Virus record (IMG/VR): IMGVR_UViG_3300025097_000011
Location: 1-47,293 of that record
DNA length: 47,293 nt
Strand: one strand, 5' to 3'
From: a virus
Shown: positions 1 to 47,293 of the stretch, piece by piece
How positions within the stretch are numbered: position 1 is the first letter of the stretch
Layout: each line of letters begins with the position of its first letter
Translations under genes and position numbers: made by a program
Notes under the pieces: generated by a model
What the model was told of the DNA's origin: nothing
The model's database searches: none
Seen by the model: the letters and a program-made list of their open reading frames with translations, nothing else

Positions 1-729
1 AGCGACAATCTGATTTGTTATGGTGGCAGGGGCTACAACTAGATAATTGTCTTGCTGAAAATAGGTGGGATAGGTTAAACTAGCCCCGGCTAATACAGAG
101 CCTTGAGATAATAATATTTGGTTGTTATGAATCTTCTCTACCTCTGTACTCCCCCCATACCTAATAAAGTTTATGTAGTACCAATCTTCAGGGAGTTTAA
201 AGTTATCCGCACTTGCATCCACTTTTATATATTCCCCTGGATTTACTACACCCGCTAATGACGCACCACTTGGTGCAGTAATAGCATTGGTGGTATCAAA
301 TGCTAATGCAGCTGGTATAGTTAATCTTAATACCTTTACGGTTCCATACACTTCAAAACTCGTTACTGTGCCTGTTGCACCACTTACTGCTTGAGTAACT
401 AATTCTCCTACCACAAAGTCGGTTCCATTCCATACGGTAGTGGCATCTATTTGGATAAGAGCAAAAGGACAATTGGCTTGAGAAGAAAAGCTATCTATAA
501 CTTGCTCATAGGATTGAGGAATATCGGCATACCCACTATTGGATAGCCTTATCTCTCTGCCATTACCCTGATTTTGCTTTATAAGCCAATTGTTGTAGTC
601 ATAGAAGTATTCTTCAAATAATTCTAGTTGGGCTTGTTTGGCAAATAAATTAAATTCAGCGGGAGTGATGTAACCATTATTATCTTTGTTTAAGATGGCC
701 ATAACAGTGTTCCTAACTTCGTTAATCAT
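1..729 (-). CDS. head-connector-like phage structural protein (partial at left edge)
   Basis: The reading frame is open to the left edge, so the C-terminus is missing; at least 243 residues are present. I place the start at the ATG at 729 (protein begins MINEVRNTVMAILNKDNNGY), not the in-frame ATG at 702, because from memory related phage proteins begin MINEVRNTV with a GYxTPxxFNLFAKQAQ stretch. The N-terminus is helical; the rest is beta-rich and glycine-rich. It is the last gene seen after capsid in transcription order, where adaptor or neck proteins usually lie. A TAnnTTTG box at 746-753 lies 17 bases before the start and a terminator separates it from the gene before. Function as head-tail connector is inferred from position only. 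Confidence 0.6.
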   Translation of the reverse strand, partial: MINEVRNTVMAILNKDNNGYITPAEFNLFAKQAQLELFEEYFYDYNNWLIKQNQGNGREIRLSNSGYADIPQSYEQVIDSFSSQANCPFALIQIDATTVWNGTDFVVGELVTQAVSGATGTVTSFEVYGTVKVLRLTIPAALAFDTTNAITAPSGASLAGVVNPGEYIKVDASADNFKLPEDWYYINFIRYGGSTEVEKIHNNQILLSQGSVLAGASLTYPTYFQQDNYLVVAPATITNQIVA

Positions 730-745
730 ATCGTGGGATTTATTA

Positions 746-753
746 CAAAGATA
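746..753 (-). promoter_or_regulatory. Bacteroidota-type -7 box (TATCTTTG)
   Basis: The minus strand reads TATCTTTG, matching the TAnnTTTG -7 element. It sits directly after the T-run of the upstream terminator and before the connector-like gene. No clear -33 element was identified. Confidence 0.5.
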
Positions 754-754
754 G

Positions 755-790
755 CAAAAAAAAAGAGTAGTTTAATTTAAACCACTCTTC
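755..790 (-). terminator. rho-independent terminator
   Basis: On the minus strand a 13-bp stem (AAGAGTGGTTTAA with TTAAACTACTCTT, one G-T pair) is followed by a run of about nine T. It lies downstream of the 98-residue gene ending at 814. Confidence 0.8.
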
Positions 791-813
791 TCTAATAAAT
801 GACAGTATAACTC

Positions 814-1110
814 CTAAGCGTTAACGATACCTGCAGCAGCAATTGCTTTAGGCAACGTACAATCATAAACGGGTTTAGTCCATGAAGTCTCTAAAGCGGC
901 TTTAACATGGTCAGTCACAGCTAACACTACATCAAATCCTACTTGTGCTGCCGTAGTAATAGTAGTAGTGGTTCCATCGTGATATTCAATAAGAGTAGCT
1001 GTGTTTGCTGCCGTAGCCGATCTAATTGTCTTAATTCCATTGCATGAGACTAATTGCCTTCCTGCATAAGCCGCCGTTGCGGTTCCTGTAATGTTTAAAA
1101 ACTTTTCCAT
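814..1110 (-). CDS. small phage protein of unknown function (98 aa)
   Basis: Not recognised. The 98 residues are rich in Ala, Thr and Val with alternating hydrophobic residues, as in a small beta-structured protein, and have no membrane segment. It lies between the capsid-proximal genes and the connector-like gene. It has its own TAnnTTTG box at 1147-1154 and its own terminator at 755-790, so it can be made as a single-gene transcript. This suggests a virion or head-decoration role, but that is inference from position only. Confidence 0.65.
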   Translation of the reverse strand: MEKFLNITGTATAAYAGRQLVSCNGIKTIRSATAANTATLIEYHDGTTTTITTAAQVGFDVVLAVTDHVKAALETSWTKPVYDCTLPKAIAAAGIVNA

Positions 1111-1146
1111 TGTAAAAAATTTATGGTTAAAAAAAATATAACCCTA

Positions 1147-1154
1147 CAAAGATA
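1147..1154 (-). promoter_or_regulatory. Bacteroidota-type -7 box (TATCTTTG)
   Basis: TATCTTTG on the minus strand, 36 bases before the ATG at 1110. It overlaps the space after the stop of the preceding gene (1159). Confidence 0.5.
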
Positions 1155-1158
1155 GTAA

Positions 1159-1905
1159 TTATTTCTTACTTATTTTCTTGAGATATTCATAGGCCTCTAA
1201 CCCTTCATCACTTTGGAAAAATGCTATTAATGCAGACTTGGGATCTTCGCCAAAAGGAACAGTCATCAACCGCTTCTTGTTGTTTTTAAGATTATAAAAA
1301 ATCTCCCTGCCATTGTTGCGTTCCCCTAGATGCCCTTGAGCCATTAGGTTAGAAACAAAATTAGTCATCTCCAATCTAGGATCTTCAATAAGATCTAAAA
1401 ATTCAGTGGGGTTGTTTCTAGCATACACAAACACATCTCTCTTTAATTCTGCACTTGTCATTGCATCAACATTGCTACCCATACCTACACGGCAAATCAT
1501 TTCCATCATATTGATATCTAAATCTTTGGCTACTGACAAAGCATCCACCTCACGCTGAAGATAACTCAACTCTTCGGCAACCTCTACTTGCTCATCTTTT
1601 TCTTCAAACTTCTGACCATTGGCAGGATGATAAGATAAAAAATCTTGTAAAGCAATATTGCTTTTAGGAACCATCAAAGAGCCATCTTCAAAAACGATGG
1701 GCTCAATAATAGCGTTATCATCTTGCTCATCTACAAAAGGGGAACCTTGGTTTCTAGCATACCTTAGCTCTCTATTGGTGTGGGTTTTTTCATCAAAATG
1801 CAATAATGGATGTCTACGGGTGTGGCGTGATGCCAACATAAATGATAAAGGAGCCGTACCTCCTTTTAGGACATATATCCTATCTTTTAATTCTTTCTTT
1901 TTCAC
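1159..1905 (-). CDS. unknown phage protein after the capsid gene (248 aa, GTG start)
   Basis: Not recognised. I choose the GTG at 1905 because it follows the capsid terminator (1929-1958) and is preceded by TTAAATCGAATCAA, close to the TTAAATCAAATG start context of other genes here. The longer frame starting inside the capsid gene would run through that terminator. The protein is soluble, mixed charged and helical, with a basic N-terminus (KKKELKDR) and a central ExVEVAEELSYLQ helix. Transcription must either read through the capsid terminator or use an unseen promoter. A virion or assembly role is plausible from position. Confidence 0.65.
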   Translation of the reverse strand: MKKKELKDRIYVLKGGTAPLSFMLASRHTRRHPLLHFDEKTHTNRELRYARNQGSPFVDEQDDNAIIEPIVFEDGSLMVPKSNIALQDFLSYHPANGQKFEEKDEQVEVAEELSYLQREVDALSVAKDLDINMMEMICRVGMGSNVDAMTSAELKRDVFVYARNNPTEFLDLIEDPRLEMTNFVSNLMAQGHLGERNNGREIFYNLKNNKKRLMTVPFGEDPKSALIAFFQSDEGLEAYEYLKKISKK

Positions 1906-1928
1906 TTGATTCGATTTAATTAGATTAT

Positions 1929-1958
1929 AAAAAAAAGGGGGAAGTTGCCCTCCCCCTT
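1929..1958 (-). terminator. strong rho-independent terminator after the capsid gene
   Basis: The minus strand forms an 8-bp stem (AAGGGGGA with TCCCCCTT) with an 8-base loop, followed by eight T. It starts 9 bases after the capsid stop, and probably limits expression of the genes after capsid. Confidence 0.85.
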
Positions 1959-1966
1959 CTGTCATT

Positions 1967-3418
1967 CTAGTCCTGGAACATGAAGAAGTTGTTCGCACCC
2001 ATGACACAAAGAGCTCTTTCCGATAGGAAATGAACCTCCATTGCATCAAGATCGCTAGTCCTTGCACCACCAGCAGAACCAGTAATCCAAGTTTTGTACC
2101 TTCTATCTTCCGTTTCTGATGCTCTGTACCTTACGTGTAAGAATGGTCTTTTAGCATTTTTGCCTAAAACCTGATCATATACACTAGTAGTACCAGCAGG
2201 AACCATAACTCCATTGACAATACCTGAAGTTAATCCACCCCTAAGAGTAGCGTCATTCAAATACTTCCAATCAGTTTTGTAGAACTCATAGCCTCTCTTG
2301 AATCCTGTAAATCCAAGGTTAAGGGCCATCTCAGAATCGTTATCAAACAATCCGTAAGAAGTTCCACCAGCTCCATAAGAATTTTGAGCAGCCAACATAT
2401 CGTCGATGTCAAATCCAAACTGTCTGTTCAAGAAGATTACATTCTCTTGGATTGCACCCTGCTTGTCTAGTCTTTGGATAACAGCATCAAAATCAGCAAG
2501 TACAGTGGGGTTACCACCTGACCATACATTACCTCTACCTGTTGTGAAGGCTGAGAATCCTGATATAGCGTCGAATAGACCTTCAGTACCAGCATTAACT
2601 GTACCAGCAGCTGGAGTAGACGTACTTAACGCATTCTCTGCACCTGATAAATTTTCTGCTTGTACACCCTCTACCATCGCCATCTCTAATTGATCTTCAA
2701 ATCTCAAACGAGTATCGTGCTCTGATTTTATGTACCACAAGAATCCTGTAGCTCCGTTTTCTGAAGTTACTTCAACCCATCCAATCTGAGCCATGTCAGA
2801 ACCAGCTACAGTGTAACGATTCTTAATGATGATTGGTTTGTTGTCGAAGAAAATATCTTCAGACTCATTAGAGCCCAACATTCCTTGTGTTCCTTTTGCA
2901 AATTCTGAACCATATACAAATGCTGTACATACAGTTGGAGCGGCAATTGGAGTTGCACCAGCTACATAGTAAGCTACTGTAAATGATGGAGCAGCTAAAT
3001 CTACTGCTGTAATAACGCCTTTAGCAAAAACACCTCCTGCTGCGTTAGATGTTAGAAAGACTGTTTGTCCTACTCTGTATACACATTCTGTAATACCCGG
3101 ATCGGTAATCACGAATTGTTGTCTTAATGCAGCACCTCCACCTACTGGAGCTTGAGCCGTACATAAGGTATACTTAGTATGTAATCTTCCTTGCTCTGCC
3201 CATTTAATTAAGTCAGAGTTTGTAGGTAATTCGGCACCTACGAGCCTTAAAAATGAAGCGATTGACCTGTTACCATATCTCTCAAACTCCTTCTCATAAG
3301 TATCAGGTAAATACTGATTCATAAAATCGAAGTTGGTAATATAGTTAGTAGGCAAGGTCGCTTTAATTGCTGACGGGGTTAAATCATAACCCGGTACAGC
3401 CTGGACTGATCCTGGCAT
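1967..3418 (-). CDS. major capsid protein
   Basis: 483 residues, a usual size for an HK97-fold capsid protein. The N-terminal part holds SDLIKWAEQGRLHTKY at residues 68-83, a stretch I associate with capsid proteins of crAss-like and related Bacteroidota phages (from memory, not searched). The middle is a beta-rich insertion (about residues 90-185) and the C-terminal half has mixed alpha/beta character. It follows terminase, portal and scaffold-like genes in the canonical order and is followed at once by a strong terminator, as expected for a highly expressed gene. The stop is TAG, which also argues against TAG recoding in this phage. Confidence 0.88.
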   Translation of the reverse strand: MPGSVQAVPGYDLTPSAIKATLPTNYITNFDFMNQYLPDTYEKEFERYGNRSIASFLRLVGAELPTNSDLIKWAEQGRLHTKYTLCTAQAPVGGGAALRQQFVITDPGITECVYRVGQTVFLTSNAAGGVFAKGVITAVDLAAPSFTVAYYVAGATPIAAPTVCTAFVYGSEFAKGTQGMLGSNESEDIFFDNKPIIIKNRYTVAGSDMAQIGWVEVTSENGATGFLWYIKSEHDTRLRFEDQLEMAMVEGVQAENLSGAENALSTSTPAAGTVNAGTEGLFDAISGFSAFTTGRGNVWSGGNPTVLADFDAVIQRLDKQGAIQENVIFLNRQFGFDIDDMLAAQNSYGAGGTSYGLFDNDSEMALNLGFTGFKRGYEFYKTDWKYLNDATLRGGLTSGIVNGVMVPAGTTSVYDQVLGKNAKRPFLHVRYRASETEDRRYKTWITGSAGGARTSDLDAMEVHFLSERALCVMGANNFFMFQD

Positions 3419-3449
3419 AATATCTAAATTTTAATTTTTTTAATAATAA

Positions 3450-4553
3450 TCATTTCTTGTTACTTCTAATAACTAATCCATTGCTCCTCGATGGTGGTGG
3501 TGTACCCGTAACTTTAAATCCGCCACGAGTAACACTTTCAGGAGCCCTCCGCATATCAATGTTTTTGGACTCTCTAGCACTGCTCTCTACAGCATCAGCC
3601 TTTCCTTGCTCATAAAAAAAGTTCGCAAAGGACTCTGGATTCATCGCTACTGATAACGACCTATGGTATTGTTCAGCATCTTTCAACATCCCGTTCTCAT
3701 CTAAATGAGTATTAATGAAGTTGTTGACATTGGCTTGATTTTTCTTTATAGCCTGAGTTTCCCCTGGCTTGAACATAACGTCTTTATCCCCTACATTAAA
3801 CTTGAAACCTTCAAATTCCGCATTAAATAATTCGTCTGTCTTTTTAAAGAAGTAATCTTGCTTTTTTTTCTGCTGGTCCTGTACCGTTTTCGATTCAGCA
3901 ACATATTCCTGATAAGCCTTATATCCTTCATCGCTACTATCTGAACTACCAACTTCCCTTGACTCAAGTGGAGCCTTATATTGTTCTTTTAGTTTTGTGA
4001 AATGATCCTTGGCTTTAGCAAGTTCTTGTTTTTTGGCTATTTTTCTCTTCTTAACTTCTCCCTCATCATCGTAGTCCTCATCGTAAGCAAACTTGCTATC
4101 AATTTCAAACTCTATATCCTCAGAATCTAAATGAGGGTTAGTTTCACGATAATATTCTTCTAATAACCTATCATCATCAGCGCTATCAAAGTCTCTATTC
4201 AAACGAACAAAATCTTCAATACCTCTACCGGTGTCTTGTTTGTACTTTAAAAAAGTAGCCACATCTTCGGGCAATTCTTCGTTGCCCCTAGTGGTTTCAA
4301 ACAATTCATCAACAGAGCTGATGTCTTTATTGTATCTATTCTTAATATATGAAAGAACGCTTTCGTCATCTATTTCTTTGTTTGTATCAGCAGGAACATC
4401 AACTTCCACATCGGTAGTTTCAATACTTGCATCAACAGTCTCAGCCTCGACGGTTTCTTGCTGCGACTCATGTTTGGCTAGAAGTTCGGCTTCCACAACT
4501 TGGGTGCCTTTTTCTTCTGCTGCGCCAATATCTTTTATTTTAATGTCAGCCAT
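3450..4553 (-). CDS. capsid scaffolding-like protein
   Basis: 367 residues between portal and capsid genes, the classic scaffold position. The protein is highly charged. Its N-terminal 120 residues are very acidic (runs of Glu, Asp and Val), the middle is Lys/Glu-rich and probably coiled coil, and the C-terminus is basic (SRSNGLVIRSNKK), as in scaffolds that dock on capsid through a basic tail. Sequence does not prove the function; order and composition support it. A TAnnTTTG box at 4575-4582 could give it and the capsid gene their own promoter. The start follows AAATCAAATCTAATG, matching other starts here. Confidence 0.7.
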   Translation of the reverse strand: MADIKIKDIGAAEEKGTQVVEAELLAKHESQQETVEAETVDASIETTDVEVDVPADTNKEIDDESVLSYIKNRYNKDISSVDELFETTRGNEELPEDVATFLKYKQDTGRGIEDFVRLNRDFDSADDDRLLEEYYRETNPHLDSEDIEFEIDSKFAYDEDYDDEGEVKKRKIAKKQELAKAKDHFTKLKEQYKAPLESREVGSSDSSDEGYKAYQEYVAESKTVQDQQKKKQDYFFKKTDELFNAEFEGFKFNVGDKDVMFKPGETQAIKKNQANVNNFINTHLDENGMLKDAEQYHRSLSVAMNPESFANFFYEQGKADAVESSARESKNIDMRRAPESVTRGGFKVTGTPPPSRSNGLVIRSNKK

Positions 4554-4574
4554 TAGATTTGATTTGATTTATTA

Positions 4575-4582
4575 CAAAGTTA
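4575..4582 (-). promoter_or_regulatory. Bacteroidota-type -7 box (TAACTTTG)
   Basis: TAACTTTG on the minus strand, 21 bases before the scaffold-like ATG at 4553 and after the portal stop at 4601. It would drive scaffold and capsid. Confidence 0.5.
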
Positions 4583-4600
4583 GTAAAAGTTTTTTACTTT

Positions 4601-7030
4601 TTACTGAGGATCGAACTGCGAGAGCGAAAATCCATCTAAAGTATCCTCATTAGACTCGAAGTTTATAGGCCCTAAGTTTTGTTTTCTCTGTTGTATCAAT
4701 TGAGAGTTTTGACTATTTTGCTGACTAATTCTTTTATCTTTTGCTGCTTCTTTAAGAGATTCTCGTTTTTGAATATTAGAACTATCGGCTCCTTTAAGTT
4801 GCATATTAAATTCAAACTCTTTGGTCATAAGTCTTTCTTTTAGACCTGCTTCAGCCTCTAATTGACTTATCTTACCTTGAGTTTCTGCCTGAGCAAGTTG
4901 CATCTTAGCTTGTATCTCTGTTTGAACTTTTTGCATTTCAGCTTGGGCAGCTGCCTGCTGGATTTGCATTTGTTGCTCACTTTGCTGTTGCTGGATTTGG
5001 TCCTCTCTCTTTTGGTCTTGCTTTTGTTTCTGTTTGCGTTTTACTTTTAATAACTCATTAGCTAATTTAAGATTTCCTACTTGGCGAATGTCAATGGCAT
5101 CTTCTAAGGTAATAGATTCTTTTTGCATAGCCATCTGAATATTCTCTTCTAATTTAGCTTTTTCCTCCTCATCGGGAGACACCTTTATAAAGACGGCGAA
5201 ATCATAGATATATAAGTCTTTTATCTCATCCAAAATAGAAACATTGTATTGCCCCACTTGGTCAATGAACTTCTGCCTAAAAGGATCGTACTCTAAAATA
5301 TCGGCAACCCTACACGTTAGAGCCTCTGATAGTCTTTTAGTTATATTTAAACTTCCTTCTAAAATATGTCTAGTAGCCGTATTGGAGTTTAAGGCAGCTA
5401 ATTTTTGAACCCCTACCAAAGACTTAGGATCGGGAGTTGAAGCATCTCTAGCTTCATTTAGTCCCGTCACACCTCTAAGCATATCTAAATAATGATTGTA
5501 AGTGCTAACTAAAGCCTGAATCTTGCTTTGGCCACTATTCGAATTTAATTCCTGTATCGGTATCTTAGCATGGTTATATTCGCCATCTTGAGTATAACTC
5601 CTTCCAATTACACTACCAGTTTGGAAATACATCTTTAATGCATCTTCAGGATTGTAAGCTGCCCCGGTTCCTAAATCTACATCATTGATTCCATCGGCAT
5701 CTATATATACTCCATCAGGAACAATGCGGGCTAAAACTTGTTGGAGTTTTAAATGAGTCATTTGAATAAGATCAGCAAAAGTTATCATTCTACGAGTAAG
5801 AGACTCGACAACTCCCTTATACATTCTAGGTGCAGTAACAACATAATTTGGAAGAGCATATTGAGAAGCCGACTTAGGGCGAACCATGTTTTTAGATAGC
5901 TGCCATTTTAAAAGATAATTACTTCCCATTATTAATATCCCCTCATACCAAACATCAATGGTTTTTTCTATTTTCCCAAATCTTTCTGCCTCATCAACAG
6001 GAGGATTAAAAGTGTCATCCTTTTGAATAACCTTATGCCCACCATGAGCCATCTTTTTCTTTTTGTGAACTATTTTCTTGGTGGTCTTATAATTATAATA
6101 CAATAGAGTTATAACGTCCTTGTCAAAAATATCATCTCTATACTGTCGAGTAATGCCATAATAATCATACCAAGCGGTAGCATATTGTTGGATTTCAACT
6201 ACCTCTTCTTTAGTAATGTCAGGTTTAATCTTATAGAGTTCCGTTATAGGAACCTGTTTAACTTCACCCCAATAGAAACAGTCCCTAAAATAAGGGTCCT
6301 CAGTATAACTATATACAATATTAGCCGGATCTACATATTCAACTTTTATACCTGCCCCTGGAAGGAACTCGTGTTTTACTACCCCTATGCCAACCACTGT
6401 TAAGTCGTAATCTACTCTCTTTCTAATGTCGTCGTAGAAATTTTCGTCTAAGATAGTTTTAATGGCTTGTTCTTCAGCGATCTCAATAGCAGGCTTATAC
6501 TTTAATTGCATATATAATGATAATTCCTCATCGCTTTCAGGGATTTCATCAGGAGAAACATTGAAGCCATCAATGCCAAACTCTTTTTTTGTATTTAAAA
6601 GAAAATCTTTTGAAATCATATCCGTTTCAATCATCTTCTGAAATTGAGCTCGATGTTGCGCAGATAAAACATCCACAGCATAAGCCTGTACAGTAAATAG
6701 TCTATCATGCATTCCATTTACTACTATATCTACGAATTTTGGAATAATAGGAACAGGAGTCCAATCCAAGTTTAAATAGGACATATCTCCATCTACAGCA
6801 ATCTCAGATTTATATTTACCAATAGGTTGTTCTCCTCTAGCGTAAAGTCTTAATCGATGAAACTCTAACCATTGATTGTAATAACGACACGTAGAACCAT
6901 CTCGTCGGAACCATTCATACTGAATAGATTGACCTATTCTAAGTCCATAATCTTCACTTGCTTTTTCTGCATCTGTAGCTGTTTGTGATGGAAAACTGAT
7001 GGGAGCTATCACTAAATCAATTCCTGTCAT
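4601..7030 (-). CDS. portal protein
   Basis: 809 residues, downstream of terminase with a 14-base overlap. The portal forms the dodecameric ring at the capsid vertex through which DNA is packed and ejected. The segment RLYARGEQPIGKYKSE and the following NLDWTPVPIIPKFVDIVVNG recall portals of crAss-like phages (memory). The C-terminal third is a long Gln/Lys/Glu-rich coiled coil (about residues 660-760), a known feature of large portals with a barrel or crown extension. The short gap to the scaffold-like gene and the gene order support the call. No frameshift or truncation was seen. Confidence 0.85.
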   Translation of the reverse strand: MTGIDLVIAPISFPSQTATDAEKASEDYGLRIGQSIQYEWFRRDGSTCRYYNQWLEFHRLRLYARGEQPIGKYKSEIAVDGDMSYLNLDWTPVPIIPKFVDIVVNGMHDRLFTVQAYAVDVLSAQHRAQFQKMIETDMISKDFLLNTKKEFGIDGFNVSPDEIPESDEELSLYMQLKYKPAIEIAEEQAIKTILDENFYDDIRKRVDYDLTVVGIGVVKHEFLPGAGIKVEYVDPANIVYSYTEDPYFRDCFYWGEVKQVPITELYKIKPDITKEEVVEIQQYATAWYDYYGITRQYRDDIFDKDVITLLYYNYKTTKKIVHKKKKMAHGGHKVIQKDDTFNPPVDEAERFGKIEKTIDVWYEGILIMGSNYLLKWQLSKNMVRPKSASQYALPNYVVTAPRMYKGVVESLTRRMITFADLIQMTHLKLQQVLARIVPDGVYIDADGINDVDLGTGAAYNPEDALKMYFQTGSVIGRSYTQDGEYNHAKIPIQELNSNSGQSKIQALVSTYNHYLDMLRGVTGLNEARDASTPDPKSLVGVQKLAALNSNTATRHILEGSLNITKRLSEALTCRVADILEYDPFRQKFIDQVGQYNVSILDEIKDLYIYDFAVFIKVSPDEEEKAKLEENIQMAMQKESITLEDAIDIRQVGNLKLANELLKVKRKQKQKQDQKREDQIQQQQSEQQMQIQQAAAQAEMQKVQTEIQAKMQLAQAETQGKISQLEAEAGLKERLMTKEFEFNMQLKGADSSNIQKRESLKEAAKDKRISQQNSQNSQLIQQRKQNLGPINFESNEDTLDGFSLSQFDPQ

Positions 7031-9257
7031 AGTCGTCGTTATTTATTATTTTACTCATTGAGCCCTTGTTACTATACCTTGCAAAGTTAACTTTTATTTT
7101 TGACTCTTTCTTAATGGGAGTATACATATGCTTCTGATTAGCCATAATCGCTAGGCCTGAGCTTATAGCTGCATCGTGCTTAGTCCGATTATTAATATCA
7201 AACTTAGCCCAATCAGTTAAGGTTCTAGTAAAAGCCATTAATCCCATCTCCGTGGGATCACGATATACTCCTTCAGTATCTAAGCCTATGTGTTTTTCAA
7301 TATAGGATTCTATAGCTGAAGCATGAGCCTGCTTAATATCTTCAGAACTATTAGGTATGCCTCCTAGTTCCTTCTCACTGCGAGAAAGTCTATTATAAGT
7401 TTTGTCGGGGCGATTAACAGAATAATCTCTATAGCCTCTATTTTTAAAATGGTATAACAACCGCGGCTTGTTGTTCTCAGCTAATACAGGCATCCCATAA
7501 AAAATACACGCCATTAAGACATCTTCAAAAAATATCTCTGCTGTCTGAGGTCTAGCAATATATTCTAAAAAGAACTCATTACTTGGAGCGTCATCCATAT
7601 TGAATTTTGTGAGTCCATGCAATGAACCATTAGAGCCTTTACCAACTACCGTTCCCGATATATCATAAGGATCACATCCAAAGCACCCCAAATGTTCATT
7701 GCCAGGATAATTTCGTCCATTCTTTTTTAAAGAATTATTTTGAAGCTCTAAACGTGGAAGCCACGATACAAAAAACCTTCCTCGTGGATCAGGTGTCCAT
7801 ATTACGTTGCCATCTTTTTCGCCATTATACCAATGAAAGTTTCCTTTTGTAAGTAATCTCCCTTGAATAAGAGAATCGTTATAATCAATCTGCTGATATA
7901 TTTTCGTTAGATTAAATAGAGAACTTTTACTTTCATCCCTAAAGGCATGGGACTCAGAACGAGGAAACTGACGATAAAATTCATTTAGAGCATCCGGATC
8001 AGACTTTAAAGACTCTACTTCGTTTTTCCAATAGGTAATGACTGATTGATGGACCCATCCTCCATCTAACCCCTGAATAGGTTCATCAGGGTCCTCAAGT
8101 ATGGGCCACCCATACTCATCCATATACCCCTCAAAATTCCATTCCATAGGAATAAAGAGACAATATAATCCTGATTTCGTTTGGCCATTTGCATTACGCT
8201 GAGTAGGGTTGGAGTCCTCAAAGAGTTTTTTAAAGTTAGCCCCTCCTTTATCTAAGGCATTAGAGGTTGACCCCATTAAACATTTTCCTACCACTCTGCT
8301 TCCTAAACGCAAACACGTTTTAGTAACACGCCAGTTGTTAAGGATGTTTTCGGGCCTATCCCATTTTCCCGACTCATCATGTATAAGTCTTATAAGTTTC
8401 TCTCCATCATAACTGTTATCCGAAGTGTTCTTCCAATCAATAACAGTATCTAATCCATCAACATCTAAATCGTGGACTTGGTCCATGTTTTTTCTAGTAA
8501 TCTTAGAAGCGGGAACTCTATAAGCTAATTCTGTCTTAGGCTTATCCATACCATCCTGAATAGGTTTGAAAAAGAAAGGATAATTATTGGAAATAGGAAC
8601 TACCTTATCGGTGAACATCTTCTTGGCATCAGCCCCGGTCTTTGATAGTATTCCTATCCTAGCATCCCTGGTAATAGTAGCCGTATTAACGGCTTCTGCT
8701 GAACTCATAAAAGAAAAGCCTGAACGACGGTTTTTAAGGTAACACATTCCAAAGGAACGGGTATCCGCAACACACGCTTCCCAAAATAAAAAAAATATCC
8801 TATTAGACTCCCTAAACTCAGGTTTGCCGACATCAATTTTAGTCCACTGCAAATACATATAGTGGGTGCCAGTAATATACGTCTCTATTCCATTGTTAAT
8901 GAACCAATGACCATCATCTCGTCTATTATATTCTTCTTCAATATAAGAAATCCATTTATTCTTATAGACATTATCCCTCTTGTTCCAATCAAAAATAGTT
9001 TTTAGACGACGTAGCTCTTTAGGGTAATCCGAAGCCACCCATCGGTTAGCCCCTTTCGGTAATTTGGTAGTATTTTTTGGTAAGCCTATGCGTAACCCAT
9101 TAACCTCATAAACTTCTCCTAAAGTCCCATCTTTAGAGATGACGACCATATCATATTTTGGGTGGTAGCCATAGTCCCAAGTTTTAGCCTTGTTTTTTTT
9201 AAGTCTCGCCCCGGCGGGAATCTTAGGATCAATAACTTCATATAGGACATTTTCCAT
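7017..9257 (-). CDS. terL: terminase large subunit (ATPase and nuclease)
   Basis: 746 residues from the ATG at 9257, which lies one base after the stop of the upstream gene; a longer frame from 9296 would overlap it. The ATPase domain shows a Walker-A-like KNRRSGFSFMSS near residues 175-186, a Walker B LIRLIHDE ending in the D294-E295 pair, and a coupling-motif segment KCLMGSTSN. The C-terminal RNase-H-like nuclease begins near CDPYDISGT and ends with conserved DAAISSGLA. The enzyme cuts concatemeric DNA and drives it through the portal. The preceding small gene is a TerS candidate. Confidence 0.9.
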   Translation of the reverse strand: MENVLYEVIDPKIPAGARLKKNKAKTWDYGYHPKYDMVVISKDGTLGEVYEVNGLRIGLPKNTTKLPKGANRWVASDYPKELRRLKTIFDWNKRDNVYKNKWISYIEEEYNRRDDGHWFINNGIETYITGTHYMYLQWTKIDVGKPEFRESNRIFFLFWEACVADTRSFGMCYLKNRRSGFSFMSSAEAVNTATITRDARIGILSKTGADAKKMFTDKVVPISNNYPFFFKPIQDGMDKPKTELAYRVPASKITRKNMDQVHDLDVDGLDTVIDWKNTSDNSYDGEKLIRLIHDESGKWDRPENILNNWRVTKTCLRLGSRVVGKCLMGSTSNALDKGGANFKKLFEDSNPTQRNANGQTKSGLYCLFIPMEWNFEGYMDEYGWPILEDPDEPIQGLDGGWVHQSVITYWKNEVESLKSDPDALNEFYRQFPRSESHAFRDESKSSLFNLTKIYQQIDYNDSLIQGRLLTKGNFHWYNGEKDGNVIWTPDPRGRFFVSWLPRLELQNNSLKKNGRNYPGNEHLGCFGCDPYDISGTVVGKGSNGSLHGLTKFNMDDAPSNEFFLEYIARPQTAEIFFEDVLMACIFYGMPVLAENNKPRLLYHFKNRGYRDYSVNRPDKTYNRLSRSEKELGGIPNSSEDIKQAHASAIESYIEKHIGLDTEGVYRDPTEMGLMAFTRTLTDWAKFDINNRTKHDAAISSGLAIMANQKHMYTPIKKESKIKVNFARYSNKGSMSKIINNDDYDRN

Positions 9258-9258
9258 T

Positions 9259-9549
9259 CTACTTTGAGTTTCTCTCGGCAAACCCCTGAGTAGCATTGTT
9301 GTTCATTAAAACTTCAGTGCCTTCTAAAATAGCTTTTTCCTCCTCTATCCTTTTAAGAATCTCAAAGGCATCAAAAATAGCCAACTTTTTAGTAGCTGCT
9401 GCATTCTTTAAACGATCAGCCGCCAATTCATCTTCGGGATCAGGCTTAATAATCTCTTCTTTAGCCACATTAATGAGCTGCTTGACAGCTTCTTGCCCAG
9501 CCTCAATAATACGTGCTTTTAATTTACTTACATCTAAATCTTTGTACAT
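9259..9549 (-). CDS. candidate terminase small subunit
   Basis: 96 residues, mostly helical and charged (DVSKLKARIIEAGQEAVKQL then AATKKLAIFDAFEILKRIEEE). It lies immediately upstream of the large terminase gene, the usual position of the small subunit that recognises packaging DNA. No clear helix-turn-helix motif was found, so the call rests on position, size and helical character. It overlaps the preceding gene by 16 bases, indicating one transcript and possible translational coupling. Confidence 0.5.
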   Translation of the reverse strand: MYKDLDVSKLKARIIEAGQEAVKQLINVAKEEIIKPDPEDELAADRLKNAAATKKLAIFDAFEILKRIEEEKAILEGTEVLMNNNATQGFAERNSK

Positions 9550-10109
9550 ATATTACGTGTAAACATTCTATAAAGTTTCTCGCCTTCTATCATAAACTCA
9601 TATTCCGAATGAGGTTGAAAGGTTATCAAATCCCCTTTATGTAACCCCATGTCCTCTAACTCATCATTGGAATACACTATTTGACCAATCAAACTCAAAT
9701 GGTTGTTGTTCTCGATGTTCATGTTGAAGAGGTTGGAATTTTCATTATTTAAAGGCCTTACAAAACAATATCTAGAATGAGTATGCCATTTATTGTCATG
9801 TTTATATAAAAAGAATTGATCATTGTTAACCATAAAGATATCATCACGAAAATGACAAGGTCCAGATTTTTCTCTTCCCTTCATATCATAATATTTCTTA
9901 AAGACATTGTGGTGAACTAATAACATATCTCCTGGCTCAATATCTCCTTTGTAACCTATAGGAGTGGCAATAACCTCGCCATACCGATTGGAAACCTTAT
10001 GGTCCTCTTGAGAACTTGAGGTTATAAAATCAATGTCACCAAACTTCTTAATATTATCATATCTCCGCCCCCCTTTAGGGCGAATTAAAAATAAAGTTGG
10101 AGAACGCAT
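9534..10109 (-). CDS. tandem GroES-like (Cpn10-fold) protein
   Basis: 191 residues that read as two Cpn10-like halves. The first half has GEVIATPIGYKGDIEPGDML followed by a mobile-loop-like basic segment and a DDIFMVNND strand. The second has GQIVYSNDELEDMGLHKGDL and ends EYEFMIEGEKLYRMFTRNIC, the strand pattern that closes GroES subunits (GE.LYRM..xDI). GroES caps GroEL and several phages encode their own version for capsid folding. A separate ordinary-size GroES-like gene lies at 17184-17441, so this is a second, duplicated form placed with terminase and capsid genes. Fold assignment is by eye. Confidence 0.55.
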   Translation of the reverse strand: MRSPTLFLIRPKGGRRYDNIKKFGDIDFITSSSQEDHKVSNRYGEVIATPIGYKGDIEPGDMLLVHHNVFKKYYDMKGREKSGPCHFRDDIFMVNNDQFFLYKHDNKWHTHSRYCFVRPLNNENSNLFNMNIENNNHLSLIGQIVYSNDELEDMGLHKGDLITFQPHSEYEFMIEGEKLYRMFTRNICTKI

Positions 10110-10110
10110 A

Positions 10111-10338
10111 TTAGTATTTTTCTATGTTATATTCTAAAGTATAGGCCATATTCGTATTAAAATACTTCCATAACTTTATGGTCTTGTCGCTATTTTCTAT
10201 CCAAATTTTTACTTGTCCATCAGCGAGTTGTTGAATAAGATGTATACTAGCTTTCCCCCCTAAAACAGGTTGATTTAACACATAATGCATCGCATTTGAC
10301 TTGAAGTCCAAGCCTATAGAAATCTTTCGTATTAACAT
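10111..10338 (-). CDS. unknown small protein (75 aa)
   Basis: Not recognised. The 75 residues alternate polar and hydrophobic positions (VKIWIENSDKTIKLWKYF), suggesting a small beta-sheet protein, and contain no membrane segment or cysteine cluster. The start overlaps the last base of the upstream gene's stop and the stop lies one base before the tandem GroES-like gene, so it belongs to the same tightly packed operon leading to terminase. Confidence 0.65.
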   Translation of the reverse strand: MLIRKISIGLDFKSNAMHYVLNQPVLGGKASIHLIQQLADGQVKIWIENSDKTIKLWKYFNTNMAYTLEYNIEKY

Positions 10339-10580
10339 TAGCTTAAAACGCCAGTAGACATATCGACTTTCGTAGATTCGTATTTCTTTCCTAACTCAGA
10401 TTGAATTTGAGTCATAGTAGAAATAGTCTTTTGGTGTTCGCTAATAGCCATCTTCTTCTTCTCAGTTAAAGCCCAAATAGAGGCTTCCATGTCCCCAATA
10501 GATAATAGACTATCATAAAGTTTTTTATTCAGGTCTTTGATATTGGTTAATTCTTCTTCGGTAAGTTTCTTGTTTTCCAT
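10338..10580 (-). CDS. small coiled-coil protein (80 aa)
   Basis: 80 residues, almost wholly helical with heptad-like spacing (ELTNIKDLNKKLYDSLLSIG, then KKKMAISEHQKTISTMTQIQ), so a coiled-coil dimer or trimer is likely. The start is preceded by repeated AATCAAAT words, the start context shared with scaffold and other genes. It lies between the tail-fibre-like gene and the packaging genes. Function unknown; a structural or assembly-chaperone role would suit the location. Confidence 0.65.
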   Translation of the reverse strand: MENKKLTEEELTNIKDLNKKLYDSLLSIGDMEASIWALTEKKKMAISEHQKTISTMTQIQSELGKKYESTKVDMSTGVLS

Positions 10581-10616
10581 TTGATTTAATTTGATTTGAT
10601 TAATAATAATTTAATT

Positions 10617-12644
10617 TTATACTATACAAAGTACATTACAAGGATTAGCTGATCCTGGTAACATAACCCCTGAAACCACATACACATCTCCTCCAGTAAG
10701 AGGTGGTGGAGGGAGTGGTGCGCCTATTGGAGCAGTAACTAATCCTCCCTGTAGAACAGGAGCAACACCACCTACGACATTAATGTTAATAGTTTGTAGG
10801 TTTGGAGCTGCAGATAAATTTCCTAATGCAATTGAATGAGGTGCTGTAGCTGTGGCTCTTCCTCCTAGGGCTATGCCATCTTGCGCAGCATTAGACAACG
10901 ATCCTATAGCTATTGATGCACCCCCAGCTGTTGAATTAGCCCCTATTGCTACTGCATCAGAATCAGCATTAGCACTTACATCTGCTGAGTGACCTACGAG
11001 GACATTCTTCTGTCCATTAACAAGAGTGTTGCCAGCTGATGCACCAATAATGGCATTTTCGTCTGAAGTTATATTCTGTCCGGTAGTATCGCCTATAACC
11101 ACATTTTCGCTTGCGTTTACTGATGCAGTTAGCATACTGTCCCTTCCTATAGCAATATTTGCTGTTCCTGTTGTTATACCAAACCCTGCGTCATAACCTA
11201 TAGCAACATTTCCTTTTCCTGTTGAAAGCGCGCCTAAAGAGAGCGTACCTACAGCAGTATTAGAGTCAGCCACATTAGAGTTCATAAACTCCATAGACTT
11301 ACTTCCTATCGCTACATTATAGTTGCCAACTGTGTTTGGAGCAACTCCTTTTAATGCGTTGAATCCTAGTGCTGTGTTGTGCGCTGTATCTTGTGTACCT
11401 GCGCCTGCACTATGCCCTACACCTGTGTTATAGCTACCTGCTACGACCTCTTGTAGTGCCCCTATTCCAAGTGCTGTATTTAAAGTCCCTGTTAGTGGGC
11501 TTTGAACTAATGCGTCAAAGCCATAAGATAAATTCAGATCGCCAAGAGGATGAGTTACAGCAGCGTAATAGAGTCCAAGTGTATGTGTAAGTGTTATAGG
11601 ACCAGTCTTGCCTATAGTGATATCTGGAAAGGTGGCTGCTGGTGCTAAATCTAGCTTTATAAGATCAGTTGCTGTAGGAGTGTTAGTAGCGTCTCCTGTA
11701 AACACATTAGAAGTGGTTAGATGCAATAAACTTGAGACAGTACTCCATGCCAATGGCGCACCTGGTCCTGCCGAGGCTATTACCTCTCCAGCTACTCCTG
11801 CTATTCCAGCTAATGTTATTCCATTGTCGAATTGAAAGTTATGAACGCTTAACGAATCAATTCCTCCAGTACCTGTTAGGTTTATTTTAGATCCTGCACT
11901 AAATGCCCATATATCAATGTCTCCATCTGTTGGCCCAATATCCACGCCTGTTGGTCTATTGCCATATGCTCCCCCAATCTTAATTTCCCCTCCTGATGCA
12001 TTAATAAGAACGTCATCATTCTGATTATATACCATTGTAGTGCCTGCAGGTTGTGTGGCATAACTACTTCCATTGCCAGCTATAATTGCTTTATCCCCTG
12101 CCTTTATGTATATATCGCCATTAGCACCAAACGCATTTAGGTCTATATCTCCAACTGATGCTGTAAACTCTATATCCTCGGCATTTCCTGCAATCCCTGC
12201 TCCACTCATCATAACCCTTCCACTAGTTGCACCTGCACTTATTGTAATGTCATCATTTACGCCTAGTGATACTATATCAAGATCAATGCCTGCGGGTGAT
12301 TGAAATTGTCCTACCAAACTAAAGTATCCGCCAACAGTAACATACCCTGCCGCAATAATATCTCCATTGCCGGGTACGCCGGGACCCACTTGAGGATTAA
12401 GCTGAAGTTCTGTTACGCCTGCATTTTTTAATATTAAAGAAGATTTTCCGGTTCCAATAAGAGGACAGTCGGCTTCATCTCCTGCCGTCAATACAGCACT
12501 TAATGTATCGGCGGGGTCAAGCCCTGCAATATCTCCTAACTTATAATTCTTTGTCTCTAAAGTAAGGGCCTCTGTGCCTATAATATAATCATCATCGGCA
12601 GGAACACCTAGTGGATACGACCCCGTATTACTTATCTTTGCCAT
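10617..12644 (-). CDS. trimeric tail-fibre-like protein with head-type repeats
   Basis: 675 residues. The C-terminal half holds many degenerate 14-16-residue repeats of the form NTAxGxxAL, NVAIGYDAG, NIAIGRDSM, AIIGASAG and SIALGN, typical of the YadA/Hep_Hag trimeric head fold also found in phage fibres. The N-terminal part (SNTGSYPLGVPADDDYIIGT) would attach to the particle, followed by Gly/Ala/Asp-rich beta repeats. It probably forms a trimeric fibre for receptor binding. No chaperone or peptidase domain is apparent at the C-terminus. It sits next to the lysis cassette and overlaps its first gene by 17 bases. Exact virion position is unknown. Confidence 0.75.
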   Translation of the reverse strand: MAKISNTGSYPLGVPADDDYIIGTEALTLETKNYKLGDIAGLDPADTLSAVLTAGDEADCPLIGTGKSSLILKNAGVTELQLNPQVGPGVPGNGDIIAAGYVTVGGYFSLVGQFQSPAGIDLDIVSLGVNDDITISAGATSGRVMMSGAGIAGNAEDIEFTASVGDIDLNAFGANGDIYIKAGDKAIIAGNGSSYATQPAGTTMVYNQNDDVLINASGGEIKIGGAYGNRPTGVDIGPTDGDIDIWAFSAGSKINLTGTGGIDSLSVHNFQFDNGITLAGIAGVAGEVIASAGPGAPLAWSTVSSLLHLTTSNVFTGDATNTPTATDLIKLDLAPAATFPDITIGKTGPITLTHTLGLYYAAVTHPLGDLNLSYGFDALVQSPLTGTLNTALGIGALQEVVAGSYNTGVGHSAGAGTQDTAHNTALGFNALKGVAPNTVGNYNVAIGSKSMEFMNSNVADSNTAVGTLSLGALSTGKGNVAIGYDAGFGITTGTANIAIGRDSMLTASVNASENVVIGDTTGQNITSDENAIIGASAGNTLVNGQKNVLVGHSADVSANADSDAVAIGANSTAGGASIAIGSLSNAAQDGIALGGRATATAPHSIALGNLSAAPNLQTININVVGGVAPVLQGGLVTAPIGAPLPPPPLTGGDVYVVSGVMLPGSANPCNVLCIV

Positions 12645-12822
12645 TAATCTTTCTTTTTAAATAGTTGTAAATATCTTTAGCTAACATACCGGCTAAACCT
12701 CCTATTAGCCCTAAAATCAAAACCTTTGCAACTTCTGCGCCAGTAATGATAGTCGTTAGAGTTGTTATTATATTACCTCCCATAAATCCTACTAATCTAT
12801 CTTGTACATTTTCCATATCCAT
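12628..12822 (-). CDS. holin-like membrane protein (64 aa)
   Basis: 64 residues with two hydrophobic stretches (about 13-28 and 30-48, the second Gly-rich: VLILGLIGGLAGMLA) and a basic tail (LKRKINGKDK). Size, membrane segments and charged C-terminus match class II holins, which open the inner membrane at the end of infection. It sits beside another two-segment membrane protein and upstream of the tail-fibre gene, two genes downstream of the endolysin. Which of the two neighbours is the true holin cannot be decided from sequence. Confidence 0.6.
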   Translation of the reverse strand: MDMENVQDRLVGFMGGNIITTLTTIITGAEVAKVLILGLIGGLAGMLAKDIYNYLKRKINGKDK

Positions 12823-12824
12823 AA

Positions 12825-13109
12825 TTAAGGGGTTTGGCCCGCACTATTCGATATCTCTTTAATATTAAAAGAAGCCAAATATCCTGCTACCACTCCCATT
12901 CCTACTAACGCCAAGCCTACATATAAAACTTTATCGTTTGAATTAGCGATGCCCTGATCAATAATAGTTAATCCTACTGTAATCAACGATCCCCCACCCA
13001 ATATACTAAATACACGCTTTGACGAAACTTTTCCTTTATGATCCTTTACGACACTAGCCGTTGCATTTGCAAGACTTGGTATGGCTTCTACAAATAATTT
13101 CTTTAACAT
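12825..13109 (-). CDS. holin-like or antiholin-like membrane protein (94 aa)
   Basis: 94 residues with a basic amphipathic N-terminus (about 1-31) and two membrane segments, about residues 35-52 (SILGGGSLITVGLTII) and 61-80 (VLYVGLALVGMGVVAGYLA). The pair with the next gene suggests a holin/antiholin or two-component holin arrangement, which is inference. A TAnnTTTG box at 13133-13140 lies 24 bases before the start, so the membrane genes can be transcribed separately from the endolysin gene. Confidence 0.6.
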   Translation of the reverse strand: MLKKLFVEAIPSLANATASVVKDHKGKVSSKRVFSILGGGSLITVGLTIIDQGIANSNDKVLYVGLALVGMGVVAGYLASFNIKEISNSAGQTP

Positions 13110-13132
13110 AACTTGTTGAGTTGTTTATCTTA

Positions 13133-13140
13133 CAAAGATA
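13133..13140 (-). promoter_or_regulatory. Bacteroidota-type -7 box (TATCTTTG)
   Basis: TATCTTTG on the minus strand in the 44-base gap between the endolysin stop and the holin-like start. It gives a way to time holin genes independently. Confidence 0.5.
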
Positions 13141-13153
13141 ACAAAAAAAATTC

Positions 13154-13735
13154 TTATAAATCGTTCTCGTGTATTAAGGTGTAGGTGAAGCTATTACCCC
13201 ATGAAGCAGCAGCTTCCTTGAATATCTCCATCTCGATGTGCCATAAAGCACTCGTAGGCTGAACTTGGCACCCCGCACTCCACTTATCTACTTGGATGCT
13301 ATCGTTGCCTGCCTTATGGTGGTTTATTCCAAATAAACCGAAATCTTCGGCACCATCGAAATCTAAGACCGCATCCTTGTCTGAATCCCTAATAACAGTA
13401 CACGCCTTATGTTGCTGAAGAGCAGGATATCCCTTGTGAGTCCCTACTTTCCACATCCCCCGGTGTTGCCCCTCCTTTAAGATTGCCGTTCCTTTGACGT
13501 TCATGGGATGTTCCCTCCAATAAAGGCCAGGGTCGGTAGTGATAGGGAATATCATGTTGTTCCAAAATCCACCAAACTTCCAAAAGATAACCATCCAATC
13601 ATTGAACTTGTTGGAGGTATCGTCATTGGTTCTTACCCCTACGATATTTAAATTGAAGTTCTTGCTGTCATCCTCAAACACCAAATAGTCTTTTGACTTT
13701 AAGACCTTAATTATATGAGGTATTTCGATTTTCAT
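13154..13735 (-). CDS. endolysin candidate with an L,D-transpeptidase-like His...SxGC motif
   Basis: 193 residues. The C-terminal part shows FGINHH (His139-140) followed 13-14 residues later by KWSAGCQV (Cys156), matching the His then S-x-G-C pattern of YkuD-type cysteine enzymes that act on peptidoglycan cross-links. Before it lie TTDPGLYW and NVKGTAIL, which I associate with a family common in Bacteroidota phages. It lacks a signal peptide, so release would need the neighbouring holin-like proteins. Its start overlaps the preceding gene as ATGA. Substrate and bond cleaved are not known from sequence; lytic rather than transpeptidase activity is inferred from context. Confidence 0.65.
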   Translation of the reverse strand: MKIEIPHIIKVLKSKDYLVFEDDSKNFNLNIVGVRTNDDTSNKFNDWMVIFWKFGGFWNNMIFPITTDPGLYWREHPMNVKGTAILKEGQHRGMWKVGTHKGYPALQQHKACTVIRDSDKDAVLDFDGAEDFGLFGINHHKAGNDSIQVDKWSAGCQVQPTSALWHIEMEIFKEAAASWGNSFTYTLIHENDL

Positions 13736-13875
13736 CCTAAATTCGCTTTTGCAGCCTTGATAGCTGTTTTTTCATCAACCCCCTGTTTTTTAAACTTACG
13801 AACCAACCTATCCATCTTTCTCTTATGACGGGAAGCCTTCCTTTGGTCTTTAGTCTTTCTCTTACCAAAAATCAT
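13732..13875 (-). CDS. very small basic protein in the lysis operon (47 aa)
   Basis: A 47-residue frame (MIFGKRKTKDQRKASRHKRK and on) locked between two neighbours by ATGA overlaps at both ends, which strongly suggests a real coupled gene. It is very rich in Lys and Arg in the first 30 residues and ends with a short helix (DEKTAIKAAKANLG). Function unknown; nucleic-acid or membrane-surface binding would suit the charge. Confidence 0.65.
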   Translation of the reverse strand: MIFGKRKTKDQRKASRHKRKMDRLVRKFKKQGVDEKTAIKAAKANLG

Positions 13876-14129
13876 CGTTTCCTATTTTTTCTCTGCATCA
13901 TATCATACCCCGCTTCGCAACTGCGTAGATGATCCTCATACCCATCTCGGCAGTGACTCGCATCGTTACGAAGTTGTTTTATGGTTTGCTTTTGTTCTTT
14001 TATCTGATCCTCATATGCGCCCTGGACATCCCAATATAAATATCCTACCGCAATAAGAGCAATGAATAACATCGCTACTATAGGGTTTTTAGAAAATTCC
14101 TTAAATACTGTTAGTTGTTTTTGTATCAT
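13872..14129 (-). CDS. single-pass membrane protein with coiled coil (inner-membrane spanin-like)
   Basis: 85 residues. A membrane segment spans about residues 16-33 (PIVAMLFIALIAVGYLYW), then a charged helical segment (AYEDQIKEQKQTIKQLRND) and two cysteines at about 60 and 71, ending in basic KNRKR. One N-terminal membrane helix plus periplasmic coiled coil within a lysis cassette resembles i-spanins such as Rz, which help break the outer membrane. No outer-membrane lipoprotein partner is visible beside it. The assignment is by architecture only. Confidence 0.55.
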   Translation of the reverse strand: MIQKQLTVFKEFSKNPIVAMLFIALIAVGYLYWDVQGAYEDQIKEQKQTIKQLRNDASHCRDGYEDHLRSCEAGYDMMQRKNRKR

Positions 14130-14194
14130 AATAGTCTTATTGCACCTATACTTGTTTCCACTGTTATTGATTTTACTTCTTTCTCTTTGTCCAT
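14126..14194 (-). CDS. possible 22-aa micro-ORF (leader peptide)
   Basis: ATG at 14194 opens a 22-codon frame (MDKEKEVKSITVETSIGAIR and on) whose TGA overlaps the spanin-like start as ATGA, like the next junctions in this operon. It is too short to trust by coding signal. It could be a leader peptide for translational coupling or chance. Confidence 0.3.
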   Translation of the reverse strand: MDKEKEVKSITVETSIGAIRLL

Positions 14195-14337
14195 CTCTTA
14201 TGATTCATATTCAAAATGTACTATATTTAACATACATCTAATATAATTGCACTAAATATAATTCTTATCTGCATTTTATCTGCATTTTATCCCTAATCTT
14301 AATCTGCATTTCGCATATCTTAATATTAATAGCAACA
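14195..14337 (-). repeat. AT-rich spacer with short tandem AAATGCAGAT repeats
   Basis: This 143-base spacer is over 75% A/T. On the minus strand GATAAAATGCA occurs twice in tandem with 11-base spacing (around 14275-14297), and a related GCGAAATGCAGAT copy lies around 14303-14315. I see no TAnnTTTG box or terminator. The repeats could bind a regulator. Confidence 0.45.
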
Positions 14338-14562
14338 TTACGCTTTTCCCATGTGTGCAAACAATTTGCTTTTTTTAACTTCTTTATTAACTTTTCCAGA
14401 TACATTGTATTTTTCACTTAAACTTTTCTCTATTGCCTTGCGGTTAATCTTCCTGCATTCATCTTGGTATACAGGATGCCACCTCTCATTAATCCTATCT
14501 GTAGGGTTATGGTACTTCTGTGCCAACTGCCTTATTTCTTCGTCTGTCATATATCTCTCCAT
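14338..14562 (-). CDS. unknown small basic protein (74 aa)
   Basis: 74 residues, basic (KAIEKSLSEKYNVSGKVNKE), beginning MERYMTDEEIRQLAQKYHNP, with helical N- and C-terminal parts. No family was recognised. It stands alone between two repeat-bearing spacers, with a 30-base repeat just before its start. A DNA-binding or regulatory role is possible but unproven. Confidence 0.55.
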   Translation of the reverse strand: MERYMTDEEIRQLAQKYHNPTDRINERWHPVYQDECRKINRKAIEKSLSEKYNVSGKVNKEVKKSKLFAHMGKA

Positions 14563-14566
14563 TGAA

Positions 14567-14676
14567 CTCTCGTGTACATAAATAAATTATATGTCCCTGC
14601 GCCTATTTTTCTTTATCTGCGCCTATTTTTCTTTATCTCCATTTGTCTCTCGTGTACATAAATAAATTATATGTCC
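14567..14676. repeat. 30-bp direct repeat pair enclosing a 20-bp tandem repeat
   Basis: A perfect 30-bp repeat occupies 14567-14596 and 14647-14676. Between them a perfect 20-bp unit is repeated in tandem at 14598-14617 and 14618-14637. On the minus strand each 30-bp copy is followed closely by AATGGAGA; in the left copy this is the start of the 74-residue gene, so the start region of that gene seems to have been duplicated. There are too few copies and no equal spacers for a CRISPR. Confidence 0.85.
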
Positions 14677-14685
14677 ATGAACCCA

Positions 14686-15657
14686 TTAGTAAATGCTATA
14701 ATAATTATTTATTGCACCCTCCATTGATGCTTGTAGGGGATGATTGGGCGCATTATAAAAAATAAGTTCTTGGATTCTTCCTTTAGTAAGGAGTCCATCA
14801 TATCCCCAAAGTTCATATCCTATGGGAAATGCAACAGGATTCCAACCCACAAAATTTATTCCTGTAAATGTAAGTAGCGTTTGTCCGGCAGGGGGAGTGG
14901 CAATGTTTGAAAATTCGTCATATATATCTTGTGTAGTAGGAGCAATTAGTTCTACTCCATTTTTAAATATTACATTAGGGGGATTTGTTCCGGGGGATGT
15001 CCCATAAGGTTGGGCAGCCCCTACATTATGACCTTGTAAATAGTAGTCACCATTATGTCCCCCTCGTGCCATTGTCCATCTTGTATCTTCAAATTGTTGC
15101 ACACTAAATTGTACTACATCACTAATTGTGTTTCCTAGTCCAAATACACTTCCCTCGGTTAACTCATCGTTTGATCCATCAAAATATATAGAGGGTTTGC
15201 CATTTAAATCATAAAAAGTTCCTGCACCATTAAATGCAGGTCTATATACTGCCGTTGGAAGTTGTCCTAAATTAAAGCCATTTCCACTCTGATCATACCA
15301 TGTTACTACTGCACTAGAAGCAGGGGCAGGTAGTCCATCGGGATTAGTATATGTTGCGGACCACAAAAATTCTCCTAGATTGGTGGCGGCAGTAGTTCCT
15401 ACCACAGCCGTTACTGGAGAATCCATGCTAACCTCATCATTACTATCAAAACCCACGTTTACTTCTTCGGTAAATCCAATAGTAGTTCTAGCTATATGGA
15501 TAGGATTGCCACTATAAGAACTTTTTAGTTTTCTTAGAGCAAATGCACCGAGGGCATTTGGGTAGTCATCGAGGATGAAAGATGATCCCCCTCCTCCTCC
15601 AGCTCCATCAACAGCTCCGAGACCTATGCCTGTACCAATACCAATCAAAAAGCTCAT
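14686..15657 (-). CDS. lectin/laminin-G-like adhesin, probable receptor-binding protein
   Basis: 323 residues. After a Gly-rich N-terminal stretch (VDGAGGGGGSS), the body has AFALRKLKSSYSG, TWYDQSGNGFN and NGKPSIYFDGSNDELT, a signature of the concanavalin-A-like domains common in Bacteroidota surface and phage adhesins, often matched to arabinofuranosidase-type carbohydrate domains. A sugar-binding receptor role follows. Catalytic residues cannot be judged. It sits after a surface-type gene ending at 15662 and before the lysis cassette. Confidence 0.65.
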   Translation of the reverse strand: MSFLIGIGTGIGLGAVDGAGGGGGSSFILDDYPNALGAFALRKLKSSYSGNPIHIARTTIGFTEEVNVGFDSNDEVSMDSPVTAVVGTTAATNLGEFLWSATYTNPDGLPAPASSAVVTWYDQSGNGFNLGQLPTAVYRPAFNGAGTFYDLNGKPSIYFDGSNDELTEGSVFGLGNTISDVVQFSVQQFEDTRWTMARGGHNGDYYLQGHNVGAAQPYGTSPGTNPPNVIFKNGVELIAPTTQDIYDEFSNIATPPAGQTLLTFTGINFVGWNPVAFPIGYELWGYDGLLTKGRIQELIFYNAPNHPLQASMEGAINNYYSIY

Positions 15658-15661
15658 AGTT

Positions 15662-16153
15662 TTACCAATTTGCTATTATACTAGTGGCGGTTGTTCCTGT
15701 TGCGAAAACTTTTATTACTTGGACGGGCATCCATGACCCAGTAGTTACGCCTACATAAGTAACTTCACTTCCTGATGTTGTTCTAACTTTTACATCTCCA
15801 GCAGAGCCCACATATAAGACACACCCCTCGCTGTGGTTAGCTGTGGGATCTAAATATATAATATAGTTTTCGCCAAACCCAGGAGCTACAAATATGTCTG
15901 CTGACAATGATAAGACATGAGCACTGTCAACAGCTATAACTGTAGCTATTGTTTGTGTGTCAGTATTTACCACGATAGATCCAGAATGAAGCCCTTGTAT
16001 TGCTGTAAAATCTATGTTAGTGTCATCTAACTTAGAGGGAGTTGTTGATGTAGTTGCTCCCGTTAAATTCTCAGACGAAGGTAAAGGAATGTCTATAGTG
16101 TCGCTAGTGATAACATCAGCAGCTAATCCTACTTGTAATTTTTGATACGCCAT
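15662..16153 (-). CDS. beta-rich virion-associated protein, unknown (163 aa)
   Basis: 163 residues rich in Thr, Ser, Val and Gly, beginning MAYQKLQVGLAADVITSDTI and ending with strand-forming KVFATGTTATSIIANW. This pattern is common in phage tail-tip or decoration proteins. Its ATG shares one base with the stop of the 55-residue gene upstream (TAATG), and it runs within 5 bases of the adhesin gene, so the three are one transcript. No specific family was recognised. Confidence 0.65.
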   Translation of the reverse strand: MAYQKLQVGLAADVITSDTIDIPLPSSENLTGATTSTTPSKLDDTNIDFTAIQGLHSGSIVVNTDTQTIATVIAVDSAHVLSLSADIFVAPGFGENYIIYLDPTANHSEGCVLYVGSAGDVKVRTTSGSEVTYVGVTTGSWMPVQVIKVFATGTTATSIIANW

Positions 16154-16320
16154 TATTTTTGTTTTTTTTGTTTTGGTGAATAGGGAAAGAGATCATTAAG
16201 TTTTTTTTGCCTAGAGCCACAACCGCAGTCGTCTTTCTTAAATGTTTTCTTAACAAACTGTTGAATGCCTGTAGCCTCAGTGATCTTCGCTATGCTGTCG
16301 CCTAATCCTCTGCTTTTCAT
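16153..16320 (-). CDS. conserved small phage protein with CGCG motif (55 aa)
   Basis: 55 residues: MKSRGLGDSIAKITEATGIQ, then basic, then DDCGCGSRQKKLNDLFPY. This pattern (KSRGLGD...TGI...CGC..R...LN..FPY) is, from memory, a frequent small protein of unknown function in Bacteroidota phages, usually near tail genes. The two Cys could bind metal. A TATCTTTG box lies only 5 bases before the ATG, so the mRNA is likely leaderless. The stop overlaps the next start. Confidence 0.8.
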   Translation of the reverse strand: MKSRGLGDSIAKITEATGIQQFVKKTFKKDDCGCGSRQKKLNDLFPYSPKQKKQK

Positions 16321-16325
16321 ATTTA

Positions 16326-16333
16326 CAAAGATA
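16326..16333 (-). promoter_or_regulatory. -7 box TATCTTTG 5 bases before the ATG at 16320
   Basis: Minus-strand TATCTTTG, then TAAAT, then ATG. It lies back to back with the plus-strand box at 16346-16353, forming a compact divergent promoter. The mRNA would begin at or next to the start codon. Confidence 0.6.
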
Positions 16334-16345
16334 ACTATTTTTTTC

Positions 16346-16353
16346 TAACTTTG
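16346..16353 (+). promoter_or_regulatory. -7 box TAACTTTG 6 bases before the ATG at 16360
   Basis: Plus-strand TAACTTTG, then TTTTAT, then ATG. It faces away from the minus-strand box at 16326-16333; only 12 bases separate the two, so the promoters should interfere with each other or share regulation. Confidence 0.6.
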
Positions 16354-16359
16354 TTTTAT

Positions 16360-16824
16360 ATGAAGCCTAAGAGAAGAGTCAGAAAGAAATATGAACGAAG
16401 AGAACCTAATTATGATTTTCTGAAATATTGGAGAGTAGTACGTTTGTGGGCTCAAGCAAAGTATGGTATTTCATTTCCTGAGTTGGAGCTTATGATGTAC
16501 CTCTATGGAGAAGAGCTCTTTACCTATAATCAATTCACAGAATATGCGAAAACAATATCGTGGGATAAACGCAGATTTAAAAAAATGAAAGATGAAGGAT
16601 GGATATCTACCTGGAGAGAAACTAATAGAAATCAAAAAGCCCTATATGAAATATCACTAAAAGGAAAGGCTATGGTGAGAATAGTATATAAAAAACTAAC
16701 CGGGGAACAAACAATATCTGAATCGGGGAATCATAACCCCATATTCAAAGCATCAGCTACCCACTCTCAAAAAAGACTTAGGCCCTTAATAGGGCAACTG
16801 AATAAAGAAACTACTTCCTCATAA
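16360..16824 (+). CDS. winged-helix (MarR-like) regulator, only plus-strand gene in the late block
   Basis: 154 residues from the ATG at 16360; a TTG start 9 bases earlier would fall inside the promoter box. The N-terminus is basic (MKPKRRVRKKYERR). Residues about 20-110 read as a winged helix: WRVVRLWAQAKYGISFPELELMMYL, a recognition-helix-like ISWDKRRFKKMKDEGWI, then a wing (RNQKALYEISLKGKAMV). Related proteins occur in Bacteroidota phages (memory). It is convergent with the gene ending at 16825 and divergent from a late operon. This placement fits a regulator of the late promoter region. Confidence 0.65.
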   Translation: MKPKRRVRKKYERREPNYDFLKYWRVVRLWAQAKYGISFPELELMMYLYGEELFTYNQFTEYAKTISWDKRRFKKMKDEGWISTWRETNRNQKALYEISLKGKAMVRIVYKKLTGEQTISESGNHNPIFKASATHSQKRLRPLIGQLNKETTSS

Positions 16825-17022
16825 TTATTTATTTATTACACTTTTAAGATGTTTGTGGACGCTACGATATTCCATGTTCCCATCCGCACCGTATTTGTGG
16901 TGGTATGGTTTTTTCTCCATAGCTTCGCTTTCGTCTCTTCTGTCTTTAAGACTTTGAGAGTGTTTCCCTGGATGCTTTGCACCGAGAGACTCATCTAATC
17001 TATCATTATACCCTTGTGCCAT
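16825..17022 (-). CDS. small conserved phage protein (65 aa)
   Basis: 65 residues, very polar: MAQGYNDRLDESLGAKHPGK, then QSLKDRRDESEAMEKK, ending HLKSVINK. I associate the GYxxRLDESLG...RRDES pattern with small unknown proteins beside GroEL/GroES or head genes in Bacteroidota phages (memory). No hydrophobic core is obvious, so it may be unfolded alone. Its stop abuts the end of the plus-strand regulator. Its start lies inside the last codons of the preceding 51-residue gene. Confidence 0.65.
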   Translation of the reverse strand: MAQGYNDRLDESLGAKHPGKHSQSLKDRRDESEAMEKKPYHHKYGADGNMEYRSVHKHLKSVINK

Positions 17023-17161
17023 TGTTTTTGTTTTTTAATTTACGTTTGCGCCGCATCTTTGTATGACCACCCTCAAACTTCTCGCAGTCCCACGTACTGT
17101 TAGGATTATTCCTCTTCTGTGCGTAACACGCTCTGCGTTGATCGTTGTTTACAAACGGCAT
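17006..17161 (-). CDS. small basic protein (51 aa) with leaderless promoter
   Basis: A 51-residue frame beginning MPFVNNDQRRACYAQKRNNP and ending in a strongly basic tail (KMRRKRKLKNKN). A TAACTTTG box lies four bases before its ATG. It overlaps the next gene by 17 bases. The motif NDQRRAC.AQ is familiar from small phage and bacterial proteins of unknown function. The tightly placed promoter and the overlap argue that the gene is real. Confidence 0.6.
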   Translation of the reverse strand: MPFVNNDQRRACYAQKRNNPNSTWDCEKFEGGHTKMRRKRKLKNKNNGTRV

Positions 17162-17165
17162 AACA

Positions 17166-17173
17166 CAAAGTTA
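17166..17173 (-). promoter_or_regulatory. -7 box TAACTTTG 4 bases before the ATG at 17161
   Basis: Minus-strand TAACTTTG, then TGTT, then ATG. It lies between the GroES stop (17184) and the small gene, and gives a probable leaderless transcript. Confidence 0.6.
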
Positions 17174-17183
17174 ATAAAAAAAA

Positions 17184-17441
17184 CTATAAACAAATGACGA
17201 TGTCCCGTTCTAAGATGACACGATATAAATTTCCCTCTAAACGGATGTTGTGCCCCTGGTGCTTGTCGTAATAAACCTCAGAGCCTTTGTCAACAGTGTC
17301 CACTAATTCTCCCGAAGCATGAACATTAGCTAACTGATAACGCAAATCGTCAGTATCGCCGGTACTTAATACCAAACCTGACTTAGAAGTAATCTCCTCA
17401 TGGACATCGCTAACAACAACGTATTTTCCTATTGCTTTCAT
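17184..17441 (-). CDS. groES: GroES-like co-chaperonin
   Basis: 85 residues, slightly shorter than the usual 95-97. The N-terminus KAIGKYVVVSDV, the loop SKSGLVLSTGDTDDLRYQ (position of the mobile loop), the GxxVDTVDKGSEVYYDKHQGH strand-turn-strand and the terminal LYRVILERDIVICL follow the GroES strand order. GroES caps the GroEL ring and encloses folding clients. The gene is in one tight operon with a coiled-coil gene and GroEL (4-base overlaps), so this phage appears to carry its own chaperonin pair. Confidence 0.75.
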   Translation of the reverse strand: MKAIGKYVVVSDVHEEITSKSGLVLSTGDTDDLRYQLANVHASGELVDTVDKGSEVYYDKHQGHNIRLEGNLYRVILERDIVICL

Positions 17442-17719
17442 TTGTTTTTTTTAGATTGTAATTCCACTAAATCTTCTAACTGTACTATTACTCCAACAAT
17501 AACATCATCCAAATTATCTAAGCCTGTTTTTAAAATGTGATTTTTTTGAATCATAGCAGATATCTTATATCTGGATTCTATGCTACCTGAATAAAGTTTA
17601 TTGGTTAACCTTTCATTAATATTTACGAATTGGTCAATAACTTCATCTATTCTGCGATTCTCAATTTCCATAGAATTTAATTCGCTTTGTAACATCTTGT
17701 TTTCTAACTGACCTTTCAT
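17438..17719 (-). CDS. coiled-coil protein between GroEL and GroES (93 aa)
   Basis: 93 residues, wholly helical with strong heptads (MLQSELNSMEIENRRIDEVI, later LDDVIVGVIVQLEDLVELQ). It overlaps both chaperonin genes by 4 bases (ATGA), so it is translated with them. An inserted coiled-coil gene is not part of normal groESL operons. It may be a substrate adaptor or a prefoldin-like helper, which is inference only. Confidence 0.65.
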   Translation of the reverse strand: MKGQLENKMLQSELNSMEIENRRIDEVIDQFVNINERLTNKLYSGSIESRYKISAMIQKNHILKTGLDNLDDVIVGVIVQLEDLVELQSKKNK

Positions 17720-19353
17720 TTTGTAGTGATTATAGCGTTAGTGGATAAAATGGTTATAGCAACAGAGACAGCGTTCTTTAACGCACACACCGTAACCTTA
17801 GTGGGATCGATGATGCCCGCCTTGTACATATCAACGTACTCCTGAGCCTTGACGTCCCAACCGAAATTTTTCTCCGGGAAGGTGTGCTTCACAGCATCCA
17901 TTCCAGCATTCTCTAAAATCTGGTAGTAAGGCGCCATTAAAGCATCGTTCATTATCCTCTCCGCAGCTTCGTTCTCACCACGGTTTTTATTTCCTATCCT
18001 ATCTATACGAATGTCACTAGGATAGCCGCCAGGTAAACAGAATAACGCAACTCCTCCACCAGGAAGAATGCCCTCCTCCATAGCAGCACGAGTAGCACAA
18101 ACAGCATCCTCGACACGGTCACGCTTCTCACGTAACTCCATCTCAGTCTGTGCGCCTACCTTAATGATTCCTATGTTGCCAGCTAAAGCAGCAATCCTCT
18201 CCTTAATGAAGTTCTGCTCATCCTTTTGCATAGCTAAACTCTTTATCTTTAAACTGTCGTGCTCTGCCCATAAACCCTTGATGTGCTCGTTGACAGAAGT
18301 CTCGTTAGAATCTTGAGGGAAAATTAAAGTGCTGTCAGGACCAAGGATGACCTTAGAAGCTCTGCCCAAATCCTTCATCGTTATCAACGATAAATCGTCA
18401 CCGTGGTTAGAACATATATATTTACCCCCAGTAGCCACAGCGAGGTCAGACATCAAGTCATGCATCTTCCAACCAAACTGTGGAGGAATGATGTTCTTTA
18501 TCTTTACGTCCCCACCCTGCCTAGCTATGTTGCTGTTTAAAGTAGCCTTGAACCTATCGTCCAAATGACCGATGATTAATAACTCCTGCTTCTGTTGGAT
18601 GATCTCACGTAATACCCCCTCAATAGAATCGATGGATGGTATCTCGTGGTCAGTAAGAAGAATGAAAGGATTGTTGTCGAAAATTCCCTCCTGAGCCTTT
18701 TGGTCAGTAACAAATAAAGGAGATGTCCATCCCCGGTCTAACTTAATCCCATTAACGATGTCAGCATAAGTGTGAGGCCCCTCAGAATCTGAAACAGTGA
18801 CAACGCCGTGTGAGCCAACCTCCTTGTAAGTGTCGGCAATAAGTTTTCCAATAACACTGTCGTTGTTAGCAGAGATAGTGGCAACAGCCTCAAGAGTCTT
18901 GTTGTTCATCTTCTTAGAAGTCTTGCGTAAGCCAATAATAATCTCATCGCAAATCTCCTGCATGAATCGACATACCGAAACAACATCTAAGTTCTTTTCT
19001 TTTAACTCATCAGTAGCTCGACGTATTAATGCCTCAGCTAAAACAATAGAAGTAGTCGTGCCATCACCAGCTTCTGATGCTGTATTCCTCGCAGCCTCCT
19101 TCATTAAGTTGATTGCCAGATCCTCAGTGGCATCAGCAACATTAATAGACGATGCAACTGTTACTCCGTCTTTCGTTACCGTCATGCCACCAACGTGTTC
19201 TGGCGATTGTATAATGACGGTGCGACCCCTGGCACCTAACGTGCTCTTAACGGCCCTCGCCAATTTTGAAATACCATTGATTAATTTTTCTCGGGCATCG
19301 TCGTCGTAGTGTATCTCCTTGACGTCCCTAGTAGGAAGAAAGTTCATTTTCAT
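17716..19353 (-). CDS. groEL: GroEL-type chaperonin encoded by the phage
   Basis: 545 residues, close to the 548 of E. coli GroEL. The ATP-site motif GDGTTTS is at about residue 96-102 (Asp97) and the catalytic Asp is kept in RVEDAVCATRAAMEEGILPGG. The apical domain is present (RGWTSPLFVTDQKAQEG and on), so no domain is missing. The C-terminus ends NAIITTK without the Gly-Gly-Met tail. It folds proteins in a double ring with GroES, probably phage capsid or tail proteins. A TATATTTG box at 19375-19382 lies 21 bases before the start. It begins the operon with the coiled-coil and GroES genes. Confidence 0.93.
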   Translation of the reverse strand: MKMNFLPTRDVKEIHYDDDAREKLINGISKLARAVKSTLGARGRTVIIQSPEHVGGMTVTKDGVTVASSINVADATEDLAINLMKEAARNTASEAGDGTTTSIVLAEALIRRATDELKEKNLDVVSVCRFMQEICDEIIIGLRKTSKKMNNKTLEAVATISANNDSVIGKLIADTYKEVGSHGVVTVSDSEGPHTYADIVNGIKLDRGWTSPLFVTDQKAQEGIFDNNPFILLTDHEIPSIDSIEGVLREIIQQKQELLIIGHLDDRFKATLNSNIARQGGDVKIKNIIPPQFGWKMHDLMSDLAVATGGKYICSNHGDDLSLITMKDLGRASKVILGPDSTLIFPQDSNETSVNEHIKGLWAEHDSLKIKSLAMQKDEQNFIKERIAALAGNIGIIKVGAQTEMELREKRDRVEDAVCATRAAMEEGILPGGGVALFCLPGGYPSDIRIDRIGNKNRGENEAAERIMNDALMAPYYQILENAGMDAVKHTFPEKNFGWDVKAQEYVDMYKAGIIDPTKVTVCALKNAVSVAITILSTNAIITTK

Positions 19354-19374
19354 TAGATTAGATTTTAGTGACTA

Positions 19375-19382
19375 CAAATATA
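19375..19382 (-). promoter_or_regulatory. -7 box TATATTTG for the chaperonin operon
   Basis: Minus-strand TATATTTG, 21 bases before the GroEL ATG and after the stop of the DnaA-like gene. The leader contains AATCTAATCTAATG, the start context seen elsewhere. Confidence 0.55.
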
Positions 19383-19391
19383 GTCTTTTTT

Positions 19392-19748
19392 TTATAACAC
19401 CCACAAACCCAAACGACGCAATATCCTGTTCGTTGTCTCACGATACTCTATGCTACACTCGTAGTCATTTAAGTGTTGATTGGTTACGTGAATGATACTG
19501 CTATGGTGTCTGTTTAATAAACTGCCAATCTTTGTTACCGTCATACGATAATGGTGTCTCAATATAAACGATATTATCTGCCTGCCATAACAACAGTCAC
19601 GCCAACGACGACGAGAGATTAATACCTCCGGGGCTAAATCAAAGTCCTTGCTTACTGAAGCTAATACTCTTTCAAATAAAATTCTTGGTTGTTTATGGCT
19701 GACCTTGAGGTGATTTAATCCCACATAGACATAAGGTGATATAAACAT
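19392..19748 (-). CDS. DnaA domain IV-only protein (DNA-binding, no ATPase)
   Basis: 118 residues from the ATG at 19748, which follows the TATATTTG box at 19764-19771; an upstream in-frame ATG lies before the box. The body reads SRRRWRDCCYGRQIISFIL, then TVTKIGSLLNRHHSSIIHVTN, matching DnaA domain IV: the (A)RQIxxxL helix and the signature IGxxLxRxHSTVxHA recognition region. There is no room for the AAA+ ATPase. It should bind DnaA-box-like DNA without oligomerising, so it could mark the phage origin, repress, or interfere with host DnaA. A second such protein is at 31215-31550. Confidence 0.75.
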   Translation of the reverse strand: MFISPYVYVGLNHLKVSHKQPRILFERVLASVSKDFDLAPEVLISRRRWRDCCYGRQIISFILRHHYRMTVTKIGSLLNRHHSSIIHVTNQHLNDYECSIEYRETTNRILRRLGLWVL

Positions 19749-19763
19749 AGTGTGTGTTTTAAA

Positions 19764-19771
19764 CAAATATA
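19764..19771 (-). promoter_or_regulatory. -7 box TATATTTG for the DnaA-domain-IV gene
   Basis: Minus-strand TATATTTG, 15 bases before the ATG at 19748. It decides the start codon, since the longer frame begins upstream of the box. Confidence 0.5.
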
Positions 19772-20005
19772 AGAAAACCATTGGACTTATTCAAATGATG
19801 TTGATGTTGCAAACGCCTCCCTACTCTCTAATTATTTATCTTTTCTTTTTATATGAACTTTTTATTTTTCAGCAAAGTGTTTAATTTATAACATTCCAAC
19901 ATTATTTAAGATAAACCATTAAAAGAGAAAGACTTATGAAAAAAACTAACAGCATTCTAGCGACACTACTGCAACATTCTAGGATGTTCTGCGACATATA
20001 TATAA
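19772..20005. promoter_or_regulatory. non-coding spacer with AACATT repeats and an imperfect palindrome
   Basis: AT-rich spacer between the DnaA-like gene and the terminator at 20006. AACATTCCAACATT occurs at 19890-19903. A 16-base imperfect palindrome, AACATTCTAGGATGTT at 19973-19988 (centre CTAG), is flanked on both sides by GCGACA. These resemble binding sites for a regulator or initiator. A 37-codon plus-strand frame at 19936 runs into the terminator and is not called. Confidence 0.5.
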
Positions 20006-20034
20006 CAAAAAAGGCGGTAGCTTACGCCACCGCC
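20006..20034 (-). terminator. strong rho-independent terminator with GTAA tetraloop
   Basis: On the minus strand GGCGGTGGC, loop GTAA, GCTACCGCC (9 bp with one G-T pair), then six T. It ends transcription of the small-gene operon 20063-20611, so the DnaA-like gene needs its own promoter, which is present. Confidence 0.9.
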
Positions 20035-20040
20035 CAACAC

Positions 20041-20052
20041 ACACTATAGAAA
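20041..20052 (+). repeat. copy 1 of the 12-mer ACACTATAGAAA
   Basis: Identical 12-base word found also at 22787-22798 and 24038-24049, where it directly precedes start codons. Here it precedes no gene on the plus strand. See the findings. Confidence 0.6.
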
Positions 20053-20062
20053 AGAGAGTAAT

Positions 20063-20257
20063 TTATTTGTTCACATTCCACATAAACTGACACTTGCCCT
20101 GGATCTTTGTGCTGCTAAAGCCCCTCTTTTTTTGAGAAGCACAGTACTGTTCAGGTGTCTGTCCATTGCGTTTTGCTATGCGAGTAAGGGAACCTATAGT
20201 CCCCTTTCTTTTCATTTTATTGACTGCGCCTTGTACCCAATCTCTCTTCTTGCTAGC
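20063..20257 (-). CDS. small conserved phage protein (64 aa), MASKKRDWVQGAV family
   Basis: 64 residues from the ATG at 20257 (MASKKRDWVQGAVNKMKRKG); a longer frame from 20278 would overlap the upstream gene further. It is very basic, with one Cys near the middle (PEQYCASQKKRG) and one near the end (GKCQFMWNVNK). From memory this family of KxDWIQ.A..KKG(T/A) proteins is common in phages and of unknown function, usually near head genes. It is last before the terminator at 20006. Confidence 0.65.
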   Translation of the reverse strand, partial: ASKKRDWVQGAVNKMKRKGTIGSLTRIAKRNGQTPEQYCASQKKRGFSSTKIQGKCQFMWNVNK

Positions 20258-20264
20258 CATAACT

Positions 20265-20468
20265 TTATCCTTTATCATGCTTCATAATCATATCCGCAAC
20301 ACGGATACCATCAGCAATCTGATTAACTTTTTTCATGTCTTTAGCCATCCTCCTAGCTGAGGCCATACGACCTATGCCAATCTCTAACTCAGGCTGTTTT
20401 CTGAAGAGAGGATTCACAGCTTGGTTCCCGCTTACGTGTCCTCCCAATTTAGGTTTCTTCATTTTCAT
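20265..20468 (-). CDS. small basic protein (67 aa)
   Basis: 67 residues from the ATG at 20468, which overlaps the preceding stop as ATGA. N-terminus MKMKKPKLGGHVSGNQAVNP; the C-terminal half is an amphipathic helix rich in Met, Arg and Ala (GRMASARRMAKDMKKVNQIA). Unknown function; probably coupled in translation with the 48-residue gene before it. Confidence 0.6.
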   Translation of the reverse strand: MKMKKPKLGGHVSGNQAVNPLFRKQPELEIGIGRMASARRMAKDMKKVNQIADGIRVADMIMKHDKG

Positions 20469-20611
20469 ATCCAACGGATTATAATGCTTACTAAAAAGAC
20501 GTACACAACTAACTCATTATAATTGTGATTATCGTCAGGAGGATAATACGACCAACCCACTGCCATCCCAATATTCCATCGGTTCTCAATGGACAACTCG
20601 TAACACTCCAT
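20465..20611 (-). CDS. small protein (48 aa) with leaderless promoter
   Basis: 48 residues: MECYELSIENRWNIGMAVGW, then SYYPPDDNHNYNELVVYVFLVSIIIRW. The Trp/Tyr-rich pattern with SYYPP and a hydrophobic end is familiar from small Bacteroidota phage proteins. The TATCTTTG box lies only 3 bases before the ATG. It is the first gene of the minus-strand block next to the divergent region. Confidence 0.65.
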   Translation of the reverse strand: MECYELSIENRWNIGMAVGWSYYPPDDNHNYNELVVYVFLVSIIIRWI

Positions 20612-20614
20612 ATA

Positions 20615-20622
20615 CAAAGATA
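20615..20622 (-). promoter_or_regulatory. -7 box TATCTTTG 3 bases before the ATG at 20611
   Basis: Minus-strand TATCTTTG, then TAT, then ATG. It is the rightmost promoter of the leftward block, at the edge of the divergent region. Confidence 0.6.
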
Positions 20623-20796
20623 GCGAAATTTTTCTGTAATTTTTTTAGGACCCCCCCCAAAAATTTTTTTTCACACTACGAGATTGTGGGTAACCGCAGA
20701 CCTCACGCCTGGCCGCCGCCGGGGGAAAGCGCCTGGACCGGGCCGGATCTGGCGAGTTCGATTTCAATCCCTCCAAAGTTTTGACTTTTTGTTTGA

Positions 20797-20828
20797 GGGT
20801 GGGTGGGGGTGGGGGGTGTGGGCTAGGG
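20797..20828 (+). other. G-quadruplex-type motif 1
   Basis: The plus strand has successive G-runs of 3, 3, 5, 6, 3 and 3 separated mostly by single T. This exceeds the G3+N1-7 rule and the one-base loops predict a very stable quadruplex. Confidence 0.75.
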
Positions 20829-21069
20829 TTACCCCCAAGTACAAGGCGTTGGGGCTAGGCATACGCATCTCTATTGGTGTAAGGTATAGACGCACCCATG
20901 CCCACTAGGTGTGCCAGGGCATAAGACATTGAGGCTCAGTGCGTTATGCTATAACATCTCAATCATTACATTCACAACACGCACTCAACTTGCTCTATCA
21001 GATCAGGTTAACTCGGGCCCTAGGGAGGCGTACCCTAGTATGCACCCTACTAACCCCCATTCCTATGGA

Positions 21070-21088
21070 GGGGGAGGGAGGGGGAGGG
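21070..21088 (+). other. G-quadruplex-type motif 2
   Basis: G5-A-G3-A-G5-A-G3 on the plus strand, all loops a single A. The first G-run can alternatively pair with CCCCC at 21054-21058 as a hairpin, so the site may switch between forms. Confidence 0.8.
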
Positions 21089-21337
21089 TTATACCCCCAT
21101 GCCTAGCCGAGTATGATTAGGATTTCACGCATTGGGTTTACGCCTAAACAAGCTAGTTACTAACACGAGTGGGCGCAAGTGTTGACAACTAAATTACCTA
21201 CCTCAGCCTAGGTCTATAGCATAATTAGTTGGTAAGATGTATTACAACGTATTGTATTTATACCTATCTTTACCAACATGAACGAAGTACAAGACACATC
21301 ATATTTAAAATTCATTAATATAACTAAACTTAATACC

Positions 21338-21592
21338 ATGACAAAATTAAAAGCAATCAATCCTAAGAACCAAGCACTAGTCAACAAGGCTATCAATTGG
21401 TTAGTAAAGCACAACAATTACAACACCCAACGCGACCTCATAAGTGGCAATTTAGAATGTGAGGAGTATGAGAGTAAAGAGTGGAGGGCAATAGATAAGA
21501 AATGTGTTCATTCCTTTGATATGTACCTAGAGTACTTATATGACTTACCTAAAGGGCAACAAAAAGCAATTGAAAATTCTAACTTTTATTAA
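21338..21592 (+). CDS. small early protein (84 aa), unknown
   Basis: 84 residues from the ATG at 21338 (MTKLKAINPKNQALVNKAIN); the upstream in-frame ATG at 21278 would add 20 residues encoded by leader-like A/T sequence and is less likely. The protein is helical with WLVKHNNYNTQRDLI and a C-terminal SFDMYLEYLYDLPKGQQKAI. The latter pattern occurs in small unknown proteins of phages and plasmids. It is the first gene of the rightward early block. Confidence 0.6.
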   Translation: MTKLKAINPKNQALVNKAINWLVKHNNYNTQRDLISGNLECEEYESKEWRAIDKKCVHSFDMYLEYLYDLPKGQQKAIENSNFY

Positions 21593-21613
21593 ACCATTTA
21601 AAACCAAATAACT

Positions 21614-22708
21614 ATGACTAAAATTAAAACTTACAAAGCCGTTAAGAACTTGCTAGGCAAGTCAAACGCCAAGACCATCAAAGGAGAGAGTAAAGGAGTT
21701 ACAACCTATATACTTTATTTAGCCCCTCACACCCAAAACAAATATAAAATAAACCTTTGCCCTTTTGCCTCTAAAGGTTGCGCTTTAGCTTGTTTATATA
21801 CTAGTGGCAGAGGCAAATTCTCAAACGTACAAGAGGCGAGGCAGAATAAAACCACTTATTACCTAGAGGACAAGATAAAATTCATTGAACAGCTAGACCG
21901 AGAACTTACTAAAATCGAGGCAAAGCATAAAAAGGATGGTTCTAAATTTGCCGTACGTTTGAACGGAACTAGCGACGTAAATTTTAGGGGTCTTCTATCT
22001 AGATTTCCAAAAGTAACATTCTATGATTATACCAAGAACTTAAACAAGGCTATCAACAACAATTTAGCTAATTATGACTTAACATTTAGTGCCTCCGAAA
22101 GCAATCACCAAGAGGTTGTTGAGGCTATATCTAAAGGCGTAAAAGTTGCCATCGTTACAAGTTTTGATATTAGCGAGATAGTCGGCAAAACGTACAAGGG
22201 CAAAACCTTTGTAAATGGTGACGAAACCGATTTAAGATTTTTAGACCCTAAAGGCTCTATTGTTTTATTATCTGCTAAAGGCGAGGCTAAAAAAGATACT
22301 GATGGTTTTGTATATCATACTATTGAGAGCGTTAAGGCGCTAATCGATATAGACCCTAGTATGACTGACAAGAACTTTAAACTAGCGAGTACAAAAGACT
22401 TACAAGCCCTAGGCTTAAATGATACGGCTTTAGCATTATTAATGTGTGTGACAAATTCCAAAAACCAAGTATGCCAAGGCAGAGCAAAAGCTATCCTTGG
22501 TAATGAATTAACCATTGACCAAAAGCATAGCTTAATGCAAAATGATGGTGGATTTATGAGTGCTTGTTATAGTGGCAACATTGAGTTGGCTATGCGGAGG
22601 GCAGACTATAACAACACCCATGCTTTAGCTAACCTTGGTACGGCACTTTATTATTTCAAATCGTATGAGGATATGGCACACCTCTCATTTTATAGTCAGA
22701 ATCTCTGA
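21614..22708 (+). CDS. GP88-like protein with CX6CX3C cluster
   Basis: 364 residues. Residues 34-70 read LYLAPHTQNKYKINLCPFAS, then KGCALACLYTSGRG, followed by VQEARQNKT; I associate this with the phage 'gene product 88' family (memory). Cys49, Cys56 and Cys60 form a CX6CX3C cluster suited to an iron-sulphur cluster or zinc. The rest is alpha/beta with RLNGTSDVNF, TFYDYTKN and GVKVAIVTSF strands, consistent with a TIM-barrel-like fold as in radical-SAM enzymes, which I infer but cannot prove. The C-terminal 110 residues hold a further Cys pair. It is second in the early block and is followed by a terminator. Confidence 0.65.
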   Translation: MTKIKTYKAVKNLLGKSNAKTIKGESKGVTTYILYLAPHTQNKYKINLCPFASKGCALACLYTSGRGKFSNVQEARQNKTTYYLEDKIKFIEQLDRELTKIEAKHKKDGSKFAVRLNGTSDVNFRGLLSRFPKVTFYDYTKNLNKAINNNLANYDLTFSASESNHQEVVEAISKGVKVAIVTSFDISEIVGKTYKGKTFVNGDETDLRFLDPKGSIVLLSAKGEAKKDTDGFVYHTIESVKALIDIDPSMTDKNFKLASTKDLQALGLNDTALALLMCVTNSKNQVCQGRAKAILGNELTIDQKHSLMQNDGGFMSACYSGNIELAMRRADYNNTHALANLGTALYYFKSYEDMAHLSFYSQNL

Positions 22709-22731
22709 CCTTAACACCACCTCCACCCCTA

Positions 22732-22761
22732 CCCCCATACCTAAGTCGGTTGGGGGTTTTT
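22732..22761 (+). terminator. terminator-like hairpin with T5
   Basis: CCCCCA (22732-22737) pairs with TGGGGG (22751-22756) around a 13-base loop and is followed by five T. It closes the GP88-like transcript. Confidence 0.7.
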
Positions 22762-22786
22762 GGGTAGGCACTATTGCCGATATAAA

Positions 22787-22798
22787 ACACTATAGAAA
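22787..22798 (+). promoter_or_regulatory. copy 2 of ACACTATAGAAA at a start codon
   Basis: The last A is the A of the start codon at 22798. The same word occurs at 24038-24049 in the same relation to an ATG. It could be a promoter core or a translation-start element. Confidence 0.55.
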
Positions 22799-23022
22799 TG
22801 ACGCATAAACAGATAATTGATTTAGCAAACGGAATGCCGATATTCCACCACAAGAGTGGAGAGAGTGAGGCACAAGCCAACTTGAGTTACGAGTTGGTAA
22901 TTGAGGAGGCTATGCCCAAGGTAGTTGCAACCAACAAGCCTAAGCATCTTACCCCTAGATTTTTCAGCCATGCCGAGATGCATGAGTTATTCTTTAATCC
23001 AATCATTGAAAAAACATTTTAA
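22798..23022 (+). CDS. small early protein (74 aa), unknown
   Basis: 74 residues, MTHKQIIDLANGMPIFHHKS then SEAQANLSYELVIEEAMPKV, no motif recognised. It is soluble and mixed alpha/beta. It follows a GC-rich hairpin spacer and the AACACTATAGAAATG start module, and is only 3 bases from the next gene, so the two form a unit. Confidence 0.6.
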   Translation: MTHKQIIDLANGMPIFHHKSGESEAQANLSYELVIEEAMPKVVATNKPKHLTPRFFSHAEMHELFFNPIIEKTF

Positions 23023-23025
23023 ACC

Positions 23026-23949
23026 ATGACAAATAAACACATTATTTTAGACCACCTTGCTCAGAGCAAGGGACTAAGCAGAAAAGACTTAGTAACATTT
23101 ATCTGTATCAACAACGGCTACGATGGGCACAAGCAAGGGTATTACGGCACGGCAATCCAAGAGTGGGAACGTGAGGGTTACATTCAAAAGGTAGGCAAAA
23201 AGTGGTGCATTGCACCTCTAGGCAAGACCTACCTCAAAAACCCCAAGATAGCTACTCTCAAAGCTAAGGTTGTCAAGCTGACAAAGGGCATGGCTAATTG
23301 GAAAGACAATTACTATGAATTAAAGGATGCAAGTGCGAGTACTATTCAATCTCTAAGAGAGGCTAACTTTGATGCCGATAATAGTGATGAGATTCACATC
23401 CTAGAATCCAAATTGAACACCTCTAGGAACAACGAGATGCTCATGGAGGAGGAGGCTAATAGATGGCTCAACCAAAACAAAGATACTAGGGATTTGCTCG
23501 TAAAGGCTCAGAGTGACAATGAGCAATTAAGGGAGTCGGTAAAATACATTGGATATGAAAGGGATGAGTTGAAACTCAAGGCTAACAACTTGACTACAAA
23601 GTATAATGAATTGTGCATTGACTACCAAGAGGAACTTGAGGAGAAAGATGCCCTTTTTGCCATTAAAATTAAATACATTAAGGTTAGAGATGAACTATCT
23701 GAATTGAAACTCAAAGCTAACAACAAGGCTTTGCCTTATGATAAGTCGCTAATTATCTTAGCCTTAGAAACCCTCAGAGAGCAATGTAGTGATGACAACA
23801 ACCAAGGGCAAGTGGATAGAATCAATGCTGAGATTAGCGAGATTAAAGGATGCTCTAGAAACACCTTGACTTTGCAACCACCCCCCTCAACTGATTTTGG
23901 TGACTTTAGTAGGGCAGAGTTAATAAAGTTAATCAAGGGAATGCTCTAA
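23026..23949 (+). CDS. winged-helix plus long coiled-coil protein
   Basis: 307 residues. The first 70 read as a winged helix: ILDHLAQSKGLSRKDLVTFI, then GTAIQEWEREGYIQKVGKKW and IAPLGKTYL. From about residue 80 to 250 it is a long charged coiled coil, with the phrase LKLKANN repeated near 183 and 229 (the DNA of these two stretches is also nearly identical). The C-terminus has a PPPSTDF linker and a short helix. A DNA-binding N-terminus with an oligomerising rod suits a nucleoid-type or regulatory protein; this is inference. Confidence 0.6.
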   Translation: MTNKHIILDHLAQSKGLSRKDLVTFICINNGYDGHKQGYYGTAIQEWEREGYIQKVGKKWCIAPLGKTYLKNPKIATLKAKVVKLTKGMANWKDNYYELKDASASTIQSLREANFDADNSDEIHILESKLNTSRNNEMLMEEEANRWLNQNKDTRDLLVKAQSDNEQLRESVKYIGYERDELKLKANNLTTKYNELCIDYQEELEEKDALFAIKIKYIKVRDELSELKLKANNKALPYDKSLIILALETLREQCSDDNNQGQVDRINAEISEIKGCSRNTLTLQPPPSTDFGDFSRAELIKLIKGML

Positions 23950-23972
23950 GCCTAACCCACCCCCATTAGATA

Positions 23973-24004
23973 CCCCATAGCTGACCTTGTCGGCATGGGG
24001 TTTG
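23973..24004 (+). terminator. hairpin CCCCAT/ATGGGG with short T-run
   Basis: CCCCAT at 23973-23978 pairs with ATGGGG at 23995-24000, followed by TTT. The T-run is weak. It is one of several similar GC-rich hairpins found only in the 22-26 kb spacers. Confidence 0.55.
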
Positions 24005-24037
24005 GTGGTGCTAGTCGGCTTTGGCTAGTGGACTTAA

Positions 24038-24049
24038 ACACTATAGAAA
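24038..24049 (+). promoter_or_regulatory. copy 3 of ACACTATAGAAA at a start codon
   Basis: Same word and same position relative to ATG as at 22787-22798; the identity extends to AAACACTATAGAAATGA. This supports the start at 24049. Confidence 0.55.
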
Positions 24050-24843
24050 TGAAAACATTTGATGAGATTAAAACTAAGAAAATACCCTACGATGCTAGTG
24101 GCATTGATAACCCTAGCAATTGGCTATGGTCGGACACCACCAAGTCCACCAATATTTTATGGACTGCACTCCACTACCCCAAAGTAAAGATAGTGAGCAA
24201 CCTCGAATTGGCTATGAATATTGAGGATGGAATTTACACCTTTGAGGTCACTTGCATATCTGCCATTAATAAGGATACTAAGGTCGCAGACTATGACACT
24301 TTCAACTGCGATTATAAGCCTCAAGAGTTTGCCGAGGGGGATGCCTTTGATTGGTTATGGAATGGCAATACTGAGGAGTGCCCACCCTATTGGGAGGAGG
24401 TAGAGCAATATATTGATAAGCAATATGTGGATGGCAAGTTCGACACCAAGCCTAATGACAAATATGTGAACACCCACCTCATAAACATGGTAGCCCTTGT
24501 GGATGAACTTGAGGGTGTTAACCTCATTGATTTGGAGAGGGATATGCCTAGCTTATATGAGCAATTTGTTAATGCTAAAGCCTACGCCACCATTTTGCTA
24601 AAGCGCACTTCACTTGTTCTATTATTTCCATTGCTATTTGCTAGTTGCCAACGTGACACCACCCCAATAATTAGTGATGCAGATTGGAAAGTAATGGAGG
24701 TACTGAATGACCTTGAGGATGCTAAGGAGTGGCTCATAAATGATATGGAGGTGGGGAGAATTGACTCCACTCATGGCTACGCCTACCTAAGAATATTGGA
24801 TGAGAGTATTGATAATTTAATTAGCTTACCTAAAACTAAATAA
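24049..24843 (+). CDS. unknown early protein with an internal lipoprotein-like segment
   Basis: 264 residues from the ATG at 24049, which carries the shared start module; an earlier frame start at 23995 lies in the hairpin spacer. The N-terminal 180 residues are soluble, with two similar stretches, NWLWSDT and FDWLWNGNT. Residues about 183-200 read LLKRTSLVLLFPLLFASC, a typical lipoprotein signal with lipobox, followed by a soluble helical domain of about 65 residues. In the middle of a protein this would not be a signal peptide. Either a lipoprotein gene starts internally (TTG at 24595) or two genes have fused. Confidence 0.55.
   Translation: MKTFDEIKTKKIPYDASGIDNPSNWLWSDTTKSTNILWTALHYPKVKIVSNLELAMNIEDGIYTFEVTCISAINKDTKVADYDTFNCDYKPQEFAEGDAFDWLWNGNTEECPPYWEEVEQYIDKQYVDGKFDTKPNDKYVNTHLINMVALVDELEGVNLIDLERDMPSLYEQFVNAKAYATILLKRTSLVLLFPLLFASCQRDTTPIISDADWKVMEVLNDLEDAKEWLINDMEVGRIDSTHGYAYLRILDESIDNLISLPKTK
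24595..24843 (+). CDS. possible nested lipoprotein (82 aa, TTG start)
   Basis: Reading from the TTG at 24595 gives (M)LKRTSLVLLFPLLFASCQR: two basic residues, a hydrophobic core and an FASC lipobox, then about 65 soluble residues. This fits a lipid-anchored envelope protein, for example a spanin or superinfection-exclusion type. It shares its frame and stop with the longer protein. No ATG is available and no promoter box was seen. Confidence 0.35.
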   Translation: MLKRTSLVLLFPLLFASCQRDTTPIISDADWKVMEVLNDLEDAKEWLINDMEVGRIDSTHGYAYLRILDESIDNLISLPKTK

Positions 24844-24844
24844 A

Positions 24845-25343
24845 ATGAAAAAACCATTAAAAGAATTACTAGCAAGAATCGAAGTCAAAAGCGTTAAGTT
24901 CCATCGTGGGCATGATGGGATGCAAGGACTCAATTGTAAACTATATGTTGATGGCAAATTCGTTGCCGATGTATATGACGATGCGAGGGGAGGATGCTTT
25001 GACTACCCTTGAGGCGTACGACCTAACCTACACCTCAGATATTGGAGGCGAGGCATGGGAGTCAGAGCATTGTTGGGATACCCTTGTAGACCTCAAGGTT
25101 ACTGAGGCTCAGAGGCTCAAGGATGCCAAGAAGGGCGTGATGGTGAAAGGTGTAGGCTCTACCTATAGTATTGTGGGCTTCAACTACACCATCCCTAACT
25201 GCATCAAGAAGTGGGGTAAGGATGCCATTGTAAAGGAGTTGCAAGGGATTGTGGATAAGCAAGTGTCTGAGGGCAAGTTCATCCTCAATGCTGAGTACCT
25301 ACGGACACTAGGCATAGAGATAGATGTTTTAGATACAGTATAA
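24845..25343 (+). CDS. small early protein split by an apparent +1 frameshift
   Basis: Frame one starts at the ATG at 24845 and runs 55 codons (MKKPLKELLARIEVKSVKFH, then NCKLYVDGKFVADVYDDARGG) to a TGA at 25010-25012. Frame plus one continues from GAG at 25011 to 25343 (LEAYDLTYTSDIGGEAWESE and on). Together they give about 165 residues. The first part matches a pattern I know as the front of longer phage proteins (FHRGH-G-QGLNC...DDA-GG), so it is probably incomplete alone. The junction CCT-TGA is a shifty-stop type site; an indel error is the other explanation. The function is unknown. Confidence 0.6.
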
Positions 25344-25373
25344 CAAGGGGTGCAACTTACACCCCCAAGCCTA

Positions 25374-25402
25374 CCCCATAGCCTTTCGAGGCATGGGGAT
25401 TT
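25374..25402 (+). terminator. hairpin with TTCG loop after the frameshifted gene
   Basis: CCCCATAGCCT, loop TTCG, AGGCATGGGG (10 bp with one bulged A), then ATTTGGG. The stable TTCG loop supports function; the T-run is short. Confidence 0.65.
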
Positions 25403-25450
25403 GGGCGTAGAGGGAGGCGAGATTGCCGACTGAGTTTAAAACCAAAAACC

Positions 25451-25612
25451 ATGAATGAGGAGTTCATTAAAGACTTGGAGTATATCCAAAAGGAATGCGA
25501 GATAGCAAAAACAGTATTGAAGCATAACACTTATGATGCCAAGAGAATTGGGCAAGTTCAGTATTTCTTGCAGAACATCAAAAAGAGATTAGACAAACGC
25601 TTAAATGTATAG
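25451..25612 (+). CDS. small helical early protein (53 aa)
   Basis: 53 residues: MNEEFIKDLEYIQKECEIAK then a basic end (QNIKKRLDKRLNV). It is helical with a single Cys. It starts 49 bases after the TTCG hairpin, with AAAACCATG as start context, and overlaps the next small gene by 8 bases. Unknown function. Confidence 0.55.
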   Translation: MNEEFIKDLEYIQKECEIAKTVLKHNTYDAKRIGQVQYFLQNIKKRLDKRLNV

Positions 25613-25730
25613 GCTAGTAAGAGATGGCAAGACCTATGGGTACTACCAAGGCGAAACCAAGTATGTGGCTTTGGCTCATGCGAGGTGGGAATTTGGATGG
25701 GCAAGCCTCCACCACCTCCGAAGATCCTAA
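25605..25730 (+). CDS. very small early protein (41 aa)
   Basis: 41 residues: MYRLVRDGKTYGYYQGETKY, then VALAHARWEFGWASLHHLRR. The N-terminal two strands followed by ALAHARWEFG look like a real folded mini-domain. It overlaps the preceding gene by 8 bases. The last 10 codons run into GC-rich spacer sequence, so the gene may have lost its original end. Confidence 0.45.
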   Translation: MYRLVRDGKTYGYYQGETKYVALAHARWEFGWASLHHLRRS

Positions 25731-25778
25731 AAACCGGGGTGGGTGCTGGGAATTGCCAAAACAAAATTACTAGGTTAT

Positions 25779-25826
25779 ATTGCATAAAGTATTGCATAAT
25801 TAATTTAAAGGTTGTATATTGCAAGA
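25779..25826 (+). promoter_or_regulatory. ATTGCATAA repeat operator-like region
   Basis: ATTGCATAA occurs at 25779-25787 and 25791-25799, 12 bases apart, with a partial ATTGCAAGA at 25818-25826. TGTATATTG in the same stretch could act as a weak -7 element. It lies 33 bases before the ACP-like gene. Confidence 0.45.
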
Positions 25827-25858
25827 GAATTATTTACTTAACTAAACACTATACTATA

Positions 25859-26092
25859 ATGACAAGACGAGAATTAAAATTAGGAGTAGGGGTAGCATTA
25901 GTGGACTTGATAATTGCCATGGAGGACACATTTGATGTTGAGTTCGATTTCGACAATGCCGAGTGGGGTGCGATTGAGGACACTATTACCGACCACCTTA
26001 AAAAGTATCAGATACTTTCTGAGGAGGAGATTAGAGAGAATGATTTACTTAACCATGCTGATGCTCTTAGTGATGAGAGTCGAGGCAGATAA
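25859..26092 (+). CDS. acyl-carrier-protein-like small acidic protein lacking the DSL serine
   Basis: 77 residues from the ATG at 25859; a longer frame begins in the GC-rich spacer. The segment VALVDLIIAMEDTFDVEFDF then IEDTITDHLKKYQIL aligns by eye with helices II-III of acyl carrier proteins (LDxVELIMxLEExFxIEIxD and IxTVxDxIxYI). The DSL serine that carries phosphopantetheine is replaced (GVGVALV), so it cannot be a normal carrier. It could be a degenerate or decoy ACP fold, or an unrelated four-helix protein. Confidence 0.4.
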   Translation: MTRRELKLGVGVALVDLIIAMEDTFDVEFDFDNAEWGAIEDTITDHLKKYQILSEEEIRENDLLNHADALSDESRGR

Positions 26093-26102
26093 AACTAAAC
26101 AC

Positions 26103-26390
26103 ATGAAAGATTTAAACATAATATGGGTAGGTCGTGTAGACTCGGTCTATGGCGAACCCATGATAGCCTTGGGCAAGTCCGAAAAGGAAGTAGAGAACTT
26201 GCTCTTTAAGGAGTACAAAGCCATCGGCAAAGAACTTAATGAGGGTGGGTTTGGATACAATAATAATGGGAGTAAGACCAAGACAGAGTTCTTTGAACAT
26301 TTTGGCTCGTGGGTACAACCTATGGCTATAGGCAAGTGCTATAGTGGAGATGGGGATGAGAGTCGTAACCTTAAAAAGATATTAGCATGA
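26103..26390 (+). CDS. unknown early protein (95 aa)
   Basis: 95 residues from the ATG at 26103 (MKDLNIIWVGRVDSVYGEPM), preceded by AACTAAACAC as in neighbouring starts. The stretch VYGEPMIALGKSEKEVENLLFKEY looks like a small alpha/beta domain. It overlaps the methyltransferase start by 4 bases (ATGA), so the two are coupled; it may be an accessory factor. Confidence 0.55.
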   Translation: MKDLNIIWVGRVDSVYGEPMIALGKSEKEVENLLFKEYKAIGKELNEGGFGYNNNGSKTKTEFFEHFGSWVQPMAIGKCYSGDGDESRNLKKILA

Positions 26391-27346
26391 GAGTATTAAG
26401 CCTATTTGATGGGATTAGTTGTGGACAACTAGCCCTCCAGAAACTTGGCGTTAAAGTAGACAGATACTACGCCTCTGAGATTGATGACTACGCCATCAGC
26501 GTGACTCGAAAGAGATTCCCTAAGACCATTCAACTTGGGGATGTCACTAAGGTGAAGGCTCACCATGTTGGACAGATTGACCTCCTCCTTGGAGGGAGTC
26601 CTTGTCAGTCGTTCAGCAAGTCTTATAGCCAAGGCAACCGAGGTTTTGATGGCTCATCCAAATTGTTTTGGGAGTACGTAAGGATACTGCGTGAGGTCAA
26701 GCCCAAGCATTTCCTATTAGAGAACGTGATAATGAAGCAAGAGTACGTGGATATCATAACTAAGGAGGTGGGTGTAGCACCAATCAAAATCAATAGTAGT
26801 CACTTTAGTGGATGCCAACGCAACAGATTGTATTGGACTAACATCCCTTTATTGCCTATACCTATAGCTACAGACAAAAGCCTAGCCGATTACATTGATA
26901 TTTGTGAGCCAAACTACCGAGTGAGTCCGAAGATCCTAGAAAGATATCAGACTTTGGAGGAGGCAAATCACAAATTGGTAGGGCATCACTCCATTGTGGG
27001 TACTACTGCACCACCTTTCAGAAGCATTGGTCAGCGTGACTATGTGTACGGACTGCATAAGGGTAGTTTGATGGGGTGTCTGTTAGCTAGTGACTACAAG
27101 CAACCGAAACAGATTATCCTTGCCGATGGCACCATCCGTAAGATTAGTCCTAATGAGTGCGAGGCATTGATGGGATTACCCCATGACTACACGAAAGGGC
27201 TTTCGGACACTCAGAGGTACAAGGCTATTGGCAACGGATGGCAAGTGAATACCATTGAGTATATCCTTACTATGCTTCAGTTTGAGCAAGAGGAGAAAAA
27301 CTATATTAACGAGTGGGCGACCACTATAAACCCTAATGACTTATGA
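26387..27346 (+). CDS. DNA cytosine-5 methyltransferase (DNMT3-like architecture)
   Basis: 319 residues. Motif I LSLFDGISCGQ (SAM binding, residues 4-14), motif IV GGSPCQSFS with catalytic Cys73, motif VI LENV (111-114), motif VIII QRNRLYW (144-150), and motif X YKAIGNGWQV near the C-terminus. All key motifs are present, so it should be active. The sequence between motifs I and VI (VDRYYASEI, then GDVTKV, then GxxGFDGSSKLFWEYVRIL) recalls the DNMT3 type of enzyme found in some phages (memory). The target domain is short. It would methylate phage DNA against host restriction or mark it. It is coupled at both ends. Confidence 0.9.
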   Translation: MRVLSLFDGISCGQLALQKLGVKVDRYYASEIDDYAISVTRKRFPKTIQLGDVTKVKAHHVGQIDLLLGGSPCQSFSKSYSQGNRGFDGSSKLFWEYVRILREVKPKHFLLENVIMKQEYVDIITKEVGVAPIKINSSHFSGCQRNRLYWTNIPLLPIPIATDKSLADYIDICEPNYRVSPKILERYQTLEEANHKLVGHHSIVGTTAPPFRSIGQRDYVYGLHKGSLMGCLLASDYKQPKQIILADGTIRKISPNECEALMGLPHDYTKGLSDTQRYKAIGNGWQVNTIEYILTMLQFEQEEKNYINEWATTINPNDL

Positions 27347-27570
27347 ATAAAAACACTAATGACAACCTCTCCTTCAAGGATGGGAATGTTAGCTATAACT
27401 CCCTCCAAGTGGAGGGTGTAGACACTAAGGACTATCCAGACTTTTGCGATTGTTGGATAGCGTATGGGGAGTGGACAGATGGCACTCCCTTGACTGAGTC
27501 AGAGCTTGAGGGTATTCAAGAGGAGTATTCCGACTTGGCTTATGAGTTAGCCATTGATACTATTTATTAA
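27343..27570 (+). CDS. acidic small protein after methyltransferase (75 aa)
   Basis: 75 residues, acidic: MNKNTNDNLSFKDGNVSYNS, then FCDCWIAYGEWTDGTPLTES and ELEGIQEEYSDLAYELAIDT. The C-terminal ELExIQEEY pattern is familiar from small phage and plasmid proteins with no known function. It overlaps the methyltransferase stop (ATGA). Confidence 0.6.
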   Translation: MNKNTNDNLSFKDGNVSYNSLQVEGVDTKDYPDFCDCWIAYGEWTDGTPLTESELEGIQEEYSDLAYELAIDTIY

Positions 27571-27589
27571 CACACTTAAACACACAGAC

Positions 27590-27871
27590 ATGACACGCAC
27601 AGAAAAAATACAAAAAGCGAAAGATTTACTGAGAAGCGAAGGATATCACATAATGGACACAGAGCCTTATTGCTATTGGTCGGTGTTGGATGTAGAGGAT
27701 ATGCTCGATAGATTCCACGAAGAAGATAAGTTTACCGACATATCCTACACAGAGGATTTAGGCAAAGCAGTTATGGACTTGATTGAACGCCGATTTGATG
27801 CCGAGTATGGAGTTACTTGGGACAATATTGAATACACCACAGAAGAAATTTTAAACACACTTAAACACTAG
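27590..27871 (+). CDS. unknown early protein (93 aa)
   Basis: 93 residues from the ATG at 27590; the longer frame from 27554 begins inside the previous gene. The start is preceded by CACTTAAACACACAGAC, in the leader style of this region. It is an acidic alpha-helical protein (EDLGKAVMDLIERRFDAEYG) with EPYCYWSVLDVEDML. Its tail codons repeat TTAAACACACTTAAACAC. Unknown function. Confidence 0.6.
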   Translation: MTRTEKIQKAKDLLRSEGYHIMDTEPYCYWSVLDVEDMLDRFHEEDKFTDISYTEDLGKAVMDLIERRFDAEYGVTWDNIEYTTEEILNTLKH

Positions 27872-27876
27872 AAATT

Positions 27877-28548
27877 ATGCCAAATTATTGTAACAACACC
27901 TTGGAAGTAAGTGCAGATCCTAAGAATAGGGAGGCACTGAAGCAATTTGAAGATTTTGTAAAGACCTCCATCATTGAGGATGGGGAGAGGTTTACGTTTG
28001 ATGGGGTAGTTCCGATGCCTAAAGAGTTGGACATTCCCAGTAGGTTTCCCAAAAGCGAGGAACTAGAAGCACTTGAGAAGGCTAACATCGAGAAGTATGG
28101 TCACCCCAATTGGTACGATTGGAGATGCGAGAAGTGGGGGACGAAGTGGGATGCAGTTGATACTTATATAAATAGCGAACCCTACTTTGACTACATCATG
28201 GTATCTTTTGATACTGCGTGGTCGCCACCTATTCCATACTATGAGGCTCTGTCTAAGAAGTATCCTTTATTGAGCATTTCTGTGGAGTACGCAGAGTGTG
28301 GGATGGACTTTGCTGGAATTGAAAAGTATGAAGGCGGAGAACTGCTAGAGTCTTTGGAAACTACCTACAACCTCTATGAGTTTACACACGATAATGATTC
28401 ATGGTGGGAAACTATGGAGTATCATGCTAAGGAGGGAGTGTGGACTCTTGAGGAGTTTAAGGAGATGTGTAGCGATGTATGGTCAGCTATGGACACAAAG
28501 GAGAGGAAGGACTTAGTAGACCTTTTTAAACAATCGGAGTCAGTATGA
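27877..28548 (+). CDS. Api92/DUF1281-like ferredoxin-fold protein
   Basis: 223 residues. The start MPNYCNNTLEVSADP and the block NWYDWRCEKWGTKWDA, SFDTAWSPPIPYYEALSKKYP and EYAECGMDFAG match the family found in phages and plasmids as Api92-like or DUF1281 proteins, with a ferredoxin-like fold (memory). The function of the family is not established; relatives lie with anti-restriction and accessory genes. It is followed by an overlapping membrane microprotein. Confidence 0.7.
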   Translation: MPNYCNNTLEVSADPKNREALKQFEDFVKTSIIEDGERFTFDGVVPMPKELDIPSRFPKSEELEALEKANIEKYGHPNWYDWRCEKWGTKWDAVDTYINSEPYFDYIMVSFDTAWSPPIPYYEALSKKYPLLSISVEYAECGMDFAGIEKYEGGELLESLETTYNLYEFTHDNDSWWETMEYHAKEGVWTLEEFKEMCSDVWSAMDTKERKDLVDLFKQSESV

Positions 28549-28661
28549 AGGATTTAGATTGGACACTAATGCCACCCTTCCTACTTTGTGTAGGGGGGAT
28601 GGTTATGCTTATTATTTACATTTACCTAAAAGAAAGAAAAGATGACAGACAAGGAAATTGA
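28545..28661 (+). CDS. single-pass membrane microprotein (38 aa)
   Basis: 38 residues: MKDLDWTLMPPFLLCVGGMV, then MLIIYIYLKERKDDRQGN. One membrane segment (about 10-28) and a basic cytoplasmic tail. It starts on the stop of the preceding gene (ATGA) and overlaps the next gene by 20 bases, which favours a coupled real gene. The role is unknown; superinfection exclusion or host-membrane interference would be typical. Confidence 0.55.
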   Translation: MKDLDWTLMPPFLLCVGGMVMLIIYIYLKERKDDRQGN

Positions 28662-28896
28662 AGAAGAATATCCAATATGTGAAAAGTGTGGCTTGGAGTG
28701 GACGTACCATGACAATTCATGTGAGTATAATATAATGAGTGATACTATTCAAGAAATGAGGGAGTACCTTAAAGAGCAGATAGAGTATTACGATAAACTT
28801 TCTGAAACACGGAATGGATTTGAACTAGCGTGTATGGGAGGAAGGGATGCATTAAAAAAGGCATTGGAATATTTTATAAACCTTAAAAACAAATAA
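28642..28896 (+). CDS. small protein with Cys-rich N-terminus (84 aa)
   Basis: 84 residues. N-terminal PICEKCGLEWTYHDNSCEY gives CxxC and a further Cys with a His, possibly a zinc site. The C-terminal half is helical (IQEMREYLKEQIEYYDKLSE). This gene and the next few are more AT-rich than the 23-28 kb genes. Unknown function. Confidence 0.6.
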   Translation: MTDKEIEEEYPICEKCGLEWTYHDNSCEYNIMSDTIQEMREYLKEQIEYYDKLSETRNGFELACMGGRDALKKALEYFINLKNK

Positions 28897-28900
28897 GATC

Positions 28901-29104
28901 ATGGAAGAACTAGACATTCAAATTGAACTACAAGAAAAAATACAAAAGCAAGGTATCAACTTAATATCTTGTTCTCATTGCGATACTATATTGTTTCACA
29001 AAACAGAAACACGAGAGTTTAATTGTTGGTCGTGCAAACAAAAAGTATACCCCAACGATTGTGAAGATTTTTATTATACAGGAATGGGAGAAAATAGTTA
29101 TTAA
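28901..29104 (+). CDS. zinc-ribbon microprotein (67 aa)
   Basis: 67 residues with CSHC at about 24-27 and CWSC at about 42-45, two CxxC pairs suited to a zinc ribbon, followed by a Cys in PNDCEDFYY. Zinc ribbons of this size in phages often bind nucleic acid or RNA polymerase. No name is justified. Confidence 0.6.
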   Translation: MEELDIQIELQEKIQKQGINLISCSHCDTILFHKTETREFNCWSCKQKVYPNDCEDFYYTGMGENSY

Positions 29105-29140
29105 GAATTATAACAATAAAAACAAATAAACAAAACAGTT

Positions 29141-29332
29141 ATGGACATGGAAGAAGAAATAGAAATCAACAATAAACAGTTGGCTATATGTATAAGTCAT
29201 AAACTTGAAATAGTAAAAGAAGATATAACTATCGACATAGAAAACAGAACGCTTAATGAAGGGTTAGGTATTGGCTATATTCACTATATTGACCAATGCC
29301 TTGATATTTTATTTAATATTAAAAACAAATAG
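29141..29332 (+). CDS. small early protein (63 aa), unknown
   Basis: 63 residues, mostly helical (NNKQLAICISHKLEIVKEDI, then YIHYIDQCLDILFNIKNK). An alternative ATG lies at 29147. The C-terminal NLKNK/NIKNK ending and its DNA resemble the end of the gene at 28642-28896, which hints at an old duplication. Unknown function. Confidence 0.5.
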   Translation: MDMEEEIEINNKQLAICISHKLEIVKEDITIDIENRTLNEGLGIGYIHYIDQCLDILFNIKNK

Positions 29333-29334
29333 AC

Positions 29335-29532
29335 ATGAAAAACACATATGAAGTAACGTATTCCGAGGTCTACAAGTGGGCATCGGTCAGAGAAACCTAT
29401 CACGTGGAGGCATCCTCAGAGGAGGAGGCACGACAGATTGTAGATGAAGGAGGAGGAGAGTGGATGACACAAGCCATTCAACATTTAGATAACCATAAGT
29501 CAAGTGACTTTATAAACGCTAAGAAAGTATGA
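29335..29532 (+). CDS. small protein (65 aa), unknown
   Basis: 65 residues: KNTYEVTYSEVYKWASVRET, then YHVEASSEEEARQIVDEGGG. The beta-beta-alpha layout with EASSEEEARQIV is the frequent small DpnD/PcfM-like phage pattern (memory, weak). It overlaps the next methyltransferase-like gene by 4 bases. Confidence 0.6.
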   Translation: MKNTYEVTYSEVYKWASVRETYHVEASSEEEARQIVDEGGGEWMTQAIQHLDNHKSSDFINAKKV

Positions 29533-30191
29533 AGGTATTAGAACTATTCGCTGGAAGTCGAAGCATCGGCAAGGCGTGTGAGGAACTCGGACACGAGGTA
29601 TTCTCAAGTGACATTACCCCCTTTGAGGGCATAGATTATGTCACAGACATTTTTGATTTCAACACCGACACCATCCCCTTTGTGCCCGATCTTGTGTGGG
29701 CAAGTCCCCCATGCCAAGCATTTAGCGTGGCTTGTATAGGCAGAAATTGGGTTAAGGGAAAACCCTTCACGCCCAAGACTGAGAGTGCCGAGTTGGGGAT
29801 TAAAATTGCGAAGCGTACCTTAGATATCATAGAGTACCTTCAGTTTTTAAATCCAAACTTAATTTATTATATTGAGAACCCTCGTGGCAAACTGCGTAAA
29901 GCACCCTTTATGGAGGCTCTGCCTTTTATCCACACCATTACTTATTGTCAATACGGAGATACTAGAATGAAACCTACGGACATTTGGACTAATAACCGGG
30001 GTTGGAATCCTAGAAAGGCGTGTAAGAATGGCTCTCCTTGTCATGTGTCTGCACCTCGTGGCTCTCAAACCGGTACCCAAGGACTTAAAGGCGATTATGA
30101 ACGCAGTAAAGTGCCTCACGAAGTATGCCTTGAAGTATTGAACGCATACCCTCAACCTTATCACTCACTTATTAAACCCCTATTCACATGA
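29529..30191 (+). CDS. second DNA cytosine methyltransferase-like protein
   Basis: 220 residues. Motif I VLELFAGSRSIGKA, motif IV WASPPCQAFS with Cys62, motif VI YYIENPRGKL (115-121), and a C-terminal CQYGDTRMKPTDIWTN, as in QxRxR-type motif VIII regions of phage enzymes. It has no separate target-recognition domain and is much shorter than the enzyme at 26387-27346, from which it differs in every motif. It is likely a compact phage C5-methyltransferase with its own specificity; a base-modifying relative is possible. Confidence 0.75.
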   Translation: MKVLELFAGSRSIGKACEELGHEVFSSDITPFEGIDYVTDIFDFNTDTIPFVPDLVWASPPCQAFSVACIGRNWVKGKPFTPKTESAELGIKIAKRTLDIIEYLQFLNPNLIYYIENPRGKLRKAPFMEALPFIHTITYCQYGDTRMKPTDIWTNNRGWNPRKACKNGSPCHVSAPRGSQTGTQGLKGDYERSKVPHEVCLEVLNAYPQPYHSLIKPLFT

Positions 30192-30475
30192 AAATAGAAA
30201 CTACCACCCATACCATTGATATATTCCCTATCCGTAAAGTTAGGATCAGCTACAAGTGTGATGACAATATGGAAGATGATTTCCATAGAGTATGTCAAAA
30301 GGACTTGATTATTGACCGAGAAAATACTATAGGCATGAACCAACAACAGTCCACCCTGGTGCTCAATCAGATGCGCCAAGCTAATACGGATGTGGTTGGC
30401 AACGGCAAGGTCTTTTATATGATGCGTGGCAATAGTCTAATACCGATAAATCATTATTCATTTCACTTAATTTAA
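30188..30475 (+). CDS. unknown early protein (95 aa)
   Basis: 95 residues: MKIETTTHTIDIFPIRKVRI then DNMEDDFHRVCQKDLIIDRE and a helical IGMNQQQSTLVLNQMRQANT. An alpha/beta mini-domain of no known family. It begins on the methyltransferase stop (ATGA), so it may be a partner of it. Confidence 0.55.
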   Translation: MKIETTTHTIDIFPIRKVRISYKCDDNMEDDFHRVCQKDLIIDRENTIGMNQQQSTLVLNQMRQANTDVVGNGKVFYMMRGNSLIPINHYSFHLI

Positions 30476-30485
30476 ATTTAATAAC

Positions 30486-30824
30486 ATGACAACGTATTAC
30501 ATCAAAGCAGATGGGGATATCATAAAAGATTATGATCTCACTCAAGGAACAGAAGAAAACAACTTAGCTAAAATGCAAGAAGCCGTAGGAGGATATATAG
30601 AATATGCGCCTACCAACTTTAAAAATACTAAAGTGATAGCCAATGAGGAGGGACTTCTTAATGACTTACCCCAAAATCATATTGCTAGTATTTTATGTGA
30701 AAGGGTTATTGTAGGGAATGTCTTAGTGCAGACCTCCAATAACGCAGTAAAAACCTTTATTTCTAGTGCCAACATAGCCCACATTAAAGAGTATATAGGA
30801 CACTTAAACATCACCTCATCGTGA
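30486..30824 (+). CDS. DUF3846-like protein (112 aa)
   Basis: 112 residues. LAKMQEAVGGYIEYAPTNF, then VIANEEGLLNDLPQNHIASI and RVIVGNVLV match the DUF3846 pattern (LQxxVGGYIE...NEEG...LPxN..A......VGN), as I recall it. The family is common in phages and plasmids and has no established function. It overlaps the next microprotein (GTGA). Confidence 0.7.
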   Translation: MTTYYIKADGDIIKDYDLTQGTEENNLAKMQEAVGGYIEYAPTNFKNTKVIANEEGLLNDLPQNHIASILCERVIVGNVLVQTSNNAVKTFISSANIAHIKEYIGHLNITSS

Positions 30825-30931
30825 GTTGGGTGTGGTGGGCATTAATAGGATTCATAGGCATCATATGGACTTTTACTGCCTTGGCAATGATGTGGGCTGA
30901 AACCCACGATGATGACGATGATTATATATAG
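30821..30931 (+). CDS. membrane microprotein with Asp-rich tail (36 aa, GTG start)
   Basis: 36 residues: (M)SWVWWALIGFIGIIWTFTAL, then AMMWAETHDDDDDYI. A single membrane helix with aromatic ends and a strongly acidic C-terminus. The GTG shares bases with the preceding stop (GTGA), like the DnaA-like gene start at 31215. The role is unknown. Confidence 0.5.
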   Translation: MSWVWWALIGFIGIIWTFTALAMMWAETHDDDDDYI

Positions 30932-30996
30932 TTTAAAGTTGTTATTCTAATTATAATTAAGTATTTTTACAACAAATGTGTTTAGTTCCCCAATTG

Positions 30997-31024
30997 ACCG
31001 ATAGCCTCCCAGCATCGGTTTTTT
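30997..31024 (+). terminator. rho-independent terminator
   Basis: ACCGAT (30997-31002) pairs with ATCGGT (31014-31019) around an 11-base loop and runs into six T. The 3' flank TTTTTTGGGTAG resembles that at 22757-22768. Confidence 0.7.
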
Positions 31025-31059
31025 GGGTAGTTATTTTAATTTAATTAAATCTATTTATT

Positions 31060-31218
31060 ATGGCAAAAGAAAGAAGAAAGACCGATGAGAATGAGGTTAA
31101 GATTGTGACCAATGTCCATCCGTTATTTACACAAATGTTTGAGGTCTATATGCCTCAACCCACTATTCAAGAAGTGTCGGCTCTTGATGATGAGGAGAAA
31201 ACCCCAACCGAGAAGTGA
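31060..31218 (+). CDS. small protein upstream of DnaA-like gene (52 aa)
   Basis: 52 residues: MAKERRKTDENEVKIVTNVH, then PLFTQMFEVYMPQPTIQEVS and an acidic end. It starts a new transcript after the terminator at 31024, with an AT-rich leader. It is coupled to the DnaA-like gene by a GTGA overlap. It could be a replication accessory factor; this is inference. Confidence 0.6.
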   Translation: MAKERRKTDENEVKIVTNVHPLFTQMFEVYMPQPTIQEVSALDDEEKTPTEK

Positions 31219-31550
31219 ACCACAAGTTATTTTCAGCAATCGTAGAACTCGTAGGAGAGTTTACGCAGTTGGATGAAACTGAAATATTTAGTAAGTCTAG
31301 GAAGCAAACTCTAGTCGATGCTCGATATTTAATCATCTTTATATCCCGACAACTTGATATAAAATTGATTTACATTCAGCGATTTTTTAAACTTAAAGGA
31401 TTTAAGTTACATTACACTACTCTATTTCATGCCTCCAAGAGAATTGAGGCTGAGATCAAAGAGGATGAGTACATGAAAGAGATTGTGGATAGCATCCTCC
31501 TTCAGTTTGATCCTTCACGAGTAGTAAGCACAGAAGTTATTAATCAATAA
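31215..31550 (+). CDS. second DnaA-domain-IV-like protein
   Basis: 111 residues with a GTG start on the stop of the previous gene. SKSRKQTLVDARYLIIFISRQL, then FKLKGFKLHYTTLFHASKRI fits DnaA domain IV with the (A)R helix and a recognition segment, although the HSTV signature is altered to HYTTLFHA. No ATPase domain. It directly precedes the annealing-protein and exonuclease genes. It might bind the phage origin or the repeats near 33.5 kb. It is a separate gene from, and only distantly similar to, the one at 19392-19748. Confidence 0.55.
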   Translation: MNHKLFSAIVELVGEFTQLDETEIFSKSRKQTLVDARYLIIFISRQLDIKLIYIQRFFKLKGFKLHYTTLFHASKRIEAEIKEDEYMKEIVDSILLQFDPSRVVSTEVINQ

Positions 31551-31560
31551 AACCACACAC

Positions 31561-32208
31561 ATGGCAACTAAAAAACCAAGCAGTACGCTAGACCTATGGA
31601 ATGAGGTCGCTAAGACAAACCCTAAGTACACCAAGCAGGTGAAGTTCGGCTCTAGGAGTTTTACAACAATCAATGCTCAATACCAACTACTCAAAGCTAC
31701 GGAACAATTCGGGCCCATTGGAGAAGGTTGGGGAGTACAGGATGAAAAGTTCACCATTATCGTAGATAGTTTAATGGGCTATCAAGCCATCTTGTGGTAC
31801 ATGAAGGGAACCAAAAGGCACGAGTTTAATATTAACTCATCAATCACTACTCATAATAAAAGAGGAGACATTGATGATGAGTGCTTTAAGAAGGTAAGCA
31901 CAGATGCCTTAACGAAAGGACTGAGCAAGTTAGGATTCAATGCTGACATCTTTTTAGGATTATGGGATGACAACCGGTATGTGGCTCAAATGGAAAAGGA
32001 GTTCTCTAAAGACAACCAAGCCTCGAATAAGGTCTTATATACCTTAAACATCGGTGATGATAATTGGGATAACGTAGTTAAATATGTGTCTGTAAATAAG
32101 AAGCATGGCATAGAGAAATTGGCTCTAACTTTAGGCAAGAAATATAAGATAACTCCCTCTCTGAAAGCCGAACTATTAAAGTATATCAAAATGGGCAACC
32201 CATCGTGA
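31561..32208 (+). CDS. single-strand annealing protein candidate
   Basis: 215 residues. TINAQYQLLKATEQFGPIGE, then GWGVQDEKFTIIVDSLMG and DDECFKKVSTDALTKGLSKLGFNADIFLG recall phage annealing proteins of the Rad52/ERF/Sak-type (memory). Such proteins pair single strands for recombination. The immediately following RecE-like exonuclease, coupled by TGATG, is the classic partner and is the stronger argument. The C-terminal part is a helical extension. Confidence 0.55.
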   Translation: MATKKPSSTLDLWNEVAKTNPKYTKQVKFGSRSFTTINAQYQLLKATEQFGPIGEGWGVQDEKFTIIVDSLMGYQAILWYMKGTKRHEFNINSSITTHNKRGDIDDECFKKVSTDALTKGLSKLGFNADIFLGLWDDNRYVAQMEKEFSKDNQASNKVLYTLNIGDDNWDNVVKYVSVNKKHGIEKLALTLGKKYKITPSLKAELLKYIKMGNPS

Positions 32209-32966
32209 TGGCTACAGAAGAAAAGGGGAGTAGGGTAACTGAGATTATAGACAAATTGCGTGATGATAAAAATTATTATGGCAAAGAAGGACAGAGGTAT
32301 TTATCTAATAGTGATATTGGTTCACTTTTATCCGATCCCCGGTCATTCAGAAAATACTCAGATCCTACAATCCCTATGTTGATGGGCAGTTATCTTCACA
32401 CTAAGATTTTAGAACCAGAAAAACTAGATCAGTTTATGATTGTGGATGCTTCTACTAGAACCACCAAACATTATAAGATGGCTTTAGAGAGTAGTGGCGC
32501 TAATATTTTATTATTACGCAAGGAGAAAGATGACTTAGACTTTTTGTGTGATTGCGTTACAACCAATTTTGATTTTTGCGCTATGATATATGGAGAAGGA
32601 AATAAATTTGAGGAACCAGGGTTAACCACCATTCAAGATATTGTATGGAAGGGCAAAGCCGATATCCTTTCTTCTGAATGTATTGTAGATCTTAAAACGA
32701 CTGCATCAATTAGTGACTTTAGAAGGTCAGCATATAAGTATAATTACGATAGCCAAGCATGGCTCTACGGACAAATTTTTGGAGTGCCGATGAAATTTCT
32801 AGCAATAGAAAAGCGATCAGGAAGAACGGCAATATTTGAATGTACCGATGAGTTCTTAGCTAGTGGTGAACGTAAAGTTTACAATGCGCTTGATGTATAT
32901 AGGAAATTCTTTGGAGAGAATGCCTCTGAAGATGTTTCCCAATTTTATATTATTTCACAACTTTAA
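32208..32966 (+). CDS. PD-(D/E)XK exonuclease, RecE-like
   Basis: 252 residues from the ATG at 32208 (GTG at 32205 is an alternative). Motifs: YLSNSDIGSLL, GSYLHTKILEPEKL (His at the RecB-type motif), WKGKADIL (Asp), CIVDLKTTAS (D-x-K catalytic) and NYDSQAWLYGQI. These are the RecB-family motifs of phage 5'-3' exonucleases that feed annealing proteins. All acid and Lys residues are present. It is adjacent to the annealing protein and SSB-like genes. Confidence 0.8.
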   Translation: MATEEKGSRVTEIIDKLRDDKNYYGKEGQRYLSNSDIGSLLSDPRSFRKYSDPTIPMLMGSYLHTKILEPEKLDQFMIVDASTRTTKHYKMALESSGANILLLRKEKDDLDFLCDCVTTNFDFCAMIYGEGNKFEEPGLTTIQDIVWKGKADILSSECIVDLKTTASISDFRRSAYKYNYDSQAWLYGQIFGVPMKFLAIEKRSGRTAIFECTDEFLASGERKVYNALDVYRKFFGENASEDVSQFYIISQL

Positions 32967-32977
32967 ATTAAACAATT

Positions 32978-33322
32978 ATGGCATTAATGGTAGAAGTAAA
33001 ATTAGTATTAGAGGACATTGACAAAAGTAAGATGATCCCTCTTAAAAGTGGTAAGCATGGCTATATCGCTACATTTCTAGTTTCTGATGAGGTTAGTAAG
33101 TATGGAGACAATGTTTCTGGATGGGCAAAGCAATCAAAAGAGGAAAGAGAGAGCAAAGCCAAGCGAAAGTATTTTGCTAATGGCACTGCATTTTGGAGTG
33201 ATGGCAAGGTAACAATCGTAAACAAAGACAATCCCCAAGGGAAAGTAGTTTCTGATAATGTGGTAGCACCTAATCGGGAACCAGCTGCGTTTACTGAGGA
33301 GGCAGATAATCTACCATTTTAA
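32978..33322 (+). CDS. SSB-like single-strand DNA-binding protein
   Basis: 114 residues with an OB-like strand-rich N-terminal domain (VEVKLVLEDIDKSKM, then YIATFLVSDEVSKYGDNVSG) and an acidic tip ending EEADNLPF. In SSB proteins an acidic tail ending in a hydrophobic PF is the docking site for replication and repair enzymes. Gene order after the exonuclease supports this. It closes this operon at a terminator. Confidence 0.65.
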   Translation: MALMVEVKLVLEDIDKSKMIPLKSGKHGYIATFLVSDEVSKYGDNVSGWAKQSKEERESKAKRKYFANGTAFWSDGKVTIVNKDNPQGKVVSDNVVAPNREPAAFTEEADNLPF

Positions 33323-33326
33323 TTAA

Positions 33327-33381
33327 GAGGGGGAGGGGGATTTGGTTTTTAGCTATTCCTATTTTCCCCTCTCCTTTTTTT
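33327..33381 (+). terminator. rho-independent terminator after SSB-like gene
   Basis: A G-rich arm (33327-33340) pairs with CCCCTCTCC (33366-33374) with a small bulge, followed by seven T (33375-33381). Confidence 0.7.
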
Positions 33382-33470
33382 GTGTTGAATGTTGCAGATA
33401 GCCCTTATATATATTTATATATTCTTTTCTTTATTTATTACTTTTATTTTAATTCTGAAAAGGGGAAGAA

Positions 33471-33551
33471 AGTAACATAACAACATTTTGGTTGATTATC
33501 AATGAGTTGTATAACATTTTAGCAACATTGTAGCAACATAGAGTAACATAG
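33471..33551 (+). repeat. AACAT iteron-like repeats before the primase-helicase gene
   Basis: TAGCAACATTG, TAGCAACATAG and AGTAACATAG lie head to tail at 33520-33551 with an 11-base period. Further copies (AGTAACATAACAACATTTT at 33471-33489, TAACATTTT at 33512-33520) precede them. The stretch is AT-rich and has no TAnnTTTG. The gene between SSB and primase suggests an origin or operator. Confidence 0.6.
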
Positions 33552-33582
33552 CGTATCAGTTTAACACACAAAATAGAAAACA

Positions 33583-35976
33583 ATGTATGAAGTAACTATA
33601 TTCAAAAACATCAAGGATACCTCCACACCATTTCACCGATCAGTGGATATTATGCTTGAAAGAATTAAGGATGGATCTTCAAAGGATTTAATTGTAGCTA
33701 TCCGAAAAGAAAAAGACAAAGACAAACGCAACCAACTCAAACAAGACCTTCCTGCTATTTGTTTCAGTGGCACCTTCAATAAGCGAAGCGATGACTCTCT
33801 TATAAATCATAGTGGTCTTATATGCTTAGATTTTGATGGGTTCAAAACTAAAAGTGCCTTACAGGCTAAGAAAGATGAGATGGCTAAGGATCTGTATACG
33901 TTTTCCGTATTTGTATCGCCAAGTGGTAATGGCATTAAGGTCTTAGTAAAGATACCTTCTGAGGGTTCTTCTCACAAGTCTTTTTTTAAAGCACTACAAA
34001 AGTATTACGACTGCGATGAGTTCGACATAACTTGCAAGAACGTAAGTAGAGTGTGCTACGAGTCATTTGATCCTAAAATTTATATCAATGAGGACTCTGA
34101 GATATGGACTGATGAAGATGAAGAAGAATTAGTTTCTTACACGCATGAGTCCAGGGCCACCCTAAAACTCACCGATACCGATGAAACCATTAAGAGATTA
34201 AGGTTGTGGTGGGAAAAGGATTATGGGATGATACCCAAGCAACGCAATAACAACCTATTTGTGTTAGCTAAAACTCTATGCGAGTTCGGAGTAGATAAAT
34301 CGGATGCAGCGTTCATCATATTAGACTATGATCCTAACCCCAAAAATAAAGTAGAGAACAAAAATACCATTGACTCAGCCTACAAGAATATGTCTATATT
34401 CGGCACTAAGTGGTTCGAGGATACTCAGACCTTGAACTTGGTGAAGCAAAAGATGAGCAAAGGCTTATCAAAAAAGCAAGTGCGTTCCTTCCTAAAGGAG
34501 TCCGGGGTGGAGAACGCAGAGGCGATAGAGAGTGTAATCAACAGAATAGAGGAGGACTCATCCCACCACGTTTATTGGGAGAAATCTAAGAATGGTGCAG
34601 TATCAGTGGTTCATTGGAAGTTTAAAAAATTCCTTGAAGATCATGGCTATTATAAGTATGCCCCAGAAGGGAGTAAATCATACATTTTTGTTAAAGTTAC
34701 CAACAACTTAATTGAGCCTACAAGTGAAGAACAAATTAAAGATTTCGTGTTAGACTACCTTAATGAGTTGGATGATTACTCAGTATATAATTACTTTGCT
34801 GACAAAACTAGACTATTCAAAGAGGATTTCTTATCCTTCTTAGGGTGTGTAAACGTACACTTTATGTCTGATACTAAAGAGGTTGCCTATATTTACTATC
34901 AGAATTGTGCCGTTAAAATTACTCAAGATGAGATTTCTACTATTGATTACATAGATTTACCGGGCTTTGTGTGGAAAGACCATTGTTGCCCTCGCAACTT
35001 TGAAATTGTTTCTGATACCAAATGCGACTTTAGGGTATTCATGTTAAATATTTGTGGTAAAGATCTTGGTCGCTTTGACTCTTTAAAGAGTACTGTGGGG
35101 TACTTATTGCATGGATACAAGAACTTGGGTTATTCGCCAGCAGTCATATTAAATGATGAACTTATCTCTGATCATCCCGAAGGTGGTACCGGAAAAGGAT
35201 TATTTGTTAATGGGATTTCTCAACTAAAGAAGGTGGTCACCATTGATGGGAAGGCCTTTACGTTTGAAAGAAATTTCGCATATCAACTTGTGTCGGCAGA
35301 TACTCAAATCATTTGCTTTGATGATATTCGTAAAGGCTTTAGCTTTGAGAGGTTGTTCAGTATAATTACTGAGGGTATCACTGTTGAAAAGAAGAACAAG
35401 GATGCTATAAAGATACCATTTGATAGATCCCCCAAGGTAGTCCTCACCACTAACTATGCAGTGCGTGGAAAGGGGAGTTCCTATGAGAGAAGGAAATGGG
35501 AGCTGGAGTTATCTCAACACTACTCTCAGAACCATACCCCTGAGATGGATTTTGGTAGGTTATTTTTTGGAGATTGGGATAAAGAGGAGTGGCTTAGGTT
35601 TGATAACTTTATGATTGAGTGTCTACAAGGATACCTACAGACAGGTCTTGTCAAGTGTGCATGGAAAAACCTTATTGTACGCAAGTTCCGACAAGAGACT
35701 GATGACTCTTTCCACGATTGGATTACCGATAAACATAATGAGGTAATGGCTTGGAATACTACCTTACAGATGAATGAGTTATGGACTAACTTTATTGAGG
35801 AGAACCCTGATTTTGGGGCTTATGGAAAACTTAAAGTAAGCAACAAGGAATTTTATTCTTGGCTTCGTTCATTTGCTCTATTTGAAACAGGCAAAGAGGC
35901 TACTGAAGGCAGAAATAGTCAAGGCAAGTATATTATTTTTCACAAGGAAGATGTTCCTTATATAGAAACTTTTTAA
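33583..35976 (+). CDS. primase-helicase: VirE-N/BT4734-like domain plus SF3-type helicase
   Basis: 797 residues. N-terminal 190 residues fit the VirE_N/BT4734 domain: DLPAICFSGTFNKRSDDSLI, then HSGLICLDFDGF and FVSPSGNGIKVLVK, with DITCKNVSRVCYES; this domain accompanies primase-type enzymes in Bacteroidota elements. The middle (RNNNLFVLAKTLCEFGVD) resembles a primase C-terminal helical domain. The C-terminal helicase has Walker A PEGGTGKG near residue 533, Walker B IICFDDI near 576, sensor VVLTTNY and an arginine finger YERRKWELE near 633. It should prime and unwind at the phage origin. It follows the repeats at 33471-33551. Confidence 0.85.
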   Translation: MYEVTIFKNIKDTSTPFHRSVDIMLERIKDGSSKDLIVAIRKEKDKDKRNQLKQDLPAICFSGTFNKRSDDSLINHSGLICLDFDGFKTKSALQAKKDEMAKDLYTFSVFVSPSGNGIKVLVKIPSEGSSHKSFFKALQKYYDCDEFDITCKNVSRVCYESFDPKIYINEDSEIWTDEDEEELVSYTHESRATLKLTDTDETIKRLRLWWEKDYGMIPKQRNNNLFVLAKTLCEFGVDKSDAAFIILDYDPNPKNKVENKNTIDSAYKNMSIFGTKWFEDTQTLNLVKQKMSKGLSKKQVRSFLKESGVENAEAIESVINRIEEDSSHHVYWEKSKNGAVSVVHWKFKKFLEDHGYYKYAPEGSKSYIFVKVTNNLIEPTSEEQIKDFVLDYLNELDDYSVYNYFADKTRLFKEDFLSFLGCVNVHFMSDTKEVAYIYYQNCAVKITQDEISTIDYIDLPGFVWKDHCCPRNFEIVSDTKCDFRVFMLNICGKDLGRFDSLKSTVGYLLHGYKNLGYSPAVILNDELISDHPEGGTGKGLFVNGISQLKKVVTIDGKAFTFERNFAYQLVSADTQIICFDDIRKGFSFERLFSIITEGITVEKKNKDAIKIPFDRSPKVVLTTNYAVRGKGSSYERRKWELELSQHYSQNHTPEMDFGRLFFGDWDKEEWLRFDNFMIECLQGYLQTGLVKCAWKNLIVRKFRQETDDSFHDWITDKHNEVMAWNTTLQMNELWTNFIEENPDFGAYGKLKVSNKEFYSWLRSFALFETGKEATEGRNSQGKYIIFHKEDVPYIETF

Positions 35977-35977
35977 T

Positions 35978-36307
35978 ATGAAGATACAAGAAGATAAAAT
36001 AGATTTAGACGACACTACACTTATTACCTATGAGCAATATCAAAATGCTATCGCCATCAAACTTGGTTTTGAGGCTCAACAGAGGGTGGTGCTAGAAATG
36101 AACCGACCCGTTTATTCTTTAAAACGAAATGACTATGCTATATATAAAGGAGATAGTAGAGGTGATACCACCAGTAAGCACTTACGAGTTGGCAAAAAAT
36201 ATAGATTAACGTGTAGCCCTTATGGAAAATATATAGCTATTATAAATGATAACGGCAAACGAATGATTACCAAAGCGACGTATTTTATGTGTCAAACTGA
36301 AAATTAA
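35978..36307 (+). CDS. unknown protein after primase-helicase (109 aa)
   Basis: 109 residues. The N-terminal half is helical and acidic; the C-terminal half, YAIYKGDSRGDTTSKHLRVGKK then YRLTCSPYGKYIAIINDNGK, looks like an SH3-like small barrel, common in nucleic-acid-binding proteins. It starts 1 base after the primase-helicase stop. Unknown function. Confidence 0.6.
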   Translation: MKIQEDKIDLDDTTLITYEQYQNAIAIKLGFEAQQRVVLEMNRPVYSLKRNDYAIYKGDSRGDTTSKHLRVGKKYRLTCSPYGKYIAIINDNGKRMITKATYFMCQTEN

Positions 36308-36319
36308 ATTTGAAATCAA

Positions 36320-36670
36320 ATGAATTACAAAGAATACCATGGATTTACTATCCGAGAAGGATTTAATAAGTTCCACAAAGAAAACCCTCATGTCTATAGA
36401 GAGTTTGAAAAACAAGCCATGAAAGCCATCAATAAGGGAAGAACTAAGATCAGTGCTAAACTCCTTATCAATTGGATTCGATGGAATGAATTTTTAAAAA
36501 CATCAGACCAAAACTTTCGCATAAATGATGCTTATCAATCTTATTATGCCCGATATTTTGTAGAGCAGCACCCTGAACATAGGGAGTGCTTTAATTTTAG
36601 AAAGTTAAGGAATGAAGAAGAAGGACCATTTGTGGAGGCAGATGAAAATGGACAACTATATTTTTTCTAA
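36320..36670 (+). CDS. conserved phage protein with FHxxNPxVY motif (116 aa)
   Basis: 116 residues. GFNKFHKENPHVYREFEKQA, then KISAKLLINWIRWNEF, INDAYQSYYARYFVEQHPEH and FNFRKLRN are, from memory, the marks of a family widespread in phages and bacterial genomes without known function, often near recombination or replication genes. The AAATCAAATG start context is present. Confidence 0.65.
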   Translation: MNYKEYHGFTIREGFNKFHKENPHVYREFEKQAMKAINKGRTKISAKLLINWIRWNEFLKTSDQNFRINDAYQSYYARYFVEQHPEHRECFNFRKLRNEEEGPFVEADENGQLYFF

Positions 36671-36685
36671 ACTAAATTAAATCAA

Positions 36686-36976
36686 ATGAATGGAGTAAAA
36701 ATAACACTAACAGCAGGAGGTAATGTTCATTTTGGTAAGAGATGCACAGTAACCAAGGAAGATTATTCAGTAGTAATTAGTATTCCCAAGTACGTCATGT
36801 GGAGGGAGAAGAAGTACCTAATTCAAAACGTATTTCCTGATCTCACGGCAGATGAGAGGGAGTTTTTGATCAGTGGGCATACCCCCGATGAATGGGATAC
36901 CATGATGGGAGAGCCTGATGATTTTTGTGCGAACTGTGGATGTGATAGGGTAAGGTGCCTCTGTGAGATGGACTAA
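36686..36976 (+). CDS. small protein with C-terminal Cys cluster (96 aa)
   Basis: 96 residues. The N-terminus is beta-rich (ITLTAGGNVHFGKRCTVTKE), then a short helix (FPDLTADEREFLISGHTPDE), and the end reads CANCGCDRVRCLCEMD: five Cys within 13 residues, able to bind zinc. GHTPDEWDTM before it is a typical linker in phage small proteins. It ends 2 bases before the iteron-like array. Confidence 0.6.
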   Translation: MNGVKITLTAGGNVHFGKRCTVTKEDYSVVISIPKYVMWREKKYLIQNVFPDLTADEREFLISGHTPDEWDTMMGEPDDFCANCGCDRVRCLCEMD

Positions 36977-36978
36977 TA

Positions 36979-37091
36979 GTACTAAATCTGTACGGATCGT
37001 ACTAAATATGTACTAAAAAAACATTGACTTATTGACGAACATTGACCTTCGTCAAGGTATTGTACTAAAAAAGCACTAAAAAAGCACTAAA
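36979..37091 (+). repeat. GTACTAAA iteron-like array with a perfect inverted repeat
   Basis: GTACTAAA occurs at 36979-36986, 36999-37006, 37010-37017 and 37062-37069; GCACTAAA at 37073-37080 and 37084-37091. Several are spaced by 11 bases, one helical turn. In the gap lies a perfect inverted repeat, TTGACGAA (37032-37039) and TTCGTCAA (37048-37055), with an 8-base spacer. A-rich sequence follows. This is the layout of an iteron origin or a multi-site operator. Confidence 0.7.
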
Positions 37092-37114
37092 AAATAATGA
37101 TAAAGTGGAAAAAA

Positions 37115-37258
37115 ATGATTAAGAGAATATTATATAACCTGGTGGGGCGATGTAAGCCCGAAACCCATAGAGTCGAATGGAGAAAAGAATTGACTGTATA
37201 TGGCTTTAGATGGAAACGCATTCATTACCCACTACAAATTAAAGGAAATGAGATTTAG
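37115..37258 (+). CDS. possible small basic protein (47 aa) before the helicase
   Basis: 47 residues: MIKRILYNLVGRCKPETHRV, then EWRKELTVYGFRWKRIHYPL. It is basic and aromatic. It ends in the helicase start ATGAGATTTAG, an overlap of 11 bases if the helicase begins at 37248. The alternative helicase start at 37200 would overlap it by 59 bases. Confidence 0.45.
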   Translation: MIKRILYNLVGRCKPETHRVEWRKELTVYGFRWKRIHYPLQIKGNEI

Positions 37259-38492
37259 AGATTATCAAACGGAAATTGTTGCTGAAGCATCAGACATTCT
37301 CATCAAGCATGGATTGGTGTATTTAGCTATGGAGGTTAGAACAGGCAAGACCTTAACAAGTTTAGGGATTTGTGACACTATTGGGGCTAAATCGGTACTC
37401 TTTGTTACCAAAAAGAAACCAATAAAGGATATTGAATCGGATGCTTTAATGTTTAATCCAACTTATGCACTCCATATTATTAACTACGAAAGCCTTCATA
37501 AGGTTGATCCTACGTTGAAGTTTGATACCATTATTTGTGATGAGGCACATAGCATGGGGGCTTTTCCTAAGCCTAGCAAGAGAGCCAAGCAAATAAAAGA
37601 GTTGGTACGAAAGAATGGGTGTGGGATAATACTCATGTCCGGAACTCCTACCCCGGAGAGTTTTTCTCAGATGTACCACCAGATGTGGTCGCATAGAGCC
37701 AACCCTTTTGCTCATTACAAGAACTTCTACGCTTGGGCTAAAGACTATGTGAATGTAAAGCAAAAGATGATTAGTGGAAATAGAATTAATGACTATAGTG
37801 CTGGTATAGAAGAAAAGATTTTAGAAGTTATTGAGCCCTACATGATTTCTTTTACTCAGAAACAAGCAGGATTTACCTCTACCATTAAAGAGAATGTTCT
37901 TTATGTAAGTATGGATATCCAAACCCACAAGATGTGCAAGATACTACGCAAGAATAAAATAGTTAATGGTAGTGAGGAAGTTATTCTAGCGGATACCGGA
38001 GCAAAACTTATGAGCAAACTCCATCAGCTTTATAGCGGGACCGTGATATTTGAGAGTGGAAAATCTCAAGTATTGGATTGGAGTAAAGCCGACTTTATTG
38101 CTAAGGAATTTTATGACCGCAAGGTTGCCATATTTTATAAGTTTAAAGCCGAACTCCAAGCTCTACAAGATGTATACCCATCCCATAGGCTCACTACGGA
38201 TTTAGAGGAGTTTAGGACCGATCCAAAAAAAAGCATTGCACTACAGATAGTAAGTGGGAGGGAGGGCATCTCCTTAAAGGAAGCCGAGCACATCGTATAC
38301 TATAATATTGACTTTAGTGCTACTAGCTATTGGCAATCTAGAGATAGGATGACCACGCAGATGCGCCCTGAGAATGAGGTATACTGGATATTCTCGGATG
38401 GAGGGATAGAAGAAAACATTTATAAGACAGTAAATAATAAGAAAAACTATACACTGAAGCATTTTAACACGGACCTGGGAAGGTTGTTTTAA
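37248..38492 (+). CDS. SNF2-type (SF2) DNA helicase
   Basis: 414 residues from the ATG at 37248 (MRFRDYQTEIV); small phage SNF2 helicases usually begin at this LRDYQ Q-motif-like position, so the 16 extra residues from 37200 are doubtful. Motif I EVRTGKTLTS, motif II CDEAH, motif III MSGTP, motif V IVSGREGISL and motif VI SYWQSRDRMTTQMRP are all present. It remodels or unwinds DNA in replication or recombination. The VRR-NUC nuclease gene follows, a pairing seen in many phages. Confidence 0.85.
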   Translation: MRFRDYQTEIVAEASDILIKHGLVYLAMEVRTGKTLTSLGICDTIGAKSVLFVTKKKPIKDIESDALMFNPTYALHIINYESLHKVDPTLKFDTIICDEAHSMGAFPKPSKRAKQIKELVRKNGCGIILMSGTPTPESFSQMYHQMWSHRANPFAHYKNFYAWAKDYVNVKQKMISGNRINDYSAGIEEKILEVIEPYMISFTQKQAGFTSTIKENVLYVSMDIQTHKMCKILRKNKIVNGSEEVILADTGAKLMSKLHQLYSGTVIFESGKSQVLDWSKADFIAKEFYDRKVAIFYKFKAELQALQDVYPSHRLTTDLEEFRTDPKKSIALQIVSGREGISLKEAEHIVYYNIDFSATSYWQSRDRMTTQMRPENEVYWIFSDGGIEENIYKTVNNKKNYTLKHFNTDLGRLF

Positions 38493-38499
38493 AATTTCA

Positions 38500-38507
38500 T
38501 AACTTTG
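38500..38507 (+). promoter_or_regulatory. -7 box TAACTTTG 5 bases before the ATG at 38513
   Basis: TAACTTTG, then TTTTA, then ATG, in the 20-base gap after the helicase. It gives the nuclease gene a leaderless transcript. Confidence 0.6.
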
Positions 38508-38512
38508 TTTTA

Positions 38513-38752
38513 ATGACCGAACAACTACTACAAAAAAAGAGGATTAAAGAGCTGGAGAGTGAGGGTTACTATGTAATTAAGTTGATGAAAACAAACAAAA
38601 ATGGCATACCCGATTTGATTGCCATACCCCCCAATAGTGGGGTGTTGTTTTCGGAAGTTAAAAGAAAGAAAGGAATAGTTTCAGAATTACAAAAGTACAG
38701 ACTAAAAGAACTAGAAGATCATGGAATCAAAACAGAAATATACCGGGGTTAA
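38513..38752 (+). CDS. VRR-NUC nuclease (79 aa)
   Basis: 79 residues, the usual size of a stand-alone phage VRR-NUC domain. NKNGIPDLIAIPPNSGVLFSEVKRKKGIVSELQ holds the PD...ExK catalytic core (GIPD, then SEVK) and the typical SELQKYRLKELEDHG end. These enzymes cut branched or structured DNA and usually partner an SNF2 helicase, which is the gene just before. It has its own leaderless promoter and overlaps the next gene by 32 bases. Confidence 0.85.
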   Translation: MTEQLLQKKRIKELESEGYYVIKLMKTNKNGIPDLIAIPPNSGVLFSEVKRKKGIVSELQKYRLKELEDHGIKTEIYRG

Positions 38753-39095
38753 ACATCGAGTTAGAAAAGTAATTCTTTCAGGAGCTTTTTTTGACAAACT
38801 GGACCGAGAAGAAGATGCAGTAAGCGAATACATTATGACCTCATTAGCACAAATGAAAAACACAATACATGGGCATCGTTCACTAGGATTGGCTTTTCAT
38901 CTAGGAATAAAACCTAGATTTGTAGCCTTTAATTTCATTGAGCTCAATAGAGATGAAGTGAAATTAACAGAATATGATGATATATCAACTGATAGCTATT
39001 TAGATATGATTCTAGAAGGAGAACTATTGAAAACCGTATCTGAACCAGATCACAATTATTATGGGGACCATTTTAAGAATGATTTACCTTTTTAA
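38721..39095 (+). CDS. unknown replication-region protein with SSB-like DLPF tail (124 aa)
   Basis: 124 residues. The body has helical and strand segments (VRKVILSGAFFDKLDREEDA, then SLGLAFHLGIKPRFVAFNFI) and no named family. The end, YYGDHFKNDLPF, copies the acidic D-L-P-F tip of SSB proteins and of the SSB-like protein at 32978-33322 (DNLPF). It may dock on the same partner enzymes. Confidence 0.6.
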   Translation: MESKQKYTGVKHRVRKVILSGAFFDKLDREEDAVSEYIMTSLAQMKNTIHGHRSLGLAFHLGIKPRFVAFNFIELNRDEVKLTEYDDISTDSYLDMILEGELLKTVSEPDHNYYGDHFKNDLPF

Positions 39096-39115
39096 CTAAA
39101 CTAAACTAACTAACT

Positions 39116-40975
39116 ATGGAAAAGAATAACCAAATTCTTAGTGACATCGTCATCTTTAATAAGTACGCAAAATACCTTTATAAGAAAAATAGAAGAGAAA
39201 CTTGGGAGGAAATTTGTGATAGGTATGAAGATATGATGAAAAAGAAATACCCTTCTCTTTCGGTGGCTATTGTTTCTAAGATGAAGCTGGTGAGAGATAA
39301 AAAAGTATTAATGTCCATGAGGGCTGCACAGTTTGCAGGGGCTGCAATAACTAAGAATGAGTCTAGGATTTACAATTGTGCTTTCCTCCCTATTGATGAT
39401 CATCGTGCCTTTTCCGAAGTAATGTTTCTTCTATTAGGAGGCACCGGGGTAGGATTCTCTGTACAATACCATCATATAAATTGTTTACCGGAAATAAGAA
39501 AACCCCTTAAACAACAGAAGTATCTAGTAGGGGATAGTATTGAAGGGTGGGCTGACTCAGTACGTCATCTAATGGCTTCATACTTTGGCATGAGAAAGAC
39601 AAAGCCCATTTTTGACTTCTCCGACATACGGCCTAAAGGTTCACGATTAGTTACGGCAGGAGGTAAGGCTCCAGGGGCCGAACCTCTAAAGAGATGTTTA
39701 TTTAATATTGAATTGCTTTTAGAGAGAAAGGGTGATGGCGATAAACTTACCACCTTAGAGGCTCACGATATAATATGTTATATTGCTGATGCCGTTTTGG
39801 CTGGAGGTATTCGACGGGCAGCCTTAATATCTTTGTTCTCGGCTGATGATGAGTCTATGTTGGGATGTAAGGCAGGTGCATGGTGGGAACAGAACCCCCA
39901 ACGTGGCCGAGCTAACAACTCTGCCGTAGTTCTTAGGCATAGAGTTACTAAGAGGTTTTTTGATACTCTATGGGCTAAAATTGAAGATAGCAACTGTGGA
40001 GAACCAGGGATATATTTCTCTAATGATAGAGATTGGGGATGTAATCCCTGTTGTGAGATAGCATTAAGACCATTTCAGTTCTGTAACTTAACCGAGATAA
40101 ATGCGGGGAATATACGAAACCAAGCCGATTTGGACTCACGAGCTGCCGCAGCCTCATTCTTTGGAACACTACAGGCTGGGTTCACTAACTTCCATTACCT
40201 AAGATCTATTTGGCAGACAACCACCCAACAGGAATCCTTAATTGGTGTGGGTATAACAGGAATATGTAATGGGGAAATTTTAAAATACTCTCTAGAGCAG
40301 GCGGCTAAAACTGTTGAGATTGTAAATAAAAACACGGCTTCTATAATTGGCATTAGCCCAGCTGCTAGACTTACCACTGTTAAGCCTTCAGGCACAACGA
40401 GTTGTGTAGTAGGCACATCAAGTGGCATTCATGCTTGGCACTCCCAATATTATATACGCAGAATGCAGTGTACTAAAGATGAGGCCTTATATATTTATCT
40501 AGAACGACACCATCCTGAATTAGTTAAGGACTACAAGGCTATTCCTAATACCGCAGTCATTGAAATACCACAGACAGCCCCCATTGGGGCTATAGTCCGA
40601 GATAAGGAAACTGCCCTGGACCTATTAGAAAGAGTATCTAAATTTAATATTGAATGGGTAAGGGAAGGGCACGGCGGCGGATCTAACTCCAATAATGTAT
40701 CAGCTACCGTATCTATAGAAGAGGGCGAGTGGGAAGATGTTAGAGAGTGGATGTGGAAAAATAAACATTTGTTCAATGGATTATCAGTTCTGCCTTATGA
40801 TGGAGGAGCCTACACACAAGCCCCATTTGAAAACATTGATAAACCTACTTTTAATAAGCTATATACTCAGTTAAAGACTGTAGACTTGACCAAGGTAATG
40901 GAGGTCGAAGATAACACTGACCTTTCCAATGAGATAGCGTGTGCCGGAGGATCTTGTGAAGTTGTTAATATATGA
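39116..40975 (+). CDS. class II (B12-dependent) ribonucleotide reductase, monomeric type
   Basis: 619 residues; shorter than the 739 of the Lactobacillus triphosphate reductase. Active-site marks: YNCAFLPI (first disulphide Cys), WGCNPCCEIALRPFQFCNLTE (thiyl-radical Cys and Glu in NPCxE, second Cys in FCNL), VKPSGTTSCVVG and EGHGGGSNSNNVSATVSI. The C-terminal CAGGSCEV is the redox Cys pair that re-reduces the site. It makes deoxynucleotides with adenosylcobalamin, so it works with or without oxygen if B12 is available. The small size suggests loss of a dimer-mimic or allosteric insertion. It is the last large early gene. Confidence 0.85.
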   Translation: MEKNNQILSDIVIFNKYAKYLYKKNRRETWEEICDRYEDMMKKKYPSLSVAIVSKMKLVRDKKVLMSMRAAQFAGAAITKNESRIYNCAFLPIDDHRAFSEVMFLLLGGTGVGFSVQYHHINCLPEIRKPLKQQKYLVGDSIEGWADSVRHLMASYFGMRKTKPIFDFSDIRPKGSRLVTAGGKAPGAEPLKRCLFNIELLLERKGDGDKLTTLEAHDIICYIADAVLAGGIRRAALISLFSADDESMLGCKAGAWWEQNPQRGRANNSAVVLRHRVTKRFFDTLWAKIEDSNCGEPGIYFSNDRDWGCNPCCEIALRPFQFCNLTEINAGNIRNQADLDSRAAAASFFGTLQAGFTNFHYLRSIWQTTTQQESLIGVGITGICNGEILKYSLEQAAKTVEIVNKNTASIIGISPAARLTTVKPSGTTSCVVGTSSGIHAWHSQYYIRRMQCTKDEALYIYLERHHPELVKDYKAIPNTAVIEIPQTAPIGAIVRDKETALDLLERVSKFNIEWVREGHGGGSNSNNVSATVSIEEGEWEDVREWMWKNKHLFNGLSVLPYDGGAYTQAPFENIDKPTFNKLYTQLKTVDLTKVMEVEDNTDLSNEIACAGGSCEVVNI

Positions 40976-40976
40976 T

Positions 40977-40984
40977 TATATTTG
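40977..40984 (+). promoter_or_regulatory. -7 box TATATTTG 4 bases before the ATG at 40989
   Basis: TATATTTG, then TTAG, then ATG. A TTG lies 20 bases before it (40954-40956), a possible -33 element. Confidence 0.55.
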
Positions 40985-40988
40985 TTAG

Positions 40989-41171
40989 ATGCGATTCGAA
41001 GATGAGGACCTTGAGAAGATGGATAAGGTTAATAGTCTTATGGATACCATTCACACGTATGTAGACAATATATATGAGGATCTAATGGATGAGGATTACT
41101 CATCCTTGGTTCTTAATCTCCAATCTCTTATTAGCACCTTACGGAAACTCCTAAAGAAATATAGGAGTTAG
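40989..41171 (+). CDS. small acidic helical protein (60 aa)
   Basis: 60 residues: MRFEDEDLEKMDKVNSLMDT, helical and acidic, ending KLLKKYRS. It is the last plus-strand gene, with its own leaderless promoter, and ends at the edge of the hairpin between convergent blocks. Unknown function. Confidence 0.6.
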   Translation: MRFEDEDLEKMDKVNSLMDTIHTYVDNIYEDLMDEDYSSLVLNLQSLISTLRKLLKKYRS

Positions 41172-41211
41172 CTAACCGCCCTAGCCCCTTGAAGGGGGTG
41201 GGCTCGTTAGC
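41171..41211. terminator. bidirectional terminator hairpin between convergent genes
   Basis: GCTAAC pairs with GTTAGC, then GCCC with GGGC and CCCCTT with AAGGGG, with small internal loops. The hairpin fills the whole space between the convergent stops at 41171 and 41212. No long T-run follows on either strand. Confidence 0.6.
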
Positions 41212-44200
41212 CTACGGAACATCAATCTCAGGATCTACTTCAATTCCCACTTCCTGATCTACTTCAATCTCCTTCTCCTGCTCTACTTCCTTTTCCTTCT
41301 CCTGCTCTACTTCCTTTTCGGGTTCAGCCGTAGAGGTGCCGGTAGATGCTTCGGGGTATATAGTAGTATCGGAGTTTTTATAATCTTGATAAAGGTATGC
41401 TAACAATATCCTCCTCCACATTTTATACATAGGAATGAATCCTAAGTTACCTGCCGCCTCTAAGGGCAATCTAGTAAGCAATTCTCGTATACGTCGGTCT
41501 TGAGCTTCTTCAGTCTTGAGGTCTTTTTTGAATACCTTATATCCTCTAGCAGCGGTTTTTATACTAGGGCTGAATGGTCCAAAGAATTTGGTTCCTATCA
41601 GTTCCAATAAACCTATATCTTCCCATGGCTTAACCTGATCACTCTTAACCGGATATGCTCCCCATAGGTATGCATCCTTAAAGGCATCATAGTTTCTTGG
41701 TTGACCGTACTTATCCTTACGGCTATGCACTAATGGTTTATTTATGTACTCTTCAAAAATATAGGAGTTTATGCTTCTAATAGTATTACCGAAATTCTTA
41801 TTTAAGGTCAAGTTAAGCAACGAATTGGCCACTGCCTTTTCGGCTTCTTTAGCTAAGTCTATGTCATCGTCATCATCTCCTTTAAATAGTAGACCAGGGA
41901 GTTGATATAAGGTACTCGTTAAGAAGGTATAGGCAGTCATCCTCGCAAACGCCGCCGTCATCAATAGGGCACCTTGTCCTCTGCTAAGTTCTCCATTCTC
42001 TATAAAAGCATCAATACCCTTGCGGAACATGGCATATTCATACATCATAAAGTTAGTCATAAAGGTATTGAACCTTTTATAAAACCTCCCTGCCACATTG
42101 TCTTTGGGTGACACCATAGCTTTTATCATGCCCATGGCGGGGTTCTTAGCTGCACCAATATCGGTAGCATCTTGGTCGGCTACCGATCTAGCGTTTTCTA
42201 ACTCAGCCCTAAAAGTATTCATATAGGCATCATCATTAGCTTCGATCTTATCCCAATTGACGCCTGATTCTACTGCACTTCTTAGCTCCGTTAGTCGGGC
42301 TTGTTCTTCGGTACTTAGTTCGGACTCTTCAAAATTCTCGCCATATATAGATTCTAATTCAGCGGTATAGGAGTCTAGGTTCTCTTGAAGTTGTTTTTGG
42401 AATGCCTGATCAAAAGAGCCAAACCATACTTGCCTAGTAACTGATTGGTCAGGAGTGCTTATCATATAATCTCCCAACTGCATACTGACTTGTTTAAGTT
42501 GCTTTATGCCAATCCTTTTATCTTTAAGACCTAGTGAAGGGGCATCAATATTAAAGCCAATTCTATTATATATCTCCTTAAATGTATCCAGCATACCTTC
42601 AGGCATAGTCCCCGGTCCTATAGTTCCCGTATCCAATATCTTTTCAGTCATCGCCCCTCCAAAGTCATTAGCAGGGAACATTTTTTCTATTTGGCTACTT
42701 CCGAGGTTTGAAGTTATTCTAGAGCCTGTACCAGGGTGTCGATACACCCCTCGGTGTTTATACCCTCCATTAAACTGTTTGTTGAATGCTATCTCCGCCG
42801 CAGCTACATTAGATACGTATTCCGCCAACATCCTACTTGGATCAGCTAAGAGAGCTACATATCCCGCTTTAGTGAGTTCTTCTCCTGCAATGTCCCAAGC
42901 ATTTAATTCCATTATCTCATTCTCTAAGATATTATCATTTACTGCTTCCACAGCTTGGTCTATCGCATAGGCGACTTCCTTCTCCTTTTCAAGCCTCTTT
43001 ACATCAATGTCTGCCAACTCTTTTTCGGCTTCAGCGAGGCTATTCTCTAGTCCCTTTTTCTCAACAGGATCAATGGCTTCAGAAATTTGTTTGCGTAGTT
43101 TAGGTATTTCCTTAGTTAATGTTTTATGTAATTTTAGTTTGTTGTCAATAGCTCTTACCATATTGCTTACTGCCTGATTGGTAGTCCGCATAGCTGATGT
43201 TAAATGATAATCCATCATAGTTTGATTAACGGCACTTTGAGCACTAGCAAAAGGATCTAAGGAGATGGCACTTACATCCCCGGTTCGTTCTTCTACTAAA
43301 CCACTCTTACTGCTTCCTTGGGTGCGCTGTTTCCATTTGCTTACCTTATCTTCTCCTACCCCTTTACCTACCTTCTTTCCTCCGTGAAGAACTTTTAAGT
43401 GAACATAGTCTCGGCGTGGTCGTGCCTCCATCCCCCTAATTAGGGTAGCTGTGTATATGTACTTATCTTGCATGGAGTTGTATACAGTTGATATCTCTTT
43501 CATAGCCTGCAATGCGGGAGCATCCATATCAGCCAAGAGAGCATCCATTTGGGCTTGAGGATTGGGACCTGCCGCCTCCATTATATCTATAATCTCTTGT
43601 ATTGCCTGCTCATTAGTCTCTGTAGCAGGACTAAGAAGTTTATTAAGAGGATTGGTAGTAGTAGAATAGATGTTTCCCTGGACACTTTTAGCCTGCTCTA
43701 AGGTGGCTTCTAAGAACCCCAAAGCACCACTTACTTCCTTGTTGCCTTGATTGTTAATATATTCTTGTTGGATTAGGGCTGCTTGAATACGAAACTTGGC
43801 CTTCACTAATCTAACTCTATTATCTTTATACCTACGGCGCAAGGTGGTTTCAGATCGCTTTAATACGGCATTAAGTTTTCCTTTCTCATGTTGGAATGTA
43901 GAGTATGCCCTAGCGATAGGCTCTAACATATTCTTATAGATAGCATTACCAATCCCTAATCCTAATGTCTGGTCGATATAGACTAGAGGGTTTCTGCGTA
44001 CTGCCTCACTCCACATAGTAGCAGCCTTTTTCCCTGTTGCTCTACTCATAAATGACTTAACGATGCTTACATATTTTTCGAAAGGTCTAAGAACGGCTTT
44101 GTGAAGAACACTAGATGACTTCTGGGATCGTACAGCAGACTGAATGCTTTCAGTATAGTTTTGCGTTACATTAGTTACATACCCATTGCCAAGAGCCCTC

Positions 44201-47200
44201 AGCGTTTTAGCCATATTGGTTAGATCTCCTGCTGCCATATCTTGGATAACTCCTAGTTGATTATCTCTTACTAGCTTCACAAACTGACGAGCCAAATCTC
44301 TTTGATGCCCTTCCGGGAATCTATTAAAAAACCCTGGTTCATCTTTAACGGCATCTTCCACATCGGATAATGCATTAAGAACATCTAAAACGGCGTCATC
44401 GTGTTCTAATTGTTTTTCTTCAGCACTTTTCTTTTCTGAAGGTTCTCGACTCACTATCAACGCTTTATTTTCTGGAACCAGCATGACGCTTTCTTCATAC
44501 TCAGATATAAGCCCTTCTTCTCTCATGTCTTTAAGTATCTGCCTATATCCTTTTTCGCTTAGAGCGGCTTGGGATGCTAGTATCAATGCTCCCTTAGTGA
44601 GAGCCTTGGCAGTTACCAGCTTTCCAGTATTGCCTATATATTCATAAAATCTGTTACTTAGATCCTGAACCAACATCTCCTCATTATACACCTCATTCAT
44701 TAGCATCTCTATGCGATCCTTAATTTCATTTGTTTCAGGAATGCTATTGCCTATAACTTTAGATTTACTTGCTAAGTCATTCAGAAGGGCTAAGTAGTCC
44801 TCAAAGATAGCGGGATTGCTAGTAGGGATAAGTGATGGCGATATAGCTAATAGTCTCTTTATGTCGGCTACTAACAATACATCGGCGCCAAACTTCGCTG
44901 CTGCAATGTTCTTCCGTATTTGCTTGAGAGCTTTAGATGCCTCATCTAATTGCGCCCTATAGGCTTCATTAGTTAATACCTTCTCTAAGTAATCAACAAA
45001 ACCATTACGGCTCTTCTCGCTGAAGATGTTCATGTTCCTATACTTATTCATAATGGCTTTAACCACTGACTTGCTTAGGTTCTTAACATTAGGATCTTTC
45101 ATTAGAGTAGTAAGTGTCTCTTGAAGTTCAGCTCTTAAGGCTTTCTCCATCTTCTGTGATACCTTATGCCATACTCGTGCCTGCTGTACAGTACTCTTAG
45201 CGGCGGCTCGTGCCGCTTGGGCTTGTTTGCGCAGTGTAAACTTCAAATCGGCATAGGTGCTTTTAGCTTTTAGGTTAGTACCCATGATGGACCCAAATAC
45301 TTTAGCCCCTAATCTACCACCTAGGTATCCACCAAGTTTAACCCACCTCGGAGTTTTCCCTTTGACTAGTTTAAGTTTAAGTTTCTTATATAGGGCATCA
45401 AGTTTTGCTTGAGGAACGGTACGATCAGCAGGATTAGGCTTCTGAGCATACTCCTCAAACATAACCTTGTCTATTTCCATTTCCGCCTCTCTATATGGCA
45501 ATCCCTCATTTAAATCTTTCTTAGCCTGCTTGAGTCTTTCTTTAGCATTATCAACCTGCTTTTTGGTAGGAGCCTTCTTGCCTACCTTTTTTGAGGTGCC
45601 AAATAAACCACCTTGTTGTTGTTGCGATCCCACTCGCTTTAATACCGCTGTAGCATCATTTATTATTTTATACAGGTCTTTTTCCTTTGCTGCATATATT
45701 TTTGAGGCCGCTTCAATTGCCGCTTGGTCTAAGGCATCCCCAAATAATGGCTGACTCTTTATCTGTGAACGGCGGATTGAGGGGTCGGGAATCATAATGG
45801 TATGTTCCCCTATCTTTTCTTTTACCTTAAAGCCTTTCTTTTTTAACATGGCTTCCATCTTAGGACTAACCACATCTACTTCAAGTTTAGCATCAGGCTC
45901 CATATCAAGGAGGTCAGGCGGTATCTCTACAACATCATCTAAGAGTTGGCTTCCCACCCCTTTGCCTTCACTTTCTTTATCTACTACCACATCAAAAGTG
46001 TATGTTTTGCTCTGGTTGTCGTAAGAGGTATAGGTTCCCCCTACAATATTTCCGTCTTTATCTTTGGCGACACTCTTTATCTCCCGGTCTCTCGTTATTC
46101 CTAAACCTTGGTCTTTAGCTATCTTCCTTAAAGCCTCATCCGCTTCATAGTCCGGGTCTCCATATTCGTCTATAGCATCTTCCACCACTATCTGTGAACG
46201 GCGGATTGAGGTTTCCTCTTTCTGTTCAGCAGGAGCGACCTTTTTAGCTATGATAATAGAGCCCTTACGAGTGATGTTCTCAGCACCAAAGAGTCTAGCA
46301 ATGGCATCTACATAAAAACTAGGCTCCTGATTCATTTGGAACTTGTTAGTTCCCGTTTGTTTGATGTATCTCTTGGATGAAGGTCGGATGCCCTGCTCTA
46401 AGTTTTGTGTATATAGTTGTTCGTTAAGTTTACCATCTTCTCCTTTCCATGATAATACTCCTTTATCGAAAGCCTGTTTAAGTGTCAGTTTGGATTCGGA
46501 GCCAGGGTGTATCTTGAAATACGCATATCCCCCCGGAGCTACGGCATCTTTCATTTGTAGCATTACCGAGTTTCTCATTTCAGCAGAAGGAATAACATTA
46601 AGGACATTGGCTGCTTCAGCAGCATCAACAGGATGAGCTATGATCTCTTGAGCCTCCGTATAATTCTCTGCCAAACTAATAAGTTCGGGATCGATAAGAT
46701 GAATACGGGCATTAGGGAGACGTTCCTTAATTAGTTTATGGGCTCGTGATGGCTTATTTCCTTGGAACATCTTACGACCAGCTCCTATACTGGCAAAACT
46801 TTTTATCTCACTTATTTTCTGTGGCCCCTTCCCATCTTTAAGTAGTTGGGTAACAGAATGGTTTTGTTGTTGCATGGAGGTTCCCCCGGAGGATTCAGGT
46901 AGCTGAATAGCCCAGGTTATCCCTGTTTTAGGATTAGTAACTGTAGATACCCCCTCGGCAGGAGTGTCAATATTAAGGCGTGATCTACGAATAGACTGTC
47001 CCTTTTTTTCACGCATCTTTTTAGTTATCGGAAGGACAAACTGTTGGGCTAAATGTGCAGGCCCATATCCCAAAGGATCGGCCTCTCTGACATCTTTATC
47101 GAGGCTTTCTAGTTTCCTTTGTACTATACTCACCTCATCCTCTAACTCCTCTAGCTCTCCCATCCAGCCATCCCACGTATTCTCGGAAACGGAGGTAGCC

Positions 47201-47293
47201 ATCTCTTCAGTGACATATTGCTTATATTTTTTAGCATTCCATTCGTTAGGCTCACTAAGGCCAGTCATGGGGTTATGAGTTAATCCCTCTTCA
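41212..47293 (-). CDS. giant polyvalent-type protein (over 2000 aa, open at right edge)
   Basis: At least 2018 residues from the ATG at 47268, but the frame is open past the right edge (eight more codons), so the gene is probably 5' partial. Counting from that Met: residues 150-345 a methyltransferase-like Rossmann domain (FASIGAGRK, LIDPELISLAENY, NVLNVIPSAE, VAPGGYAYFKI); 380-492 an acetyltransferase-like domain (EGKGVGSQLLDDVV). The linker SIRRS(Q/R) recurs at 92, 354 and 497. The remaining 1500 residues are mostly helical, with a Gly-rich repeat-free core and an Asp-rich GDDDDDIDL loop. The end is a Glu/Lys/Val tail. Such proteins are thought to be injected with phage DNA; this is inference. 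Confidence 0.65.
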   Translation of the reverse strand, partial: EEGLTHNPMTGLSEPNEWNAKKYKQYVTEEMATSVSENTWDGWMGELEELEDEVSIVQRKLESLDKDVREADPLGYGPAHLAQQFVLPITKKMREKKGQSIRRSRLNIDTPAEGVSTVTNPKTGITWAIQLPESSGGTSMQQQNHSVTQLLKDGKGPQKISEIKSFASIGAGRKMFQGNKPSRAHKLIKERLPNARIHLIDPELISLAENYTEAQEIIAHPVDAAEAANVLNVIPSAEMRNSVMLQMKDAVAPGGYAYFKIHPGSESKLTLKQAFDKGVLSWKGEDGKLNEQLYTQNLEQGIRPSSKRYIKQTGTNKFQMNQEPSFYVDAIARLFGAENITRKGSIIIAKKVAPAEQKEETSIRRSQIVVEDAIDEYGDPDYEADEALRKIAKDQGLGITRDREIKSVAKDKDGNIVGGTYTSYDNQSKTYTFDVVVDKESEGKGVGSQLLDDVVEIPPDLLDMEPDAKLEVDVVSPKMEAMLKKKGFKVKEKIGEHTIMIPDPSIRRSQIKSQPLFGDALDQAAIEAASKIYAAKEKDLYKIINDATAVLKRVGSQQQQGGLFGTSKKVGKKAPTKKQVDNAKERLKQAKKDLNEGLPYREAEMEIDKVMFEEYAQKPNPADRTVPQAKLDALYKKLKLKLVKGKTPRWVKLGGYLGGRLGAKVFGSIMGTNLKAKSTYADLKFTLRKQAQAARAAAKSTVQQARVWHKVSQKMEKALRAELQETLTTLMKDPNVKNLSKSVVKAIMNKYRNMNIFSEKSRNGFVDYLEKVLTNEAYRAQLDEASKALKQIRKNIAAAKFGADVLLVADIKRLLAISPSLIPTSNPAIFEDYLALLNDLASKSKVIGNSIPETNEIKDRIEMLMNEVYNEEMLVQDLSNRFYEYIGNTGKLVTAKALTKGALILASQAALSEKGYRQILKDMREEGLISEYEESVMLVPENKALIVSREPSEKKSAEEKQLEHDDAVLDVLNALSDVEDAVKDEPGFFNRFPEGHQRDLARQFVKLVRDNQLGVIQDMAAGDLTNMAKTLRALGNGYVTNVTQNYTESIQSAVRSQKSSSVLHKAVLRPFEKYVSIVKSFMSRATGKKAATMWSEAVRRNPLVYIDQTLGLGIGNAIYKNMLEPIARAYSTFQHEKGKLNAVLKRSETTLRRRYKDNRVRLVKAKFRIQAALIQQEYINNQGNKEVSGALGFLEATLEQAKSVQGNIYSTTTNPLNKLLSPATETNEQAIQEIIDIMEAAGPNPQAQMDALLADMDAPALQAMKEISTVYNSMQDKYIYTATLIRGMEARPRRDYVHLKVLHGGKKVGKGVGEDKVSKWKQRTQGSSKSGLVEERTGDVSAISLDPFASAQSAVNQTMMDYHLTSAMRTTNQAVSNMVRAIDNKLKLHKTLTKEIPKLRKQISEAIDPVEKKGLENSLAEAEKELADIDVKRLEKEKEVAYAIDQAVEAVNDNILENEIMELNAWDIAGEELTKAGYVALLADPSRMLAEYVSNVAAAEIAFNKQFNGGYKHRGVYRHPGTGSRITSNLGSSQIEKMFPANDFGGAMTEKILDTGTIGPGTMPEGMLDTFKEIYNRIGFNIDAPSLGLKDKRIGIKQLKQVSMQLGDYMISTPDQSVTRQVWFGSFDQAFQKQLQENLDSYTAELESIYGENFEESELSTEEQARLTELRSAVESGVNWDKIEANDDAYMNTFRAELENARSVADQDATDIGAAKNPAMGMIKAMVSPKDNVAGRFYKRFNTFMTNFMMYEYAMFRKGIDAFIENGELSRGQGALLMTAAFARMTAYTFLTSTLYQLPGLLFKGDDDDDIDLAKEAEKAVANSLLNLTLNKNFGNTIRSINSYIFEEYINKPLVHSRKDKYGQPRNYDAFKDAYLWGAYPVKSDQVKPWEDIGLLELIGTKFFGPFSPSIKTAARGYKVFKKDLKTEEAQDRRIRELLTRLPLEAAGNLGFIPMYKMWRRILLAYLYQDYKNSDTTIYPEASTGTSTAEPEKEVEQEKEKEVEQEKEIEVDQEVGIEVDPEIDVP
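41271..41318 (-). repeat. perfect 24-bp tandem repeat encoding the acidic tail
   Basis: A 24-bp unit is present twice in tandem (41271-41294, 41295-41318) and encodes an eight-residue Glu/Lys/Val unit repeated in the C-terminal tail of the giant protein. Slippage can change its number. Confidence 0.8.
45760..45782 (-). repeat. 23-bp repeat at a domain seam, copy 1
   Basis: Identical to 46189-46211. It encodes the SIRRSQI linker of the giant protein between the acetyltransferase-like domain and the next region. Confidence 0.8.
46189..46211 (-). repeat. 23-bp repeat at a domain seam, copy 2
   Basis: Identical to 45760-45782; encodes the SIRRSQI linker between the methyltransferase-like and acetyltransferase-like domains. 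A third linker, near 46975-46995, has the same peptide start but different DNA. Confidence 0.8.

Follow-up and report, generated by a model that had tools for sequence, protein, structure and literature searches.

A conserved single-copy element at the late/early junction of Bacteroidota podoviruses is a candidate terminase cleavage site

What function, if any, resides in a long GC-rich gap between the two diverging gene blocks of a phage? The question was raised by positions 20623–21337 of the linear 47,293-bp IMG/VR record IMGVR_UViG_3300025097_000011, the whole of which was analyzed and is referred to here as the window. The window virus is a Bacteroidota podovirus, with PHROG family matches for terminase, portal, and primase; its other products include GroEL, GP88, a GroES-like protein, and two DnaA-domain-IV proteins. 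Both record termini fall within protein-coding sequence, away from the junction. To our knowledge, genome ends and packaging signals are not established for most environmental phages.

The gap is bounded on the left by a 67-aa gene (20265–20468, − strand), which starts the leftward block and is a conserved late-side neighbor of the junction, with homologs in the same junction-side place in contigs L081, L251, L257, L244, L273, L248, and L265 (E-values of 2e-6 to 1e-3). The first rightward (early) gene occupies 21338–21592 (+ strand; 21338 is a better start than 21278), and in L251 its homolog (E = 2.5e-11) likewise comes first among the early genes. No credible gene lies inside 20623–21337, and a search for tRNA and tmRNA found none. 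GC content was 47.1% across the gap vs. 39.3% for the window, and the 500-bp interval at 20681 had the highest value (54.2%) of 4680 such intervals. The gap, its GC excess, and a run of eight C (20651–20658, + strand, outside the model match described below) were all as originally described, but the claimed excess of hairpins was not: over 20640–21270 hairpin density was no better than in dinucleotide shuffles on either strand (fold z-scores of −0.60 for + strand RNA, −0.35 for − strand RNA, and −1.68 for single-stranded DNA), and the inverted repeats are short or imperfect. The original prediction was thus right that something unusual lies at this junction and wrong to give hairpins as the reason.

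The same hairpin style had been reported to recur in spacers at 22.7, 23.97, and 25.4 kb. The hairpins there are real, but because they beat shuffles (z-scores of −2.1 to −3.6, + strand) and similar-looking junction stretches have z-scores of about 0, the two are separate things. These early-operon intergenic hairpins, with C-rich and G-rich arms, were observed at 22713–22800, 23950–24040, 25350–25430, and 25700–25770, and may be terminators or processing sites. Two early genes share an identical repeat of 16–17 nt, AAACACTATAGAAATGA, located right at their start codons (22785–22801 and 24036–24052), with a variant, AACACTATACTATAATG, near 25845; it looks like a promoter or start signal. Elsewhere, a low-GC intergenic stretch at 14567–14676 contains a ~30-bp direct repeat, CTCTCGTGTACATAAATAAATTATATGTCC, in copies 80 bp apart with a shorter repeat between them.

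Named phages searched with the window nucleotide sequence gave no match, so relatives were reached via protein alignments; IMG/VR searched with GroEL as a single protein also returned nothing, and alignments were needed. Sequence upstream of the GroEL gene was then fetched as the locus of each relative. In most relatives the late/early divergent junction is found immediately past GroEL, ranks with the largest non-coding stretches, and often has the GC maximum. The nearest named record was MW202828 (67% identity in terminase and 53% in primase), with remoter isolates comprising Elemovirus, Cellulophaga phages (phi18:3, phi38:1, and Calle), Maribacter phage Panino, and Tenacibaculum phage Gundel_1. 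Contigs of the phage lineage also occurred inside MAGs labeled Aliivibrio and Woesearchaeota (L281, L282, L284, and L286); the Aliivibrio-labeled bin holds at least five copies of the junction element described next, and these placements are therefore likely binning errors.

The element is a conserved stretch of ~127 bp, present in single copy at the late/early divergent junction of about 70 IMG/VR contigs, of MW202828, and of isolate phages of Cellulophaga and Flavobacterium. Its blocks are, in order, TTAGATA; GG..ATA, in many members a dyad; GGAAACGA and then T8; a G or C run; and GATTTTTTGGCTTTTT. The GGAAA block (block D) and the TTTTTGGC block (block F) are separated by 52–55 nt in relatives. 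The homopolymer run (block E) is common, not universal; most relatives have a G-run, and L244, L202, L273, and MW202828 have a C-run in its stead, as though the strand were immaterial. Whole-genome searches recovered the element from 28 of 30 records, essentially once each. This non-coding element of Bacteroidota podoviruses is present in cultured phages as well: matches in the Callevirus isolates phi38:1 and Calle_2 and in elemoE and elemoA (Elemovirus) had E-values of 2e-7 to 6e-7, and those in phi18:3 and phi19:3 were weaker. The Callevirus and Elemovirus matches are single-copy and cover blocks C–F, whereas the upstream blocks A–B were not matched; in phi38:1 and elemo their orientation with respect to the early genes is the same.

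The window itself carries a diverged copy at 20674–20790 (+ strand), recognized by a model built without the window (R1) at 20.2 bits (E = 1.5e-5), the next best match scoring 6.7 bits (E = 0.24). An nhmmer HMM, also trained without the window, matched 20660–20794 at 23.6 bits (E = 4.7e-5 over all loci), vs. a maximum of 10.1 bits in 2000 shuffles of the window's own region. The copy is single, lies in the divergent junction, and has the right orientation. In alignments, block D reads GGGGGAAAGCG (20721–20731, + strand; family GGAAACGA) and is followed after about 54 nt by block F, TTTTGACTTTTTG (20779–20791, + strand; family TTTTTGGCTTTTT), while block B is the dyad GGT-A-ACC (20689–20695, unstranded), 31–32 nt before block D. 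The window lacks the G-run or C-run of block E and has GGACCGGGCCGGATC there; the run is absent also in L197, L223, and L258.

A hidden gene was rejected, as most members carry stop codons in every one of the six frames. Genes annotated over the GC-rich junction of MW202828 (UOF82531–UOF82533; L075 42896–43803) were not called by a codon-usage caller and are probably spurious. A structured early non-coding RNA, another of the original suggestions, would suit a GC-rich region with short inverted repeats, but we consider it very unlikely: RNAalifold, applied to a 32-sequence alignment, found no consensus pairing for either strand, Rfam searches gave no match, folding showed no signal above shuffles, and no promoter was found to transcribe the element core. 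With stops in all frames and without conserved base pairs, the element acts as DNA, not as a gene or RNA structure.

Beyond the element lies a GC-rich spacer (20791–21110, unstranded). Its GC richness recurs among relatives, 21 of 33 loci having the corresponding 150 bp within their top 1% for GC, but its sequence and the strand bias seen in the window do not. Spacer sequence is hypervariable between relatives and often low-complexity, and the G-rich orientation is peculiar to the window, with skew above 0.2 in 1 of the 33 loci and below −0.2 in 21. The spacer region also contains the only canonical G-quadruplex motifs of the window (20797–20822 and 21070–21088, both + strand); a G-quadruplex function was rejected, as the two motifs are particular to the window and most relatives are C-rich on that strand. 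We give almost no credence to the idea that the junction is neutral GC-rich junk, a foreign insertion, or an assembly artifact. The hypervariable spacer speaks for it, but the GC-rich spacer recurs at the same place and dozens of independent assemblies, plus several isolates, share the conserved core; this conservation refutes the neutral reading for the core, though it may still hold for the spacer.

The role that we favor for the element, and regard as probable if only modestly so, is that of a terminase cleavage or genome-terminus site situated between divergent promoters. A packaging element was among the original suggestions, and it gains support from relatives through a predicted terminal repeat, the starts of contigs, and an enrichment of contig ends. 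The repeat is that of Gundel_1 (Pachyviridae), a distant relative of the window virus (34% in TerL), in which a short direct terminal repeat is annotated at 1–322 and 78512–78833; it is a PhageTerm prediction that was not experimentally verified (PMC8776804). As with the element, the Gundel_1 repeat sits between leftward and rightward genes, at the divergent junction. A model of blocks D–F built without Gundel_1 (R2), searched against 68.8 kb of that genome, had its best match at 30–100, inside the 322-bp predicted repeat, ungapped over 71 nt and in the expected orientation, and the repeat start falls 31 nt before block D. The match is weak (E = 0.032), R1 barely detects it (0.4 bits), pairwise alignment of Gundel_1 with phi18:3 and phi19:3 was not significant (p = 0.33 for phi18:3), and, unlike that of the window, the Gundel_1 spacer is not GC-rich. 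Two metagenomic contigs, G011 and G002, start 32 and 42 nt before block D, respectively, and run toward early genes; they are the only two cases of such precise starts.

Contig ends within 700 bp of the element on its early side numbered 13 of 70, vs. 1.7 expected (about eightfold), though ends in a GC-rich, low-complexity spacer may be assembly breaks and their positions vary from inside the element to +633 bp. On the late side there were 4 of 70, also vs. 1.7 expected. None of ~33 early-side contigs starts in the spacer, an asymmetry to be expected if block B is the left genome end and the right one lies a few hundred bases on; the selection of these contigs by primase, several kilobases away, limits this comparison. 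Against a terminus, the record ends of Panino lie in its junction, yet the model rejected a match at the record end, where the element had been seen by eye. Contig G045 was rejected as a repeat pair because its other end lies in coding sequence.

On the terminus reading, terminase would recognize the conserved blocks of the ~127-bp element and cut the concatemer at the dyad in block B. The cut would then fall at about 20692/20693 of the window, the center of GGT-A-ACC, a position that we infer from the Gundel_1 repeat start and the G011 start, both 31–32 nt before block D. The linear virion genome would start at this cut, and a short terminal repeat, of presumed existence and length, would carry the element and the GC-rich spacer and continue into the early genes. 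Early genes would then be read inward from one end and the late block inward from the repeat at the other, with leftward- and rightward-facing promoters flanking the element. T7-type and N4-type podoviruses have short terminal repeats and early genes reading in from one end, and the layout proposed here is alike in both respects. It differs in that the late genes of the window virus would read inward from the other end, and no phage RNA polymerase was recognized among the window-virus genes scanned. A terminus at this place would explain why assemblies of these phages tend to break at the junction.

The flanking promoters could themselves account for the junction if the element were purely a transcription switch, with operator or activator sites between leftward late and rightward early promoters. 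A pattern scan found a leftward −7 box of the Bacteroidota TAnnTTTG type, TATCTTTG, at 20615–20622 (− strand), and a weak rightward −7-like box with one mismatch, TATCTTTA, is present in the sequence at 21265–21272 (+ strand). In most relatives, such boxes occur on both sides of the element: 22 of 31 have leftward-pointing CAAAnnTA or AAAAnnTA within 60 bp to its left (background 0.13), and 23 of 31 have rightward-pointing TAnnTTTG on its right side (background 0.36 per 500 bp). The blocks also resemble protein-binding sites rather than RNA. A core of ~127 bp, with two T-rich blocks kept strictly 52–55 nt apart, and its coincidence with a predicted physical end in Gundel_1 are nevertheless more than two promoters need, and we judge a switch with no other role distinctly unlikely. 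Promoter and end functions may coexist in one element.

A replication origin, also suggested originally, is in our view unlikely, if somewhat less so than a pure switch. Initiators, perhaps the phage DnaA-domain-IV proteins, would bind the conserved blocks, a flanking AT-rich stretch would open, and forks would leave both ways along the divergent operons. The element is suitably single-copy, position-conserved, non-coding, and intergenic, AT-rich stretches adjoin GC-rich ones, and cumulative GC skew turns near 21–23 kb; this turn coincides with the change in gene direction and is therefore confounded. The two DnaA-domain-IV proteins consist of the DNA-binding domain only (Bac_DnaA_C), one encoded beside the junction (19392–19781, − strand) and the other at 31215–31550 (+ strand). 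DnaA-box-like sites are hardly enriched (5 vs. 3.1 expected), and in the window they are scattered, with no initiator-box cluster; a DnaA-box origin was rejected for want of clear site enrichment. Contigs that start at block B would be left unexplained by an origin, which could coexist with a genome-end function.

A close parallel to the window junction is that of MW202828 (Manatee Spring podovirus), together with those of the IMG/VR relatives. MW202828 has the element (E = 2e-13), an identical order of flanking genes in which GroEL is on the late side, and a GC-rich spacer that is the GC maximum of its genome (63 vs. 39%). Its spacer is CG/CA repeat-like, unlike the G-rich window spacer with its G-quadruplex motifs, and protein identity to the window virus is 53–67%. 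In the literature searched, which lacks most subscription papers, we found no description of the element or of a terminus for this lineage, and the genome ends of Calle were not determined (PMC8776804). We offer as a tentative generalization, more speculative than the cleavage site itself, that a large, widespread lineage of Bacteroidota podoviruses may use one compact DNA element whose conservation spans family-level divergence. It would unite a terminase cleavage site with two divergent promoters and with a GC-rich, low-complexity spacer selected for composition and not sequence. A sequence model that matches once per genome across the lineage would supply hundreds of metagenomic phages with a physical start point open to testing.

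To the right of the element, after the GC-rich spacer, many relatives (L178, L252, L200, L185, L228, L181, L272, and L261) have another conserved hairpin, GTGTC-TTCAAA-GACAC, with compensated stem changes in L261 (GTCCG-TTCAAA-CGGAC) and L181; contigs G075 and G177 end 25–30 nt past it.
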